The notes below the pieces were generated by a model, which was given only the letters and a program-made list of their open reading frames with translations, was not told the origin of the DNA and did not search any database. Positions 1 through 64,000 of a DNA stretch of 64,000 nt are shown one piece after another (the first letter of the stretch is position 1; the number at the start of each line of letters is the position of its first letter). The translations under genes and the position numbers were made by a program. Source of the stretch: Rhizobium sp. Q54 (GTDB lineage: Bacteria; Pseudomonadota; Alphaproteobacteria; Micropepsales; Micropepsaceae); contig CAMAPL010000001.1 of assembly GCA_945860165.1 (NCBI GenBank), positions 124,001 through 188,000 of the forward strand, given 5' to 3'.

Positions 1-904
1 CCCCGTCGCGCACCGCCGCCCACAACGCCTGGCGATGGCTTTCATCGCGGATTGGCGGGTTCATCTGGGCATAGGCGCCCAGCCGCTCGTAGCATTCCGG
101 CGCCGACAAGGTGAGATGCTGCGGCGTGGTCTCGGCGGTGACGATATCCTTGGCCGCCGCCAGCAGCGGGATCTCGTCGCTGGTGGTGATGTGCAGAACA
201 TGCAGCCGGCGTCCGGCTGCGCGGGCCAGCCTGATCACCCGCTCGGTGGACATGCGCGCCGATTCCGCGTCGCGCCAGATGGGATGGGTTTGCGGCTTGC
301 CGCACTCGGCCAGATGTTTGCGTTCGATCATGCGGTCTTCATCTTCGGAATGGACCGCGACGCGGCGCTTGCCAGACTTGAGCGCCGCCAGAATGTCTTC
401 TTCTTTGTTCAGCAGCAGTGTGCCGGTGGAGGAACCCAGAAAAGCCTTGATGCCACAAACGCCGGGCATTTTTTCCAAGTTCGCCAGCTCGGCGATATTC
501 TGCGGCGCCGCGCCGGCATAAAAGGCGTGGTCGCAATGCATCCGCCCCCTGGCGCGGGCCAGCTTGTCCTGGATCGCTTCGGCCGTGGTGGTCGGCGGTA
601 CGGTGTTGGGCATTTCAAAGACGCTGGTGACGCCGCCCAAGATGGCGGCCAGGCTGCCGCTGGCCAGGTCTTCCTTGTGTACATTGCCGGGCTCACGGAA
701 ATGCACCTGAGTGTCCATCACGCCGGGCAGAACGTGCAGGCCCTTGGCCTCGAAGACTTCGGCGGCCTTGGCGCCTGCCAGAGACCCGATGGCGACGATT
801 CGCCCGGCTATCACGCCCACATCAGCCTCGGCGATGCCGTTGGGGGTGGCGACGATGCCGTCCCGGATCAGAAGATCGAAAATTTCCTGATTTTTCATGC
901 TCAT
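1..904 (-). CDS. pyrC: Dihydroorotase, class I amidohydrolase type (3' end beyond window)
   Basis: Cytosolic zinc amidohydrolase expected to cyclise carbamoyl aspartate to dihydroorotate in pyrimidine synthesis. About 300 N-terminal residues are visible and the frame stays open to the window edge. The start is ATG at 904-902, with a second in-frame ATG two codons on. The metal-site segment reads DTQVHFREPG near residue 60, so the usual D-x-H-x-H has Gln in place of the first His. An FEMPNT segment, KAFLGSSTGT, AVHSEDED and HVLHITTSDE follow, the pattern of the alphaproteobacterial class I-like dihydroorotases. It is divergent from ygfZ. It could instead be a dihydroorotase-like paralogue, because the first zinc ligand is changed. 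Confidence 0.85.
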   Translation of the reverse strand, partial: MSMKNQEIFDLLIRDGIVATPNGIAEADVGVIAGRIVAIGSLAGAKAAEVFEAKGLHVLPGVMDTQVHFREPGNVHKEDLASGSLAAILGGVTSVFEMPNTVPPTTTAEAIQDKLARARGRMHCDHAFYAGAAPQNIAELANLEKMPGVCGIKAFLGSSTGTLLLNKEEDILAALKSGKRRVAVHSEDEDRMIERKHLAECGKPQTHPIWRDAESARMSTERVIRLARAAGRRLHVLHITTSDEIPLLAAAKDIVTAETTPQHLTLSAPECYERLGAYAQMNPPIRDESHRQALWAAVRDG

Positions 905-969
905 GGGCTCGGAATTAGCCTACTCATCCCGCCCTTGGCAATCTTGACGGAGGGGGTTAACTGGGATGG

Positions 970-1797
970 ATGAAACCTGCTCTTCTCGACGACCGCGCCA
1001 TTATCGCAATTTCCGGCTCCGAGGCACGCGATTTTCTGCAGGGACTGGTCACAAATGATGTCGTCGAGGGGCTGGCCCCGGGCACGGGCCTGTATACCGC
1101 ACTGCTCTCGCCCCAAGGCAAGATCCTGATCGATTTCTTTGTCACCGAAGGCGATGGCGCCTTGCTACTGGATTGCGCCCGGGCTTCGCGCGATGCGCTG
1201 CTGAAAAAACTGAAAATGTACAAGCTGCGCGCCAAGGTGGATATCGAGGCACGCGACCAGCTGGCGGTTTGCAGCAACCTGCAGGACCACCCCGAAAATC
1301 GCCCGGTCACCTATGCGGACCGCGCCGTAACCTATCCCGACCCGCGCCTAGAGGCGTTAGGGATGCGCAGCATCGGCGCAATCGCCGAAATGCCGGCCAA
1401 CCTGCCGGGGCCGAGTGCCTATCACGCGATGCGGCTAGCGCTGGGCGTGCCGGAAGCCGGCGATTTCGGGTCTGAGAAAATCTTCGCCCTGGATGCCGGG
1501 CTGGAAGAACTCCACGGCGTGTCCTTCACCAAGGGCTGTTATGTCGGCCAGGAACTGACATCCCGCATGAAGCACCGCGCCACCGCCCGCAAGCGCATCG
1601 TCACGATCACGGCGCAGGCGGATCTGCCCGCCAGTGGCCCCGTGACACGCGGCGGCAGCGAGATCGGTGAAATTCTTTCTGCCTATGGTTCTATCGCTTT
1701 TGTATTGGTGCGGCTGGACCGGCTGGCCGAGACGCAGGGCGAGATAACGGCTGCATCCATTCCCGTTGCCCTGACGAGACCGGCATGGTTGCTCTAG
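970..1797 (+). CDS. ygfZ: Folate-binding protein YgfZ (GcvT-related)
   Basis: 275 aa, cytosolic. YgfZ proteins bind tetrahydrofolate and support the maintenance or repair of certain Fe-S enzymes. The family signature K-G-C-Y-V-G-Q-E lies at residues 188-195, with the conserved Cys at 190. The N-terminal part has the GcvT-like fold pattern (FLQGLVTND, LLSPQGKIL). The start is ATG at 970, and the ATG at 966 is out of frame. The 3' end overlaps tag by 13 bases, so the two are probably co-transcribed. Confidence 0.92.
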   Translation: MKPALLDDRAIIAISGSEARDFLQGLVTNDVVEGLAPGTGLYTALLSPQGKILIDFFVTEGDGALLLDCARASRDALLKKLKMYKLRAKVDIEARDQLAVCSNLQDHPENRPVTYADRAVTYPDPRLEALGMRSIGAIAEMPANLPGPSAYHAMRLALGVPEAGDFGSEKIFALDAGLEELHGVSFTKGCYVGQELTSRMKHRATARKRIVTITAQADLPASGPVTRGGSEIGEILSAYGSIAFVLVRLDRLAETQGEITAASIPVALTRPAWLL

Positions 1798-2372
1798 CAA
1801 AGACGCGATGCTCGTGGCCGGGTAAAGACCCGCTTTATGTCGCCTATCACGACAGCGAATGGGGCGTGCCGGAGCATGACGCCCGCACCTTGTATGAAAA
1901 ACTCGTGCTGGATGGTTTTCAGGCCGGGCTTTCCTGGATTACCATCCTGCGCAAGCGAGAGAATTTCCGCAAAGCCTTCCACAATTTCGATCCGCATAAG
2001 ATCGCCCGCTACACCGTACGCGATGTCGACCGGCTGCTCAAGAATGACGGCATCATCCGAAGCCGCGCCAAGATCGAGGCGACGATCAGGGGCGCCAAGC
2101 TATGGCTGGAGATTGAAGAAAAAGAGCCGTACGGATTTCACGATCTGATCTGGAAGCATGTCGGCGGCAAGCCCAAGATAAACCGCTTCAAGAGCCGCGA
2201 GCAGGTGCCGGCCCAGACCGAGATGAGCGAGGGGCTGTCGAAGGACCTGAAAAAACACGGCTTCAATTTCTGCGGCCCGGTGATCGTCTACGCTTTCGCC
2301 CAGGCCACCGGCATGGTCAATGATCATCTCACCACCTGCTTCCGGCATGCGGAATGCGCGAAAGGCCCGTGA
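1785..2372 (+). CDS. tag: DNA-3-methyladenine glycosylase I
   Basis: 195 aa. It excises 3-methyladenine from alkylated DNA in base excision repair. The sequence begins RCSWPGKDPLYVAYHDSEWG, typical of Tag. The four zinc ligands of the family are present: C9, H22, H181 and C185 (HLTTC). The length is normal. The start ATG lies inside ygfZ (13-base overlap). The photolyase gene phrB follows 43 bases on, making a small repair pair. Confidence 0.95.
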   Translation: MVALAKTRCSWPGKDPLYVAYHDSEWGVPEHDARTLYEKLVLDGFQAGLSWITILRKRENFRKAFHNFDPHKIARYTVRDVDRLLKNDGIIRSRAKIEATIRGAKLWLEIEEKEPYGFHDLIWKHVGGKPKINRFKSREQVPAQTEMSEGLSKDLKKHGFNFCGPVIVYAFAQATGMVNDHLTTCFRHAECAKGP

Positions 2373-2415
2373 TCAGAACAGTGATCCGAATCGCGGAATT
2401 TCCCGTAAAACCGGC

Positions 2416-3774
2416 ATGAATCCCATCATTGTCTGGTTTCGTCAGGATCTGCGGCTGGCCGACAATCCCGCCTTTACTCACGCGGCCAAGTCTGGCCGAC
2501 CTGTGATCTGCCTGTTCGTTCTGGATGACGGGGCCGCGGGCGAGTGGAAATGGGGCGGCGCTTCGCGCTGGTGGCTGCACCATTCCCTCACCGCCCTGAA
2601 CAAATCCCTGAAGGGACATCTGGTGCTGCGTAAGGGCGGCGCGGCGCAAACCATCAAGGCGTTGATGCGGGAGACAGGCGCGGACCAGCTTGTGTGGAAT
2701 CGCTGCTACGAACCCTTTGCTGTCGCCCGCGACACAGGTTTGAAGACCGCACTGGGCGCCGCCGCGCAAAGTTTCAATGGCGCGCTACTGCATGAGCCCT
2801 GGGAGATCAAGACCGGCGCCGGTACGCCCTTTCGCGTCTTCACCCCTTTCTGGAACGCGATGCTGAAACGACCGGTGGAAAAACCGAAGCCCGTGCCCCG
2901 CGCGCCGCATTTCGCTATCGCCCCCAGCGACAGCCTGGCGGACTGGAAGCTACTGCCGGTCAAACCCAACTGGGCGCATGGTTTCGACTGGACGCCCGGT
3001 GAAAAACCGGCGCAGGACGCGCTCTACGATTTCCTCGATCAGGTGGATGACTATGGACGCTCGCGCGACCTGCCGGACCGTGATGGCACGTCAAGGCTTT
3101 CCGCCCATTTGCACTGGGGCGAAATCTCGCCGCGGCAGGCGTGGCATGCGGTTCGCGCACGGCATCACAGCGAAGGCAGCGAGACCTTCCTGAAAGAATT
3201 GGGCTGGCGGGAATTCTGCGCCCAGTTGCTGTTTCACAATCCCGATCTGCCGTCCCAGCCGCTGGACCGACGCTTCGCCAAATTCCCCTGGCGCAAAAAT
3301 GAGAAAGACTTCCAGGCCTGGACGAAGGGCCGCACCGGCATCCCCATCGTCGATGCTGGGATGCGTCAGCTCTGGCAGACGGGCTGGATGCACAATCGCG
3401 TGCGCATGATCGTCGCCAGCCTGCTGATCAAGCATCTGGGTATCCACTGGCGGCAGGGCGAGGAATGGTTCTGGGACACGCTGGTGGACGCCGACCTGGC
3501 CAGCAACAGCGCCAACTGGCAATGGGTGGCGGGCTGCGGCGCCGACGCCGCACCTTTCTTTCGCATCTTCAACCCGGTGCTGCAGGGTGAGAAATTCGAT
3601 CCTCAGGGCGTCTATGTCCGCCGCTTCGTGCCAGAGCTGGAAAACTGTCCCGACAAATATATCCACAAGCCGTGGGCAGCCCCGGTGTCGCCCGAAAATT
3701 ACCCTGAACCCATCGTGGACTTGGCCGCCGGACGAGACCGCGCTTTGGGCATTTTTCGCGCCTTGAAGCGCTAG
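2416..3774 (+). CDS. phrB: Deoxyribodipyrimidine photolyase, class I CPD type
   Basis: 452 aa. A blue-light flavoenzyme that splits cyclobutane pyrimidine dimers. The N-terminal DNA-photolyase domain starts IVWFRQDLRLADNPAF. The C-terminal FAD domain has the conserved run GRTGIPIVDAGMRQL, HNRVRM, DTLVDADLASN, NWQW and FRIFNPVLQGEKFDP. The frame is open upstream to 2320, but the ATG at 2416 is chosen because MNPIIVWFRQDLRL matches the family N-terminus. The cysK start follows 23 bases downstream. Confidence 0.95.
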   Translation: MNPIIVWFRQDLRLADNPAFTHAAKSGRPVICLFVLDDGAAGEWKWGGASRWWLHHSLTALNKSLKGHLVLRKGGAAQTIKALMRETGADQLVWNRCYEPFAVARDTGLKTALGAAAQSFNGALLHEPWEIKTGAGTPFRVFTPFWNAMLKRPVEKPKPVPRAPHFAIAPSDSLADWKLLPVKPNWAHGFDWTPGEKPAQDALYDFLDQVDDYGRSRDLPDRDGTSRLSAHLHWGEISPRQAWHAVRARHHSEGSETFLKELGWREFCAQLLFHNPDLPSQPLDRRFAKFPWRKNEKDFQAWTKGRTGIPIVDAGMRQLWQTGWMHNRVRMIVASLLIKHLGIHWRQGEEWFWDTLVDADLASNSANWQWVAGCGADAAPFFRIFNPVLQGEKFDPQGVYVRRFVPELENCPDKYIHKPWAAPVSPENYPEPIVDLAAGRDRALGIFRALKR

Positions 3775-3797
3775 GCGCAGCCTACTAGGTTCGCGTT

Positions 3798-4832
3798 ATG
3801 CAAATAAAGCATGATGTCATCGCCGCAATCGGCGGCACGCCGCTGATCCGTCTCAAACAGGCTTCCGACGCGACGGGCTGTGAAATCCTGGGCAAGGCGG
3901 AATTTCTCAATCCCGGCCAGTCGGTCAAGGACCGCGCCGCGCTTTTCATTATCAAGGACGCGATCCGGCGCGGCTGGTTGCACCCTGGCGGCACCATCGT
4001 GGAAGGCACCACCGGCAATACCGGCATCGGTTTGGCGACCGTGGCCAACGCGATGGGCTTTCGCACCGTGATCGTGATCCCCGATACCCAGAGCCAGGAA
4101 AAGAAGGATGCACTGCGCCTGCTGGGCGCGGAGCTGATCGAAGTGCCTGCGGTACCGTACAAGGACCCCAACAACTACGTGAAGCTGTCGGGACGGCTGG
4201 CCGAGCAGCTGGCGAAAACGGAAAATAATGGCGCGATCTGGGCCAACCAGTTCGACAATGTCGCAAACCGTCAGGCCCATATCGAAGGCACCGGTCCGGA
4301 AATCTGGGCCCAGACGGACGGCAGGGTAGATGGCTTCACCTGCGCCGTTGGCACCGGCGGCACCCTGAGCGGCGTGGCCATCGCTCTGAAGGAAAAAAAC
4401 AAGTATGTGCGGATTGCCGCCGCCGACCCGCTGGGCGCGGCGATCTATAGCTGGATCAGATTCGGCAAGCTGGAAAGCCACGGCACCTCGATCACCGAAG
4501 GCATCGGCCAGGGCCGCGTCACCGGAAATCTCGAAGGCGCGCCGATCGATGACGCCTATCAGGTTCCAGACGAAGAGGCGCTGCCGCTGATCTTCGACTT
4601 GCTGCGACATGAAGGGCTGTGCATGGGTGGCTCCACCGGCATCAATGTCGCCGGCGCCATCCGCATGGCAAAGGACATGGGTCCGGGCCACACCATCGTC
4701 ACCATCCTGTGTGATTATGGCAATCGCTATCATAGCAAACTGTTCAATCCCACTTTCCTGCGCGAAAAAGGCCTGCCCGTTCCGCCCTGGCTGGCGGAAC
4801 AACGCACCGCAATCGTGGTTCCATATCAATGA
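3798..4832 (+). CDS. cysK: Cysteine synthase A (O-acetylserine sulfhydrylase)
   Basis: 344 aa, cytosolic PLP enzyme making cysteine from O-acetylserine and sulfide. The PLP lysine is K44 in GQSVKDRAA. GTTGNTGIG binds the substrate carboxylate and GTGGTLSG binds phosphate. TEGIGQGRVTGN and a C-terminal extension match the longer CysK subtype of alphaproteobacteria. Its stop overlaps the sseA start as ATGA, so the two are translationally coupled and head a sulfur-metabolism run. Confidence 0.93.
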   Translation: MQIKHDVIAAIGGTPLIRLKQASDATGCEILGKAEFLNPGQSVKDRAALFIIKDAIRRGWLHPGGTIVEGTTGNTGIGLATVANAMGFRTVIVIPDTQSQEKKDALRLLGAELIEVPAVPYKDPNNYVKLSGRLAEQLAKTENNGAIWANQFDNVANRQAHIEGTGPEIWAQTDGRVDGFTCAVGTGGTLSGVAIALKEKNKYVRIAAADPLGAAIYSWIRFGKLESHGTSITEGIGQGRVTGNLEGAPIDDAYQVPDEEALPLIFDLLRHEGLCMGGSTGINVAGAIRMAKDMGPGHTIVTILCDYGNRYHSKLFNPTFLREKGLPVPPWLAEQRTAIVVPYQ

Positions 4833-5659
4833 GAAATCTTGTCTCCACCGAGTGGCTGGCCGCGCATCTGAAGGATGTGCGGGTGGTCGACGCCTCCTGG
4901 TACATGCCCAGCGAGAAACGCAATCCGGCGACCGAATTCGAAGTCGCCCATATTCCCGGCGCGGTGTTCTTCGACATTGACCGCATCGCTGATCACGACA
5001 CCGACCTGCCGCACATGATGCCGGGCCAAAGCGAATTTTCCAAAGCGGTTGGAGAGCTCGGCATCGGCGATGGCGAAACGGTGGTGGTCTATGACGGCTC
5101 CGGCATCTTCTCGGCGCCGCGCGCCTGGTGGATGCTCAAGGCGATGGGCCATGCCAAAGTGATGGTGCTGGATGGCGGCCTGCCGCAGTGGAAGCGCGAA
5201 GGCCGCGCGATCGACACCGGCCCTGCCAATCCCAAGGCGAAATTCTTCACCGCCAATACCGAGCCCGCTTTGAAGCGCGACTTCGATGCAGTTATGGGAA
5301 TCGTCAAAAACAAAAGCGCCCAATTGGTCGATGCACGCAGCCCCAGCCGTTTCACCGGCAGCGAGGCCGAACCCCGCGCCGGTGTGCGCGGCGGCCATAT
5401 GCCCGGCGCCGCCAATGTGCATTTCCGCAGCCTGCTCACCAGAGAGGGTACCTTCAAGCCGCCAGAGCAGCTCAGCGAGATTTTCGCAGCGGCAGACGTT
5501 GATACCCAAAAGCCCATCGTCACCAGCTGCGGCAGCGGTGTCACTGCGGCCATCCTGCTGCTGGCGCTGCAGGACATCGGCGCGAAAAATGTGGCGCTTT
5601 ATGACGGCTCCTGGACCGAATGGGGCGGACGCCCCGAAGCACCCGTGGTCAGGGACTGA
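4829..5659 (+). CDS. sseA: 3-mercaptopyruvate sulfurtransferase
   Basis: 276 aa, two rhodanese domains (about residues 1-130 and 150-275). It transfers sulfur from 3-mercaptopyruvate to a thiol acceptor or cyanide. The active-site Cys is C234 in the loop CGSGVTA, the form that separates mercaptopyruvate sulfurtransferase from thiosulfate sulfurtransferase (CRKGVTA). The ATG overlaps the cysK stop by four bases. This suits a role in cysteine turnover. Confidence 0.93.
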   Translation: MRNLVSTEWLAAHLKDVRVVDASWYMPSEKRNPATEFEVAHIPGAVFFDIDRIADHDTDLPHMMPGQSEFSKAVGELGIGDGETVVVYDGSGIFSAPRAWWMLKAMGHAKVMVLDGGLPQWKREGRAIDTGPANPKAKFFTANTEPALKRDFDAVMGIVKNKSAQLVDARSPSRFTGSEAEPRAGVRGGHMPGAANVHFRSLLTREGTFKPPEQLSEIFAAADVDTQKPIVTSCGSGVTAAILLLALQDIGAKNVALYDGSWTEWGGRPEAPVVRD

Positions 5660-5660
5660 C

Positions 5661-6185
5661 ATGGACAAGACTGTGCGGCGCATTCCCATGACGGTGACGT
5701 TCCTGGAGATGACCGCCAGGCCCACCGCCCTGCCCCCACCGCAACCGCGCGGCAAGGTCGCCCTGCTCCGCTGCGAAAAGCCGCCGGTCCATTACTACCG
5801 CTATCTCTATGACACGATCGGCGCGGACTATTACTGGGTCGACCGCAAGAAGCTGGCACCGGACAAATTGGCCGAGGTGATCCAGGACCCGCGCAACCTA
5901 CTCTATGTTCTGTATGCGGAGGGAAATCCCGCCGGCATGGCCGAACTGGACCTGCGCAAGGAGGGCGAGGCCAACATCTCCTATTTCGGCCTGATGCCCG
6001 AAGCGATCGGCCGACGCATGGGATTCTTCTTTTTCTATCATACCTGCGCCAATGCGTGGCTACAGCCGATCCGGCGCCTGACCATCAACACCTGCACGCT
6101 GGATCATCCCCGCGCTCTGCCGCTATACCAGCGGCTGGGTTTCACCGCTTCCGCCCGCGAAGAACGCTTTGTCGAGCTGCCTTAG
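5661..6185 (+). CDS. GNAT-family N-acetyltransferase
   Basis: 174 aa. It resembles a GNAT acyltransferase: the core LYVLYAEGNPAGMAELDLR is followed by beta-strand ISYFGLMPEAIGRRMG (acetyl-CoA loop region) and DHPRALPLYQRLGF (the usual motif B region). The substrate is unknown. The ATG at 5661 lies one base after the sseA stop. The upstream part of the same frame is the shadow of sseA. Its position in the sseA to peptide-transporter run suggests a metabolic or protein-modifying role, but nothing here fixes it. Confidence 0.8.
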   Translation: MDKTVRRIPMTVTFLEMTARPTALPPPQPRGKVALLRCEKPPVHYYRYLYDTIGADYYWVDRKKLAPDKLAEVIQDPRNLLYVLYAEGNPAGMAELDLRKEGEANISYFGLMPEAIGRRMGFFFFYHTCANAWLQPIRRLTINTCTLDHPRALPLYQRLGFTASAREERFVELP

Positions 6186-6201
6186 AGTCTGAAGGAATGT
6201 C

Positions 6202-7923
6202 ATGAATATTGTCGTTCTGATCGGCATCATCATCACGGTGGCAACCGGCATCCCGGTCTACCTGCAGATGCGAAAGCATCCTCGCGGTCTGAAAATCCTG
6301 TTCTTCGCCGAAATGTGGGAACGCTTTTCCTATTACGGCATGCGCGGCCTGCTGATTTTCTACCTGACCCGCCATTTCCTGTTCGACGATGCCACCGCCA
6401 ATGCCCAGTACAGCGCCTATACCTCACTGGTCTATCTGCTGCCGCTGATCGGCGGCGCGCTGGCTGACTGTTACCTCGGCACCCGCAAGGCCATAGCCTA
6501 CGGTGCGGTGCTGCTGGTAGCCGGTCATTGCCTGATGGCGGTTGAGGGCAGCCCGGCAAAGCAATTCCTGGTTCACGACGGCGCGCGTTACGAAGTTTTG
6601 TCGGGCGAGAAACCGCGCGTGATGGTCGGCGGCAATGCCTATCGCTATTCATCGGCCGGGAATGGCGGCATTTCCATTGCCGGCCTTCCCACCGGCGCGG
6701 CGCTGCCGGAGACACTGACCACAGGCAGCTATTCGACGGTGGAGGAACGCGATCCGTTTTTCTTGTCGGTGTTCTATCTGGCTTTGTCGCTTATTATCAT
6801 GGGCGTGGCGTTTCTGAAACCGAACATCTCCACCATTGTGGGGCAACTTTATAAAGCCAGCGATCCGCGCCGCGATCCCGGCTTTACGTTTTATTATTAC
6901 GGCATCAATCTGGGCGCCTTCTGGGCCGCCATCCTGTGCGGACTGTTGGGCGAGGCGGTCGGCTGGTGGGCGGGCTTCGGCCTTGCGGGCGTCGGCATGG
7001 CGGCCGGACTGATCGTCTTCCTGCGCGGCAAAGCGCACCTGGAAGGACATGGCGAGCCGCCCTCGCCTACCCTGCTGGCGCAACCCATCCTGGGGCCTCT
7101 GAGCCGCGAGCATATTATTTACATCTGCGGGCTGCTGGGCGTGGGCCTGGTGTGGCTGCTTGTGCAGCGGAACCAGGCAGTTGGGCTGCTACTCGCCGCC
7201 GGCTCGGTGATCGTGCTCGGCTATGTCGGCTGGTACATCGCCATGCGCTGTCAGGGCCGCGCCCGCATGGACATGCTCCTGGCACTGATCCTGATCTCTG
7301 GCGCCGTGGTGTTCTTTACCCTGTTCGAGCAGGCCGGCACTTCGCTCAATCTTTTTGCCGACCGCAACACGCAGTTGCCCGATGGTTTCACCGCAGCGCA
7401 GACCCAGTCCTTCAATGCCGGATTCATCCTGCTGTTCGCGCCGCTTTTCGCGATGCTATGGGCCTGGCTGGGAAGAAAGAACATGGACTTCGATCCGATC
7501 GTTAAATTCGGGCTGGGTCTGGTGCAGGTCGGCGCGGGTTTTCTGATCCTGGTCTATGCGGCGGGGTTTGCAGACACTGATTACCGCCTGCCGCTGATCT
7601 TCCTGGCTCTCGCATACTTGCTGCACACCACCGGCGAATTGTGCCTGTCGCCGGTCGGGATGGCGGAGATCACCAAACTGTCGGTGCCCGCGCTTGTTTC
7701 CACCATGATGGCGGTCTGGTTCCTGTCGAGCAGCTGGGCGCAGTATATCGGCGCCTTTATCGCCGAACATGCGGGCACGGAAACATTGGGCGGACAGGCG
7801 GTCGATCCGCGCGCAGCGCTGGAAACCTCGCTGGTCGTGTTCAACGTGATCGGCTGGGTCGGCGTTGGCTGCGGCGTGTTTTTCTTCCTACTGAGTTTTG
7901 TATGGAAGCGGCGGGCGGCTTAG
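6202..7923 (+). CDS. POT-family proton-dependent oligopeptide transporter
   Basis: 573 aa, inner-membrane MFS protein of the POT/PTR group that imports di- and tripeptides with protons. The signature FFAEMWERFSYYGMR lies near residues 32-46, FYYGINLGAFWA is the second PTR2 motif, and many membrane helices follow. There is an extra N-terminal helix (residues 1-20). A long soluble loop of about 60 residues after helix 4 (SPAKQFLVHDGARYEVL...) is predicted to be periplasmic and is longer than in E. coli DtpA. It starts 16 bases after the GNAT gene, within the sulfur amino acid run. Confidence 0.9.
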   Translation: MNIVVLIGIIITVATGIPVYLQMRKHPRGLKILFFAEMWERFSYYGMRGLLIFYLTRHFLFDDATANAQYSAYTSLVYLLPLIGGALADCYLGTRKAIAYGAVLLVAGHCLMAVEGSPAKQFLVHDGARYEVLSGEKPRVMVGGNAYRYSSAGNGGISIAGLPTGAALPETLTTGSYSTVEERDPFFLSVFYLALSLIIMGVAFLKPNISTIVGQLYKASDPRRDPGFTFYYYGINLGAFWAAILCGLLGEAVGWWAGFGLAGVGMAAGLIVFLRGKAHLEGHGEPPSPTLLAQPILGPLSREHIIYICGLLGVGLVWLLVQRNQAVGLLLAAGSVIVLGYVGWYIAMRCQGRARMDMLLALILISGAVVFFTLFEQAGTSLNLFADRNTQLPDGFTAAQTQSFNAGFILLFAPLFAMLWAWLGRKNMDFDPIVKFGLGLVQVGAGFLILVYAAGFADTDYRLPLIFLALAYLLHTTGELCLSPVGMAEITKLSVPALVSTMMAVWFLSSSWAQYIGAFIAEHAGTETLGGQAVDPRAALETSLVVFNVIGWVGVGCGVFFFLLSFVWKRRAA

Positions 7924-7927
7924 GAAC

Positions 7928-9082
7928 ATGGACAAAAAAGGCAAACCCGAAACCCTAGCCGTCTCCATCGGGCGGATGAGCGACACGCATTTCGGCGCGG
8001 TGAACACCCCGATCTATCGCGCCTCCACCATCCTGTATCCCGACCTGGCGGCGCTGAAGGCCAATAAACAGCCTTACAGCTATGGCCGCCGCGGCACGCC
8101 GACCACACGCAGCTTCGAAGAGGCAATCAGCGTGCTGGAAGGCGCCGCGCGCACCGTCACGGTGCCATCGGGCCTTAACGCCAATGCCCTAGCTATCCTG
8201 TCGGCGTGCGGCGCTGGCGACCATCTGCTGATGGTGGACAGCGCCTATGAGCCGACCAAGACATTCTGCGAGCGCACGCTCCAGCGTTTCGGCGTCGAAA
8301 CGACCTATTATGCGCCGACCGAAGCCATCGCGCCGCTGCTCCGGCCAAACACCAAGGCGGTGTTCTGCGAAAGTCCCGGCTCCCTCACCTTCGAGGTGCA
8401 GGACATTCCCGCGATCGTGAAGGCCGCCCACGCAAAAGGTGTCTCAGTCCTGATGGACAATACCTGGGCGACGCCGGTGTTCTTCCAGCCGCTGAAACAT
8501 GGTGTGGACCTGTCTATCCAGGCGGCCACCAAATATGTCGGCGGACATGCCGATGTGATGCTGGGTTATGTCGCGGCCAATGACAGCCATGCCGCCCGAC
8601 TGCAGGAGACCCACGGCAATCTCGGCCTTTATGCCAGCGGGGACGACTGTTTCCTGGGATTGCGCGGGCTGCGCACTCTGTCCGTGCGTCTGGCCCGCCA
8701 CCAGGAAACCGGCCTCACCCTGGCCCGCTGGCTGGCCGCCCGGCCGGAAGTGGCGCGGGTGCTGCACCCGGCGCTGGAAAGCGACCCCGGACACACCCTG
8801 TGGAAACGCGATTTTTCCGGCGCCTGCGGCTTGTTCGGGCTGGTGCTGAAGCCCGCGCCCGAGGCCGCTATCGCCGCCTTCGTGGACGGGTTGCGGCATT
8901 TCGGGATCGGCTATTCCTGGGGCGGGTTTGAAAGTCTGATCGTCCCGGCGCATATCAGGCGCAGCACCGGGACCTTCGCGGAAGAAGGGCCGGTGCTGCG
9001 CATTCATGCCGGCCTGGAAGATGCGGGCGACCTGATCACCGACCTGGAAAAGGGCCTCGCCCGCCTGAGAGAGCACACGTGA
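7928..9082 (+). CDS. metC: Cystathionine beta-lyase
   Basis: 384 aa, PLP-dependent Cys/Met-metabolism enzyme predicted to cleave cystathionine to homocysteine. The PLP lysine is K202 in QAATKYVGGHADVMLG. TPIYRASTILYPDL and SYGRRGTPT give the tetramer and PLP phosphate region, and the C-terminus has the substrate motif SWGGFESL typical of MetC. The ATG at 7928 is preferred over the upstream open frame. Its stop overlaps the hisI GTG as GTGA. Confidence 0.9.
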   Translation: MDKKGKPETLAVSIGRMSDTHFGAVNTPIYRASTILYPDLAALKANKQPYSYGRRGTPTTRSFEEAISVLEGAARTVTVPSGLNANALAILSACGAGDHLLMVDSAYEPTKTFCERTLQRFGVETTYYAPTEAIAPLLRPNTKAVFCESPGSLTFEVQDIPAIVKAAHAKGVSVLMDNTWATPVFFQPLKHGVDLSIQAATKYVGGHADVMLGYVAANDSHAARLQETHGNLGLYASGDDCFLGLRGLRTLSVRLARHQETGLTLARWLAARPEVARVLHPALESDPGHTLWKRDFSGACGLFGLVLKPAPEAAIAAFVDGLRHFGIGYSWGGFESLIVPAHIRRSTGTFAEEGPVLRIHAGLEDAGDLITDLEKGLARLREHT

Positions 9083-9426
9083 CCGATCACCTGACCCACG
9101 CCGCCTTCGTCTCCACCGTCAAGTTTGACGCCAGCGGCCTGGTGCCGGTGATTGCCCAGAGCAAAGACACCGGCCAGGTGCTGATGTTCGCTTGGATGAC
9201 CCGCGAAACGCTGGAAATGACCCTGACGACCGGGCGGGTCACCTACTGGTCCCGTTCGCGCCAGTCGGTGTGGGCCAAGGGTGAAACCAGCGGTCACTCC
9301 CAGCATCTTGTCGAGGCCTATGTCGATTGCGATGGGGACGTCCTCTTGCTGAAGGTCGACCAGATGGGGCCGGCCTGCCACACCGGGGCACCAAGCTGTT
9401 TTTTCCGGAAACTAGCCGAAGCCTAA
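9079..9426 (+). CDS. hisI: Phosphoribosyl-AMP cyclohydrolase
   Basis: 115 aa, third step of histidine synthesis, zinc dependent. FDASGLVPVIAQSKDTGQVL, AWMTRETLEMTL and the RVTYWSRSRQSVWAKGE core are present, followed by the metal-binding cysteines in VDCDGD and GPACHTGAPSCFF. Monofunctional: there is no HisE domain. The GTG start overlaps the metC stop (GTGA), so translation is probably coupled although the pathways differ. Confidence 0.95.
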   Translation: MTDHLTHAAFVSTVKFDASGLVPVIAQSKDTGQVLMFAWMTRETLEMTLTTGRVTYWSRSRQSVWAKGETSGHSQHLVEAYVDCDGDVLLLKVDQMGPACHTGAPSCFFRKLAEA

Positions 9427-9453
9427 AGGGGTTCCGCAGGTTATAGTCGGGCC

Positions 9454-11316
9454 ATGTCAGAGTTAAAGCGGTCCCCGCACAGCGCCGCCGCGTCCACCGT
9501 CTCGCTCACGCCCAAATTCATGACGGCGGTGATCACCGCTGTGGTGGTTGCGGGCATCTATTTCGGCCGCCCCGTCCTGATGCCGCTAGCGCTGGCGGTG
9601 CTGATGGCCTTCGCCCTGGCGCCGCTGGTCAGCCTGCTGAGGCGTTGGCATCTGGGCCATGTCGCGCCTGTGCTGATAAGCGTGTTGCTGGCGGTGGTCG
9701 TTCTGACCTCCGTGGGCGGCTTCATGGGTTCGCAGCTGGCCAGGCTGGCGTCTGAACTGCCGCGCTATCAGACCAATCTTGCCCACAAAATCCAGTCGGT
9801 GGTGGGCGGAGCTGTGAACAACGGCACCATAATGCGCCTGAACCGCACCGTGGAAACCCTTGCCGAACAGATCACTGGCGGCAACAAGGCCGAAGAGGCG
9901 ACCGGGGCGACGGCGACCGATACGGTCAAGCCGATCCCCGTTATCATCCGCCGCACCTCGGTCGCGCCCTGGTCGATGGCGCAGACCGTGCTCGGCCCGC
10001 TTCTCGAACCGCTGGGCCTGATCGTTCTGGTGCTCGTGTTCGTCGGTTTCATCCTGCTGCAGAAAGACGATTTGCGTGACCGCATCGTGCGGCTGGCGGG
10101 ATCGCGCGACATGCAGCGCACCACCATCGCGCTGGACGAAGCCGCATCGCGCCTGTCGCGCTATCTGTTTTTGCAGACCGGCGTCAATATCTGCTTCGGC
10201 CTGATTGTCGGCGTCGGCCTGTGGCTGATCGGCATCCCCAATGCCGGCCTGTGGGGGATGATGACTGGCCTGATGCGCTTCGTGCCCTATGTCGGCGTGC
10301 CGCTGGCCTCCCTGTTTCCCCTCGCTTTGGCGCTAGCGGTGGACCCCGGCTGGAGCATGCTGGTCCAGGCCATGCTGCTTTATTTCGTGATCGACGCGGT
10401 AACCGGCCAGGCTATTGAACCTTTCCTGTATGGCCGCAGCATGGGCCTGTCGGCCGTGGCTGTGGTGGTCGCGGCGGTATTCTGGACCTGGCAATGGGGG
10501 CCGATGGGCCTTCTGCTCTCCACGCCGCTAACCATGTGCTTTGTGGTGTTCAGCCGCCATGTCGAGAGCCTAAAATTCCTCGACGTGATGCTGGGCGACC
10601 GCCCCGCCTTGCGCTTTGAGGAAAGCCTTTATCTGCGGATGCTGGCCAACGATCCCGACGAAGCCGCCGACGAAGCCGAAGCTTTTCTCAAGAAAAATTC
10701 GCTGACGGCCTATTATGACGAAGTGGCGGCGCGCGCGCTGATGCTGGCGCAGATCGATGTGGATCGCGGCGCGCTGGATTCGATGCGCCAGGAACGCATT
10801 CGCGACGCCATCAAGGGCCTGATCGTCAATCTATCCGACCGCAAGGACGAGGACGCCGTCACAGAACCCGCGCATCACTGGCACGGCGCGCCGGTCGAGC
10901 CGGTCCTGTGCGTGGCGGGGCGCGGCCCGCTGGACGAAGCCGCCGCCCTGCTGCTGGTGGACATGCTGGGCAAATACGGCGTCGGCGCGCGCGTCGTGTC
11001 ATCAGACGAAACTTCGGCCACCAATATCCGCGAGCTTTCCGGCGCGGGCGTACGCCTGACCTGCGTTTCCTACCTGGAACCGGGGACCTTTAAGAATGCG
11101 CGCTACCAGGTGCGCCGCCTGCGCAAGCACATGCCCGGCGTTCCGGCGATCGCGATCTTCTGGGGCCTAGCGGGCGACAATGCGCGCTATCTCGACGCCA
11201 TCGAAGCCACCGAGAGCGATATCGTCACCACCGGCCTCAAGGAAACGGTGCGGCACATCCTGGCCTTTGCCCGCCGCACGAGCACACCACTGCCGGCGCT
11301 TACGGCGGCCAAGTGA
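9454..11316 (+). CDS. AI-2E family transporter / PerM-like permease with cytosolic tail
   Basis: 620 aa. Residues 1-380 form a typical AI-2E exporter/PerM domain: a pair of N-terminal helices, a long soluble segment, then helices including the GVGLWLIGIPNAGLWG and RFVPYVGVPLAS blocks. Residues 390-620 are a soluble tail with DPDEAADEAEAF and a Rossmann-like end (VLCVAGRGPLDEAAALLLVDM). Its cargo is unknown, and the family name does not prove autoinducer transport. Its stop overlaps the GTG of the cutA remnant. Confidence 0.85.
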   Translation: MSELKRSPHSAAASTVSLTPKFMTAVITAVVVAGIYFGRPVLMPLALAVLMAFALAPLVSLLRRWHLGHVAPVLISVLLAVVVLTSVGGFMGSQLARLASELPRYQTNLAHKIQSVVGGAVNNGTIMRLNRTVETLAEQITGGNKAEEATGATATDTVKPIPVIIRRTSVAPWSMAQTVLGPLLEPLGLIVLVLVFVGFILLQKDDLRDRIVRLAGSRDMQRTTIALDEAASRLSRYLFLQTGVNICFGLIVGVGLWLIGIPNAGLWGMMTGLMRFVPYVGVPLASLFPLALALAVDPGWSMLVQAMLLYFVIDAVTGQAIEPFLYGRSMGLSAVAVVVAAVFWTWQWGPMGLLLSTPLTMCFVVFSRHVESLKFLDVMLGDRPALRFEESLYLRMLANDPDEAADEAEAFLKKNSLTAYYDEVAARALMLAQIDVDRGALDSMRQERIRDAIKGLIVNLSDRKDEDAVTEPAHHWHGAPVEPVLCVAGRGPLDEAAALLLVDMLGKYGVGARVVSSDETSATNIRELSGAGVRLTCVSYLEPGTFKNARYQVRRLRKHMPGVPAIAIFWGLAGDNARYLDAIEATESDIVTTGLKETVRHILAFARRTSTPLPALTAAK

Positions 11317-11639
11317 GTTCACCTGCCGATTATGGCGTGCTGCTGACGACGGTGCCGTCGCGCGACGAGGCTGCCAAAATCGCCCATCTGCTGCTCAATG
11401 AACAGCTGGTCGGCTGCGTCCATCTGCTGCCGATCGACAGCTTATATGTCTAGGAGGGCAAGACCCAGAACGAGGCCGAGCTGTTGCTATTGATCAAGAC
11501 CCGCACCGCGCTATTTAAAACTGCTATCGCCAGGATCAAGGCAGTCCATCCCTACAGCGTTCTGGAAATTGTCGGCACAGAATTCCTGGCGGGCTTCAAA
11601 GGCTATCTGGACTGGATCGACCAAATCACGGAGCGATAG
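11313..11639 (+). pseudogene. cutA: CutA divalent-cation tolerance protein, interrupted by TAG
   Basis: A 109-codon frame that reads as CutA throughout: GVLLTTVPSRDEAAKIA, then LLNEQLVGCVHLLPIDSLYV, then EGKTQNEAELLLLIKTR and AVHPYSVLEIV. Codon 47 (11451-11453) is TAG exactly where CutA has Trp before EGK, so TGG to TAG is the simplest change. The rest of the frame is undamaged. The GTG start overlaps the preceding stop (GTGA). The stop is followed by GAGGG, but no start codon lies near enough for a useful restart. Confidence 0.85.
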
Positions 11640-11645
11640 AAAAGC

Positions 11646-11722
11646 TGGCGACTCCGGCTGGATTCGAACCAGCGACCACCGGCTTAGAAGGCAGGTGCTC
11701 TATCCATCTGAGCTACGGAGTC
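11646..11722 (-). tRNA. tRNA-Arg (anticodon TCT), CCA encoded
   Basis: The reverse complement folds as a full cloverleaf: acceptor GACTCCG/CGGAGTC, D-arm GCTCAGATGGATAGAGC, anticodon stem CTGCC/GCCGG (one mismatch) around a loop with TCT, T-arm CTGG-TTCGAAT-CCAG, discriminator G and CCA. It lies seven bases after the cutA remnant, on the opposite strand. Confidence 0.95.
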
Positions 11723-11763
11723 GTCAAAGCAGTTTAGTCCGAAATCCTGTTGATTCTCACCAT

Positions 11764-11845
11764 GGGCGGGCTTGCCCCGGCCATCCAGTGCCGCGCGAGG
11801 CATCAAAAGCAGGTGGGCCCTGGCTGGCCGGCTCAGCGCCCGCCA
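11764..11845. repeat. Short imperfect inverted repeat between tRNA-Arg and the NDUFS4-like gene
   Basis: GC-rich palindromic pieces (GGGCGGGCTTGCCCCGGCC on the left, GGCCGGCTCAGCGCCCGCC on the right) occupy the gap between tRNA-Arg and the convergent end of the next gene. The sequence resembles intergenic repeats common in alphaproteobacteria. Only one copy was seen in this window. Confidence 0.4.
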
Positions 11846-11868
11846 TGGAGAGTTTTGAGGTACGCGTA

Positions 11869-12174
11869 TCAATGTGACCAGGGCACCTTGCGGTCGAACT
11901 TGAAATTGTCCGAATAGGCCTTGGGCTTGGGCGTCAAGACATGCGGCTCGAACACCTGGTAGGGAATGTTGTTGGCCGTGGCATAGGCGACCGCGTCTTC
12001 CGCCGTGTCGAACTCCAGGCAAAGCTGCTGGCGCATGTCGCCCGAAGAGGTCCAGCCCATCAGCGGATCAATGGTGCGCGCCGTTTCCGGTTCATACTCC
12101 AACTGCCAAAGCTTGGTGCGGGCCCGGCCCGACTGCATGGCGTTCTTGGCCGGCCTGTAGATACGCGCGCGCAT
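11869..12174 (-). CDS. NDUFS4-like NADH dehydrogenase (complex I) accessory subunit
   Basis: 101 aa, ETC complex I subunit conserved region (NDUFS4 family), an accessory subunit found in alphaproteobacteria and mitochondria. Visible family marks: RIYRPAKNAMQSGRA at the N-terminus, LEYEP, DPLMGWTSSGD, and LEFDTAEDAVAYA followed by YSDNFKFDRKVPWSH. The start is the ATG at 12174-12172, and an upstream open stretch runs into the tRNA. It lies 21 bases downstream of tRNA-Pro(TGG) on the same strand, so it may be expressed by tRNA read-through. Confidence 0.9.
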   Translation of the reverse strand: MRARIYRPAKNAMQSGRARTKLWQLEYEPETARTIDPLMGWTSSGDMRQQLCLEFDTAEDAVAYATANNIPYQVFEPHVLTPKPKAYSDNFKFDRKVPWSH

Positions 12175-12195
12175 GAAACTCTCTAAGAAAAAAAT

Positions 12196-12272
12196 TGGTC
12201 GGAGCGGCTGGATTCGAACCAACGGCCCTTAGCTCCCAAAGCTAATGCTCTACCAGGCTGAGCTACGCTCCG
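12196..12272 (-). tRNA. tRNA-Pro (anticodon TGG), CCA encoded
   Basis: The reverse complement gives acceptor CGGAGCG/CGCTCCG, anticodon stem TTAGC/GCTAA with loop TTTGGGA (anticodon TGG), T-arm GTTGG-TTCGAAT-CCAGC, discriminator A and CCA. The anticodon reads CCA and other CCN codons. The NDUFS4-like gene follows in the same direction. Confidence 0.95.
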
Positions 12273-12310
12273 ATCAGCCCGTCAGGAATTACACGCTAGG
12301 GGCAAAGGCG

Positions 12311-13102
12311 TCAATTAACCTCGGAAAACCGTCCGAAAAACAGGGTTTTCCAGTTTTTCCCGGTCAGGATGAACTGCCCGGTCGCCGCATCATGGGCGAT
12401 GCCGTTGGGGACGAAATTGGCGTCGGAATCGATGTATTTCCGCTCGGCGGTGCTCACCCGGGAGCGCAGTGGACGCAGGTCGGCGCTGGCCTCGACGCAG
12501 CCGGTTGCCGGATTGATCCGCACCACATCCCAGTCCTCGAACAGATTGGCCCATACCGCGCCGCCGACATATTCCAGCTCGTTGAGATTATCGACATAGC
12601 GGCCGTTGCGTGTGACGCGCACCGATCCCAGGGTGCTGAAATCCTGCGGCGACAGGAAGAACAGCCGGCTGGAACCGTCGCTGGCGATCAGCCGCGTGCC
12701 ATCATTGGTAAGGCCCCAGCCATCGCGCGGATTCGGAAATTGCCCGAGCGGACGCAGTTGGCGATCGAAGACAAAGACCTGACCTTCGCGCCAGCTCATC
12801 TGGTAGATGCGGTCGCCAAAGACAGTGATGCCTTCGCCGAAATAGCGTTTGCCGGCACTCATCAGCTGCGTGACCTTGCCGGTGGCCGGATCGATGCGGT
12901 TGATCCGGGTGTCGCCGAACATATTGCCGGTGCCTTCCAGCAGCGTACTGCCGTCCATTTCCAGCCCCTGGGTGAATCCCAGAGTGTCGCGGGGGATTTG
13001 TTTTTCCACCTGGAAGGTCAGTATTTTTGGGACGGGGCATTTTTGCGCCATGGCCGGGACGGCGCACAGTGTCAGCAGGAAAAGGCAAAGCAGGGTTCGC
13101 AT
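12311..13102 (-). CDS. Secreted glutaminyl-peptide cyclotransferase (plant/bacterial QC type)
   Basis: 263 aa. An N-terminal signal peptide (LLCLFLLTLCAVPAMA) is followed by a five-bladed beta-propeller-like glutamine cyclotransferase: DTLGFTQGLEMDGSTLLEGTG, RINRIDPATGKV, YFGEGITVFGDRIYQMSWREG, LNELEYVGGAVWAN and the ending GIAHDAATGQFILTGKNWKTLF. This family converts N-terminal Gln to pyroglutamate on exported proteins. The start is the ATG at 13102, and the open frame further upstream lies inside the cold-shock gene. Confidence 0.9.
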   Translation of the reverse strand: MRTLLCLFLLTLCAVPAMAQKCPVPKILTFQVEKQIPRDTLGFTQGLEMDGSTLLEGTGNMFGDTRINRIDPATGKVTQLMSAGKRYFGEGITVFGDRIYQMSWREGQVFVFDRQLRPLGQFPNPRDGWGLTNDGTRLIASDGSSRLFFLSPQDFSTLGSVRVTRNGRYVDNLNELEYVGGAVWANLFEDWDVVRINPATGCVEASADLRPLRSRVSTAERKYIDSDANFVPNGIAHDAATGQFILTGKNWKTLFFGRFSEVN

Positions 13103-13145
13103 GGCCGCGACTATCGCAGCCGCCGGCGTAAAATCAATTCGCAAA

Positions 13146-13658
13146 TCAGAAGTCCATGACGGCGATTTCGGCGACCAGTTCGCCTTTCGGGCAATCACCC
13201 ACCCGCACCTCGACCTTCTGGCCTTCCTGCAGCTTGCTGACATTGCAGCGGCGCAAGGTTTCCATATGGACAAAAATATCGGCGGTGCCGAGGCCGCGGC
13301 TGACAAAGCCATAGCCCTTGGCGCGGTTGAACCACTTCACGGTGCCTTCACAGGCCGGACCGCGCGGCTCGGCGACATAGCGCGGACCGCGCTCGCCGAG
13401 CGTGGGCATGACCTGTGCGGTGGAATTGTCCAGCGACAGAATCCGGCTGGCCTGCATGCCGCGCGGGCCTTTCACCGCCTCGCACACCACCGACGCGCCC
13501 TCCAAAGCCTGCTTGAAGCCCGACCGGCGGACACAGGTCTGGTGCAGCAGGATGTCACCCTCGCTGTCCGAGCCGGACCGCGTGATGAATCCATAGCCTT
13601 TATGGGCGTCAAACCACTTGACCTGACCCGTTACGGTCTGGCTCGCCGCATCCTCCAT
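13146..13658 (-). CDS. Tandem cold-shock domain protein
   Basis: 170 aa with two cold-shock domains joined by a linker. The first (residues 9-75) begins [15 protein letters not shown] and the second (about 105-168) begins [15 protein letters not shown]. Both carry RNP1-like KGYGF. RNP2 is less clear: DILLH in the first domain and DIFVH in the second. Such proteins bind single-stranded RNA or DNA and act as RNA chaperones. The double form is common in alphaproteobacteria and is not always cold induced. Confidence 0.93.
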
Positions 13659-13798
13659 GCCCCCCCTGCATTTTCCCGCAGGTTTCGCAACAATCCTGCC
13701 TTATTACCCCCCCACCGAAAGAGGAAGTACGGACGAATTTTCCGGGTGAACTTGCAGTTACACTGAGCCAATATGTCCGCCCCGCTCAGGAAACCGCC

Positions 13799-13930
13799 AT
13801 GTTCCGTCCGTCCACGCGCCGGCAACTGCCCAAGGCCGATCCAGCGCCCAATCGCGCGCCCGCTGTCTGGATCGCCGGACTGGCGGGCGTGGTGGTCATC
13901 CTGCTGCTCTTCGTCCTTGTGATGATCTAG
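13799..13930 (+). CDS. Small single-pass membrane protein of unknown function
   Basis: 43 aa. A basic, Pro/Ala-rich cytosolic start (MFRPSTRRQLPKADPAPN) is followed by one hydrophobic helix (IAGLAGVVVILLLFVLVMI) that ends at the stop. AGGAAA lies seven bases before the ATG and serves as ribosome-binding site. It sits alone between the divergent cold-shock gene and the two-component genes. I do not recognise it. Confidence 0.55.
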   Translation: MFRPSTRRQLPKADPAPNRAPAVWIAGLAGVVVILLLFVLVMI

Positions 13931-14034
13931 CCGTTTCTATTTTGGTGCAAAGGAACGAAACTGCTTCATTGGACAGGGTTTGCGACAAATCCCTGTTTGC
14001 GTGGGGGACCGGCGTGACGTAAATATTGCGCCTC

Positions 14035-14763
14035 ATGATCAAAGAAGAAGCCAAGCCGCATATCCTGCTGGTGGAGGATGCGCGCGATATCCGCGAACCG
14101 CTGGCGCGCTATCTGCGCGAACACAGCTATCGCGCCACCACGGCCCAGGATGCCGACAGCGCCCGCAAGGTGATGAAGGGCGCCGCCATCGACCTGGTGG
14201 TGCTGGACATCATGATGCCCGGCGAGGATGGGCTGAGCCTGTGCCGCTCGATCCGCGAGACCACCCAGATCCCGGTCATCCTGCTGACGGCGCGCGGCGA
14301 GGAAGTGGACCGCATCATCGGACTTGAGATGGGCGCCGACGATTATATCGCCAAGCCGTTTTCGCCCCGTGAGTTGATCGCCCGGGTAGCGGCGGTGCTG
14401 CGCCGGACCCAGGCCCTGCCGCCACGCCAGAAGCCGCCGGGCGCCGAACGTGTGCGCTTTGGCGAATGGATGCTCGACACCGGCCAGCGTGAACTGATCG
14501 GCGCCGATGGCGTGGCCCTGCCCCTGTCGAGCGGCGAATTCCGCCTGCTGTCGGCGCTGATTGAACGGCCCAAGATCGCGCTGACCCGCAACCAGCTGCT
14601 GGACCTGACCAAGGGGCGCGACGCCGACCTGTTCGACCGCTCGATCGATAACCATGTCAGCCGGCTGCGCAAGAAAATCGAGCCAGACCCGAAGAATCCG
14701 CGCTATATTAAGACCGTCTGGGGAGGCGGGTACATCTTCGCGATAGTCCCTGAAATGGCTTAG
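14035..14763 (+). CDS. OmpR-family response regulator
   Basis: 242 aa. The receiver domain (8-120) has the acidic pocket EDARD, phospho-acceptor D58 in VVLDIMMPGEDG, LTARGEE and the K of AKPF. The winged-helix DNA-binding domain (145-240) ends SRLRKKIEPDPKNPRYIKTVWGGGYIF. The ATG at 14035 is preferred over an in-frame TTG nine bases earlier. It is paired with the histidine kinase 36 bases downstream. The target genes cannot be read from the sequence. Confidence 0.93.
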   Translation: MIKEEAKPHILLVEDARDIREPLARYLREHSYRATTAQDADSARKVMKGAAIDLVVLDIMMPGEDGLSLCRSIRETTQIPVILLTARGEEVDRIIGLEMGADDYIAKPFSPRELIARVAAVLRRTQALPPRQKPPGAERVRFGEWMLDTGQRELIGADGVALPLSSGEFRLLSALIERPKIALTRNQLLDLTKGRDADLFDRSIDNHVSRLRKKIEPDPKNPRYIKTVWGGGYIFAIVPEMA

Positions 14764-14799
14764 TCGCCTAGCTAGTGACCAATAAAGCAAAGGCTGAAC

Positions 14800-16164
14800 A
14801 TGCGATTCCGATTCTGGCCGCGCACCCTGGTGGTGCAGTTGATCCTGGTGACCGCCGCCGCCGTGGCGATCTCCAATATCGGCGTCGCGATCTATTTCTA
14901 CAAAAACAGCGAAGCGCAGACCCGCAATTTTAACATCGAGCGCATGATCGACCGCACGGCCTCTGTCGCCGCTACCGTCCGCCAGTTTTCCCAGAAATCG
15001 CGCCTGGTGGTGATGCAGAATATGAGCCGGCAGGAATGGCGCTTCCGCGAAGCCAAAGGCTACACCGCCAACCCGATGACAGCTGAGGAAGCCGTGCTGG
15101 CTAAGCGTCTGGCGGACGCCTTGCCGCAAAACCATCCGCGCAAGAACGCCATCGCCGTCCACTTGCACGTGTCGCTCGCCAATATCCCGGAAGAATTGCG
15201 CCCCATCCGCGCGCGCGGGACCGACGCGGATTTGATTCAGACCATCGTTCCCATTGATGCGCACACCACGTTGAGCAGTGTTCTGATCCGGCCGACGCCG
15301 GTCTGGCCGCTCGAGATCATGGTCGCCGCCGCCGTTGCGGGTCTGCTGGCCTCGGCGGGCGCCGTCTTCATGGCGCGGCGCGTGGTACGGCCACTTTCAG
15401 AACTCACTCGCGCCGCCGCCGCCGTGGCAGCCGGTTCGGCCACGCCCCATGTCGTCGAACAGGGGCCCGAGGACGTGCGCAATGCCGCAATCGCCTTCAA
15501 CGCCATGGCTGCGAACGTTACCAAGACCCTGGAAAGCCAGCGCCACCTGTTGTCGGCGGTGGGCCATGACCTGCGCACCCCCCTCACCGCCATGCGCATC
15601 AATCTGGAATTTGTCGAGGATTCTGAATTGCGCGACGGACTGCTGCGCAACCTGGACGAATTGCAGGCCCTGACCGAACAGGTTCTGGCCGCGGCCAAGG
15701 GCGCCGGCGGCGAACAGCGGCGCAGTGTGGACCTGTCGGCGCTGGTCGAAAGCCTCTGCACCGACCTAGACGAAATCGGCGAGCCGGTCAGCTGGGCCAA
15801 TCATTCCCCCGCGCCCATCTTCTGCCGCCCCAACGAGATCAAGCGGGCCGTCCGCAACCTGGTGGAGAATGCGGTCGCCTATGGCCACAAGGCCGATGTG
15901 CGAATCGCCAAAACGGGTGACGGCTATGACGTGGTGGTCGAAGATGAGGGCCCGGGCATTTCCGAGACCGACCGCCAGCGTGTGTTCGAGCCTTTCGTTC
16001 GGCTGGAAAGCTCCCGCAACGAAGCCACCGGCGGCACCGGCCTGGGCCTGACCCTGGTCAAGGCGATTGCCGAAGGCCATGGCGGCGCGGTGATACTGGA
16101 GAGCCGTCCCGGCGGCGGCTTGCGGGCAAGGATTCATCTGCCGCGCGCGGCCGGCTCCGCTTAG
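14800..16164 (+). CDS. Membrane sensor histidine kinase, EnvZ-like
   Basis: 454 aa. Layout: helix 1 (about 10-33), periplasmic sensor segment (34-170), helix 2 (171-193), HAMP (194-246), HisKA with H256 in LSAVGHDLRTPL, and an ATPase domain with N box NLVENAVAYG, G1 VEDEGPGI and G2 GGTGLGLTLVKAI. The partner is the upstream OmpR-type regulator. The periplasmic domain has no motif I can tie to a ligand. Confidence 0.93.
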   Translation: MRFRFWPRTLVVQLILVTAAAVAISNIGVAIYFYKNSEAQTRNFNIERMIDRTASVAATVRQFSQKSRLVVMQNMSRQEWRFREAKGYTANPMTAEEAVLAKRLADALPQNHPRKNAIAVHLHVSLANIPEELRPIRARGTDADLIQTIVPIDAHTTLSSVLIRPTPVWPLEIMVAAAVAGLLASAGAVFMARRVVRPLSELTRAAAAVAAGSATPHVVEQGPEDVRNAAIAFNAMAANVTKTLESQRHLLSAVGHDLRTPLTAMRINLEFVEDSELRDGLLRNLDELQALTEQVLAAAKGAGGEQRRSVDLSALVESLCTDLDEIGEPVSWANHSPAPIFCRPNEIKRAVRNLVENAVAYGHKADVRIAKTGDGYDVVVEDEGPGISETDRQRVFEPFVRLESSRNEATGGTGLGLTLVKAIAEGHGGAVILESRPGGGLRARIHLPRAAGSA

Positions 16165-16246
16165 TTGGCGTTGGTAACATAGCAATCTCACAAACCGAAA
16201 AAGCAGCGTATTTCCAAATGGTTTGACTACAGACCTGAGGTAGAGT

Positions 16247-16696
16247 GTGAAGGCCTTCATGGTAGGTGACCCTCTTTATCGCCGCGAGCTTTTGCGGCTG
16301 GCGGCTGACGCCACCGGCAGCGGATGCCTTGCGGTAGCCGATGCCACCGGCACGGCCCACAACCCCGCCTGTGGCGACCGGGTGACGGTGGAGCTGACAC
16401 TGGACGGCGGGCAGATCACGGCGCTGGCCCACCAGACTCAGGCCTGTGTTCTAACCCAGGCTTCGGCGGCCCTGCTGGCGGGCGCGGCCCCCGGACAGGA
16501 CCATGCCGGCCTGACCCGGCTTGGTGGGGACCTCAGGGCCATGCTGGCGGGCGGGCCACCGCCCTCGCCCTCCTATGGGGTGTTCGACGGCGTGTCGGGC
16601 CATCACGGTCGGCATGCCTGCGTCCTGCTGCCGGTCGAGGCCGCACTCAACGCCCTAGAGGCTACCGAACCAGGCGGCGGCAGGACCAAGGGCTAG
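16247..16696 (+). CDS. IscU/NifU-N-like iron-sulfur cluster scaffold protein
   Basis: 149 aa. The three scaffold cysteines of the family are visible in NPACGDRV, TQACVLTQAS and RHACVLLPVEA, with the usual spacing of an IscU-like protein. Such proteins assemble Fe-S clusters before transfer. The GTG start at 16247 has GAGG about eight bases upstream. An in-frame ATG lies four codons on. The last 42 bases overlap the convergent GH13 gene. It is isolated from any isc or suf operon here. Confidence 0.8.
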   Translation: MKAFMVGDPLYRRELLRLAADATGSGCLAVADATGTAHNPACGDRVTVELTLDGGQITALAHQTQACVLTQASAALLAGAAPGQDHAGLTRLGGDLRAMLAGGPPPSPSYGVFDGVSGHHGRHACVLLPVEAALNALEATEPGGGRTKG

Positions 16697-18225
16697 CGCC
16701 GCGTCGACGACCCTCGCCTCGCCCGTCCCCAGATCAAGCGCCGTGGCCGGACCCGGAAAATCGAACCGCACCACGTCGTCACCCAGGTTGAAGACGCAGA
16801 CGATTTTTTCGTCCGCCGCCTCGCGGACAAAGGCCAGCACATCTCCCGGCAGCAAGGTGAGCGTCCCGGTGCGCAGAGCCGGATGGGCGTTGCGCGCCGA
16901 CAGAAATTTTCGCGTGAAGGCCAATGCGGAATTGGGGTCGCCTTCCTGTGCTGAAACCGCCAGCGCCGCATGATCCTCGCCCGGCGGCAGCCAGGGCGTG
17001 CCGCTGGTGAAACCGAGATGCGGCGCGGCGGCGTGCCACGGCATCGGCGTGCGGCAGCCATCGCGCCCCTTGAAAAGCGGGTAATAGAGATCGCCGACCG
17101 GGTCTTTCAGCTGTTCGCGCCGCAGGTCGACTTCCGGCAGGCCCAGTTCCTCGCCCTGATACAGCAGCACCGTGCCACGCAGGGCGCAGAGCAGCGCCAG
17201 CATCACCCTGGCCGATCCCGGACCAAAGCGGGAGGCGGTGCGGATAACATCGTGGTTCGAAAAAGCGATGCAAGGCCAGTGATCGGGAAATTGCGCCAAG
17301 GTCTCGAGATGGGCGCGAATGGCGGGCGCATCGCCCGCCAGCAGCAGAGCGAAATTGTAGCCGGCATGAAGCCCGGTTTGCGGCGGCAGATAACAGCCGG
17401 AGCGTTCGAACTCCTCGGAGAATTCGCCGAAGACAAAACGGTCTTCGAATGCGTCCACCCGGCGGCGGATCACATCCTGCACGGCGCGGTTTTCCTCCAC
17501 GTTGGAGTCGTTCAGATGGCTTTGCATATTGGCCGCCGCCGACCATTCCGGCGCACCGCGCAGCGCCGACGGTATGGCCGGATTGTCGCGAAGCTGCGTG
17601 TCATGCAGGAAGGCGTTGGCGACATCCAGGCGGTAACCGTCCACACCGCGTTTGAGCCACAGATCCAGCACCTTCAGGGCCGCTTCCCGCGCGCCGCTGT
17701 TCGTCCAGTTCAGCTTGGGCTGCTGGCGCAGGAATTTATGATGGTAATACTGGTGCCGCGCGGGCTGGTACGACCAGGCCGGCCCGCCGAACACAGACAG
17801 CCAGTTGTTGGGCACCGTGCCATCGTCTTTGGGGTCAGCCCAGGCATACCAGTCGCGCTTGCTCGCATCGCCGTCGCGGCTGGCGGCGAACCAGGCATGT
17901 TCGTCGGAAGTATGCGCCAGCACTTCGTCAAGGATGATTTTCAGGCCGCGGCATGCACGCCGTCCACCAGCGCGGCGAAATCCTGCAGACTGCCGTAATC
18001 GGGATGCACGCCGTCATAGTCGCAAACGTCATAGCTCCAGTCGCGATTGGGCGACGGATGGATGGGCGACAGCCATATCGCATCCACGCCCAGCGACTTG
18101 ATGTAATCGAGCTTGCCCGTCAGGCCGGCGAAATCGCCCTGCCCGTCACCATTGCCGTCGCAGAAGCTGCGGACATAGACCTGATAGACAGCTGCGCCGC
18201 GCCACCAGGGAGAGTCTGCCGCCAC
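16655..18225 (-). pseudogene. GH13 alpha-glucosidase, split by a one-base deletion
   Basis: A GH13 protein of about 523 residues read across two frames. The first 94 codons (WWRGAAVYQVYVRSFCDGNGDG, AIWLSPIHPSP, DYDGVHPDYG, LVDGVHA) end at TGA 17941-17943. The rest continues one base out of frame as LKIILDEVLAHTSDEHAWF. Restoring one C in the GCCGCGGC run near 17946-17953 would rejoin them. The later part is complete: nucleophile Asp in GVDGYRLDV, acid Glu in FVFGEF, SNHDV, and a C-terminal beta domain. The product would be a cytosolic enzyme cleaving alpha-glucosides. As written it is not expressed whole. Confidence 0.85.
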
Positions 18226-18228
18226 CGG

Positions 18229-18873
18229 TTACACTTCGCTGGCGCTGCTGATGACCTTGGCGGCGAGGCCGTACTTGACCGCATCTTCGGCGCCCATCCA
18301 GAAATTGCGCTCGGTATCGGCCACGACCTTTTCATAGCTCTGGCCGGTCTCGTCGGAAATTTCCTTGATCAGGCGGGCACGCATCTTGAGAATTTCTTCC
18401 GCCTCGATGGTGATGTCGCTGGCCTGGCCGCGCACGCCGCCCAGGGGCTGGTGCAGCAGGAAGCGGGTGAAGGGCAGGCAGAAACGGTTTTCCTTTTTCG
18501 CGCCCAGGAAGATGTGCGCGCCGGCGCTGGCGACCCAGCCGGTGCCAATCATCTTCACCTTGTTGCCGACGAAACGGATCATGTCGTGGATGGTGTCGCC
18601 CGACTCCACATGGCCGCCCGGCGAATTGACGATGACGCGAATGTCGCCGTCGCTTTCGGCATAGGCCAGAAGCTGAGCGGTAACCCGCTCGGCCATCTTC
18701 ATGTCCACTTCGCCGAACACCAGGATGGTGCGCGACTTGTAAAGCGCCTTGGCAATCTCGCTGGATTGCAGTTCTGGGGCCTTGGACTTCTCGTCTTCTT
18801 TTTCGTCATTCTCGTCGGCGCGGCGCAAGGGCAGTCTCCGGGATTCGGGGGTTGAGAGCAGTCTAGCGATCAT
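18229..18873 (-). CDS. ClpP-like serine protease (ATP-dependent Clp proteolytic subunit paralogue)
   Basis: 214 aa. The ClpP-type catalytic triad is present: S116 in GWVASAGAH, H141 in RFLLHQPLGG and D186 in ADTERNFW. IVNSPGGHVESG is the usual ClpP strand-turn motif. It differs from housekeeping ClpP by a charged N-terminal extension (residues 18-33, rich in Asp, Glu and Lys) and by Trp/Val/Ala changes around the serine. The start at 18873 is MIARLL; an upstream open stretch overlaps the sirtuin gene. No Clp ATPase gene is adjacent. Confidence 0.88.
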   Translation of the reverse strand: MIARLLSTPESRRLPLRRADENDEKEDEKSKAPELQSSEIAKALYKSRTILVFGEVDMKMAERVTAQLLAYAESDGDIRVIVNSPGGHVESGDTIHDMIRFVGNKVKMIGTGWVASAGAHIFLGAKKENRFCLPFTRFLLHQPLGGVRGQASDITIEAEEILKMRARLIKEISDETGQSYEKVVADTERNFWMGAEDAVKYGLAAKVISSASEV

Positions 18874-18892
18874 AGTGGTACGGGCAACCCGC

Positions 18893-19657
18893 TTATAAAG
18901 CGTCAACAACCGCGCGCATTGTAGGGCCAATACCGGCATTTGCGACCAGATCGGCGTAACGGTCCTGCGGGGTCTCGTCCCGGTTCAGGATCGCCAGCCG
19001 CGCCCCGTTGCGCTTGGCCATCAGCGGGAAGCCTGCCGCCGGGTACACGGCCAGCGACGACCCCATCACCAGCATCAGGTCGCAGGCCAGGGTCGCCGCC
19101 TCCGCCCGCAGCATTTCATCCTGCGGCATAGGCTGGCCGAAGGAGATGGTAGCGGTCTTAACGATCCCGCCGCACCCCGCACAATCGGGCGCCTCGCCAT
19201 TGAGGTCGAAATGGGCGCGAATGTCCGGGATTTCGACCCGCTTGCCGCAGCCCAGGCATTTGGCATAGCGGGTATTGCCGTGCAGCTCGATCACATGGCC
19301 GTCCGGCACAACACCAATTTGTTCGAGGGCAGCCTGATGCAGGGCATCGATATTCTGGGTGATGACATGGCTGACCCTGCCCTGCCCCACCAGTTCAGCC
19401 ACGGCCCGGTGGCCGTCATTGGGCTGCACCGCGTTCCAGGTGTCTTCCATTTCGAAACGCCGCTGCCAGGAAACGCGGCGGGCCTGCGTATCACGAACAT
19501 AGTCCTGAAATTCCACCGGCATCATCTTGGTCCAGATGCCGCCGGGCGAACGAAAATCGAGAATGCCGGACTCGGTGGACATGCCCGCCCCCGTGAATAT
19601 CACGGTACGACGCGCGGACCGGATCAGCGCGGCCAGGGCCGCCTCTTCGTCGGTCAA
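18893..19657 (-). CDS. cobB: Sirtuin, NAD-dependent protein deacylase
   Basis: 254 aa. The Sir2 core is complete: GAGMSTESGILDFRSPGG (NAD binding), TQNIDALHQ, catalytic His in VIELHGN, zinc cysteines CLGC and CAGC, and VMGSSLAVYPAAG near the end. It removes acyl groups from lysines with NAD. The start is probably the TTG at 19657 overlapping the DUF3617 stop as TTGA, giving MTDEEAALAALIRSARR, the usual family N-terminus. A TTG 14 codons upstream is the alternative. It lies 19 bases before the ClpP-like gene. Confidence 0.88.
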   Translation of the reverse strand: MTDEEAALAALIRSARRTVIFTGAGMSTESGILDFRSPGGIWTKMMPVEFQDYVRDTQARRVSWQRRFEMEDTWNAVQPNDGHRAVAELVGQGRVSHVITQNIDALHQAALEQIGVVPDGHVIELHGNTRYAKCLGCGKRVEIPDIRAHFDLNGEAPDCAGCGGIVKTATISFGQPMPQDEMLRAEAATLACDLMLVMGSSLAVYPAAGFPLMAKRNGARLAILNRDETPQDRYADLVANAGIGPTMRAVVDAL

Positions 19658-20178
19658 TGCGGCTTGGCCGGGAATTTGAACGGTTTCACCGTGCCGCAAT
19701 CGGCCTTCACCCAGTCGCCGGTATAATGCGTGCTCATCTGGTGCGGCTGGCCGCGCATCGCCCCCTTGAAGTTGTATGACCCTTCATAGTGATCGTTGCC
19801 GCGCCAACTCACCTGGGAGCGGCCCGTGCCTTCCATGGCGCCGCGGCACACGATCTCACTTTCGACCGAATTGGCGCTCTGCTTCAGGATGCGCGGCGTG
19901 CAGTTCATCTGGTTCTGCACCTACATCCGCGATATCGCATCTTTATCGATCTCTTCCTCCGTCATGCAGATTTGCGTCTTCACGGGCTCCCCGCCTATGC
20001 CGGGCAGCTTAATGCCGCGCGATTTCATCATCGCCATCGCTTCAGGCGGCAGTTGCGGCATCGCCATCTGCATGGTGGTGGTGATGTTCCACAGGCCCGG
20101 CTTGCCATGCGGCGCGGCCAGCACGGCGGATGGCGCAAGAACGAGCATCGTGACGGCAATTCCCAAAATCCGTTTCAT
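19654..20178 (-). pseudogene. DUF3617-type secreted protein, interrupted by TAG
   Basis: A 175-codon frame with a signal peptide (MKRILGIAVTMLVLAPSAVLA), then HGKPGLWNITTTMQM and MPQLPPEAMAMM, typical of DUF3617. TAG at 19921-19923 cuts it after QICMTEEEIDKDAISRM. The same frame continues undamaged as VQNQMNCTPRILKQS, a DYEG-like HYEGSYNF segment and HQMSTHYTGDWVKADCG to the stop. The C-terminal half contains the conserved Cys pair of the family. Function is unknown; the protein is exported to the periplasm. It overlaps the sirtuin start. Confidence 0.8.
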
Positions 20179-20286
20179 GGCGCGTTTCCCTGTCCGTAGC
20201 GGCGGCAAATCTGGCACGCCCGCTGCGGCTTGAAAAGCGCGGCAATAGCATTACTTCTGACGCCGCCATTCGCACGGGGATGCAAC

Positions 20287-21072
20287 ATGACCAGGCCCAA
20301 AGCCCTTATCACCGGGGCTTCCACCGGAATCGGAAAATCCTATGCCCAGCGCCTGGGGCGGCGCGGCTACGACCTTGTGCTGGTGGCGCGCGACAAGGCG
20401 CGGCTGGAAGCGCTGGCGGCTGAGCTTCGCAGCGGCGGCGCGCAATCCGAAGTGCTGGTCGCGGACCTGACGCAAAGCGCCGATGTCGTGCAGGTGGAGA
20501 AGAAGCTGGAGAACGATGGCGCTCTCACCTTCTTCCTCAACAATGCCGGCATCGCCACCGTCGAACACCACCTTCACACCAAAGTGGAGACTATGGAAAG
20601 ACTGGTGGCGCTGAACGTGACGGCGGCGACGCGGCTGGCGCTGGCGGCGGGCCGCGCATTCACGGCGCGCAAGTCGGGTATCATTGTGAACATGGCCTCT
20701 GCGGTGGCCCTCAACCCGGAACGGTTCAACGGCGTCTATAGCGGCTCCAAGGCCTTCCTGCTGGCGCTGTCCCACGCCCTGACGCGCGAGCTGAACGCCA
20801 ACGGTGTCACCATCCAGACCGTCCTGCCCGGCATCATCCGCACCGAAATCTGGGAGCGTTCCGGCAAGGACGTCAGCACCCTGCCCCCGGAACGCACCAT
20901 GGATGTGGACGAACTGGTGGACGCCGCGCTGAAGGGCCTGGACCTGGGCGAGCGCATCACCATCCCGTCCCTGCCCGATGTCCAGGACCTTGCCGATGCC
21001 GAAACTGCGCGGCTGAAGCTGGGCCCGAACCTGTCCTGGAAACATCCGGCGGCGCGTTACAAAAACGTCTGA
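20287..21072 (+). CDS. Short-chain dehydrogenase/reductase
   Basis: 261 aa classical SDR. The NAD(P)-binding loop is TGASTGIGKSYA, followed by NNAG, a catalytic Ser in NMASAVAL and the YSGSK motif (Y and K). A basic residue after the glycine loop (VARDKARLEAL) suggests NADP preference. The substrate is unknown. The ATG at 20287 is chosen because MTRPKALITGASTG fits the family. It is convergent with ppa, and their stops are 12 bases apart. Confidence 0.88.
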   Translation: MTRPKALITGASTGIGKSYAQRLGRRGYDLVLVARDKARLEALAAELRSGGAQSEVLVADLTQSADVVQVEKKLENDGALTFFLNNAGIATVEHHLHTKVETMERLVALNVTAATRLALAAGRAFTARKSGIIVNMASAVALNPERFNGVYSGSKAFLLALSHALTRELNANGVTIQTVLPGIIRTEIWERSGKDVSTLPPERTMDVDELVDAALKGLDLGERITIPSLPDVQDLADAETARLKLGPNLSWKHPAARYKNV

Positions 21073-21084
21073 CCAGAAGGGATT

Positions 21085-21618
21085 TTAAAGCTGGGATTTG
21101 GCGCGCGCGACGCCATCCTGAATCATTTTTTTTGCTTCGGCGGCGTCGCCCCAGCGGATGATCTTGACCCATTTTCCGGGTTCCAGATCCTTGTAGTGGG
21201 CGAAGAAATGCTCGATCTGCTTGACTGTAATTTCGGGCAGATCGCCGTAGCTGGTGATGCCGTCGAAACGCTGGGTGATGTGCGAGGACGGCACCGCCAC
21301 GATCTTCTCGTCCATGCCGGCATTGTCTTCCATCAGCAGCACGCCGACCGGGCGCACGCTCATCACTGCGCCCGGCGCGATGGCGCGGGAATTGGCAATC
21401 AGCACATCGACCGGATCGCCGTCGCCCGACAGCGTGTGCGGGATAAAACCGTAATTGCCGGGGTAGCGCATCGCCGTATAGAGAAAGCGGTCCACCACCA
21501 GCGCCCCGGAGGCCTTGTCCAGCTCATACTTGATCGGCTCGCCGCCGATCGGCACTTCGATAATGACATTGACGTCATCGGGAGCATTTTTTCCGACCGG
21601 AATCTGGTCTACGCGCAT
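21085..21618 (-). CDS. ppa: Inorganic pyrophosphatase, family I
   Basis: 177 aa, soluble Mg-dependent hydrolase of pyrophosphate. Family marks: [34 protein letters not shown], the signature DGDPVDVLI, and [16 protein letters not shown]. The start MRVDQIPVG at 21618 matches the family, and the longer upstream frame is not needed. This window also encodes the membrane pyrophosphatase hppA, so the cell has both soluble and energy-conserving routes. Confidence 0.95.
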
Positions 21619-21751
21619 GAAGCAGGTCCTGAATGGAGGCGCCGGGGTGATAAGTTCAATGCTGCGGTGCGTCAACCCGCCCGCGACAATTGGCACGAAA
21701 CGCCTCTAGTTTGCCCCCTCTTGTTTGCCAATGTTCATTCCAGGAGCAGTC

Positions 21752-22810
21752 ATGCAGACCAAGGCCTTCGCCGTTCAGTCCGCCACCACCCCTTTCGCCC
21801 ACACCACCATCGCGCGCCGCGCGCCTGGCCCCAAGGATGTCGCCATCGAGGTCCTGTTCTGCGGCGTCTGCCACAGCGACCTGCACACCGCGCGCAGCGA
21901 ATGGCCGGGCACCCAGTATCCCTGCGTGCCGGGCCACGAGATCATCGGCAAGGTCACCGCCGTCGGCGCCCAGGTGAAAAAATTCAAACCGGGCCAGACC
22001 GTCGGTGTCGGCTGCCTGGTGGACAGTTGCCGTACCTGTTGCTCCTGCGAAGAATACCTGGAGCAGTATTGCGACGGACCGGTCGGTTTCACCGGCACCT
22101 ATAATGGACCGGTCGGCGGTGGCACCAACACCCATGGCGGCTATAGCGCCGCTATCACGGTCGATGAGCATTTCGTGCTGGCCATCAATCATGCCGAAAA
22201 CGACCTGGCGGCGGCCGCGCCGCTGCTGTGCGCAGGCATCACCACCTGGTCGCCGCTCAAGCACTGGAAGGCCGGGCCCGGCAAGAAGGTCGGCGTGGTC
22301 GGCATAGGCGGGCTGGGCCATATGGGCGTGAAACTCAGCCATGCGCTTGGCGCGCATACGGTGGCCTTCACCACCTCGCCCGACAAGATCGCCGATGCCA
22401 AGGCGCTGGGCGCCGACGAAGTCGTGGTGTCGAAGAATGAAGATGAGATGGCAAAGCACATCAATAGCTTCGACCTGATCCTCAACACCGTGGCGGCATC
22501 GCACAATCTAGACGCCTTTTCCACGCTTCTGAAGCGTGACGGCACCATGGTGGTGGTAGGCGTGCCGGCCTCGCCGCATCCCTCGCCCGCCGTGTTCAAC
22601 CTGATCATAAAGCGCCGCAGCATCGCCGGATCGGTTATCGGCGGGATTGCCGAGACCCAGGAGATGCTGGATTTCTGCGCCAAGCACGGCATCACCTCGG
22701 ATATCGAGGTGATCGCCATGCAGGATATCGAGACAGCATATGCCCGAATGCTGAAAAGCGATGTGAAGTACCGCTTCGTCATCGACATGGCGACGCTGAA
22801 GAACGGCTAG
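21752..22810 (+). CDS. Zinc alcohol/aldehyde reductase, YahK/CAD type
   Basis: 352 aa MDR-family enzyme. The catalytic zinc ligands lie in CGVCHSDLH and GHEIIG, the structural zinc cysteines in DSCRTCCSCEEYLEQYC, and the Rossmann loop is VGIGGLGHMG. The match is to the cinnamyl-alcohol-dehydrogenase-like group that reduces aldehydes with NADPH. The ATG at 21752 has GGAG eight bases upstream. A strong terminator follows at 22824. Confidence 0.9.
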   Translation: MQTKAFAVQSATTPFAHTTIARRAPGPKDVAIEVLFCGVCHSDLHTARSEWPGTQYPCVPGHEIIGKVTAVGAQVKKFKPGQTVGVGCLVDSCRTCCSCEEYLEQYCDGPVGFTGTYNGPVGGGTNTHGGYSAAITVDEHFVLAINHAENDLAAAAPLLCAGITTWSPLKHWKAGPGKKVGVVGIGGLGHMGVKLSHALGAHTVAFTTSPDKIADAKALGADEVVVSKNEDEMAKHINSFDLILNTVAASHNLDAFSTLLKRDGTMVVVGVPASPHPSPAVFNLIIKRRSIAGSVIGGIAETQEMLDFCAKHGITSDIEVIAMQDIETAYARMLKSDVKYRFVIDMATLKNG

Positions 22811-22823
22811 GTCCGGCGCAAAA

Positions 22824-22857
22824 GAAAAACCCCGCGATTTGTGTCGCGGGGGTTTTT
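22824..22857 (+). terminator. Rho-independent terminator after the alcohol dehydrogenase
   Basis: CCCCGCGA and TCGCGGGG form a stem with a short ATTTGTG loop, flanked by A-tract and T-tract, 14 bases after the stop. It could work in both directions but fits the plus-strand gene best. Confidence 0.9.
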
Positions 22858-22927
22858 CATTGTACTAGCTGTAGGTCCGGGCCTGGGCTGTCCTGGCCTT
22901 GCGCGCTTTCTTGTTCGGCTTCACTTT

Positions 22928-23210
22928 TCATTCCAGGGCGGCGATGCGCTGCTTGGCAGCCGACAGATCAGCATTGGCCTGGCCGGCCTTCTGCTCGGCA
23001 ATCAGCGACGGCGACTTGGCGTCATGGCCCACGCCCAACGCTTCCTTGCCAACGCCATAAGCGTCATCGGTGCGGACCCGCACGTTCGCAGCGCGGCGGT
23101 CGGCGGCGTTGGCCGAGTTCTGTGCATTTTCCACCGACTCTCGGGTGCCCCCCAAGCGTCACGCCTAGCGCCAGAACCGCGATCATTGACTTGCTTGCCG
23201 TGGATTTCAT
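22928..23210 (-). pseudogene. Small helical envelope protein (Lpp-like), frameshifted at a C/G run
   Basis: Starts MKSTASKSMIAVLALGVTLG (signal-like). A run of six C (23148-23153, plus strand) then throws the frame. With one base fewer the protein continues TRESVENAQNSANAAD, RTDDAYGVGKEALGVG and ends QANADLSAAKQRIAALE, a coiled-coil-like tail that recalls alanine-zipper lipoproteins. No lipobox Cys is visible in either frame. Either a real decay event or a homopolymer sequencing error. Confidence 0.55.
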
Positions 23211-23363
23211 CCAGTCTCTCCCTAAGGGGGCCCGCTCGCTTTGGGCGTGTTGAAGGTGAGGCATGAACAGTCGCGCCGGTGGCCGTATTGTGGCGCGGGC
23301 TGGACCGCCAAAAAGGCGCGGAGCAGATTGGAACTTTTGGAACTCGTCGGCGTTGGCGGCGGG
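23211..23363. other. Intergenic gap with no supported gene
   Basis: Upstream of the small envelope protein and downstream of the JmjC gene. Open frames here are shadows with no family resemblance. No clear promoter or terminator is visible. Confidence 0.5.
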
Positions 23364-24545
23364 CTATGCGACGTTTTCCACCAGCACCACACCTGAGCGC
23401 GCCAGAACAGCCAGACTCTTTTTCAAGTCGGCGCGCGCGGAATCACTTTCCAGGGTGGCGGACAGTTCGGCGACACGCACCGCACGGGCGTTGTGCAGCT
23501 GGCTAAGCGCGGGAATCAATGTACGCGGCACGGTCCAGAACTTGTTCACCGCCTTGAATTCGAAACTCTCGCCGAACGGCGTCAGCGGCAGGCGATTGAG
23601 GGTGGCCAGCCGCACCAGGCTGCCATCGCTGATGTCCGAGAACTGCTCGTATGGTGAACCCGGCAGGCGGATATGCGGGGTGTGCCCAATATTGGCGTCC
23701 CACTGGCCCAGAAAATCGGTCATCGCCCGGTCGTTCAGCACCTCGTCCAGCAAGCCGCGCAGCATTTTCATCTGGGCGGCCTGCGCCGCCTCGCCCTGCA
23801 ATGCGGGAAGGTCGGCGCGCACCTGTGCCTCGCTACGCAATTTCGATACCGCCCATCCCAGAAGATCGATGCCCTTGGGCGGGGTCAGCGAAACCGTCAG
23901 ATGCAGGCTGGGCTCGTTGAGCGGATGGACCACATGCCACCAACCGCGCGGGATATAGATGGCATCGCCTTCCTTCATCACCCCTTCCCACACCGGATCG
24001 CCGGTCGGCTGGACCGGCTTTTCGAGATCGTCTTCCAGCGGATACAGGCGGGTGGGCTTGTAGACCTTCCAGCGCTTCTTGCCGGAGATCTGCAGGATGA
24101 TCGAATCCTGCGGGTCCCAGTGCAGGTCAAAGGCCTTCTGGCTGTGCCAGGCGGCATAAAGATTGGCATAGGTGTCGGTCTTGAGCGCGGCCTGGACCAC
24201 CTGCATCAGTTCGCGCAGGCGGGGACTGACTTCCTGCACATCGTTGAGGATCAGCGAAGCGCCTTCGGCGAGGCAGACCGCCAGCCCGCCCGAATCCAGA
24301 CGCGGCGTGCCCATGTGCGGCGGGGTGATATAGCGCATCGGATCGGTCGCCTGGCCGTCCTTGAACAACTTGAAGCGCGGCGGCATCAGCCGGTGGGTTT
24401 CCAGCACCGTGTTGAGCTCATCCCAGCTGAACAGACCGGCGAAGCGGTCGGCCTGGCCCTGCATCCGGGCGAAGGACTTGCCCCAATGGTCGCGGAGAAA
24501 TTTGTCACGGTTCAGCGGCGCAATGATCTGATCGAATTCCAGCAT
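23364..24545 (-). CDS. JmjC/cupin-4 domain Fe(II)/2-oxoglutarate oxygenase
   Basis: 393 aa. The JmjC_2 (cupin superfamily) fold is visible: the iron triad H142-W-D144 in AFDLHWDPQDS and H204 in IPRGWWHVVHP, with LQISGKKRWKVY between them. The family includes the ribosomal oxygenase YcfD, but this sequence belongs to a different subgroup and its target is unknown. It is the last of three oxygenase genes in one operon, four bases after its neighbour (stop TGA, GACC, ATG). The only intact member of the three. Confidence 0.85.
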   Translation of the reverse strand: MLEFDQIIAPLNRDKFLRDHWGKSFARMQGQADRFAGLFSWDELNTVLETHRLMPPRFKLFKDGQATDPMRYITPPHMGTPRLDSGGLAVCLAEGASLILNDVQEVSPRLRELMQVVQAALKTDTYANLYAAWHSQKAFDLHWDPQDSIILQISGKKRWKVYKPTRLYPLEDDLEKPVQPTGDPVWEGVMKEGDAIYIPRGWWHVVHPLNEPSLHLTVSLTPPKGIDLLGWAVSKLRSEAQVRADLPALQGEAAQAAQMKMLRGLLDEVLNDRAMTDFLGQWDANIGHTPHIRLPGSPYEQFSDISDGSLVRLATLNRLPLTPFGESFEFKAVNKFWTVPRTLIPALSQLHNARAVRVAELSATLESDSARADLKKSLAVLARSGVVLVENVA

Positions 24546-24549
24546 GGTC

Positions 24550-25947
24550 TCAGCTTAGCTTTTCGGTATCGCGCTCGCCATAGAGAAAAGTAACGTTGAT
24601 ACGGCGGTTGTCATAGCCTTCCTGGAACCGGATCTTGTCGGACTTGTGCAGAAGGTCGGAATCGAAAATCACCGCCCGGTTGCTGCGATAGGGCACGGTG
24701 AGGGCTTTGGCGTGGTTGCGCGCCAGAAAATCGCGTATCGCCGGCTGGTCCCGGTTGAATTGGGTGAAGTCCCAATTGCGCGGCGCCGCCACGTCCCACA
24801 CCAGCAGCCCGCCGCTTTGCGGATCGAGATTGGCTTCGTCCGGCGTGATCCAGAAATTGACGTTCACCACCGCATCGTCGGCATGGATGTGGACGCCTTC
24901 CATGGCGCTGTCATACTTGAAGGCCTAGGCATATTTCAGGGGAAGGTCGCCGCAGATCCCGGAGAAAACGCTGCGGAATTCCTCGGCGATCTGCGCCAGC
25001 AGCGGCGCCGAAAAGCCGTGCTCTGGAAAGGCCCCGATATAACCGCTGTCATAGCCGGTGCGCCACACGGTCGAACCAAGACAGAAGCGGCGCAAGGCGG
25101 CCAGCGCTTCATCGGTCAGAAGATTGTCGATCACCACGACCTTGGGACTGTTTTCGCGCCATTGCCGCGACGCGTCCTCGGCATTGACGGGATTGACCGC
25201 ACGCCCTTCCAGCCGCGCGCCGGCTTCGATCTGCAGGCCGGTGTGGGACGATACGCCCTGCTCCCGCTGCCAGGTTTGTTGCTCGGCATCATGGCGGGCC
25301 TTGTGCGGCAGCGTTTCGCCGACCGGCGCGGCGCTGGCGCCACGTTGCGCAAAAGCATGAAAGGACGCGAACCAGTCAGCGATCCGATGCTGTGCCGCCA
25401 ATGCGGTACCACGTTCATACAGCGCGGCATCAGAGTCCGGTTTCAGCTGCAGCACACGCGCGAAGCAGGATTCCGCATCAGCATGGCGGCCAAGTCCCGC
25501 CAAAGCCAGGCCGCGCTGATGCAGCAGGTTGATGGCCTGGGGTTGCAAAGCCAGCGCAGGACCGGTTGCTGCCAGCGCCTCGGCGTGGCGCTTCAGCCGC
25601 AGCAGTGCCTCGATACGCAGCAGAGTCAATTCCAGATCGCCCGGCATGAGGGCCAGCGCGCGATCAAACACCGCCAGCGCCTCGTCATTACGCCTGGCGC
25701 CGGCCAGCACCACGGCATAGTCCTTGAGCAGGCCGGCATCGAGCGGGCTTTGCGCCACCACGCCCTCCAGCAGCGCCAGTGCTTCGTCGACGCGGCCCTG
25801 CTGGGCGCGCAGCACACCAAGGGGATGGCGAAGCTGGGGGTTGTTCGGTGTAACCGCCAACAGGCGCAGATAGGCATCCTCGGCCCCTGCTAGGTCGCCC
25901 TGCCGGTGTGCTGTCGTCGCCTGATTGTAGAGAGCCTGAAGGTCCAT
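24550..25947 (-). pseudogene. TPR-2-oxoglutarate/Fe(II) oxygenase 2, interrupted by TAG
   Basis: A 466-codon frame. TPR repeats occupy about residues 1-200 (ALYNQATTAHRQGDLAGAE, AVFDRALALMPGDLEL, SCFARVLQLKPDSDAALY). A linker is followed by a 2OG oxygenase domain with H-A-D in GVHIHADDAVVNVNFW, distal His in DSDLLHKSD and the 2OG Arg in NRRINVTFLYGER. Codon 341 is TAG (24925-24927) at the place where the neighbouring paralogue has Trp (KYIWGFKYD against KYA-stop-AFKYD), so TGG to TAG fits. Without the stop the enzyme looks complete. Likely a hydroxylase acting on a protein or peptide held by the TPRs; this is inference. Confidence 0.82.
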
Positions 25948-25951
25948 GCGC

Positions 25952-27364
25952 TCAGCCCGGCGTGCCGGGGTCGCGCTCGCCATAGAGCAGCGTGACGTTG
26001 ATGCGGCGGTTGCAATAGCCGGGCTTGAACCGGATCGTGTCGGTCTGGTGGAACAGGTCGGAATCGAAAATCACCGCCCGGTTGGCGCGGTAGGGGATGG
26101 TCAGTGATTTCGCGCCGCTTTGCGCCAGGAAGTCGCGGATGGCGTCCTCGTCCCGGTTGAATTTCGCAAAGTCCCAGTCCAGCGGCGCCGCCCTGTCCCA
26201 CACCACCAGCCCGCCGCTTTCAGGATCAAGATTGGCGCCGTCAGGCGTGATCCAGAAATTGACATTCACCGCCGCCGCGTCGGCATGGATGCCGATCCCC
26301 TCCAGGCTGCTGTCATACTTGAAGCCCCAGATATATTTCAGCGCATGGTCACCGCAGATGTCCGAAAACACGGTGCGGAATTCCTCCACGATCTGGGCCA
26401 GCAGCGGAGCGGAAAAGCCGCTTTCCGGAAAGGCGCCGATATAGCCGGGGTCATAAGCGTCGCGCCACATGGCCGAGCCCCAGCAATAGCGCCGCATGGC
26501 GGCCAGCGCCTCGTCGCTCAGAAGATTGTCGATCACCACGATCTGGGGGCGGTTGCTGCGCCAGGATTGCGCGGCGGCGGCGGCATTGACCGGATTGATG
26601 GCGGGGCCGGAAAGCCGCGCGCCACCTTCGATATGCGGCTTCGCGCCGGTAACGGTAATGCCCGCCTCCTTGAGATAGGCGGCCTACTCGCGGTCATGCT
26701 GCGCCTTGTGCGGCGGCGGCTCATCGCCCACCGCCGACCAAGTCGCTGCGGCTTTCCATCGCTTGAAGAAGCGGTCAAACCCCGCGAACCATTCGGCGAT
26801 CCTGTGACGGACGGCCAGCGACGTACCCCGGTCATACAGCGCCGGCGTAAAATCAGGCTGCAGCGCCAGGGCGCGATCAAAACAGGCCACCGCTTCTTCG
26901 TGGCGCCCCAGCCCGCGCAAGGCATTGCCGCGACTGTGCAGCAGCATGGCGGTGTTGGGCGTGAAGCTCAGCACCAGATCATAGCAAGCCATCGCATCGT
27001 CATAGCGGTGCAGCGACATCGCCGCGTCGCCCTTGAGTTTCACCAGGTCGGTATTGCCCGGCTGGACCGTCAGCGCATGATCGAAGGCCGCCAGCGCCTC
27101 TTCGAAGCGGCCGGCTTCGCGCAAGACTACGCCGTAATCCAGCAGAATATCGAGATCGTCAGGATTGGTCTCCAGCGCGCCGCCGATCAGGTCCAGCGCC
27201 TCGCCGGTACGACCCTGCTGAGCGAGTGTCACACCCAGTGGATGGCGGATTTGCGGATTGCCCGGATGGAGCGCCAGCAGTTCCAGGAAGCCCCGCTCGG
27301 CCTCGACCAGGTCGCCATGGGCCAGCGCGGCCACCGCCAGGTCAAAGAGGAGCTGATTGTCCAT
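25952..27364 (-). pseudogene. TPR-2-oxoglutarate/Fe(II) oxygenase 1, interrupted by TAG
   Basis: A 471-codon paralogue of the downstream gene with the same layout: TPRs at about 1-205 (HGDLVEAERGFLELLALHP, ACFDRALALQPDFTPALYDR), then a 2OG domain with H-A-D in GIGIHADAAAVNVNFW, DSDLFHQTD and NRRINVTLLYGER. Codon 227 is TAG (26684-26686), in the linker between the TPRs and the catalytic domain. The paralogue has Gln about there, so CAG to TAG is likely. A GTG further on (at 26539) could give a free catalytic domain, but no clear ribosome site supports it. It leads the operon downstream of the tRNA-Glu attachment region. Confidence 0.8.
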
Positions 27365-27581
27365 GGGTTCAGACAAATGAAGCCGAGGCCTCTGTCAGGG
27401 GAGAGATTGGTGCGCCATGGCGCAAACAGACTAAAGTGCGACAAAAAAGAATTGGGGTCAGAGTTGACTAGGATTAAGATCGTGCCGGGCTGCGGCCCGG
27501 CTCACGGCGCTATCGCGCGGGCAGTCAATCAAAGCAGGTTTCTCCAGCCGCCTTCGCCGCTGCGCGGCTCGAAGCGGCACT

Positions 27582-27620
27582 CACTTTTTGTAAGCTCGCT
27601 GAGCTCGCTAACAAAAAGTG
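27582..27620. repeat. Inverted repeat CACTTTTTGT ... ACAAAAAGTG
   Basis: Ten-base perfect arms enclose AAGCTCGC-TGA-GCTCGCT. The right arm runs directly into the tRNA-Glu duplicate. It may be a terminator-like or recombination structure at the element border. Confidence 0.6.
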
Positions 27621-27662
27621 GTGCGCCCTAGGGGGGTCCAACCCCTCTTGCAGGAATGAAAA
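27619..27662 (-). repeat. Partial copy of the tRNA-Glu 3' half (attachment-site duplicate)
   Basis: This 44-base stretch matches 27889-27932 with two mismatches (27635 and 27639). It covers the tRNA from anticodon loop to CCA end. It has no 5' half and cannot make a tRNA. Direct repeats of a tRNA 3' end are the usual product of integrase-mediated insertion. Confidence 0.85.
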
Positions 27663-27695
27663 GTCGGACAGAATTTAATGGTTACAAATACTTAG

Positions 27696-27835
27696 CCTCC
27701 CAAACAGTCTAGAATAGACTCTATGTTTTGCTATGTATTGTTTTCACCCTCCCAAACACGCCCGAGAACTAAATGCCCGCAAATCCGGGAGAATCGGCAA
27801 CGGCCCAAAAACCTCCCAAACAGCCTCCCAAACAG
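27696..27835 (+). repeat. Four direct copies of CCTCCCAAACA (arm-type integrase sites?)
   Basis: Copies lie at 27696-27707, 27748-27758, 27812-27823 and 27824-27835, all in the same orientation, the last two exactly tandem. Short direct repeats beside a tRNA core are typical of arm-type binding sites for tyrosine recombinases. No integrase gene is present in the window. Confidence 0.6.
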
Positions 27836-27888
27836 AACCGCTTTGTTCTGTTTTGTTCTAAAAACTGCTTCTAAGTATTTTATTTTGT

Positions 27889-27963
27889 TGGTGCGCCCTA
27901 GGGGAGTCGAACCCCTCTTGCAGGAATGAAAATCCTGAGTCCTAACCGATAGACGAAGGGCGC
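27889..27963 (-). tRNA. tRNA-Glu (anticodon TTC), CCA encoded
   Basis: The reverse complement gives acceptor GCGCCCT/AGGGCGC, anticodon stem CAGGA/TCCTG with loop TTTTCAT (anticodon TTC), T-arm AGGGG-TTCGACT-CCCCT, discriminator A and CCA. Its 3' half is duplicated at 27619-27662. Confidence 0.95.
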
Positions 27964-28013
27964 TACCGGAGCGGCGGGGTTTACCGGCCAAAAGCAGCCT
28001 TTGCAACCCAAAA

Positions 28014-29780
28014 TCAGGGGCTTGCAGGCGAGGCATCCTCGATTTCCAGCTGGACCCGGATACGGCCGTTCCAGTCGTCCTGGCGCAGCCGTCCGGCGAC
28101 ATGGATGACCTTCCCCCGGGACGCCAGAAGGCCCTCTCCCAGGGGCGTTCCCACGGCTCTGAAGGCGATGGCGTCCAGCAGGGTGCCGTCGCCGCCCCCG
28201 AGCCGCAGCTTCACATGGGCCTTGCCCACAATGTCGGCAAAGGCGACCCGGACATCCGGCAGGCCCAGCAGGGGTTCGGGGTTGCCCGCCCCGAACGGCC
28301 CAGCCGCGGCGATTTCCTGCACCAAGGCGACATTGGCCCCGGCCGGAGACAACACCGCATCCAGGCAAAGATCATTGGCAGCCGCCAGTGCCGGCCCGGC
28401 ACCGCTGAACCGCGTCTCGACAAATTTGCGAAAACCTTCCAGCTGGGACGAGGTCAGTGAAAAGCCCGCCGCCATGGCATGGCCGCCGCCATATTCTATG
28501 ACCTTTGCTTCCGCCGCAGCGCGGATGATGCCGCCTAGGTCGATGCCGGGAATCGACCGCGCCGACCCGCGCCCCATGCCGCCTTCAAAGCCGGCGACAA
28601 AAGCGGGCTTTCCGAAGCGTTCCTTCAGCCGCCCGGCCACGATGCCGACCACCCCCGGATGCCAGCCATCGCCGGACACCAAGACGAAGGGCGCATTGGC
28701 CTGCAGCGCGCCCTGGGCGATCGCTTCTTCCAGAATGAGCTTCTCGATCGCCTGACGTTCCTTGTTGTGCAGATCGAGCTGGGCGGCGAAGTCGTTCGCC
28801 TTGTCCGGCTCGCGCGCGGTCAGCAGGTCCACGCCCAGCGAAGAGCGCCCAACCCGCCCGCCGGCATTGATGCGCGGCCCGAACACATAGCCCAGATGAT
28901 AGGGTGTGAACGGCCCCTTTGCGCCCGCCACGCCAGCCAACGCCGCCAGGCCAGGCCGCGACAGCGTGGAAATCTGCCCCAGCCCGAAGCGGACAAAGGC
29001 GCGGTTGACCCCTTCCAGCGGCACCACATCGCAGATCGTGGCCAGGCCCACCAGATCGAGGAACAGCCGAAGGTCCGGTTCTGCGATTCCACGCTCTTCG
29101 TAAAGGCCGATGACGCGCAGATGCCGGTTGAGCGCCACCAGAAACAGGAAACTCACGCCCGCGGCGCAGAGGTGACCGAGGCTTGAGGTGTCGTCCGGCT
29201 GGTTGGGATTGACATGCGCCAGCGCCGGCGGCGCGATATCGACCCGGTGATGATCCAGCACCACCACATCCATGCCCAGCGTCTTGGCTTCTTCCAGTGC
29301 GGCAATCGCGGCGGCGCCGCAATCCACCGTGATCACCAGATTCATGCCTTCGGCGTGCAGCACATTCATGGCGGCTGGTGACGGGCCATAGCCTTCGGTC
29401 ATCCGGTCGGGAATATAAACACGTGGGGCCGCACCCAGCGCGGTGAGGAAATCCGACAGCAGTGCCGCCGAGGTCGAGCCGTCAACATCGTAATCGCCGA
29501 ACACCGCGATGCGCTCGCCCGCCACCAGCGCGGCACTGACGCGCGCCACGGCGGCCGGCATGTCTTTCAGGACATCAGGATCGGGCAGAAGGTTCTTGAG
29601 CTTGGGCGCCAGGTAATCCGCCGCCTCTTTTGCTGTTATGCCGCGCAGCGCCAGCAGCCGGGACAGAACGGGCGAAATCTCGCGCAGCAGATCGCGCTCC
29701 ACCGCCGCGTCGACCAATTTCAGCAGCCAGCGGCGGCCCGCGAAGGAACGGGAGACGCCGAATGCGGTTGCTTCGGTCAA
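28014..29780 (-). CDS. recJ: Single-stranded-DNA-specific exonuclease RecJ
   Basis: 588 aa. A 5'-3' single-strand exonuclease in recombination and repair. DHH phosphoesterase motifs: FGDYDVDGSTSAALL (motif I), VITVDCGAAA (motif II) and VVLDHHRVD (motif III). The DHHA1 part has GRGSARSIPGIDL and EYGGGHAMAAGFSL, and the OB end finishes the protein. The start is TTG at 29780, overlapping the glpX stop as TTGA. It is the last gene of the aminotransferase-hom-glpX-recJ cluster. Confidence 0.95.
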   Translation of the reverse strand: MTEATAFGVSRSFAGRRWLLKLVDAAVERDLLREISPVLSRLLALRGITAKEAADYLAPKLKNLLPDPDVLKDMPAAVARVSAALVAGERIAVFGDYDVDGSTSAALLSDFLTALGAAPRVYIPDRMTEGYGPSPAAMNVLHAEGMNLVITVDCGAAAIAALEEAKTLGMDVVVLDHHRVDIAPPALAHVNPNQPDDTSSLGHLCAAGVSFLFLVALNRHLRVIGLYEERGIAEPDLRLFLDLVGLATICDVVPLEGVNRAFVRFGLGQISTLSRPGLAALAGVAGAKGPFTPYHLGYVFGPRINAGGRVGRSSLGVDLLTAREPDKANDFAAQLDLHNKERQAIEKLILEEAIAQGALQANAPFVLVSGDGWHPGVVGIVAGRLKERFGKPAFVAGFEGGMGRGSARSIPGIDLGGIIRAAAEAKVIEYGGGHAMAAGFSLTSSQLEGFRKFVETRFSGAGPALAAANDLCLDAVLSPAGANVALVQEIAAAGPFGAGNPEPLLGLPDVRVAFADIVGKAHVKLRLGGGDGTLLDAIAFRAVGTPLGEGLLASRGKVIHVAGRLRQDDWNGRIRVQLEIEDASPASP

Positions 29781-30757
29781 CCCTGCACGCGGCGATGCCG
29801 CGCCCTGATCCAGCGCACCGTGCCGGTGGCAGACCGCATCACCACGCTTTCGGTCGTGATGAAATCGCCGTCGCGGTGTACGCCGCGCAGCATCGAGCCA
29901 TCTGTAACGCCGGTGGCCGAAAACACCACATCGCCCGACACCAGCTCATGCAGGCTGTATTTGCGGGCCAGGTCGGTAACACCCCACTTGGCGGCACGGG
30001 CACGCTCTTCGTCATTGCGGAATATCAACCGGCCCTGCATCTGGCCACCAATACAGCGCAGCGCCGCCGCCGCCAGCACACCTTCGGGCGCGCCGCCCAG
30101 GCCCATATAGATGTCCACGCCCGTCGCGACATCGGTTGTCTCGATCACGCCGGCGACATCGCCGTCGGTGATCAGTTTAACTTTCGCGCCGGCCTGGCGG
30201 ATCTTTGCGATCAGCGCTTCGTGGCGGGGACGATCCATCACCAGCGCCGTGACTTCGCTGGGCTTCATGCCCTTGGCCTTGGCAATCGCGTTGATATTGT
30301 CGCCGGGTTCGGCGTCGAGGTCGATCAGGCCTTCCTTGTGACCGGGACCGATGGCGATCTTGTCCATATAGGTGTCGGGCGCGTTCAGCATGGTACCCGG
30401 TTCCGCCATCGCCATCACCGCCAGCGCATTGGCCATCGCCTTGGCGGTCAGGGTGGTGCCTTCCAGCGGATCCAGCGCGATATCAACCGACAGACCGCCC
30501 TGCCCGACTTTTTCGCCGATGAACAGCATGGGAGCTTCATCGCGCTCGCCCTCGCCGATCACCACCGTGCCGTCGATTGGCAAGCGGTTGAAGGCGGCGC
30601 GCATCGCTTCCACCGCGGCATGGTCGGCCTGGTGCTCGTTGCCGCGCCCGATCTCGGCGAAAGCCGCGATAGCGGCGGCTTCGGTGACGCGCACCGCTTC
30701 CAGCGCGAAAGCGCGGTCGAGCGGCTTGATCTGTGCGGGCGAAACGGCCTGGGTCAT
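29777..30757 (-). CDS. glpX: Fructose-1,6-bisphosphatase class II
   Basis: 326 aa. Gluconeogenic phosphatase removing the 1-phosphate of fructose 1,6-bisphosphate; metal dependent. Conserved DPLEGTTLTAKA, VIGEGERDEAPML and GLGGAPEGVLAAAAL are visible. AAGAAG precedes the ATG by eight bases. It follows hom by 13 bases and overlaps recJ by four. This position is standard in alphaproteobacteria. Confidence 0.95.
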   Translation of the reverse strand: MTQAVSPAQIKPLDRAFALEAVRVTEAAAIAAFAEIGRGNEHQADHAAVEAMRAAFNRLPIDGTVVIGEGERDEAPMLFIGEKVGQGGLSVDIALDPLEGTTLTAKAMANALAVMAMAEPGTMLNAPDTYMDKIAIGPGHKEGLIDLDAEPGDNINAIAKAKGMKPSEVTALVMDRPRHEALIAKIRQAGAKVKLITDGDVAGVIETTDVATGVDIYMGLGGAPEGVLAAAALRCIGGQMQGRLIFRNDEERARAAKWGVTDLARKYSLHELVSGDVVFSATGVTDGSMLRGVHRDGDFITTESVVMRSATGTVRWIRARHRRVQG

Positions 30758-30770
30758 TTCTATATCTTCT

Positions 30771-32056
30771 TTAAGCCGATTCCATGGGAATCATGCACGG
30801 GCGGGCCCGCACCTTGTCCGAGGCGGCAATGGCCTTCAAGGCGCGCTCCACGCTTGCCTGTTAAGTTTCGTGGGTAATCATGACAATTGCCACCGGGGCG
30901 CCGGGCGCGCGCACGCGCTGGATCATGCTTTCGATGGAAACAGCGGCTTCCGCCAGATTGCCGGCAATGGAGGCCAGAACGCCCGGCACATCCAGCACCT
31001 CGAAGCGCAGGTACCAGGGCGAAATCGTCGCCTTGCCGTCGGCGGGCTTGAGAGTTTTGAGCATGACAGCCGAACGTCCGAATACCGGGCTGATCGCACC
31101 GCTGGCCGCATCGACTATGTCGGCAACGACGGCGCTGGCGGTGGGGGCTTCGCCCGCGCCGCGCCCCGAGAAGAAGAACGAGCCTGCTTCACCCGCATCG
31201 ACCATCACGCCATTGGCGGCGCCGCTGACATTGCCCAGCGGCGTGCGCGCCTTGACCATGGCGGGATGAACTTTCTGGTCAATCGCATCGCCCACCCGGC
31301 GCGCCACACCCAGCAGCTTGATGCGGAATCCGAATTCAGACGCGAAGGCGATATCGTCGGCGGTGACATGCTCGATGCCTTCGACCGCAATGGCGCCGAA
31401 ATTGGGCGCTGTGCCGAAGGCGACGCTGGCCAGCAGCGCCAGCTTGTGCGCGGTATCGCTGCCGCCAACATCCAGGGCCGGATCTGCCTCGGCATAGCCC
31501 TTGCCCTGTGCTTCCTTCAGCACTTCAGCGAAAGAGCGGCCCGAACTTTCCATTTCCGTCAGGATGTAATTGCAGGTGCCGTTGAGGATGCCCTTCACGG
31601 CATCCACGCCGTGCGCGATCAGGCCTTCGCGCAGCGCCTTGACGATGGGAATGCCGCCCGCCGCAGCCGCCTCGAATTTCAGGGTGACGCCCTTGCTCTC
31701 GGCCAGATCGGCCAGCGCCTTGCCATGCTTGGCCAGCAGCGCCTTGTTGGCGGTCACGACATGCTTGCCGTTGGCGAGCGCGGTTTCGACCAGCGCGCGG
31801 GCAATGCCCTCGTCGCCACCGATCAGTTCCACCACGATGTCGGCATCGCCTTTGGACAGCTCCAGCGGATCGTCGGTCCAGCCCGGCACGTCAAAGCCGC
31901 GCGCCTTGCTCTTGTCGCGCGCCGAAACAGCGATGATCTACAACGTGCGCCCGGCGCGCTGGGACAGTTCCTCCTGCCGCGCGGCCAGGGCCTTGACCAC
32001 ACAGCCGCCGACCGTGCCGAGCCCGGCGATGGCGATACGAAGGGGGGGGGGGTCAC
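30771..32056 (-). pseudogene. hom: Homoserine dehydrogenase with three lesions
   Basis: A homoserine dehydrogenase (aspartate-semialdehyde to homoserine, for Met, Thr and Ile) is recognisable along the whole stretch: LRIAIAGLGTVGGCVVKAL, KGDADIVVELIGGDEGIA, VVTANKALLAKHG, LNGTCNYILTEM, QGKGYAEADPALDVGG and a C-terminal ACT domain. Three faults interrupt it. The only start, a GTG overlapping the aminotransferase stop, is out of frame across a run of 11 C/G (32042-32052). TAG stands at 31938-31940 after AGRTL. TAA stands at 30861-30863 after MITHET, with the usual tail (QASVERALKAIA) still readable beyond it. Whether another hom exists lies outside the window. Confidence 0.88.
32042..32052. repeat. 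Homopolymer run of 11 G (11 C on the coding strand)
   Basis: It lies at the start of hom, right after the overlapping stop/start GTGA. Nine or twelve C would place the GTG in the hom frame; eleven do not. It may be a slippage-prone phase-variable tract or an assembly error. Confidence 0.8.
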
Positions 32057-33270
32057 TTTGCGGACGCCAGGTCCGACGGCGACATATTGGTGCCCATGGT
32101 GAGGAACTTCTTCACATTACGCGCCGCCTGGCGGATGCGATGCTCATTCTCCACCAGCGCTACGCGGACATAGCCTTCGCCATATTCGCCAAAGCCGATG
32201 CCCGGCGACACCGCCACCTTGGCGTGGATCAGCAGGTCCTTGGCGAACTCCATCGAACCCAGCTCACGGTAATTTTCCGGCACCGGCGCCCAGGCGAACA
32301 TCGAGGCGTCGGGCGCGGGAATGTCCCAGCCGGCCTGCGCCATGCTTTTCACCAGAACGTCGCGGCGCGATTTATAGACGGCTCGGATTTCGTCCACCAC
32401 GGTCTGCGGCCCGTTCAGCGCCGCCGCCGCCGCCACCTGGATCGGCGTGAAGGCGCCGTAATCGAGATACGATTTGATGCGCGCCAGCGCGCCGATCAGC
32501 TTTTCATTGCCCGCCGCAAAGCCCATGCGCCAGCCCGGCATGGAATAGGTCTTGGACAAAGACTGGAATTCAATCGCGATGTCCTTGGCGCCATCGACCT
32601 GCAGGATCGAGGGCGGCGGATTGGCGTCGTCGAAATAGATGTCGGCATAGGCCAGATCGCTGAGCACCCAGATCTCGTGCTTCTTGGCGAACTTGATGAC
32701 CTCTTTGTAGAAATCCAGTCCCACCACTTGCGCCGTCGGATTGGACGGATAATTCACCACCATGGCCAGCGGCGACGGCACCGAATGGCGTGTTGCGACA
32801 CCGATCTTGGACAAATACTCCTCCGGCGAGGTGGCGGGCACGTGCCGGATGGCTGCGCCGGCGATCATGAAGCCGAAGGCGTGGATGGGATAGGCCGGGT
32901 TGGGCACCAGCACGACATCGCCCGGCGCGGTGATCGCCATGGCGAGGTTGGCGAAGCCTTCCTTAGAGCCCAGCGCCGCGATCACTTCCTTGTCGGGATT
33001 GAGATCGACGCCGAAGCGGCGCTTGTAATAGGCGACATGGGCCTTGCGCAGGCCCTTGATGCCGCGCGATGCGGAATAGCGATGGGCGCGCGGATCGCGC
33101 GCCGTCTCGCACAATTTGTCCACGATGAAGTCGGGTGTCGCCATGTCAGGATTGCCCATCCCGAAATCGATGATGTCCTCGCCCCGAGCGCGCGCAGCTG
33201 CCTTGAGGCGGTTTACTTCCTCGAAGATGTAAGGCGGCAGCCGCTTGATGCGGTAGAAATCGGTATTCAT
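32053..33270 (-). CDS. Class I/II aminotransferase, AlaC/LL-DAP aminotransferase-like
   Basis: 405 aa PLP enzyme. PLP lysine K240 in QSLSKTYSMPGWRMGF, VNYPSNPTAQV for the substrate carboxylate region, and YSASRGIKGLR at the N-terminal side. The group includes alanine-forming AlaC and is often named LL-diaminopimelate aminotransferase. The exact amino donor is unsure. Its stop TGA overlaps the hom GTG. The linkage with hom is common in alphaproteobacteria and hints at aspartate-family amino acid metabolism. Confidence 0.9.
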   Translation of the reverse strand: MNTDFYRIKRLPPYIFEEVNRLKAAARARGEDIIDFGMGNPDMATPDFIVDKLCETARDPRAHRYSASRGIKGLRKAHVAYYKRRFGVDLNPDKEVIAALGSKEGFANLAMAITAPGDVVLVPNPAYPIHAFGFMIAGAAIRHVPATSPEEYLSKIGVATRHSVPSPLAMVVNYPSNPTAQVVGLDFYKEVIKFAKKHEIWVLSDLAYADIYFDDANPPPSILQVDGAKDIAIEFQSLSKTYSMPGWRMGFAAGNEKLIGALARIKSYLDYGAFTPIQVAAAAALNGPQTVVDEIRAVYKSRRDVLVKSMAQAGWDIPAPDASMFAWAPVPENYRELGSMEFAKDLLIHAKVAVSPGIGFGEYGEGYVRVALVENEHRIRQAARNVKKFLTMGTNMSPSDLASAK

Positions 33271-33450
33271 GGCCTGAAGTCCTGAAAACGCCCGAGAATC
33301 GGGGATTCATGCCCGGGGCGCAATCATTTTCGGGTTAAAATGGGGTGCTTTAGTGCAAGTCACTCATTCGGGGTGCGCAGAGCCACGGGATTATCGCCCG
33401 TTTCACCAGCTCCCGGCCCTTCGCTTACGCTCAGGGCGTTCGCGCGGGCA

Positions 33451-33469
33451 AAAGGTCCACTGGACCTTT
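33451..33469. repeat. Perfect palindrome AAAGGTCCA-C-TGGACCTTT
   Basis: Nine-base arms around one base in the gap between the aminotransferase start and the OmpA-like lipoprotein end, next to CGCTCAGGGCGTTCGCGCGGGC. It could be a dispersed repeat, an operator, or part of the lipoprotein transcript end. No T-tract is present. Confidence 0.55.
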
Positions 33470-33483
33470 CACTAAAACCGCGT

Positions 33484-34734
33484 TCACCCCTGCACAAAGA
33501 TTTCTGCACGGCGGTTGCCGGCTTCGCCCCGAGGCATGGATTCGTAGTAAATCGGCTGGCTGTCGCCCACCGCTTCCACAATCACCTTGTCAGCGGGAAC
33601 ACCGGCGCGGATCAGCGCCTGGGCCACGGCATTGGCCCTGGACTGCGACTTCTGGAAGATCACTTCCAGATGCCGTTCGACCGGCATGTTGGGCGTGTGG
33701 CTGGAGGAATGGCCCACGACCTTGACGCTACCGCTGCCGCCATTGGCCTGGAAGGCCGCCACGGCATCGAGAACCTGGCTGCGGGCGCTAGCCGGCAGGG
33801 CGGTGCCGTCACCGGTGAAATAAACGATCGCGGTCGGCGGGATACCGCCATTCATGGCCGCGGCCATACCGCGGGCCGTACCCGGCGCGGCATCAAGATT
33901 GGCGATCACATCGCCTGAGAAGTTGGAATCGCCCCTCTTGCGGCTGGTGGGAACCGCAGGCACAGCGGGTGTCCCGGTGCCGGCAGTGCCTGCCAGCGCG
34001 GCGGTCTGGCGGTAATGCGCCAAGATCGGCGGCGACACCCATTGGGAAATCGAGGCATTGAGCGGCGGCGCGCTGGAGGGCTTGAAGCCCAGCTGGGCAT
34101 CGCTTGGGTTGATCATGGCCATGCGGCCGGCGGCGGTCATGGGGACGGCCGGCACGGCCGGTTCGGCGCCGGGCGGCGGCGCGATAGGGGCGCTGTAGAC
34201 TGAGGGGCTGGCGATCGGGGCCGGCGGAGCTGACATCGGCGGAGGCGGCACGGCGGGCGCGACGGCGGCGGTCGGCGGAGCATCGCCAGCGACTAGGCTG
34301 GAGCCGGCGCTGGGCGGGGTGTCGCCGGCAAAGGTGGTGGGCGGCGCATCGCTGGCGGCCAGCGCCTGGCGGGCGGCATTGGCATCGGTGGCGGGCGGCG
34401 GCGGCGCGGACGCCTCGGTACCGGCGCGCAAGGCTTCGGCGCTGTACTGCGCCTGGGTGCCGGAGGCAATGACGGATTGGGTCGTATCGGCCTGCGCCAC
34501 GGTGTCGGGCGCGGCGGGACGCGACGGGATGCTGGCCAGGTCGGGGGTGGTGGTGTTGGCGTCAGCCTCCGCCTGCTGGGCGCTATCGGTGGGGAACTGA
34601 CTCTCGGCAACCTCGTCGTCGGCCAGCAGACCCGTTGGGTCCAGGTCGGCCATGGTCTGGCAACCGCTCGCAGCCGTGGCCAGCGTCAGGACAATGGCAA
34701 GGTTCACCAAAGGACGCGCGTAATGTTTCGTCAT
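33484..34734 (-). CDS. OmpA-family lipoprotein with a Pro/Ala-rich linker
   Basis: 416 aa. The N-terminal lipoprotein signal ends at AASGC (Cys 25). Residues 60-260 form a long Pro/Ala/Ser/Thr-rich low-complexity region. The C-terminal OmpA/MotB peptidoglycan-binding domain (about 300-416) has IVYFTGDGTALP, VKVVGHSSSHTP, QSRANAVAQALIRAGV and EAVGDSQP...NRRAEIF. Likely an outer-membrane or periplasmic anchor to the cell wall. The start MTKHYARP at 34734 is chosen for the signal peptide. It is divergent from phaC. Confidence 0.88.
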   Translation of the reverse strand: MTKHYARPLVNLAIVLTLATAASGCQTMADLDPTGLLADDEVAESQFPTDSAQQAEADANTTTPDLASIPSRPAAPDTVAQADTTQSVIASGTQAQYSAEALRAGTEASAPPPPATDANAARQALAASDAPPTTFAGDTPPSAGSSLVAGDAPPTAAVAPAVPPPPMSAPPAPIASPSVYSAPIAPPPGAEPAVPAVPMTAAGRMAMINPSDAQLGFKPSSAPPLNASISQWVSPPILAHYRQTAALAGTAGTGTPAVPAVPTSRKRGDSNFSGDVIANLDAAPGTARGMAAAMNGGIPPTAIVYFTGDGTALPASARSQVLDAVAAFQANGGSGSVKVVGHSSSHTPNMPVERHLEVIFQKSQSRANAVAQALIRAGVPADKVIVEAVGDSQPIYYESMPRGEAGNRRAEIFVQG

Positions 34735-34859
34735 ACAAAAAATCCCGATTCCAAGCGCCGATAACCTGATCCGCGCGGGCGCGCCATACCAAACCCAGCT
34801 TAAAGCATATACCGCGCCAAAGCCTTTTGCGCCAGCAGCTTGGCCGCGCAAATCCTCCG

Positions 34860-34875
34860 AATTATCGCGATAATT
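34860..34875. promoter_or_regulatory. 16-base perfect palindrome AATTATCGCGATAATT
   Basis: It lies in the 220-base gap between the divergent lipoprotein gene (start 34734) and phaC (start 34955). The symmetry and position fit an operator for a dimeric regulator of either gene. The sequence is more A+T-rich than its surroundings. Confidence 0.5.
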
Positions 34876-34954
34876 ATGCGCGACAGCTGCGCTTTCTGCC
34901 ACCCGTTACTGTCTTGCGGCTGTCACCGTGGCCGGGCTATCACAGTTTACGCCC

Positions 34955-36805
34955 ATGTCATCCCCCCCCCCTGACAAAAAGACACAAACACCGCCGCCCG
35001 AATCGTACGGCACGGCGCCGGATGGGCTGAACACCCTGGAATTTACCCGCAACATGCTGACGGTCGGCATGAAGATCCAGCAGCTTCTGGTGGACTTCAT
35101 CGCGCGCATGGCCAAGCGCGACAAGGCCGCGCCCCTCGATCCGCTGAACATCTCCGGCGCAATGATGAACCTGGTAAAGGCGATGGGCGGCAACCGCGAT
35201 CAGGTGGCCCAGGCACAGGCGGAGTGGTGGAACAACTTCATGACGCTGTGGGAAACCACCGCACGCCGCATGCTCGGCGGGGAGGCGCCGTCGGTGGCGG
35301 AGCCGGCGCCCGGCGACCGCCGCTTCCGCGCCGACGAGTGGAAGCAGAACGAGGTTTTCGACTTCATCAAGCAGAGCTACCTGCTGACCGCCAACGCCAT
35401 GCAAAACATGGTGGGCAAGCTGAACGGGCTGGACGACAAAGAGCGCGGCCGGGTCGCCTTCTATACCCGCCAGTTCGCCGATGCTTTCGCGCCGACCAAT
35501 TTCCCCCTCACCAATCCCGATGTGCTGAAGGCGACGATCGCTTCCAATGGCGAGAACCTGGTCAAGGGACTGGACAACCTGCTGGCCGATATCGAGCGCG
35601 GCCAGGGCGAGCTTTCCATCCGCCAGTCGGCGGACGGTTTTGTCATCGGCGAGAATATCGCCACCGCGCCCGGCAAGGTCGTGTTCCGCAACAACACGAT
35701 GGAGCTGCTGCAGTATTCGCCGTCGACTGACGAGGTCCATGAGCGGCCGCTGCTGATCTTCCCGCCCTGGATCAACAAGTTCTACATCATCGATCTTCGG
35801 CCCGAGAACAGCTTCGTGCGCTGGCTGACGGCGCAGGGCTACACCGTGTTCCTGGTCAGCTGGGTCAATCCCGGCGCCGACATGGCCGATGCCGGATTCG
35901 AGGAATATATGCAGGGCGGCATCTTCGCTGCCCTGGACGCGGTGGAGAAAGCCACCGGCGTGCGCGATCCCAACTGCGTCGGCTATTGCATCGGCGGCAC
36001 ACTGCTGGCCGCCACCCTCGCCTACATGGCGGCCAAGCATGACGACCGGATTCATTCCGCCACCTTTTGGGCGGCACAGACCGATTTCAGCGACGCAGGC
36101 GAATTGTCGGTCTTCGTGGACGAAGCCCAGCTGGGCGCGCTGAAGTCCAAGATGGACAGCGAAGGCGGCGTGCTGCCCGGCTCCAAGATGGCAGGCGCTT
36201 TCAACATGCTGCGCGCCAACGACCTGATCTGGTCTTTCGTGATCAACAATTACCTGCTGGGCAAGCAGCCCATACCGTTCGACCTGCTCTATTGGAACAG
36301 CGACACGACGCGGATGCCGGAAAAACTGCATTTGTCCTACTTGCGCCAGTGCTACAAGGAAAATGCGCTGGCCACCGGCAAGATGGAGCTGGCGGGCGTC
36401 AATCTGTATCTGTCGAAGGTCAAGGTGCCGGTCTATCTGCAGTCGGCGCGCGAGGATCACATTGCCCCCGCCGCCTCGGTGTTCAAGTCGGTCAACCTGT
36501 TCGGCGGGCCGGTGCGTTTCATCATCGCAGGGTCAGGACACATCGCAGGCGTGATCAATCCGCCAGCGGCGAACAAGTATCAGCACTGGACAAACGACGC
36601 TTTTGAAAAAGGAAGTGGGGGCGCCAAAGACATCGAAACCTGGCGCGCCGGCGCGACCGAACATGCAGGTTCCTGGTGGCCGGACTGGGACCACTGGCTG
36701 TCCAAACTGTCGGGCAAGAAAATTCCGGCGCGTAAACCCGGCGATGGCAAGCTGAAAGTGCTGGGCGATGCGCCGGGGACCTATGTGAAGGTGAAAGCGC
36801 AATAG
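34955..36805 (+). CDS. phaC: Poly(3-hydroxyalkanoate) synthase, class I
   Basis: 616 aa. It polymerises 3-hydroxyacyl-CoA to PHA granules. The lipase-like box GYCIGG carries the nucleophile Cys (about residue 345). The catalytic Asp is in SAREDHIAP and the His in GSGHIAGVINPP. Family segments LIFPPWINKFYIIDL and QGYTVFLVSWVNPG are intact, and an N-terminal PhaC_N domain precedes them. The ATG at 34955 opens MSSPPPDKKTQ; an upstream ATG at 34928 is possible. No phaA or phaB is nearby. Confidence 0.95.
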   Translation: MSSPPPDKKTQTPPPESYGTAPDGLNTLEFTRNMLTVGMKIQQLLVDFIARMAKRDKAAPLDPLNISGAMMNLVKAMGGNRDQVAQAQAEWWNNFMTLWETTARRMLGGEAPSVAEPAPGDRRFRADEWKQNEVFDFIKQSYLLTANAMQNMVGKLNGLDDKERGRVAFYTRQFADAFAPTNFPLTNPDVLKATIASNGENLVKGLDNLLADIERGQGELSIRQSADGFVIGENIATAPGKVVFRNNTMELLQYSPSTDEVHERPLLIFPPWINKFYIIDLRPENSFVRWLTAQGYTVFLVSWVNPGADMADAGFEEYMQGGIFAALDAVEKATGVRDPNCVGYCIGGTLLAATLAYMAAKHDDRIHSATFWAAQTDFSDAGELSVFVDEAQLGALKSKMDSEGGVLPGSKMAGAFNMLRANDLIWSFVINNYLLGKQPIPFDLLYWNSDTTRMPEKLHLSYLRQCYKENALATGKMELAGVNLYLSKVKVPVYLQSAREDHIAPAASVFKSVNLFGGPVRFIIAGSGHIAGVINPPAANKYQHWTNDAFEKGSGGAKDIETWRAGATEHAGSWWPDWDHWLSKLSGKKIPARKPGDGKLKVLGDAPGTYVKVKAQ

Positions 36806-36823
36806 CAGCGCTATTGCGCTTTC
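36793..36823 (+). terminator. Perfect hairpin overlapping the phaC stop codon
   Basis: GAAAGCGCAATAGC - AGC - GCTATTGCGCTTTC, a 14-base perfect stem that contains the phaC TAG. There is no clear T-run, so it may be an mRNA-protecting structure as much as a terminator. Confidence 0.6.
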
Positions 36824-36986
36824 ATACCCGGCGAGAAAGACGCGGTAGCGCCTTTCGAGGGAAGGGGATCCAGACGGCAAACACGGCGCGGCCTTCAACA
36901 TTCTGGATCGTTCGTACGCTGCCGCTACGAACTTCCTCGCGCTTCGCGCTCGCCGGGGATGACACGAAAATCCTGGGCATTTCGTG
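36806..36986. other. Gap between convergent phaC and PDZ gene with repeat pieces
   Basis: It contains CCCGGCGAGAAAGACGCGG and CTCGCGCTTCGCGCTCGCCG plus CCGGGGATGACACG, fragments that resemble the inverted repeat at 44304-44347. No gene is visible. Confidence 0.5.
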
Positions 36987-38171
36987 TCAGTTGATCCGAC
37001 CGGGATACAGGCGCTCGTTCTCGCCGCCGGTCTGGTGATAGAAGCCCGGTCCATCTGCCCCACTCTGCCAATAGTCTTTCCGCGGATTGACCAGAAACAT
37101 CTCGCCCTTAATGTTGTGGACATAGCCCTTGCGCAGCACACTCAAATAGGTGGCGGCGAAATCACTGTCCTCGCAGGCGCCCTTGATGCAGCGCAGGGAA
37201 ATCCCCGTCGCTAGCAGCGCCGGATCGCGCAGTTTTGTCGGCGCTGCGCAACGCAAGGTCAGCGCCACCGCCCCTATCAGCGGCTTGCCCCAGGCAACAT
37301 CGCTGCCGAGCATCGCCGCCAGCCACAGAGCGATGCGCCCATCGATGACGCGATAGAGCACGAAACCCGCGCCGCCCTTGCGATTGCCGAAATCCTGCAG
37401 CACGAAACTAAAGGGCCGCGCCTGCGGTGGTGTCAGCACCGCAGGCGCGCCGAAAGTCTTCTCCAGATAGGTTTTGAGGAAGGCCTGCGGATCGGCGCCG
37501 TCCAGCGCCGCGCTGTGATGGATCGCATGGGCGAAGCCTTCCCCTGCCATAACATGCAGCGTGTCAGACAGATGGCCGGCGACTTTCCACCTCTCTGGCG
37601 CAAAGCCGTTGCAGGGTCCATCACCCAGCTCCAAAAGCGGCACCGGCTTTATAGTGGCGCCGCGCAGAATGCGTTTCGACCAGGCGGCATTGGCAGCGAC
37701 AGTCAAGACGGCCGGAATTTCCTTCGCCAGCGTGCGCGGCGGATGCACGTAGCGTTTCTTGCCAACAGGCGGCGCGGCATCGAAGGTCAGCGCCACCTCG
37801 CGCGGCCGCACTTCGCCTTTGGTGATATCGTAGAGCGTGAAGGTGAAGCGTTCCCCTGCCCGGCCTGCGCGCACCAGGTCGGAGGCCTGCCGCGCCGAAA
37901 GAACGGTCACGCCATTGATCGCAGCCACGACTTCGCCCGGCACGATCCCGGCCTCGGCGGCGGGGCTGTCCGCCATCGCGTTGGTCACCAGCGCCCCGCC
38001 GCGCTTTAGCATCGGAGTGCGAGCGGAGGCGCCAGGCGTCAGCGCACCGAACTCCAGGCCGGAAAAGCCGCCGGGCACGGGCGCGGCATGAATGGCATAC
38101 AGAACCGCGCACGCAAACAGCGCGAGCGCTGCGGCGATGCTGATGCATATGCCTTGCCAGCCTCGAAACAT
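36987..38171 (-). CDS. PDZ-domain secreted or membrane-anchored protein, function unknown
   Basis: 394 aa. An N-terminal hydrophobic segment (ICISIAAALALFACAVLYAIHA) is a signal or anchor. A PDZ domain covers about 30-130 (GALVTNAMADSPAAEAGIVPGEVVAAINGVTV). The remaining 260 residues are unrecognised, with several Cys (DGPCNGF, LRCAAPT, LRCIKGACEDSDF). No protease triad is evident. ATG 38171 has AGAAG seven bases upstream. A TTG at 38195 overlapping the argC stop (TTGA) is an alternative. Confidence 0.75.
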   Translation of the reverse strand: MFRGWQGICISIAAALALFACAVLYAIHAAPVPGGFSGLEFGALTPGASARTPMLKRGGALVTNAMADSPAAEAGIVPGEVVAAINGVTVLSARQASDLVRAGRAGERFTFTLYDITKGEVRPREVALTFDAAPPVGKKRYVHPPRTLAKEIPAVLTVAANAAWSKRILRGATIKPVPLLELGDGPCNGFAPERWKVAGHLSDTLHVMAGEGFAHAIHHSAALDGADPQAFLKTYLEKTFGAPAVLTPPQARPFSFVLQDFGNRKGGAGFVLYRVIDGRIALWLAAMLGSDVAWGKPLIGAVALTLRCAAPTKLRDPALLATGISLRCIKGACEDSDFAATYLSVLRKGYVHNIKGEMFLVNPRKDYWQSGADGPGFYHQTGGENERLYPGRIN

Positions 38172-38191
38172 GAGGCGGCTTCTAGCACAGA

Positions 38192-39145
38192 TCAAAGGCC
38201 TGTGGTTTCCGGCAAGCCGAGCATGATGTTCATGTTCTGAACCGCCGCGCCGCTGGCACCCTTGCCCAGATTGTCAAAGACCGCGACCAGCCGCGCCTGC
38301 GCCGATTTTTCATTGGCAAAGACATAGAGGGTGACGCCATTGCTACCGGCCAGGATTTCGGCATCCAGCGAAGTGGCGGCGGCGGCATCTTCCAGCGAGG
38401 CAACCTTGACCAGCGGGCGGTCGGGATAGGCCTTCACCAGCGCGGCATGAAGATCGCGCGCGGCCGGCTTGCCGGGCAGCGCCCACAATTGCAGCGGCAC
38501 CTCGACCAGCATACCGCGATAGAAACGCCCGACGCTGGGCTCGAACAAGGGCGGATGGGCCAGCCCGCCATGCTGCTGCATTTCGGGAAGATGCTTGTGC
38601 GACAGGTTCAGGCCATAGATGCGCGACACCGTCTCGCTATAATCGGCAGAGGCCTTGTCTTCGAATTCCGCAATCATGCTTTTGCCGCCGCCGGAATAGC
38701 CGGTGACGCCGTTTACGGTGACGGGGAAATCCGCTGGCACCAGACCGGCGCGCACCAGTGGCCGTATGATGGCCAGAAAGCCGGTCGGCCAGCAGCCGGG
38801 ATTGCTCACCCGCTTGGAGGCCGCGATGCGGTCATTGCCGTCCACTTCCAGTTCCGGGAAACCATAGGTCCAGCCCGGCGCGACACGATGAGCACTGGAG
38901 GCGTCGATCACCCGCACAGCGGGATTGTCGATCAGGGTGACGGCCTCCTTCGCCGCCTCATCGGGCAGACACAGGATCACCAGGTCGGCATCGTTCAGCG
39001 CGGATTTGCGTGCCGCCGCATTCTTGCGGTCGGCATCGGCCAGGGTGATCAGCGAAAGTTCGCTGCGGCCCGCCAGACGCTCGCGGATTTCCAGCCCGGT
39101 GGTGCCGGCGGCGCCGTCGATGAAGATTTTTGCCTGCTTGCTCAT
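38192..39145 (-). CDS. argC: N-acetyl-gamma-glutamyl-phosphate reductase, type 2
   Basis: 317 aa, the short (type 2) ArgC form. NADP-dependent third step of arginine synthesis. Active-site Cys 118 in SNPGCWPTGF, N-terminal Rossmann loop FIDGAAGTTGLEI, and the HKHLPEMQQH segment. The start MSKQAKIF at 39145 is preferred over a TTG/ATG six codons upstream. It follows rpsI in the order rplM-rpsI-argC usual for alphaproteobacteria, but a strong terminator separates them. Confidence 0.95.
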   Translation of the reverse strand: MSKQAKIFIDGAAGTTGLEIRERLAGRSELSLITLADADRKNAAARKSALNDADLVILCLPDEAAKEAVTLIDNPAVRVIDASSAHRVAPGWTYGFPELEVDGNDRIAASKRVSNPGCWPTGFLAIIRPLVRAGLVPADFPVTVNGVTGYSGGGKSMIAEFEDKASADYSETVSRIYGLNLSHKHLPEMQQHGGLAHPPLFEPSVGRFYRGMLVEVPLQLWALPGKPAARDLHAALVKAYPDRPLVKVASLEDAAAATSLDAEILAGSNGVTLYVFANEKSAQARLVAVFDNLGKGASGAAVQNMNIMLGLPETTGL

Positions 39146-39204
39146 CTGGTTGCTTCCGAACATTGATTTGAACGTATCCGCCTTTTAGCCCAATTCATCC
39201 CCAC

Positions 39205-39247
39205 AAAACAAAAACGGCGCGGATTGCTCCGCGCCGTTTTTGTTTGT
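39205..39247 (-). terminator. Strong Rho-independent terminator after rpsI
   Basis: CAAAAACGGCGCGG and CCGCGCCGTTTTTG form a 14-base perfect stem around ATTGCT. A- and T-runs make it bidirectional. It limits read-through from the ribosomal operon into argC. Confidence 0.92.
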
Positions 39248-39259
39248 TCCTGAAGCGGG

Positions 39260-39748
39260 TTAGCGTTTCGAGAACTGGAACGAACGGCGCGCCTTCGGGC
39301 GGCCATACTTCTTGCGTTCGACGGCGCGCGGATCGCGGGTCAGGAAGCCGCCCGGCTTCAGCACGGGGCGCAGGGTCGGTTCATAATTGACCAGCGCGCG
39401 GCTGATGCCATGACGCACGGCGCCGGCCTGGCCCGAAAGCCCGCCGCCATTGACCGTAACGACGACATCGAACTGGCCATCGCGGCTCGCCGCGATCAGC
39501 GGCTGGCGCAGGATCATGCGCAAAACCGGACGGGCGAAATAGACGGTTTCGTCGCGGCCGTTGACGGTGATCTTACCGCTACCCGGCTTGATCCAGACGC
39601 GGGCGACCGATTCCTTGCGGCGGCCCGTGGCATAGGCGCGGCCCTTGGAGTCGCGCTTGCTGTCGATCTTGGAAGGATCAACGGCTTCGGCCGCCTTGGC
39701 CTTGATCAGCGTGGTCTTGAGTTCGGTGAACTTGTTCTCTTCCGCCAT
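39260..39748 (-). CDS. rpsI: 30S ribosomal protein S9
   Basis: 162 aa. The core has [20 protein letters not shown], the [19 protein letters not shown] region and [19 protein letters not shown]. The basic C-terminal tail [18 protein letters not shown] reaches the P-site tRNA. It carries the 30-residue N-terminal extension found in alphaproteobacteria. It follows rplM by two bases and is part of the same transcript. Confidence 0.97.
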
Positions 39749-39750
39749 GG

Positions 39751-40227
39751 TCAGGCCGCCTTCGTCTTATACTGAGTGTTCTTGGGGTTCATCTTGGCAA
39801 CATCAAGCATGGCAGCCTGCTGCGCCTCATGCGGATGGTCGGCGCCGGGATAGACGCGCAGGTTGGACATCTGGCGGCGGCCCAGCGGACCGCGCGGCAC
39901 CATGCGTTCAACCGCCTTCTCCAGGATGCGCTCCGGGAATTTGCCGGCCATGATGGCGCCCGCGGTGCGTTCCTTGATGCCGCCGATATAGCCAGTGTGA
40001 TGGTAGTAAACCTTCTTCTTCAGCTTGTTGCCGGTCAGCACGACCTTGGCGGCGTTGATCACGATGATGTTGTCACCGCAGTCCATGTGCGGGGTGTAGG
40101 TCACCTTGTGCTTGCCGCGCAGGCGCATGGCGATGATCGAAGCCAAGCGACCCACGACCAGCCCTTCGGCGTCGATCAGTATCCACTTCTTTTCGATCTC
40201 GGAGGCTTTCGCCGAGTAGGTTTTCAT
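39751..40227 (-). CDS. rplM: 50S ribosomal protein L13
   Basis: 158 aa. [52 protein letters not shown] and the ribosomal L13 signature region [27 protein letters not shown] are intact. The start MKTYSAK at 40227 fits the family. A clear promoter lies 29 bases upstream. Confidence 0.97.
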
Positions 40228-40255
40228 GGCGGGATTTCCGTTGATTTGACGGGCG

Positions 40256-40284
40256 CGTATACGGTCACGTGCCCGTATGGTCAA
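40256..40284 (-). promoter_or_regulatory. Sigma70-type promoter of rplM-rpsI
   Basis: On the minus strand: -35 TTGACC (40284-40279), 17-base spacer, -10 TATACG (40261-40256). The spacer contains the palindromic CACGTGACC. The -10 ends 29 bases before the L13 ATG. It is the best consensus match noted in the window. Confidence 0.7.
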
Positions 40285-40389
40285 TAGAAATGTCGATATA
40301 TCAGGCATTTTCCAATGGTGGTATTATAATACCGTATCACAGGGGCGCGGAAGGTGTAATTGCCACAGGCGCGCACTACATTCGCCGCC

Positions 40390-41187
40390 ATGACCGCTTC
40401 GCCCCACCTCCTGCTCTCCGCCCATACTGGCGGCGTACTGCGCCTGATCCTCAACCGGCCGGCCGCGCGCAACGCTCTGTCGTCCGACCTGATGACGTTG
40501 CTGCAGGCGGCGCTGGACGGGGCGGCCACCGACAACGCCACCAAGGTGATCGTGATCGCCGCCGAAGGGCCGGTCTTTTCCTCGGGCCATGACCTGAAAG
40601 AACTGGCGGCGCACCGCGCCGACGGGGACAAGGGCGCAGGCGCCTATGCCGCGCTCTTCACCCAATGTTCGGCGATGATGCAGACCATCGTGCGCAATCC
40701 CAAGCCGGTGATCGCACAGGTGCAAGGCATCGCCACGGCAGCGGGATGCCAGCTGGTGGCCAGCTGCGACCTGGCGGTGGCCTCGACCTCGGCGCGCTTC
40801 GCCACCCCGGGGGTCAATATTGGCCTGTTCTGTTCGACGCCCATGGTGGCGCTGTCGCGCAACATTGCGCGCAAGGCAGCGATGGAGATGCTGCTGACCG
40901 GCGAAATGATCGACGGCGAGGAAGCCCGCCGCATCGGATTGATCAACCGCGTGGTGGCGCCCGAACTGCTGGAAGCCGAAACCATGGCGCTGGCCACCCG
41001 CATTGCCGCCAAGCCGCGCGCCACCATCAAGACCGGCAAGGAAGCTTTCTATCGCCAGTTGGAGATGAAGCTGGACGAGGCCTATGGCTATGCCAGCAAG
41101 GTGATGACCGAGAACATGCTTGACGCAGAATCCTGCGAAGGCATCGGGGCGTTTCTTGAGAAACGGGAACCGACGTGGCCGAATTAA
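40390..41187 (+). CDS. Enoyl-CoA hydratase/isomerase-family protein, ECHDC3-like, catalytic Glu pair missing
   Basis: 265 aa crotonase-fold protein. The CoA-binding and oxyanion segments are intact (RPAARNALSSDLM, SSGHDLKEL, GIATAAGCQLVASCDLAVA). The two glutamates of classical hydratases are replaced: Gln in AAGCQL and Gly-Val-Asn in ATPGVNIGLFCSTP. This pattern is shared with the ECHDC3-like group, whose reaction is uncertain. The ATG at 40390 fits the family start. It overlaps the CoA-binding gene by 13 bases. Confidence 0.85.
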   Translation: MTASPHLLLSAHTGGVLRLILNRPAARNALSSDLMTLLQAALDGAATDNATKVIVIAAEGPVFSSGHDLKELAAHRADGDKGAGAYAALFTQCSAMMQTIVRNPKPVIAQVQGIATAAGCQLVASCDLAVASTSARFATPGVNIGLFCSTPMVALSRNIARKAAMEMLLTGEMIDGEEARRIGLINRVVAPELLEAETMALATRIAAKPRATIKTGKEAFYRQLEMKLDEAYGYASKVMTENMLDAESCEGIGAFLEKREPTWPN

Positions 41188-41714
41188 ACCAACAAGCTTT
41201 GCCACAATATCCCGACGCACTGATCAAAACGATCCTGCGCAGCGTCAAGACCATCGCCATGGTGGGGGCCAGCGGCAACGGCATCCGCCCCTCCTATTTC
41301 GCAATGATGTATCTGCTGAACAAGGGTTACAAAGTCATCCCGGTAAATCCAGGCATGGTGGGCAAGGACATCCTCGGCCAGACAGTTTACGCCGCGCTGA
41401 AAGACGTTCCCGCGCCGGTGGACATGGTGGATATCTTCCGCGAAGCCAAATACGCGCCCGGCATTGCGCGCGAAGCGGTGGCGGAAAAAGACCGGCTGGG
41501 CCTCAAGATTCTCTGGATGCAGCTGGGCGTGATCAGTCCCGAAGCGGAAAAGATCGCCCATGATGCCGGTCTGACCGTAGTAATGAACCGTTGTCCCAAG
41601 ATCGAGCATGGCCGCTTTTCCGGCGAGATCGGCTGGATGGGCGTCAACCGCCGCATCATCGACAATCGCAAGCCCTTGCTGTTCTGCAAAGGCGGCAGCC
41701 TCAAGCGGCTCTAG
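41175..41714 (+). CDS. CoA-binding domain protein (YccU-like)
   Basis: 179 aa. A single Rossmann CoA-binding domain: TIAMVGASGNGIRPSYFAMMYL, YKVIPVNPG and DMVDIFREAKYAPGIA, ending with the CPKIEH segment typical of YccU-like proteins. The biochemical role is unknown. It starts with GTG at 41175 inside the preceding gene, so the two crotonase/CoA genes are coupled. Confidence 0.88.
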   Translation: MAELNQQALPQYPDALIKTILRSVKTIAMVGASGNGIRPSYFAMMYLLNKGYKVIPVNPGMVGKDILGQTVYAALKDVPAPVDMVDIFREAKYAPGIAREAVAEKDRLGLKILWMQLGVISPEAEKIAHDAGLTVVMNRCPKIEHGRFSGEIGWMGVNRRIIDNRKPLLFCKGGSLKRL

Positions 41715-41722
41715 GAGACGAC

Positions 41723-42526
41723 ATGCGAGCAGTTACTTTTGGCTTTTGTGCCGCTGTGTTGGTGGCTGGCATCGCTGTGGCGCAACCCGTTATGCACAGT
41801 CTGGAGGCGGAGGAAGCGCAGCAGGGCGTGGCCTCCGACGGCACCTATGCCTATGCCATCGACAATTCGCGCATCGGAAAATACGACATAAAGACCGGAC
41901 AGCGCGTCGCCCAATGGGAAGGCCCGAGTGGCCTGTTCCCGCACATGAATGCCTGCACCCTGGTTGACAAGCGCCTGCTCTGCGCCGCCTCCAATTTTCC
42001 CCAGGTGCCGATGACCAGCGCGATCGAGATTTTCGATCCGGTCGCCATGAAGCATCTTACGACCATCTCGCTGGGGATGGGCATCGGATCGCTGACCTGG
42101 GTGGATCGCAAGGACGGTTTCTGGTGGGCGGGTTTTGCCAATTACGCCGGCAAGGCCGGCGAGCCGGGACATGACCATCGTTACACAAGCGTGTTGAAGC
42201 TCGATGACCAGTGGCGGCAGCTGGAAGGCTGGACCCTGCCCGACGCGGTTCTGGAGCGCATGGCGCCGATGAGCAATTCGGGCGGCGGCTGGGGCGATGA
42301 CGGACTGCTTTATCTGACGGGCCACGACCGGCCGGAAATCTATGCCCTGCGCCTGCCCAAGGCCGGTTCGACCCTGGAACTGGCCGCCACGCTGCCCATT
42401 CCCTTTGAAGGCCAGGCGATTGACTGGGACCCCAAGGCCAAGCGCCTGCTGTGGGGTATCAGCCGCAAGGACCGCAAGGCCATCGCCGTCATCCTGCCCA
42501 ACGTGGAAACCAATGTCGCTCGATAA
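41723..42526 (+). CDS. Secreted protein of unknown function, possibly beta-propeller-like
   Basis: 267 aa. The signal peptide (MRAVTFGFCAAVLVAGIAVA) is followed by sequence with repeating strand-turn blocks (GTYAYAIDNSRIGKYDIKTG, AIEIFDPVAMKHLTTISLG, DGLLYLTGHDRPEIYALRLP, AIDWDPKAKRLLWGIS) that recall propeller blades. There is no catalytic motif. AGGAG eight bases upstream supports ATG 41723. It lies between the CoA-binding protein and the GST. Confidence 0.65.
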   Translation: MRAVTFGFCAAVLVAGIAVAQPVMHSLEAEEAQQGVASDGTYAYAIDNSRIGKYDIKTGQRVAQWEGPSGLFPHMNACTLVDKRLLCAASNFPQVPMTSAIEIFDPVAMKHLTTISLGMGIGSLTWVDRKDGFWWAGFANYAGKAGEPGHDHRYTSVLKLDDQWRQLEGWTLPDAVLERMAPMSNSGGGWGDDGLLYLTGHDRPEIYALRLPKAGSTLELAATLPIPFEGQAIDWDPKAKRLLWGISRKDRKAIAVILPNVETNVAR

Positions 42527-42533
42527 TGCCGCA

Positions 42534-43016
42534 ATGACCGTCTATGGCGATTCCATCTCAGGCAATTGCCTGAAGGTGAAATTCGTTGCCGCCCGCCTTG
42601 GCCTGCCCTTTGACTGGGTCGAGGTCAGCGTGCTGGCCAAGCAGACACGCACGCCGGAATTCCTTGCGATAAACCCCGCCGGCCAAGTGCCGGTGGTGCG
42701 CTTCGCCGACAACAATGTGCTGGCCCAGTCCAAGGCCATCATCCTGCATCTGGCGGTAGGCAGCGATCTGATACCGGGTGACGCGTTTGAACGCGCCCAG
42801 ATGTACCAATGGCTGTTCTGGGAACAGTATAGCCACGAGACCGCCATCGCCCAGCGCTGTTATTTTGTCGGCGAGAAACTCAGCCTCGCCGATATCGCGC
42901 TGGTGGCCTACACCCGCTTTGCCCATCAGGCGTCGATTGATCTGGCGCAGTACCCGCATGTGAAGAACTGGTTGCGCCGCATCGAAACCGACCTTAACAT
43001 CGAACACGCCCAATAG
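42534..43016 (+). CDS. Glutathione S-transferase with a large internal deletion
   Basis: 160 aa, against about 200 for the family. The thioredoxin-like domain is complete (VYGDSISGNCLKVKF, FLAINPAGQVPVVRF, AQSKAIILHLA). The helical domain jumps from WEQYSHETAIAQR to CYFVGEKLSLADIALVAYTR, missing about 38 residues that normally form the middle helices. The loss is in frame and there is no stop. The start is ATG 42534; an in-frame ATG seven codons earlier overlaps the preceding gene. Probably inactive or altered. Confidence 0.75.
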   Translation: MTVYGDSISGNCLKVKFVAARLGLPFDWVEVSVLAKQTRTPEFLAINPAGQVPVVRFADNNVLAQSKAIILHLAVGSDLIPGDAFERAQMYQWLFWEQYSHETAIAQRCYFVGEKLSLADIALVAYTRFAHQASIDLAQYPHVKNWLRRIETDLNIEHAQ

Positions 43017-43027
43017 AGGGAAATGCC

Positions 43028-44296
43028 ATGGCCGATTATGGATTTAACACGCTTGCCGTCCATGCCGGGGCGCAGCCCGACCCCGCCACCGGCGCGCGAG
43101 CGACGCCGATCTACCAGACCACCGCTTTTGTGTTCGAGGATGCCGACCATGCCGCGGCACTGTTCAACCTGCAGGTCTTCGGTAACATCTATTCGCGCAT
43201 CATGAATCCCACCAATGCGGTGCTGGAGGAACGGGTCGCGGCGCTGGAGAATGGCCGTGCGGGCCTCGCCTGCGCCAGCGGCCATGCCGCCCAGCTTCTC
43301 GCCTTTCACACCCTGATGAGCCCGGGCGATGAAATCGTCTCGGCGCGCCAGCTGTATGGCGGCTCGATCAACCAGTTCAGCCAGAGCTTCGCCAAGTTCA
43401 ACTGGCATGTGAAATGGGCCGACACCACCAACCCGGACAGTTTCAAGGCCCAGATCACCGACAAGACCAAGGCCATCTATGCCGAAAGCATCGCCAATCC
43501 CGGCGGACTGATCACCGACATCGAGGCGCTGGCGAAAATTGCCCATGATGCCGGCGTGCCGCTGGTGATCGACAACACCCTGGCCTCGCCCTACCTGATC
43601 CGGCCCATCGAATGGGGCGCCGACATCGTCACCCATTCCGCCACCAAATTCCTGGGCGGCCATGGCAACTCCATGGCGGGCGTGATCGTGGATGGCGGCA
43701 AGTTCGACTGGGGCAGCGGGAAATTCCCGACCCTGTCCGAACCCAATCCCTCCTATCACGGCATGCGGATGTGGGAGACGTTCGGCGACATGGCCTTCGC
43801 CATCACCACACGCGTCTTTGGGTTGCGCGACCTCGGACCGTCGCTGTCGCCGATGAATGCCTTTCTCGTTCTCACCGGCACCGAGACATTGCCGCTGCGC
43901 ATGCAGCGCCACTGCGACAATGCCCTGACGGTCGCCAAATGGCTCAAGGCCAATCCCAAGGTGGAATGGGTCAACTATGCTGGCCTGCCCGACAACCCGT
44001 CCTACACGCTGCACCAGAAATACTGCCCCAAGGGCGCGGGCAGCGTCTTCACCTTCGGGCTCAAGGGCGGCTATGAGGCCGGCATCAAGATGGTCAACAA
44101 CGTCAAGCTGTTCAGCCATCTCGCCAATGTCGGCGACACCCGCAGCCTGATCATCCATCCCGCCTCCACCACCCATCGCCAATTGTCGGATGAAGACCGG
44201 GCGAAGGCCGGTGCGGGCAATGATGTGGTGCGTCTGTCCGTCGGCATTGAAGATGCGGCGGATATCATCGCGGACCTGGAGCAGGCGTTAGCGTAG
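43028..44296 (+). CDS. metY: O-acetylhomoserine sulfhydrylase (aminocarboxypropyltransferase)
   Basis: 422 aa PLP enzyme making homocysteine from O-acetylhomoserine and sulfide. PLP lysine K207 in THSATKFLGGHGNSMAGV; NLQVFGNIYSRIMNPTNAVL and ASGHAAQLLAFHTLM are typical of MetY rather than MetB or MetC. GGGAAA precedes the ATG. It complements metC near 8 kb: this cell appears able to make homocysteine by direct sulfhydrylation and from cystathionine. Confidence 0.94.
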   Translation: MADYGFNTLAVHAGAQPDPATGARATPIYQTTAFVFEDADHAAALFNLQVFGNIYSRIMNPTNAVLEERVAALENGRAGLACASGHAAQLLAFHTLMSPGDEIVSARQLYGGSINQFSQSFAKFNWHVKWADTTNPDSFKAQITDKTKAIYAESIANPGGLITDIEALAKIAHDAGVPLVIDNTLASPYLIRPIEWGADIVTHSATKFLGGHGNSMAGVIVDGGKFDWGSGKFPTLSEPNPSYHGMRMWETFGDMAFAITTRVFGLRDLGPSLSPMNAFLVLTGTETLPLRMQRHCDNALTVAKWLKANPKVEWVNYAGLPDNPSYTLHQKYCPKGAGSVFTFGLKGGYEAGIKMVNNVKLFSHLANVGDTRSLIIHPASTTHRQLSDEDRAKAGAGNDVVRLSVGIEDAADIIADLEQALA

Positions 44297-44303
44297 CTCT
44301 CCT

Positions 44304-44347
44304 GTCATTCCCGGCGAGCCGCGTTGCGGCGCTCATCCGGGGATGAC
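44304..44347. repeat. Imperfect inverted repeat supplying the ctaA stop
   Basis: GTCATTCCCGGCGAGC and GCTCATCCGGGGATGAC are near-complementary arms around a short GC loop. It sits between metY and convergent ctaA. The ctaA stop and last residues (VIPG) fall inside it. Similar pieces occur at 36830-36965. Confidence 0.65.
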
Positions 44348-45376
44348 AGCTTGTGTTTGCGGCAAGCGCCGCAACTCGAAGGCGTGCCAAACGGCGGCGC
44401 AGAGCAGCGCCGCCGCCACGACCTGATGCATCGCCGACAGCAAAATCGGCGCCATCAGCACCAGGGTGCAGATTCCCAGGAAGATCTGGAAGGTCGTGAG
44501 GATGGCGATGGCCTTGGCGCTTTTCTTCGCCAGCCCGGTTAGCTTGATGCCGCGCGCATAGATCAGCGCCGCGAAGCCGGCGACGACATAGGCGCCGATG
44601 CGATGATTGAACTGGACCAGACCATCATTCTCGAAGAAATTGATCCACCAGGGTGAATGGTAGAACGGGCTTTCCGGGAAAATCCCGCCATTCATGTCCG
44701 GCCATGTGTTGTAGATCAGGCCGGCATCCAGGCCCGCCACCAGCGCGCCCAGCAGCGTCTGCAGATAGATCAGCGCGGCGAAAATATAGCCCCGCCTTGC
44801 ATCGCCCTTGCCCTGACCGCCCTGCAGATATTGAAGTGCGATCCACAGGATTGCCGCCAGCAGCAGCAGCGCCGCGCCCAGATGAACCGCCAACCGGTAC
44901 TGGCTGACCGAGACGCGCGCCTCCAGCCCGCTCTGCACCATCCACCAGCCGATCAACCCCTGCAGACCGCCCAGCACGAACAACAGCAGCATGCCGGGCC
45001 ATTCGCTGCGCCGGATCGCGCCCACGGCTGCGAAGTATAAAAATGGCACCAGGAACATCAGGCCCAGAAAGCGGCCCAGGAAGCGGTGCGACCATTCCCA
45101 CCAGAAGATGACCTTGAACGCCTCAAGGCCCATGCCGCGATTTTCGAGGAGATACTGCGGAATGCGCTGGTATTTGGCGAAGGCGTCGGCCCAGGCTGCG
45201 TCAGTCATCGGCGGCAGCGCCCCCATGATCGGCTTCCATTCAGTGATGGAAAGGCCCGATCCGGTCAGGCGCGTCAGCCCGCCGATGGTGATCATGGCCA
45301 GGATGACCAGCGCCACCGACAGCAACCACAGGCCCACTGCCCGCCGACTTTTCCAGAATTTTTCGGACGCTTCCAT
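44333..45376 (-). CDS. ctaA: Heme A synthase, type 2 (COX15/CtaA)
   Basis: 347 aa, eight predicted membrane helices. It oxidises the C8 methyl of heme O to give heme A for aa3-type cytochrome oxidase. The four heme-ligand histidines of the family are visible in WEWSHRFLGR, RLAVHLGAALL, QFNHRIGAY and SAMHQVVAAA. ITIGGLTRLTGSGLSITEWKP is the conserved first loop. It lacks the Cys pair of Gram-positive type 1 enzymes. The start at ATG 45376 has AGAAGG eight bases upstream. No other cox gene is nearby. Confidence 0.94.
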   Translation of the reverse strand: MEASEKFWKSRRAVGLWLLSVALVILAMITIGGLTRLTGSGLSITEWKPIMGALPPMTDAAWADAFAKYQRIPQYLLENRGMGLEAFKVIFWWEWSHRFLGRFLGLMFLVPFLYFAAVGAIRRSEWPGMLLLFVLGGLQGLIGWWMVQSGLEARVSVSQYRLAVHLGAALLLLAAILWIALQYLQGGQGKGDARRGYIFAALIYLQTLLGALVAGLDAGLIYNTWPDMNGGIFPESPFYHSPWWINFFENDGLVQFNHRIGAYVVAGFAALIYARGIKLTGLAKKSAKAIAILTTFQIFLGICTLVLMAPILLSAMHQVVAAALLCAAVWHAFELRRLPQTQAVIPG

Positions 45377-45438
45377 GACAGCCTTCTGATACCGTCCCAC
45401 ACCTTACCCGTCCACGCCTTTTCGAAGAAGACGCCAAA

Positions 45439-45657
45439 ATGTCCCGTCGCACCAAGACACTGATTTCCGCGATTGTGATCGTTTTCCTGTGGCTGCCGAT
45501 CTATGCGCTCTTCATCATGGGGCTGGCGCGGCATCTGCTGCCAGGCGCGGCCTGGTATGTCTCCCTGCTCTTTTATGCCCTGGCCGGGACGGCGTGGATC
45601 GTTCCCATAGGACTTTCGTTACCCTGGATGTACCGCGAGCCAGCTCCCAAAAATTGA
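45439..45657 (+). CDS. DUF2842 small membrane protein
   Basis: 72 aa with two membrane helices (TLISAIVIVFLWLPIYALFIM and YVSLLFYALAGTAWIVPIG), ending LPWMYREP. It matches the alphaproteobacterial DUF2842 family in length and layout. Function unknown. Divergent from ctaA, nine bases before the next gene. Confidence 0.85.
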   Translation: MSRRTKTLISAIVIVFLWLPIYALFIMGLARHLLPGAAWYVSLLFYALAGTAWIVPIGLSLPWMYREPAPKN

Positions 45658-45666
45658 CGGGACGAC

Positions 45667-45930
45667 ATGATCGATAACCCGGATGATCAGCGCTTCGAGC
45701 TGACAGAGAATGGCTTCCTGGCCTGGGCCGATTACCGCGTTCAGGGCAGCAGATACGTCATTTCCCATGTCGAGGCCGAACCACCGCTGCGTGGCACCGG
45801 CGCTGCGGATCGCCTGATGGATGCCATTGTTGCCCATGCGCGCGCCAACAAGCTGGTAATCGAATCACGATGCTCCTATGCGCGCATCTGGTTCATGCGC
45901 CATCCCGACGCAGCCGACGTTCTGCCTTGA
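45667..45930 (+). CDS. Minimal GNAT-like N-acetyltransferase (YjdJ/PF14542 type)
   Basis: 87 aa, a short GNAT core. FLAWADYRVQGSRYVISHVEAEPPLRGTGAADRLMDAIVAHA includes the acetyl-CoA loop (L-R-G-T-G-A) and the family ends with CSYARIWFMRHPDAADVL. This small acetyltransferase-like family is uncharacterised. It lies in a short plus-strand run after DUF2842. Confidence 0.88.
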   Translation: MIDNPDDQRFELTENGFLAWADYRVQGSRYVISHVEAEPPLRGTGAADRLMDAIVAHARANKLVIESRCSYARIWFMRHPDAADVLP

Positions 45931-45988
45931 CCGCCAAGGCCTGCCGCGTGTGAATATGCGCGGCGGATCGAAGGTATCGGGGACCGGC

Positions 45989-47494
45989 ATGTGGCGTGTG
46001 AAATCCCTGGATGCGATCCTTGAGACCGCGCAGAAGAAAAGCCTGCACCGCAGCCTTGGCCTGTTCCATCTGACCCTACTGGGAATCGGCGGCGTCATCG
46101 GCACCGGCATCTTCGTGCTGACTGCGGAAGCGACGCAGAAGGCCGGTCCCGGCATGATGATGGCATTCGTGATTGCGGGCACGGTCAGCGCCGTGGCCGC
46201 CCTGTGTTATGCCGAACTGGCCTCGATGGTGCCGGTGTCTGGCTCGGCCTACACCTATTCCTATGCCGTGCTGGGCGAGCTGGTGGCCTGGCTGGTGGGT
46301 TGGGCGCTGATCCTGGAATATGCCGTCGCGGCCAGCGCCGTGTCGGTGGGATGGTCCGGCTATATCGTCGGCCTGTTGGCGCACCTGCCCGATCCCATAA
46401 TCATTCCGCCGGAGCTGGCGGCCGGGCCATATGCCGGCGGGGTGTTCAACCTGCTGGCCGTTTTGATCGCCTTCGCTGTCACCGGACTTCTTGTTATTGG
46501 TACCCGCGAAAGTGCCACCGTGAATGCCGTGCTGGTCGCCATCAAGCTGGTGGCGCTGGGCGCCTTCATCTGGCTGGCCCTGCCTGTGATGAACAGCGAG
46601 AATTTCCATCCCTTCGCGCCACTCGGCACCACCGGCATTGTTGCGGCGGCGGCCTCCATATTCTTCGCCTATGTCGGCTTTGACGCGGTTTCCACCGCCG
46701 CCGAGGAGACCAAGAACCCGCAGCGCAATCTGCCGCTAGCACTGATCCTGTCGCTGTCGATCTGTACCGTCATCTATCTTCTGGTAGCGGCGGCGGCCAT
46801 CGGCTCCTATGGCGCACAACCGGTTTTTGGCCCCAATGGCGAAGCCCTGAGCCCCGGCAGCCCTGCCTTGGCCCAGGCCTGCACCGCGCTGGCCACCGAG
46901 CCACTGGTCTGTTCGCGCGAGGCCTTAGCGCATGTGCTGCGCTCCATCGGCCATCCGATGGTGGGCAATCTGCTGGGCCTGGCGGCGGGCATCGCCCTGC
47001 CCACCGTGATCCTGATGATGATGTTCGGCCAGACCCGCATCTTCTTTGTGATGTCGCGCGATGGGCTGCTGCCGGAAATATTGAGCAGGGTGCATGCGCG
47101 CTTCCGCACCCCGCATGTCGTGACCTGGATCACCGGCGTCGCGGTGGCCTTCGCTGCGGCGTTTCTTCCCGTTGGGCAGCTGGCCGATATTTCCAATTCC
47201 GGTACCCTGTTCGCCTTCGCCGTCGTGTCGCTGGCGGTGCTGGTGCTGCGCCGGACCCAGCCGGACCGCAAGCGGCCGTTCCGTGCGCCGCTGATCTGGC
47301 TGTTCGCGCCGCTATCGATTGGGGGATGCACGATCCTGTTCTACTTCCTGCCCTGGCAGGCGCAGCTGCTGTTTCCCGCCTGGTCGGCGATCGGGCTGGG
47401 CTTCTATTACGCCTATGGCTATCGCCACAGCCATGTCGGGCGCGGAGAGACAAAAGTACCCGACGTGGAAATGCCGGGGCCGATCTCCGGCTAG
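45989..47494 (+). CDS. APC-family amino acid permease
   Basis: 501 aa, about 12 membrane helices. The start of the first helix, LTLLGIGGVIGTGIFVL, holds the G-x-G-T-G substrate-binding break of APC transporters. IFFAYVGFDAVSTAAEETKNPQRNLP is the classical helix 6 and following loop of the cationic amino acid transporter-like group. ATG 45989 (MWRVKSL) is preferred to the upstream open frame. The cargo is unknown. Its last four bases overlap the convergent glycosyltransferase. Confidence 0.9.
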   Translation: MWRVKSLDAILETAQKKSLHRSLGLFHLTLLGIGGVIGTGIFVLTAEATQKAGPGMMMAFVIAGTVSAVAALCYAELASMVPVSGSAYTYSYAVLGELVAWLVGWALILEYAVAASAVSVGWSGYIVGLLAHLPDPIIIPPELAAGPYAGGVFNLLAVLIAFAVTGLLVIGTRESATVNAVLVAIKLVALGAFIWLALPVMNSENFHPFAPLGTTGIVAAAASIFFAYVGFDAVSTAAEETKNPQRNLPLALILSLSICTVIYLLVAAAAIGSYGAQPVFGPNGEALSPGSPALAQACTALATEPLVCSREALAHVLRSIGHPMVGNLLGLAAGIALPTVILMMMFGQTRIFFVMSRDGLLPEILSRVHARFRTPHVVTWITGVAVAFAAAFLPVGQLADISNSGTLFAFAVVSLAVLVLRRTQPDRKRPFRAPLIWLFAPLSIGGCTILFYFLPWQAQLLFPAWSAIGLGFYYAYGYRHSHVGRGETKVPDVEMPGPISG

Positions 47495-48528
47495 GGTGCA
47501 CGCAGGCGTTCCAGCAACATCCGGGGCTGCGCAATGCGCAGCAAAACGCCATGCCCGATCAACGCGTCCGCTCGCCCCCGATCCTCAATCGCAATGCGCT
47601 GGCGGTAAAAGGCCAGCGCGGCGTCCCGGTCGCCCGTTGCAACCACGTCCCGCGCATCCAGATGCAGGGGCCCAATCGCCTGGCGAATATCATCCTTCTC
47701 CAACCAGCGGTCGGCAAAGTGACCCAGCGTGCGGTATTTCTGCCAGAAGCTTTCGAAGCCGCTACAGGCATAGTGCAGGATATAGGCGTCGCAATTGCGC
47801 GCCGTGACGGTTTCGCGCGTCCCATGGCAAAAGCGGTGCACGCCATTGGGCCGCGCCGCAGCAGCGCCAAGGCGCACTGCGGACTTGCCATTGGAATAGA
47901 AATGGAAAAACAGGCCTTGCGGCAATTGCGGCGTGGCGCGCAACAGCTCCACGCCTTCGTCCGTGAACGGGCCAGGATTGAGCGCCGGCGGAATCTTGAA
48001 CAGGTCAACCTCCCGGAACGCGTCTGCGATATCGGCCTTCTCGGGCACGGCTTCGAAATTGGGATACTGCGCCGTGTCGGCGCGTTCGGCGCCGGCGCCA
48101 GCTAAATGCTCCGCCACGGACTGGTTAGGCGAAAAGAACAGTTCGTCGGCATCGATGTGCAAAAGCCAATCCAGCCCCATATCGCGAGCCCGTTTCATGG
48201 CGATGCCAGCATTCAGCACCTGGCGGGCCATCACTTCGCTGTCAAGAAAGGCCCGATGCTCGGCATATTCCGGCAGGGTCTCCCATTCCCGCCGCAAGGC
48301 ACCGTCATGCGCGATCGCGGTTATCTGGGGATGCGCAGCCAGGCACGGCAGATCGGGATCGGCCGGGTCGTCGAAAAAGATAAACAGCCGCGCAAAGCCG
48401 ATGGCCAGATGGTACGCGACGAAAGAATTGATCATCTCGCCAGCATTGCGCGCGGTGGTGACGATGGCCGCATTGGCGGACGGCGGCGCGAATGTTCCGG
48501 TCTGCATCGAAACGCCAGCCCCCAGCAT
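47491..48528 (-). CDS. Glycosyltransferase, GT2/GT92-like (PF13704-type)
   Basis: 345 aa, no signal peptide. N-terminal TTARNAGEMINSFVAYHLAIGF, then FIFFDDPADPD and LDWLLHIDADELFF contain the D-x-D metal site of this family. The later part has NGVHRFCHGTRE and ILHYACSGFESFWQKY. Predicted to add a sugar to an unknown acceptor. The ATG at 48528 is 12 bases downstream of tRNA-Pro(GGG) on the same strand, so expression may ride on the tRNA transcript. A later ATG at 48507 is an alternative. Confidence 0.82.
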   Translation of the reverse strand: MLGAGVSMQTGTFAPPSANAAIVTTARNAGEMINSFVAYHLAIGFARLFIFFDDPADPDLPCLAAHPQITAIAHDGALRREWETLPEYAEHRAFLDSEVMARQVLNAGIAMKRARDMGLDWLLHIDADELFFSPNQSVAEHLAGAGAERADTAQYPNFEAVPEKADIADAFREVDLFKIPPALNPGPFTDEGVELLRATPQLPQGLFFHFYSNGKSAVRLGAAAARPNGVHRFCHGTRETVTARNCDAYILHYACSGFESFWQKYRTLGHFADRWLEKDDIRQAIGPLHLDARDVVATGDRDAALAFYRQRIAIEDRGRADALIGHGVLLRIAQPRMLLERLRAP

Positions 48529-48539
48529 TCGCAAAAAAA

Positions 48540-48616
48540 TGGTCGGAGCGACAGGATTTGAACCTGCGACCCTTCGCCCCCCAGGCGAATGCTCTACCAG
48601 GCTGAGCCACGCTCCG
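48540..48616 (-). tRNA. tRNA-Pro (anticodon GGG), CCA encoded
   Basis: The reverse complement folds with acceptor CGGAGCG/CGCTCCG, anticodon stem TTCGC/GCGAA and loop CTGGGGG (anticodon GGG), T-arm GCAGG-TTCAAAT-CCTGT, discriminator A and CCA. Second Pro tRNA of the window. Confidence 0.95.
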
Positions 48617-48726
48617 ACTTAGATTTTTGAGGACTTTTTTACCTCAGGGGCGCGGAACATAGCGGCGACACACCCCGCCAGCAAGCCTCTATCTGGAAAG
48701 CTTTTATCCGGTGCGTTGGGCGGACT

Positions 48727-49353
48727 TTAGCCCTGGCGCACGGCCTGGAGACGGGTTTTCAGGCCGTGGAGTTCGTCCAGCAACTCTTCCAGCCGTTCGC
48801 GCTCCTCGTCTGCCATGCCCAGTTCTTCGGCCACGGCTTCTTCCGCCAAAGGCGCCTCGACGATATCCAGCGCCTGGAATGTCTCCACCACGCTTTCAAC
48901 CACCGGATCGGCCCGCACGGGCTGGGCAGGCACATCGAAGAACGGCAGCGAAATGTCGGGCACGGCGCGCAGATGAGTCGGGCGGGGCTTCTTCGCCGGC
49001 GCTGTCTTTTCGATATAAACCAGTTTCTCGATCACCAGCGGCGCGAGCGCCGGAACGCCGCCACGGCCGATTTCCGCCACATGGCGCATACCGCGATCCT
49101 TCAGGACTTTCTGCACGCCCTTGATGGTGAAACCGTCACTGTAGAGCAGCGCGCGGATGCCCTTGAGCAGATCTATATCGTCGGGGCGGTAATAGCGCCG
49201 TCCGCCGGCGCGCTTCACCGGCTTGACCTGGGCAAAGCGGCTTTCCCAGAAGCGCAGCACATGCTGCGGCACATCCAGTTCGACCGCGACTTCACTGATG
49301 GTACGGAAGGCTTCCGCCGATTTGCCGGGATATGCGAGGGCCGCGGAGGACAA
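48727..49353 (-). CDS. MerR-family transcriptional regulator
   Basis: 208 aa. The N-terminal MerR helix-turn-helix (about 15-85) reads [25 protein letters not shown], then [14 protein letters not shown] and [20 protein letters not shown]. The middle and C-terminal parts are acidic and low-complexity with no ligand-binding Cys. Its place directly after ihfA (stop and start abut) is typical of alphaproteobacteria. Targets unknown. Confidence 0.9.
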
Positions 49354-49671
49354 TTAGTCTTCACCTTCCGGGGATGGCATCTGGCCGTTAATCACGGCTT
49401 TCAGCACATGGCTGGGGCGGAACACCAGAACGCGGCGCGGCGCGATCGGCACTTCTTCGCCGGTCTTGGGATTGCGGCCCATGCGCTGCGACTTCTGGCG
49501 CACCGCAAACGTTCCGAAGGAAGAAAGCTTCACCGTCTCGCCCTTGGCGAGCGCGCCGCATACTTCTTCGAGCATGTCCTCGACCATCTGCGCCGAGTCG
49601 GTACGCGCTAGCCCGACGGCCTGAAACACCGCTTCGGTGAGATCGGCCCTGGTCAAAGTTCCGGTGGTCAT
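49354..49671 (-). CDS. ihfA: Integration host factor subunit alpha
   Basis: 105 aa HU/IHF fold. [16 protein letters not shown] at the N-terminus, [29 protein letters not shown] with the DNA-intercalating Pro in the beta arm, and [16 protein letters not shown] near the end. It bends DNA at specific sites. It lies between fabH and the MerR gene, the usual alphaproteobacterial order. Confidence 0.96.
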
Positions 49672-49765
49672 GTTGACGACTCTCTTTTATCCACTGCACG
49701 GTAGGCCTGCGGCGAATATCCGTCAATATCAGTAACTTGGCCCAGCGCGCTTAAGTTATATGTTT

Positions 49766-49871
49766 CCCGCGCGAGGGATTTGGGGGCCTGAGCAGGAGCG
49801 AGGAGCGATGTGGGCCAAAGGCCCATGAGCGACGAAGCGACGCCCTCTGGACCCAAAATCCCTCGCGCGGG
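49766..49871. repeat. Long inverted repeat between fabH and ihfA
   Basis: CCCGCGCGAGGGATTT (49766-49781) and its complement AAATCCCTCGCGCGGG (49856-49871) enclose about 74 bases that contain a second palindrome, TGGGCCAAAGGCCCA (49811-49825). The right arm ends next to the fabH stop. It could form a multi-stem RNA or cruciform and may act as a terminator or attenuator. Confidence 0.7.
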
Positions 49872-50843
49872 CTACCAGCGCAGCAGGGCGGCGCCCCAAG
49901 TGAAGCCCCCACCCATGGCCTCTAGCAGGACCAGGTCCCCGCGCTGGATACGCCCGTCCCTGACCGCCGCGACCAGCGCCAGAGGGACCGAGGCGGCAGA
50001 GGTATTGCCGTGCAGGGCCACGGTCGAGATCACCTTGGCGGGATCAATGCCCAGCTTCTTGGCGGTGCCGTCCAGGATGCGCTGGTTGGCCTGGTGGGGC
50101 ACGAACCAGTCGATGTCGGCGATTGTAAGCCCCGCCGCCTCCGACGAGGCGACAATGGCGGCTGCGATATTGGTGATGGCGTGCTTGAAGACTTCCTTGC
50201 CCTGCATCCGCAGCTTGCCCGCCGTCCCCGTCGAGGAGACGCCGCCATCGGCATAGAGCATGTCGTGCAGACGTCCGTCCGAGAACAGCCTAGTGTTCAG
50301 GATGCCCTGGTCGGAATTGTCGCCGATCCCGGCATGTGCCTGCAGCACCATCGCGCCCGCGCCGTCCCCGAACAGCACGCAGGTGGAACGGTCGGTCCAG
50401 TCCAGCAGGCGAGACATGGTCTCGGCCCCGATCAACAAGATGGTGCGCGCCGAGCCGGTGCGGATCAGGCTGTCGGCCACCGACATGCCATAGATGAAGC
50501 CCGAGCAGACCGCCTGCACGTCGAAGGCGGCGCCGCGAGTCATGCCCAGTCGCGACTGGACGATGGTGGCGGTGGCGGGAAAGCTTTCATCCGGCGTGGT
50601 GGTGGCACAGATGATCATGTCCAGTTCGCCGACATCAATGCCGGCGTCAATCAGCGCCGCCCGCGCCGCGCCCAGCGCAAGATCCGAGGTCTTTTCGCCT
50701 TCGAGGGCGATATGGCGCTGGGTGATGCCGGTGCGCTCGCGAATCCACGTGTCCGACGTATCCACGCGCTTGGCCAGATCGTCATTGGTGACGATGTTGG
50801 ACGGCAGGTAGCTGCCGCTGCCGATGACTCTGGCGCGGATCAT
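49872..50843 (-). CDS. fabH: 3-oxoacyl-ACP synthase III (FabH)
   Basis: 323 aa. It starts fatty acid synthesis by condensing acetyl-CoA with malonyl-ACP. The triad is visible: C113 in QAVCSGF, His in [11 protein letters not shown] and Asn in [12 protein letters not shown]. The end [13 protein letters not shown] is standard. Its ATG overlaps the plsX stop by four bases. Second gene of the plsX-fabH-ihfA-merR block. Confidence 0.97.
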
Positions 50844-51886
50844 GGCGCGACTGTCTCGACGCGCTCCGCGCGCATGGCGCGGCGGTCGGCGGTGATACGC
50901 GCATTGATGTCGGTCCTGGCCATGTCGATGGCCATGTCCAGTGCGCTGGCAAAGCCCACCGCATCTGCGCCGCCATGGCTTTTCACCACCACGCCGTTCA
51001 GCCCCAGGAAAATGCCGCCATTGCTGGCGCGCGGATCGAGCTTGCGGCGCAAGGTTCTGAGCGCGCCAGACGCCACCATCGCGCCTATACGGCTGAGCAG
51101 CGAGCGTTTCAGCGACTGGCGCAGATAGGTGCCGACCAGTCGGGCGGTACCTTCGGCGGTCTTCAGGGCGACATTGCCGGTAAATCCGTCCGTCACCACG
51201 ACATCCACGGTGCCCTTGGCGATGTCATCGCCTTCGACAAATCCGTGGAACGCCAACGGCAGGCTGGAATTGCGCAGGATCTGGGCGGCGCCTTTGACGG
51301 CGTCATTGCCCTTCTGCTCTTCCGAGCCGACATTGAGAATGCCGACGGTGGGACGCTCCAGGCCGAAGATCACATGGGCGAAGGCTTCACCCATCACCGC
51401 GAAGTCGACTAGCTGCTCGTCCGTGGCCACGACATTGGCGCCGACATCCAGAACGATGGTCTGTCCCTTGAGTGTCGGCCAAATAGTGGCGATGGCCGGG
51501 CGTGCGATACCGTCCACGATGCCAAGTCCGAACATCGAGACCGCCATCAGCGCGCCGGTATTGCCGGCGCTGACCGCGACATCGGCCTCACACTGCTTCA
51601 GGCTTTCGATGGCGTGCCACATGGAGGTGTCGCGGCCCCGGCGCAGCACATGGCTTGGCTTGTCTTCCATGGCAACGCGGCCGGTGGTGTGCCGGACGGT
51701 GACGCGGCCCTTGAGCTTGGCGTGCCGGGCCAGCAGCGGGTTCAGCTGTGCCTCATCGCCGTGCAGAAGGAACTGGACGCTGGTATGGCGCTGAAGGGTC
51801 CGCAACAAGGCAGCGACGACAATGCCGGGGCCGGCATCGCCGCCCATGGCATCGATCGAGACTGTCAGGGCGCGAGTCACGGCCAC
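50840..51886 (-). CDS. plsX: Phosphate acyltransferase PlsX
   Basis: 348 aa. It makes acyl-phosphate from acyl-ACP for phospholipid synthesis. [16 protein letters not shown] at the N-terminus, [12 protein letters not shown] and [16 protein letters not shown] are family signatures. The start is GTG 51886. Upstream on the same strand is rpmF, downstream fabH, the classical lipid-ribosome block. Confidence 0.96.
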
Positions 51887-51905
51887 CTTTCGAAGGTGAA
51901 AGGTT

Positions 51906-52085
51906 TTAGCTCTTGGCCTTCACGACTTCGCGGTCGGCATAATGGCCGCACGAACCGCAGACATGATGGGGACGCTTGGGCTCACCACAATTGGAGCAGT
52001 CGCTGTGGTTGACCGCCGTAAGGGCGTGGTGCGAGCGGCGCATATTGCGACGCGACGGCGAGGTTTTTCGTTTCGGGACCGCCAT
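51906..52085 (-). CDS. rpmF: 50S ribosomal protein L32, zinc-binding form
   Basis: 59 aa. [20 protein letters not shown] is the L32 start. Four cysteines (C30, C33, C43, C46) in DCSNCG and HVCGSCG form the zinc ribbon, so this is the Zn (C+) form. It lies 19 bases upstream of plsX. Confidence 0.96.
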
Positions 52086-52192
52086 GGCGGAAAACTCCTA
52101 AAAGCCGCGCCCGACTGGACCGGCAAAACAGGCGGGGTGGGTAGCAGGAAAACCGGTACCCTTTCAAGCGAAAAGCCGTCTCGCGGAAGGGT

Positions 52193-52735
52193 TTAAACCC
52201 CGGACTTCAGGCCTTTCAGCACGGCAAAGGGGCTTTCAGGAGGCTGGAATCCGTCTCCGGGGGGCTCAAACGCGACACCAGGGCGGCGGGGGTAGGGCTC
52301 CAGGGCCAGGACAAACTCCTCCAGAAGCGGCCCCGCCAGGTCGTAATGCAGGCTTTCGATCTCCTCCGGCCCCTCCTCCTCAAGCGACTCCAGCACCACT
52401 TCCGGCACCGATTCGGGCGCGGGTGCCTTGCGCCGGGCCTGTCCGGTAAAATGCAGTTCGCGGCTGAAGCTGTGTTTCAGATGCGCCGGCACGGGGTCCA
52501 GGGTCACCACACAGGCCTGGGTGACATCGACATGCATCACGAACGCCAGCGCGAAGCGGTTGAGTTCCGATTTGCAGATTTCGACCTCTGCCGAGAAATT
52601 TTCCAGCGACAGGACCTCGGCCCAGAGGGCAATCGCGGCGCGCTGCGCCTCATCAGTGGCAATGGCAACCGTATCGCCCGCATGGCCGAGGCGGGCGAGG
52701 TTGTAGATTTGGCTGAGCGGTAAAGTGTCGGTCAT
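52193..52735 (-). CDS. yceD: YceD/DUF177 family protein
   Basis: 180 aa. DUF177 proteins precede rpmF in many bacteria and are linked to 23S rRNA accumulation. Visible parts: ENFSAEVEICKSELNRFALAF, ACVVTLDPVPAHLKHSFSREL, and the acidic middle DLAGPLLEEFVLALEPYPRRPG with the C-terminal SPFAVLKGLK. It lies 107 bases before rpmF in the same direction. Confidence 0.9.
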   Translation of the reverse strand: MTDTLPLSQIYNLARLGHAGDTVAIATDEAQRAAIALWAEVLSLENFSAEVEICKSELNRFALAFVMHVDVTQACVVTLDPVPAHLKHSFSRELHFTGQARRKAPAPESVPEVVLESLEEEGPEEIESLHYDLAGPLLEEFVLALEPYPRRPGVAFEPPGDGFQPPESPFAVLKGLKSGV

Positions 52736-52740
52736 GGCTT

Positions 52741-53262
52741 TTATATAGTCGTCTCTCGCGCCTGCGGAAGTGGCCCGAAATCGAGGCTGTCGGGAACCCC
52801 ATTTTTAAGGCTCTCCCGGGCGTGCCAGGCATAGGCCGCCAATGTGCGGGCACGTTTGTCCACCTCCGCGCCGCGCCACAGGTTCCGCGCAAGCGCCATC
52901 GCCAATTCGCTTTCATCCTTGGCCTGCCCATAGACGCTCAACCGGCCATAAAATGCGTCCGCGAAAGCCTTCATTTTTCGGCTCAGGCCCATATCGCCTG
53001 CCCCCTGTTCGCGCATTGCTTCGTCGAAACCGATGAAAATGGTGTCGGTCAGGCCCTGCGCTGCCTCATCGTGACCCGAGGTCTTCAGGGCCGTCAGCGC
53101 CAGCCAGGCATGCAGCACCACCATATCGAACCGGCCGTCGATGGTATCCGCCACCGCGAAATCGCGGAAAAACACGGTTTCGCGCGCCTGGGTTATCAGG
53201 CCGTCATACAGGCGCTGGCCTTTCTGCTTGCGCGCCCCGGGTTTCCTGAGCAAATTCAGCAT
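52741..53262 (-). CDS. Ubiquinol-cytochrome c chaperone, CBP3/UQCC1 family
   Basis: 173 aa. It helps assemble cytochrome bc1; the family is shared by alphaproteobacteria and mitochondria. RLYDGLITQARETVFFRDFAVADTIDGRFDMVVLHAWL is characteristic, followed by KAFADAFYGRLSVYGQA and LARNLWRG. The start MLNLLRKPG at 53262 fits. Five bases upstream of yceD; divergent from bamE. Confidence 0.92.
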   Translation of the reverse strand: MLNLLRKPGARKQKGQRLYDGLITQARETVFFRDFAVADTIDGRFDMVVLHAWLALTALKTSGHDEAAQGLTDTIFIGFDEAMREQGAGDMGLSRKMKAFADAFYGRLSVYGQAKDESELAMALARNLWRGAEVDKRARTLAAYAWHARESLKNGVPDSLDFGPLPQARETTI

Positions 53263-53368
53263 GAAACTATCCCTATGGATGGTGGGGACTTGCAACGCCC
53301 CGTCCTAAGACGGTAGCACATCCGCGAAGGCCCTAAAAAAGACAGATCTGCACGTCAAGGTTGAAGTC

Positions 53369-53839
53369 ATGAAACTTGCCCTCATTCCCCTGTCTGTTCT
53401 CGCCCTCCTGATTGCCTGCGCCCCGGTCATCAGCCAGCGCGGCTATCTGCCGGACCCTGCCGGCGAAGCCAGCATAAAGCCGGGCACCGATACCAAGACC
53501 ACGATCCAGTCGCGGATGGGCTACGCCTCCACCACCGCCACCTTCGGCAATGACAGCTGGTATTATATTTCCGCCACCGAGAAGCAGGTCGCCTTCTTCT
53601 CGCCGACTGTGCTTAAGCGCCAGATCCTGGCGGTCTATTTCGACAAGGCCAACAAGGTGACGGGCGTGCGCCGGTTCGGATTGCAGGACGGCAATGTGAT
53701 CTCGTTCGAAAAGCGCGAGACCCCGGCCCGCGGCCGCGAACTGACATTTCTTCAGCAACTGCTGAACGCCACCCCCGGCACCTCGGCCACCCAGATTCGG
53801 GAAACCAATCCGGGCAACGGCGGCGGGCCCGTTCCTTAA
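53369..53839 (+). CDS. bamE: Outer membrane protein assembly factor BamE (SmpA/OmlA)
   Basis: 156 aa lipoprotein of the BAM complex. The signal ends at the lipobox LIAC (Cys 17). The SmpA/OmlA domain follows: GYLPDPAGEASIKPGTDTK, IQSRMGYASTTATFGNDSWYYIS and LAVYFDKANKVTGV. It is 20-30 residues longer than E. coli BamE at the C-terminus. Divergent from cbp3, the usual alphaproteobacterial arrangement. Confidence 0.93.
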   Translation: MKLALIPLSVLALLIACAPVISQRGYLPDPAGEASIKPGTDTKTTIQSRMGYASTTATFGNDSWYYISATEKQVAFFSPTVLKRQILAVYFDKANKVTGVRRFGLQDGNVISFEKRETPARGRELTFLQQLLNATPGTSATQIRETNPGNGGGPVP

Positions 53840-53899
53840 GCGCCTGCGCTGGTCCGAAAATGACGTTACACTCGCCCCAATAACAAACTGGGGCGGGAA

Positions 53900-54159
53900 A
53901 TGAAATTTGCGGCATTTTGCTTTGCGATTTCTTGGACGCTTCTGGCGGCAACGCCGGCCGTGGCCGCGCCCCACCTCCATCCCATGTTTCAGGACCATGC
54001 GGCTCTGCAGCGCGATCAGCCGATCCGCGTCTATGGCTAGCGCCGCGCGGCAGCGAGATCAGCGTGCGGCTGGGCGAATCCCGCACCACGGCGCGCACCG
54101 CGACCAACGGCCAATGGAGCGCGCTGCTGCCGGCGATGCCGGCCGGCGAGTTACGATGA
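53900..54159 (+). pseudogene. Sialate O-acetylesterase-like remnant
   Basis: It starts with a signal peptide (AAFCFAISWTLLAATPAVAA), then HLHPMFQDHAALQRDQPIRVYG and a TAG (54038-54040). In another frame it continues APRGSEISVRLGESR, TARTATNGQWSALLPAMPAG and stops at 54159. The expected join is GW-AP, so TGGG became TAG (one base lost, one changed). Only the N-terminal beta-sandwich is left of a normally 450-650 residue enzyme. It precedes a convergent sulfatase. Confidence 0.75.
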
Positions 54160-54285
54160 ACCCTGTCCTTCCTGCGGTGGGCCAATAAGAGGCGAGCCCT
54201 CTTACGGAGATTCCGGAACCGGTTTCCAATAGTCGGACAAACCGGCCTTGGTAGCTGCGGCGATATTGATGGCGGCCGAAGGACG

Positions 54286-55983
54286 TTACGGCCACTTGGC
54301 CGCCGCATCCATGGCATGGGGCAGCTTGGGGATGCCCGCACCCGCCCAATTCTGGCGCGGCGCTTTCGGAAAGATCATCTTGTTGATCTCAGTCGTCCAG
54401 GGATCCATGAAGCTGCGGCTGGCCCATATGTTCCATTGCGCGGCCAGACTGTAGACTAGGTCCGGCCGGGATGCCGCGATGTCCCTGGTCTCGCTCCTGT
54501 CGGTCGTCATGTCGTACAGGCACCATTGCTGGCCCCAGTTCTGGACCAGCTTCCATTGCCCGCTGCGTATCGCGCGGTTGCCTTCATGTTCGAAAAACAA
54601 GGGTCCGGACCTGTTCCAGGACGTCATGCGGAAGGTGGGCGCAAAGCTTTGGCCTTGCAGCGGCACCAGCTCCTGCCCCTTGTAGGTTTTTGGATATTGC
54701 ACGCCGGTGACTTCCAGCAGCGTGGGCATAACGTCAACCAGATGTCCCATTTCCTTCACATAGCTGCCATTGCGTGACCGATCGATCCCGTTTGGCCAAT
54801 GCACGACCAGCGGTGTGGAAATGCCGCCCTCTCCGACGAAGTGCTTGAAATAGCGGAACGGCGTGTTCTGCAGCGTGGCCCATTCCATCCCCGCCGCGAC
54901 ATAGGAGTCCGGGCTTCCCGGTATCTTGCCTTCCAGTTCGCCATCCGGCCCGGCTTCCGCATTGCCGCCATTGTCGGACATGAAGAGGATCAATGTATTG
55001 TCGATCTCCCCCATGGATTTGAGCGCAGAGACCAGAGTGCCGATCGCCTTGTCCATGCGCGCAACATTCGCGGCATAAATCGCCATGATGGTGTCGAAAT
55101 CGTCCTTCTCCTTGGGAGTGAGCTTGTCCCAATTGTAGGTATTGGGTTCGCGCGGTGGCAAAATTTGGTCCGGCCCGAGAATTCCAAGCGCTTTTTGACG
55201 TTCAAATCGTGCCTGCCGTACCGCGTCCCAGCCGGCCATGTAACGGCCCTTGAAGCGGGCAATGTCTTCCTTGGGCGCCATCAGCGGCGCATGCGCGTTA
55301 ACGAAGGGCAGATAGAAGACGAACGGTTTCTTTTGCCGCCGGGCTTCATGGATATAGCGAATGCCGTAATCGACAAACAGGTCGGCAGAATACCACTGGC
55401 CCTTGCCGACCTGCGGCGCGCTGATGTCGAAAAGCTTGCCGTCGATATAAATGTCCTTGTTGACAGGATTGTTCGTCGTCATGTCGGGGAAATACATGCG
55501 CCCTTGCGGCGAGGCGCAAGACCGATCGAAGCCGCGATTCCACGGACCCACGCCACGCGAGATGCCCAGATGCCACTTGCCGGCCATGGCGGTGAAATAG
55601 CCCGCGTCTTTCAGCAGCTCGGCGAAAGTGACAACCCGATTCATCAATGCCCCGCGAATGCCAGCGGACTCTGGAATGGCGAACTGTTCCAGATGTCCCA
55701 ATCCCGCCTGATGTGGCCAGGCGCCGGTGAGAAGCGAGGCGCGCGATGGGCTGCAGCGGGCGCAATTGTAGAACTGGGTGAATTTGAGGCCGCCCGCGCC
55801 AAGCGCATCAATGTTGGGCGTGGGTATTTCGCCGCCGTAAGAGCTGAAATCCGAATAGCCCACGTCATCCGCCAGAATAACGACGATATTGGGTCTTTTG
55901 GCCTGCGCGATGGCGCTTCCTGCGGCCCCTAATAAGGCCATCGCCGCTGAACTTGCCAGAAGCGCCCTGCGTGTCATTCCCAT
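54286..55983 (-). CDS. Exported arylsulfatase-type sulfatase
   Basis: 565 aa. A twin-arginine-like signal (MTRRALLASSAAMALLGAAG) indicates export. PNIVVILADDVGYSDFSSYGG provides metal-binding Asp residues. The formylglycine motif C-S-P-S-R lies at 77-81 (CARCSPSRASLLTG), with GKWHLG downstream (KW-x-L-G) and LFMSDNGGNAE near the C-terminal metal site. Predicted to hydrolyse sulfate esters in the periplasm. Seventeen bases downstream of a formylglycine-generating enzyme that would activate the Cys. Confidence 0.93.
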   Translation of the reverse strand: MGMTRRALLASSAAMALLGAAGSAIAQAKRPNIVVILADDVGYSDFSSYGGEIPTPNIDALGAGGLKFTQFYNCARCSPSRASLLTGAWPHQAGLGHLEQFAIPESAGIRGALMNRVVTFAELLKDAGYFTAMAGKWHLGISRGVGPWNRGFDRSCASPQGRMYFPDMTTNNPVNKDIYIDGKLFDISAPQVGKGQWYSADLFVDYGIRYIHEARRQKKPFVFYLPFVNAHAPLMAPKEDIARFKGRYMAGWDAVRQARFERQKALGILGPDQILPPREPNTYNWDKLTPKEKDDFDTIMAIYAANVARMDKAIGTLVSALKSMGEIDNTLILFMSDNGGNAEAGPDGELEGKIPGSPDSYVAAGMEWATLQNTPFRYFKHFVGEGGISTPLVVHWPNGIDRSRNGSYVKEMGHLVDVMPTLLEVTGVQYPKTYKGQELVPLQGQSFAPTFRMTSWNRSGPLFFEHEGNRAIRSGQWKLVQNWGQQWCLYDMTTDRSETRDIAASRPDLVYSLAAQWNIWASRSFMDPWTTEINKMIFPKAPRQNWAGAGIPKLPHAMDAAAKWP

Positions 55984-56000
55984 GATGCTTCTTCTTTTTG

Positions 56001-56981
56001 TTATGCGGATTCGCGCAGCACGCAGCGAAACCCGATATGGCTTGTTGAACTGTCAACCATCTGTGGCGACCGCGCCGCGGGCCGGTACCTGCGGCAATAG
56101 GTTGGGGCACAAAGATGCGAACCGCCTTTAATGACTTTCCGGCCGATCCGCACCTGCGGCATGGCAGGATCGAGGCTGCCGCCGGAGGTGCCGCCGCGCG
56201 GATTGTCCATGACACAGCAGGGACTGGACGGCGCGACATGCAAGTCCCACCAATCATCCGTCCACTCCCATACATTTCCGATCATGTCGTAGAGGCCGTG
56301 GCCATTGGACGGGAAGGACCGCACCGGAACGGTCCTGTAGCCGCCGTCCTCGCGCAGGTTGCTGTAGGGGAAATGCCCGCGCCAATAATTCGCCAGAACG
56401 CGCCCATCGGGATTGAGTTCGTCGCCCCAGCCATAGTCCACGCCCGACAGCCCTCCCCGCGCCGCATACTCCCACTCCGCTTCCGTGGGCAGAGATTTTC
56501 CGGCCCAGTTCGCGTAGGCCAGCGCATCGGCTTGAGCGACATGAACCACGGGATGATCCATCAACGCATCGAGGGAGCTGCCCGCGCCGGTGGGATGCCG
56601 CCAATCGGCGCCAGCACGGAAAAACCACCAGCGCGCGGGATCGTTCAACGGCACAGCACCCGCCGTCCGCTCGAAAACCAGCGAGCCCGCGCGCGCCAGA
56701 TCAGGATTGAGGCCGGGGTAGTCGGCAGGATCGGGCGGGATTTCCGCCAGCGTGCGGTGCCCTGTGGCGTCCACGAATTGGGAAAATTCGCGGTTCGTCA
56801 CCGGACAGGTATCAATCCAGAAGGCAGAAACGCGAACATTTCGCGCGGGCCGCTCCTCGGGATAAAAACGGTCCGATCCCATCAGGAACACGCCGCCTTC
56901 CATCTGCCGCATCCCCTGCGTTCGGCTTGTCTCTTCTTGGGTTGCAAGCATGGCTTCAGGCTGACCGAGGTTTAGCGGCAT
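56001..56981 (-). CDS. Formylglycine-generating enzyme (SUMF1/FGE family)
   Basis: 326 aa. Oxidises the sulfatase active-site Cys to formylglycine. MEGGVFLMGSDRFYPEERPARNVRV at the N-terminus, SLPTEAEWEYAARGG, GNVWEWTDDWW and the ending GGSHLCAPTYCRRYRPAAR. The Cys pair C291/C296 corresponds to the copper-binding active site of aerobic FGE. No signal peptide is visible. It directly precedes the sulfatase, so the pair is a self-contained maturation unit. Confidence 0.93.
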   Translation of the reverse strand: MPLNLGQPEAMLATQEETSRTQGMRQMEGGVFLMGSDRFYPEERPARNVRVSAFWIDTCPVTNREFSQFVDATGHRTLAEIPPDPADYPGLNPDLARAGSLVFERTAGAVPLNDPARWWFFRAGADWRHPTGAGSSLDALMDHPVVHVAQADALAYANWAGKSLPTEAEWEYAARGGLSGVDYGWGDELNPDGRVLANYWRGHFPYSNLREDGGYRTVPVRSFPSNGHGLYDMIGNVWEWTDDWWDLHVAPSSPCCVMDNPRGGTSGGSLDPAMPQVRIGRKVIKGGSHLCAPTYCRRYRPAARSPQMVDSSTSHIGFRCVLRESA

Positions 56982-57046
56982 GCGACCCTATAGCAGGGAC
57001 GCGCTATGATCCAGAGGGCGCGAGACTAGCGCTGACATCCCACCAT

Positions 57047-57077
57047 GAAAAAAGGCGCGGGGATAAGCCCGCGCCTT
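57047..57077 (-). terminator. Rho-independent terminator of hppA
   Basis: AAGGCGCGGG and CCCGCGCCTT form a ten-base stem around GATAAG. On the minus strand it is followed by a T-run (AAAAAA at 57048-57053 on the plus strand), 22 bases after the hppA stop. Confidence 0.9.
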
Positions 57078-57098
57078 CTTCATTTTTACGTGTTCAGA

Positions 57099-59219
57099 TC
57101 ACAGATGGGCGAGAACCGCGAGCAGCAGAAGCGCCACGATATTGGTGATCTTGATCATCGGATTGACCGCCGGACCAGCGGTATCCTTGTAGGGATCGCC
57201 GACCGTGTCGCCCGTCACCGCGGCCTTGTGGGCTTCTGAACCCTTGCCGCCGTGATGGCCGTCCTCGATATACTTCTTGGCATTGTCCCATGCACCACCA
57301 CCGGAGGTCATTGAGATTGCCACGAAGAGACCAGTGACGATCACACCCATCAGCATGGCGCCCAGGGCGTTGAACGCCTGCGTCTTGCCCGCGATGGCGT
57401 TCACCAGCACGAACAGCACGATGGGCGAGAACACCGGTAGCATGGACGGGATAACCATTTCCTTGATGGCGGCCTTGGTCAGCAGGTCGACGGCCCGGGC
57501 ATAGTCAGGCTTCTGCGTGCCCTGCATGATGCCTGGCATTTCGCGGAACTGCTTGCGCACCTCCTCGACCACCGCACCGGCCGCTCGGCCCACCGCCGTC
57601 ATCGCCATGCCGCCGAACAAGTAGGGCAGCAGGCCGCCGAAGAACAGGCCCACCACCACCCACGGATCAGCAAGGCTGAAGGTCGGCGGCGTGAAGTCCG
57701 CGAAGAAACCGGTCCCCTGGGCCGCAAAGTGCTTCAGGTCCTCGGTATAGGCCGCGAACAGCACCAGCGCGCCCAGACCGGCGGACCCGATGGCGTAGCC
57801 CTTGGTTACTGCCTTGGTAGTGTTCCCCACCGCATCCAGCGCATCGGTGGTCTTGCGGACATCGCCCTCAAGACCGGCCATTTCGGCGATGCCGCCGGCA
57901 TTGTCGGTGACAGGACCGAAGGCATCCAGCGCCACGACCATGCCCGCCAGCGACAGCATGGTCGAAACCGCGATGGCGATTCCGAACAGGCCTGCCAGCA
58001 TATAGGTCACGACGATGCCGGCACAAATCACCAGCGCCGGAAGGGCGGTGGATTCCATGCTGATTGCCAGGCCCTGGATCACGTTGGTGCCGTGACCGGT
58101 GACCGAGGATTTTGCGATGGACTGCACCGGGCGGAAATTGGTGCCGGTATAGTATTCGGTGATCCAGATCAGCAGACCCGTGACGACCAGCCCAACGATG
58201 CCGCAGTAGAACAGCGTCACGCCGGTATAGGTCATGCTACCACTGCTGATCTCGTTGTTCAGTCCGATCATCCAGTCGGTGAGCGGCCACAGGCCGATCA
58301 GCGACAGGACCACGGTGGCGATCACGCCCTTGTAGAGCGCGCCCATGATGTTGTTGGACTTGCCCAAACGCACGAAGAATGTGCCGATGATCGAGGTCAC
58401 GATGCTCATGCCCGCAATGGCCAGCGGATAGATCATCAGCTGGGCTTTGAGGTCGCCCGTGAAATAGATCGAGGCCAGCACCATGGTCGCCACGGTGGTC
58501 ACGGCGAAGGTTTCGAACAGGTCGGCCGCCATGCCGGCGCAGTCGCCGACATTGTCGCCCACATTATCGGCGATGGTGGCGGGATTGCGGGGGTCATCTT
58601 CGGGAATGCCCGCTTCGACCTTGCCCACCATGTCGCCGCCGACATCCGCACCCTTGGTGAAGATGCCGCCGCCAAGACGCGCAAATATCGAGATCAGCGA
58701 AGCGCCGAAGCCCAGGCCCACCAGGCTGTCCACTATGACGCGGTTCTGTTCCGGAACGTCCAACGCCAGGCCCAGTCCCATGGTCAAAAACGTGTAATAA
58801 CCCGCCACCGCCAGCAGGCCGAGGCCCACCACTAGCATGCCGGTCACCGCGCCGGCCCGGAACGCAACCGAAAGACCGGCCGCCAGGCCGGTGCGTGCGG
58901 CTTCCGCGGTGCGCACATTGGCGCGCACCGACACATACATGCCGACATAGCCGGCTGCGCCCGACAGCGCCGCGCCGATTAGGAAGCCCAGGGCGACCTG
59001 CCAGCCCAGAACGATCCAGGCCAGGACAAAGATCACCGCGCCGACAATGGCGATGGTGGTGTACTGGCGATTGAGGTATGCACGCGCGCCTTCCTGGATG
59101 GCGGCGGCGATTTCCTGCATCCGGGCATTGCCGGCCGGAAGGGCCAGCACGGCGCGGATCGTCCAGAGGCCATACAGCAGCGCCAGCACGCCGCAGCCCA
59201 ATATGAGTTGTAATTCCAT
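57099..59219 (-). CDS. hppA: Membrane-bound proton-translocating pyrophosphatase, K+-independent
   Basis: 706 aa, about 16 membrane helices. It couples pyrophosphate hydrolysis to proton pumping. Catalytic loops [20 protein letters not shown] and [20 protein letters not shown] are intact. [20 protein letters not shown] carries Lys where K+-dependent enzymes have Ala, so this is the K+-independent form as in Rhodospirillum. The start MELQLILG at 59219 is chosen; an open stretch upstream has no family match. Confidence 0.96.
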
Positions 59220-59405
59220 GATTATCCCCTTCGAGTTTCGTATGCGGGTCGGACAAGCCTCCCCCATCGAATGTGAGGATGGGCTGCAAGCCGATCCCCA
59301 TGGCCGGGGCCCCATCATGTAAGGCTGATGGGACTCGCCGCTTCAAGGGCGGGCAAAGACTGCCAAAAGCCAACTACCGAGGCAACCGCCTCAAGCGACT
59401 AAAAA
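59220..59405. other. Upstream region of hppA, no gene seen
   Basis: About 186 bases between hppA and the FliL-like remnant. It should hold the hppA promoter, but no convincing -35/-10 pair is visible. Confidence 0.4.
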
Positions 59406-59945
59406 TCAGCTTTCGCAGCGCGATTTCACGGGATTCTTCGGCAGGGGCGCACCGTGGGGGGCGGCCGCGTCCGCCGGGCTGTGCAGCCCCGGGGTCTGGA
59501 CCGGCCGCAGCTCGGCGATCTGGACGGTGCAGACGATGATCTGTTTTACCTTGCCCGCGCCCATCACCTTGCGGGCGTCGGCCAGCATCCGCGCCTCGAT
59601 GCCGGCAAGGTCCACCTTCTCCCGATCTTCGGCGGTGGTGACGCTGGCGCTGTTCACGTCGCGCACCATGATGTCCTAGATGAAGGGCAGTTTCTCAAGC
59701 ACATCGGTGACGACGCCTTCCGACGTCGCGGTCAAGCGGGACGAGATATAGGCATAGCCGGTGAGCTTGCCCGCTTAATTGGTCAACAGCGCCATCAGGA
59801 ACGGCATGACAACATTGGTGCCAGGCCTGCCGCCCTTCTTGGCTTCGTGGCCGGTGTTCTTCTTGTGGGCTGCGGGCGCGCCATGCTCCGCCGCCATGGC
59901 AGTTACAGCCATTGCCAGAAACGCCAGAATTGCCGCCTTGCGCAT
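59406..59945 (-). pseudogene. FliL-like exported protein, two in-frame stops
   Basis: A 180-codon frame with signal peptide (MRKAAILAFLAMAVTAMAA), then PGTNVVMPFLMALLTN, stop TAA (59775-59777), AGKLTGYAYISSRLTATSEGV, LEKLPFI, stop TAG (59676-59678), DIMVRDVNSASVTTAEDREKV, and MGAGKVKQIIVCTVQIAELRP to the end. CAA to TAA (TNQAGKL) and CAG to TAG (FIQDIM) are the likely changes. It resembles hypothetical FliL-like proteins of alphaproteobacteria, often near thiL. Function unknown; not a flagellar cluster. Confidence 0.7.
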
Positions 59946-59979
59946 GCCTGCAATCTGACAAAACAGGGTTAGCGAATAG

Positions 59980-60903
59980 TTAAAAATGCCGATAACCCAG
60001 CTTGGGCACAGCAATCTCCTTGCCGTGCAGGGTCAGGCTGACGCCCAAACCCGCTTCGACTTTTCCAATACCAGTGAACGGTCCATCCAGGCCGGGCGGC
60101 CCCGTAAAGGCGATTTGGTAATCGTCGCCTGCGGTGACCGCGCGGAGCAGTGTGTTTTCACCCCATAAAGCTCTTAGCGGCGCAGACAGCGGAACGCGCT
60201 CGCCTTCCACGATAATGCGCACCCCGGAGGCCACCGCGACATGGCCAAGATCGGCGATCAATCCATCGGACACATCCACGCTGGCATGGGCGATATCGCG
60301 CAAGGCGGAGGCGAAGCGCACCGGCGGCTCCGGCACCCGATAGCGCGCGATCAGGGAAACACGATCCGCTTCCGGTAAACTGTGGATCTCGCGGCGGAAG
60401 ATCGCCAGCCCACCACCGGATTCGCCGATGCTGCCGGTGACATAGACATGATCGCCAACGCATGCACCGCAGCGACGGATCATCTTGCCGTGCGGCAGAA
60501 AGCCGAAGGCGGTCACCGCAATGCAAAGCGGCCCGTCGGTAACGCCGGTGTCGCCGCCCAGCAAGCTGACACCGTACTGTTTCTGGTCTGCCGCCAGGCC
60601 TTCGGCAAAGCCCGCCAGCCAGTCGGGCGTCACGGTATGCGGCAGCGACAGGCCCAGCAGATAGTGCGCCGGCACCGCCCCCTTGGCGGCGAGGTCGGAC
60701 AGGCTCACCCGCAGCGCCTTGCGCGCAATGGTAGACGACGGATCGAAGCCGAAGAAATCCACTCCTTCGGTGATGGTATCAGTGGTCACCAGCAGATCGT
60801 CGCCGGTTTGCCGCGGTAACAGAGCGACGTCATCGGTCAGGCCGAAGGCGCCCTCACCGGCCAGCGGCGCGAAGTATTTTGCGATAAGGCCGAATTCATC
60901 CAT
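59980..60903 (-). CDS. thiL: Thiamine-monophosphate kinase
   Basis: 307 aa, ATP-dependent phosphorylation of thiamine phosphate to thiamine diphosphate. FGLTDDVALLPRQTGDDLLVTTDTITEGVDFF, SDLAAKGAVPAHYLLGL and VDVSDGLIADLGHVA are the AIRS/ThiL metal and nucleotide segments. Normal length. In the usual order after nusB, but an aldolase gene lies between. No TPP riboswitch upstream was seen. Confidence 0.95.
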   Translation of the reverse strand: MDEFGLIAKYFAPLAGEGAFGLTDDVALLPRQTGDDLLVTTDTITEGVDFFGFDPSSTIARKALRVSLSDLAAKGAVPAHYLLGLSLPHTVTPDWLAGFAEGLAADQKQYGVSLLGGDTGVTDGPLCIAVTAFGFLPHGKMIRRCGACVGDHVYVTGSIGESGGGLAIFRREIHSLPEADRVSLIARYRVPEPPVRFASALRDIAHASVDVSDGLIADLGHVAVASGVRIIVEGERVPLSAPLRALWGENTLLRAVTAGDDYQIAFTGPPGLDGPFTGIGKVEAGLGVSLTLHGKEIAVPKLGYRHF

Positions 60904-60969
60904 CGCCGCAGACTAAAGCAAAAAGCGCGGCAGCTAAAGCCGCCGCACCCTGTACCTGCAATACCACGA

Positions 60970-62064
60970 TCAAACCGGCATTTTGCGTTTGCTGTGCTCG
61001 CGGCCCTGAATGGCGGTGGCCTCGTTGCCGGAGATCATCATCGCGCCATCCTTGATCTGCTGGACGATGTTGTTATGACCCGGCTCGGCATCGGCGGCGT
61101 TGAGGAACTTGACATTGTTCTTCTTGCACGCCGCCAGAACCTGCTGACGCACCGCTTCCATGTTGGGCAGGGCCGAAATGTCTTCCACCACCTTGCCTTG
61201 GGCGTCGCGCACCACAGGATGGCCAGAAAGCCCGCCATCGGTGACGCCGTTATAGCCGTTGAGCCAGAGATTGTGATCGCCCGGACCCCATTCCGCCATC
61301 GCCATGCCCGGAATGGCCAATGTCATGGCCATGGTCTTGTCGGCATAGGTGTCCTCGATCTTGACGCCGAAGATGAGTTCGCCGCGCGGATTGAGCGGCC
61401 AGAGATCGGCGATGTGCTGATAGGTGCCACCCGAAACGCCCCAGATATTGGCGGCATAGCTGGCGCTGTTGCCGCGCAGGCCCTGCATGCGGACTTTGCC
61501 GGTCAGGCCGGGCGTGTCCAGGAAAGGATAACGGCAGCCCATATGCATATAGGTCTCGATCGCGCGCGGGTCGCGGGCGTGGCAGATGTGAATACCCATC
61601 ACGCCGGTGCAGAGAATTTGTTCCAGCACCCAGGTGTTGGCGCGGGCATAGGCTTCGTCCAGGCCAATAATCGGCGGGCAGACAAAGACAGTGGGAAATT
61701 TGTGGCCCGAGGCGGTGCCGCCGCCATCCTTGATGCCGCGCATGAATTCGCGCAATTCCTTCAGGTCAAAGCAGCCATGCTCCATTTCGTAATTGATTGC
61801 GTCCGCCCAGGTCTTGCACATCCGCTTGCCCTGTTCGTAGGGGTCGACACCGGGGCCGACACCGGCGCCGGTGTAATAGATGGGCTGGCCGTCTTCCCAC
61901 AGCTCGATACACTTGTTGAGACGGCGCGGCTTGTAGTTGCGGTCAACCAGCGACGGCTGCTTGCCGGAGTTGACCGGGCGCGGCTGCGCCAAAGCGGCGG
62001 TCGCGGCAACGCCGACGCCGATGGCGGCGCCCGCCAGCAGAAAATCGCGCTTCTTGATGTCCAT
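60970..62064 (-). CDS. Exported HpcH/HpaI-family aldolase-like protein
   Basis: 364 aa. The N-terminus KKRDFLLAGAAIGVGVAATAALA looks like a Tat signal with one Lys in the twin-Arg motif. The body resembles the HpcH/HpaI aldolase and citrate lyase beta group: CPPIIGLDEAYARANTW, ILCTGVMGIHICHARDPRAIET, WGVSGGTYQHIADLW and IFGVKIEDTYADKTM. These normally cleave or form C-C bonds in 2-oxo acids. An exported member is uncommon, and several Cys and changes leave its reaction open. It interrupts the usual nusB-thiL neighbourhood. Confidence 0.75.
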   Translation of the reverse strand: MDIKKRDFLLAGAAIGVGVAATAALAQPRPVNSGKQPSLVDRNYKPRRLNKCIELWEDGQPIYYTGAGVGPGVDPYEQGKRMCKTWADAINYEMEHGCFDLKELREFMRGIKDGGGTASGHKFPTVFVCPPIIGLDEAYARANTWVLEQILCTGVMGIHICHARDPRAIETYMHMGCRYPFLDTPGLTGKVRMQGLRGNSASYAANIWGVSGGTYQHIADLWPLNPRGELIFGVKIEDTYADKTMAMTLAIPGMAMAEWGPGDHNLWLNGYNGVTDGGLSGHPVVRDAQGKVVEDISALPNMEAVRQQVLAACKKNNVKFLNAADAEPGHNNIVQQIKDGAMMISGNEATAIQGREHSKRKMPV

Positions 62065-62136
62065 GTGCGCCCCCTCAGCGTTTGATTTTGAGGGATGCTC
62101 GCATGGCCCTGAGAGCGCTAGCAAGCCACGAGCCGT

Positions 62137-62156
62137 CACTTCGCAAATGCGAAGTG
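62137..62156. promoter_or_regulatory. Perfect palindrome CACTTCGCA-AA-TGCGAAGTG
   Basis: Nine-base arms with a two-base centre, 73 bases upstream of the exported aldolase ATG and 74 after the nusB stop. Shape and place fit an operator for the aldolase gene. Confidence 0.5.
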
Positions 62157-62229
62157 CTAAAAGTCCAATTCGCATTCAGTAAGGAGCATCGGGCAGCCAA
62201 GCGAAGCGGAGGCATCGCCCGTGCGACCA

Positions 62230-62706
62230 TTAAAAATCTAATTCCCCTTCGGGAATTGGAAGGCCGAATTCAGCCGCCCGTTTGCGTTTGGCAATCGTAT
62301 CAAGCGCGCCATTGACGAAACCCGGTTCGTCGCCGCCGAAGAAGGCGCCCGACACCGCGACATACTCATCGATGATGACCTTGGCCGGAACGTCGCGCCG
62401 CGCAACCAGTTCGAACACGCCGCAGCGCAGAATCGCGCGCAGGATCGAGTCCACCCGTTCCAATCGCCATTTTTCCGACAGGGAGGCGACAATGGCGCGG
62501 TCAATTTCCACCTGGTGCTGCGGCACGCCGTTCACGATGGCGGCGAAGAATTCCTCATCAGGGGCCGCGGGCAGTTCTGCGAAACGATGCTCGGCAAACT
62601 CCTGCGCCACTTCCTCAGCGCCGCTGCCCGACATTTCCATCTGGTACAACGCCTGCACAGCGCCCAGGCGCGAAGCATGGCGGGCGTCCGCCCTGCCCTC
62701 GCTCAT
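62230..62706 (-). CDS. nusB: Transcription antitermination factor NusB
   Basis: 158 aa all-helical RNA-binding protein for rRNA operon antitermination. ARHASRLGAVQALYQMEMSG, LRAILRCGVFELVARRDVPAKVIIDEYVAVSGAFFGGDEPGFVNGALD are characteristic. The ATG overlaps the ribH stop (ATGA). Part of glyA-nrdR-ribH-nusB. Confidence 0.95.
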   Translation of the reverse strand: MSEGRADARHASRLGAVQALYQMEMSGSGAEEVAQEFAEHRFAELPAAPDEEFFAAIVNGVPQHQVEIDRAIVASLSEKWRLERVDSILRAILRCGVFELVARRDVPAKVIIDEYVAVSGAFFGGDEPGFVNGALDTIAKRKRAAEFGLPIPEGELDF

Positions 62707-63128
62707 GGCAGGTATCCCGCGCGCTGGGCGAAGGCGACCAGTGTCAGGCTTGCGCGTGCCGCGTCACCGCCGACATCTAGCGTTCCAGCCTGATCCAGCG
62801 CGGCGCACTCATCGGCCGCCAGCACGATGCCGCTGCCGATGGCCAGGCCCTGGGTGCCGAGCTGCATCAGGCCGCGCACCGTTTCTTTATAAAGTGTGTC
62901 GGCAATTCTGCTGTCCGCCAGCACACAGCCCAATGCGACATAGCCGTCAAATTTCTTTTCGCCGCGCGCGGCAATGGCGATGGCGGCCGGAATCTCCAGC
63001 ACGCCAGGCAGGGAAACAAGCTCGAACCGCGCCCCGCCCTTTTCCAGCGCGCCGGTGGCACCGTCCACCAGCGCGTCAGCGACGGCCGGGTGGCAGCGCG
63101 CGTCAATAATCAGAATGTTCAAGCTCAA
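62703..63128 (-). CDS. ribH: 6,7-dimethyl-8-ribityllumazine synthase
   Basis: 141 aa, penultimate step of riboflavin synthesis. [38 protein letters not shown] holds the substrate loop; the family often has GCVIRGET there and here it reads GCVLADSRI, as in the small RibH of some alphaproteobacteria. The start is TTG 63128 overlapping the nrdR stop as TTGA. ribD, ribB and ribE are not in this stretch. Confidence 0.88.
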
Positions 63129-63586
63129 ACCTTGTCGTCGCCTTCGAGCTCGCCTATCAGCGCCTCAAAATCGCGCGTCTCGCGGAAATTGCGATAGACA
63201 GAGGCGAAGCGCACATAGGCGACCTTGTCCAGCGACGCCAGCGCCTGCATCACAAGTTCGCCGATCACATTGGCGGGAATTTCATTCTCGCCCATGGATT
63301 CCAGGCGGCGAACGATGCCGGTGATGGTACGCTCGACCCGTTCGCGTTCGACGGGACGCTTGCGCAGCGCGTGGGTGATGGAGCGTTCCAGCTTGTCGCG
63401 GTCGAAGGATTCGCGTCGGCCATTCTTCTTGACCACGACCAGCTCGCGCAGCTGCACCCGCTCGAAGGTGGTGAAGCGGCCGCCGCATTCCGGGCAATGC
63501 CGACGGCGGCGAATGGCGGAATTGTCCTCAGAAGGACGCGAGTCCTTTACTTGGCTGTCGTCATGTCCGCAGAAGGGGCAACGCAT
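63125..63586 (-). CDS. nrdR: Transcriptional repressor NrdR
   Basis: 153 aa. N-terminal zinc ribbon [18 protein letters not shown] and [14 protein letters not shown], then an ATP-cone domain [21 protein letters not shown]. It represses ribonucleotide reductase genes by binding NrdR boxes. It lies nine bases after glyA. Confidence 0.96.
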
Positions 63587-63595
63587 GGCTGGTCC

Positions 63596-64000
63596 TTATC
63601 GATAGATCGGGAAGCGGGCGCAGAGTTCGCTCACACGGCGTGCGACGCTCTGCTCGATCTGCGCGTCTCCCGCTTCATTCTTGGCGACGGCATCCACCAC
63701 TTCCACGATCAGCTTGCCGATTTCGCGGAATTCGGTGACGCCGAATCCTCGCGTGGTCCCGGCGGGCGAGCCCAGGCGAATGCCCGAGGTGATGACGGCT
63801 TTTTCCGTGTCGAAAGGCACCGCATTCTTGTTGCAGGTGATACCGGCGCGGTCGAGTGCGTGTTCGGTGGGACGGCCCTTGGCGCCCTTGGGACGCAGGT
63901 CCACCAACATCAGATGGGTTTCGGTGCCGCCGGTGACGATATCGAGACCGCTGCCCTTGAGAACTTCGGCCAGCGCCTTGGCATTCTCGACCACGTTCTT
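63596..64000 (-). CDS. glyA: Serine hydroxymethyltransferase (C-terminal part, 5' end beyond window)
   Basis: The last 134 residues of Gly[66 protein letters not shown] is the typical C-terminal domain with the substrate-binding Arg in SGIRLG. It converts serine and tetrahydrofolate to glycine. First gene of glyA-nrdR-ribH-nusB. Confidence 0.95.

Follow-up and report, generated by a model that had tools for sequence, protein, structure and literature searches.

Why a tRNA-Glu gene should be followed at a short distance by a second copy of its own 3′ half, with four copies of one short repeat lying between the two, is the question raised by this locus. In the window, that is, the whole stretch of 64,000 nucleotides that was analyzed, a tRNA-Glu(ttc) gene was identified on the minus strand at 27889-27963 by ARAGORN and at 27892-27963 by Rfam (RF00005). 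Its 3′ half (27889-27932, minus strand) recurs on the same strand at 27619-27662 with 42 of 44 positions identical, both changes being in the T arm, and with 270 bases between the starts of the two copies, which is exactly the duplication with two mismatches that the initial annotation had reported. Its orientation can be refined in that, the tRNA gene being on the minus strand, the displaced copy is downstream of the gene. Alignment by blastn showed that the displaced copy corresponds to tRNA positions 32-75; with the anticodon starting at position 34, the direct repeat thus begins in the anticodon loop, and it reaches the 3′ CCA end, as is expected of an att pair. The near copy is therefore treated here as the core of attL, in which the 3′ half of the gene would have been rebuilt by the insert, and the displaced copy as the core of attR. 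No partial copies were found beside the other three tRNAs of the window.

The spacer between the two cores is 226 bp long and contains four perfect copies of CCTCCCAAACA, starting at 27696, 27748, 27812 and 27824, which read TGTTTGGGAGG on the strand of the tRNA. The initial annotation was also exact about these four repeats, and they account for all but one of the five occurrences of the 11-mer in the whole genome (2,484,448 bases); genome-wide, none occurs on the opposite strand, and the reversed control sequence gave none. Among 20,000 sequences simulated with the first-order Markov composition of the spacer, 22 contained any 11-mer four or more times. The spacer was also correctly described as A+T-rich and gene-less: the GC content of 100-base windows across 27650-27949 is 0.37-0.54, as against 0.52-0.73 in most of the surroundings, and no credible gene was seen among the mechanically listed ORFs of the 226 bp. 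An integrase gene, which would mark an autonomous element, is likewise lacking between the cores. The fifth copy of CCTCCCAAACA (G000:C7:50960-50970; L045:1501) is on contig 7, upstream of an ORF that we take to be dnaN-like, and no tRNA was found within the 3 kb examined around it.

Because the four repeats are 5′ of minus-strand ORFs, they might serve as operators or otherwise regulate the genes downstream. The initial annotation had placed the unit directly upstream of an oxygenase operon; the description needs qualifying for the first two ORFs beyond the insert, of which the first (26684-27376, minus strand) encodes a TPR protein and the second (25952-26539, minus strand) matches no Pfam family. 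A regulatory function is nevertheless very improbable, since the genomic copies are concentrated in the att interval and a nearly identical motif flanks tRNA-derived cores by integrase genes both in a congener (G091) and in a viral contig (L159), which are described below.

A search of 69 genus genomes with the spacer returned, apart from the spacer itself, a single significant match, in G091 (E 3.9e-22; next best, 0.033). The match covers 75 bases that are 89% identical to window positions 27814-27888, and the alignment stops at 27814. In G091, the tRNA-Glu gene is followed by these 75 bases and then by the end of an intact ORF of 379 amino acids that matches Phage_integrase (PF00589), a tyrosine integrase. 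The corresponding interval of the window (27814-27888, minus strand) is accordingly designated the P′ arm, as it is homologous to the integrase-proximal side. Its two repeats, at 27824-27834 and 27812-27822 (minus strand; +54 and +66 from the core), are in the same places as two copies of GTTTGGGACA in G091, a sequence that is close to, and not the same as, TGTTTGGGAGG. An integrase at the same tRNA, which the initial annotation had recommended looking for, is thus present in a relative together with nearly the same arm repeats. To look for a second core of G091, its entire genome was searched with a 19-mer allowing up to 3 mismatches, and 74.7 kb of loci at a threshold of at least 29/44; both searches returned the tRNA only. 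No intact element with the arm sequence of the window was seen, G091 itself showing no second copy of the core.

The other two repeats, at 27748-27758 and 27696-27706 (minus strand), start 96 and 44 nt before the displaced core and are designated the P arm sites. The same offsets occur in a second congener, G085, in which a contig (L187, L108; G085:C75:1-12430) starts inside an integrase gene and carries an element of about 11 kb at tRNA-Glu. The integrase fragment is 52% identical to the integrase of G091, and a copy of the tRNA-Glu 3′ half is found 11 kb further on, preceded by GGTTAGACA repeats that start at -96 and -44. The offsets are the same as those of the window, but the arm sequence differs (GTTAGACA in G085 and in the viral contig L189), and no repeats were seen on the P′ side of G085. 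The unit of the window therefore has arm-type repeats on both sides of its cores at spacings known from this family, -96/-44 as in G085 and +54/+66 as in G091.

The G085 element encodes a small terminase subunit, a major head protein and a head maturation protease, along with a replication-type protein. Scanning 11 of its ORFs with PHROGs brought up no tail gene, and seven of the 11 matched nothing. This predicted gene content suggests a capsid-encoding satellite, of a type that we take to be the one named cf-PICI. The contig of G085 that carries the tRNA (the end of L109) finishes with exactly 55 bases, consisting of the 44-base core and 11 bases of flank, and the same 55 bases follow the far end of the element (L108:8015-8069). 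Such an overlap would fit a branch in an assembly at k = 55, with both empty and occupied sites present in the G085 sample. Just past the far core of G085 begins an ORF with a DUF6538 domain (L108:8135-9379) that appears integrase-like by eye.

A site of the same family was also found in a virus. When viral contigs were scanned for the core, four stretches were obtained (L188, L189, L190 and L191). Of these, L189 (IMGVR_UViG_3300006237_000024; 14.4 kb examined of a 44.8-kb contig) contains a 44-nt core identical to the tRNA of the window and has no tRNA gene there. Its arm repeats, GTTAGACA, number two on each side. Those of the P side (-97/-44) are placed almost as in the window (-96/-44), whereas those of the P′ side are nearer to the core (+14/+35), unlike the +54/+66 of the window, and the contig differs further in retaining an integrase and phage-type genes. 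The integrase (PF00589) shares 51% identity with that of G091 and 78% with the G085 fragment; a DNA methyltransferase and an Erf-like annealing protein are among the products of the other genes. The L189 site can be read as a putative unintegrated attP. With G085 and L189, the suggested search for elements ending in the same core was also successful. Of the remaining stretches, L190 and L191 have eleven tRNA genes each and look like phage-borne tRNA clusters, and L188 has tRNA-Glu followed by an integrase fragment (46% identity over 61 amino acids to that of G091); by eye, the flank of L188 resembles that of G066, a congener mentioned below.

The paired-repeat pattern was also scanned for in viral contigs. 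It gave 28 stretches, of which L159 alone appeared att-like by eye, most of the others looking like repeats within coding sequence. In L159 (positions 440-690), tandem copies of TTCCCAAACAG are followed by a core resembling the 3′ part of a tRNA and, on the far side, by two more copies of CCCAAAC; by eye the core is that of tRNA-Pro, and ARAGORN finds no gene. An ORF of L159 matches the PHROG integrase family phrog_1 (1.3e-27) and has no match in Pfam, NCBIfam or PDB. Because these arms adjoin a tRNA-derived core, a motif close to that of the window is placed like arm sites at another tRNA as well. The L159 integrase was not linked to that of G091 by tblastn, so that two distant integrases appear beside nearly the same arm motif. 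A scan of the viral contigs with peptide patterns derived from the G091 integrase returned no relative, the patterns being so specific that L189 (51%) was missed.

Relatives of the G091 integrase occur in 11 of the 69 genus genomes, G091 included, and none was found at E 1e-15 in the genome of the window, which has seven PF00589 matches. A tRNA adjoins the integrase in all nine loci scanned with ARAGORN of the 11 loci found (L140 was outside the scan, and L132, which starts inside the gene, showed no tRNA). Besides G091, two of the loci are at tRNA-Glu, namely those of G085 and G066, and in G066 the integrase, with one stop codon in frame, directly follows the tRNA. Among 10 named relatives of the integrase that were inspected, an 8-mer is present three to four times near the integrase end in Rivra, Caenibius WL and Pan3, a weaker repeat pair was noticed by eye in phiKX1 and Bradyrhizobium 186, and no repeats were seen near the integrase end in the other five.

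The former flank of the tRNA gene can be recognized beyond the displaced copy. Thirty-eight downstream flanks of tRNA-Glu from 37 congeners were compared (of 62 genomes with a match; one flank comprises 11 bases), and two of them align to the sequence beyond the displaced copy, both from base 2 after the tRNA: that of G014 with 83.5% identity over 79 bp and that of G088 with 77% over 62 bp. The flank of G035 is collinear with the window further out (78% over 73 bp). G014 and G088 thus represent the unoccupied sites in relatives that the initial annotation had proposed to look for. In these empty sites an inverted repeat adjoins the tRNA-Glu gene, and its counterpart in the window is at 27582-27620; this palindrome therefore belongs to the 3′ flank of the tRNA itself and has been displaced by 270 bp in the window. 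By eye, a different palindrome is located directly at the tRNA-Glu end in G035, G089, G001, G012, G009, G086, G087 and G008, the sequence of the palindrome at this position varying from genome to genome.

A partial tandem duplication of the tRNA, giving a tRNA pseudogene with unrelated repeats in between, would account for the displaced copy, which is indeed a tRNA fragment with two changes. It would leave unexplained the arm repeats and the offsets common to G085 and G091, the presence of the G091 integrase beside the same 75 bp and the displacement of the palindrome from the tRNA end, and there is hardly any likelihood that it is correct.

What the comparison reveals is a duplicated core with paired arms at the spacing of the family; one of these arms has a homologous counterpart beside an integrase gene in a relative, and in some congeners the site is empty. 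From these sequence relationships it is probable, at roughly four chances in five, that an element of a tRNA-Glu tyrosine-integrase family integrated here and was stripped to its attachment site by internal deletion, the 270-bp unit being what remains. The residue of an integrated element proposed at the outset is accordingly supported by the G091 integrase, the cores of G085 and L189 and the empty sites, and the two observations named in advance as arguing otherwise, an arrangement fixed in distant relatives and repeats unlike integrase arms, were not made; the mini-element mobilized in trans that was offered as the other possibility gained no positive evidence for the 270-base unit.

Formation of the locus would probably start with recombination, by an integrase of the G091/G085/L189 family, between an attP consisting of P arms, the 44-nt core and P′ arms and the tRNA gene, the crossover being in the anticodon loop. 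The tRNA would be rebuilt by the core of the arriving element, and the old 3′ half would be pushed away together with the palindrome. An internal deletion would then remove the integrase gene and all cargo, ending just inside both arm pairs and leaving 53 bp. This interior, at 27759-27811, is the presumed deletion junction. In a comparison of the 53 nt with the C-termini of 20 integrase loci, L177 alone exceeded all 200 shuffles, the match being in residues encoded by the arm repeats. The remaining attL and attR should still be usable by a matching integrase, were one to enter the cell. Because the window has no integrase and no relative of the G091 enzyme reached E 1e-15 in its genome (G000), the cognate enzyme is one that we infer.

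Two points weigh against this stripping by deletion. If the deletion was random, it is a coincidence that all four arms were spared while little else remains, and the offsets that are common to G085 and L189 belong to a different arm sequence, GTTAGACA, the P′ sides also being different. The same junction might be suspected of being an assembly artefact in which two ends of a larger element were joined, as the genome is a 42-contig assembly. The arms have in common just a repeat of 11-14 bases, which is short for a false join, and there is no gap at the junction; moreover, an excised circle would be expected to give the opposite order (P-core-P′). An artefact of this kind is therefore extremely improbable.

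Partial copies of tRNA-Glu were found in six congeners besides the window (G005, G019, G023, G064, G074 and G085), and those of four of them bound small units that bear on the origin of the gene-less unit. Two 3′-half copies in a row, defining tandem cassettes, are present in G019 (L021:5937-10330), G005 (L022, L023) and G064 (L106); G005 has its second copy pair on a contig that lacks the tRNA, and G023 (L028, L029) has one copy 2.5 kb from the tRNA and one on another contig. The five cassettes measured between copies in G019 and G005 are 1141 to 2590 bp long. The first cassette of G019 encodes a TacA-like antitoxin (PF08681), a GNAT-domain protein (below the Pfam cut-off) and a methyltransferase-like protein, and the second encodes a PIN-domain protein and a Phd/YefM antitoxin and gives a weak HTH match. 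PIN, Phd/YefM and RHH genes are found in G023, and a PIN gene in G005, with an RHH gene in its second pair. An ORF of G005 that appeared GNAT-like by eye has no family match, and the two main ORFs of the G064 units match no Pfam family. No integrase was seen among the listed ORFs between the cores, part of which were scanned. At E 1e-15 the search for relatives of the G091 integrase gave nothing in G019, G005, G023 and G064, which have other PF00589 matches.

Over the 112 bases before the core, the four ends of G005 share 70-95% identity and the two of G019 share 76%; between G005 and G019 the values are 47-60%, as compared with 43-49% in five shuffles. For stretches taken 400 bases deeper (n = 5), the values are 45-53%. 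Because the ends are alike and the inner stretches are not, the G019 and G005 cassettes consist of conserved, repeat-bearing ends with unrelated interiors. Repeats of the GGTTAGACA type are located in these ends at about -97/-54, with one at +33 or +34 where a cassette follows; G023 has one repeat per end, and of the two G064 ends just one has a single repeat. The GGTTAGACA doublet occurs in 3 of the 69 genomes at seven places, all of them at tRNA-Glu cores, and a scan of the viral contigs for the cassette-arm doublet GGTTAGACAC at one fixed spacing gave no stretch. In G074 (L107:7044-7930), the copy is longer and degenerate (tRNA positions 16-75) and is located about 0.85 kb downstream, with a TonB-C-domain ORF in between; it represents an event of another kind at this tRNA.

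These integrase-less cassettes with arm repeats at the same tRNA lend some plausibility to a miniature non-autonomous element, in which a gene-less attP of about 270 bp entered the site, or still moves, with an integrase acting in trans. The four perfect and correctly spaced arms, beside which almost nothing has been kept, would also be expected of such an element. However, the unit is present as a single copy, with no insertion polymorphism seen, among the 69 genus genomes, in which nothing but the 75 bp of G091 matches it significantly besides itself. The paired-repeat pattern was found in one of 385 genomes of a class sample, that of the window itself. The lack of a G091-type integrase relative at E 1e-15 in this genome and the two changes in the displaced core also argue against mobility, and a circle of 270 bp is a very small substrate. 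A miniature element is accordingly unlikely, and an integrated element reduced to its attachment site remains the preferred explanation.

In a still broader and rather speculative interpretation, to which we assign little weight, tRNA-Glu would be the docking site in this genus of a gene-cassette system, in which integrase-less units bounded by tRNA-Glu 3′ halves with arm repeats, several of them toxin-antitoxin modules, are added in series by phage or satellite integrases acting in trans. The window unit would then be a limiting case that carries its own attP alone.

On the preferred explanation, stripping by internal deletion, the locus is an unusually clean natural map of an attP, with a core, two P repeats and two P′ repeats calibrated by G091, G085 and L189, and it makes the identification of arm sites testable for integrases of a mostly uncultured group of alphaproteobacteria. 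It also led to the cassettes without an integrase gene that occupy this tRNA in congeners and are relevant to the spread of toxin-antitoxin modules. The literature searched yielded no description of such a gene-less unit, or of cassettes with toxin-antitoxin genes bounded by 3′ halves of a tRNA.

Several known systems are comparable in part. Genomic islands at tRNA genes are marked by a rebuilt target and a displaced fragment, as described for Islander (PMC4383910); the ends of the window unit are of the same kind, although the unit is only 270 bp long and lacks an integrase gene. At ssrA of Dehalococcoides, tandem islands occur, some without integration genes and considered possible CIMEs (PMC3146451). 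These islands resemble the congener cassettes in being arranged in tandem between repeats of the 3′ end of one RNA gene, and differ in depending on the serine recombinase DsiB and a 20-bp ssrA repeat instead of a tyrosine integrase and tRNA-Glu. Integron gene cassettes, which include ORF-less ones (PMC6557892), are likewise small units in arrays that have no integrase of their own and are in some cases gene-less, and by this analogy the congener cassettes are integron-like in layout; the sites of the latter, however, are tRNA 3′ halves with arm repeats, which would imply an integrase that uses arm sites.

CIMEs have lost the genes for integration and transfer and have kept attL and attR (PMC5704250). 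The window unit corresponds to the structural half of this definition, transfer genes being ones that it may or may not once have had, and it is similar to CIMEs in having kept both att sites and lost the integrase, in its location at a tRNA 3′ end and in having related cassettes in congeners. CIMEs are described there as decayed ICEs or IMEs, whereas the window unit is gene-less and is most closely related to a contig of phage type and to an element resembling a satellite: the nearest integrases are those of L189, of G085 and of the element of G091, which is undelimited. The unit of the window is thus an ordinary kind of remnant, distinguished by its full complement of arm repeats in the absence of any gene.
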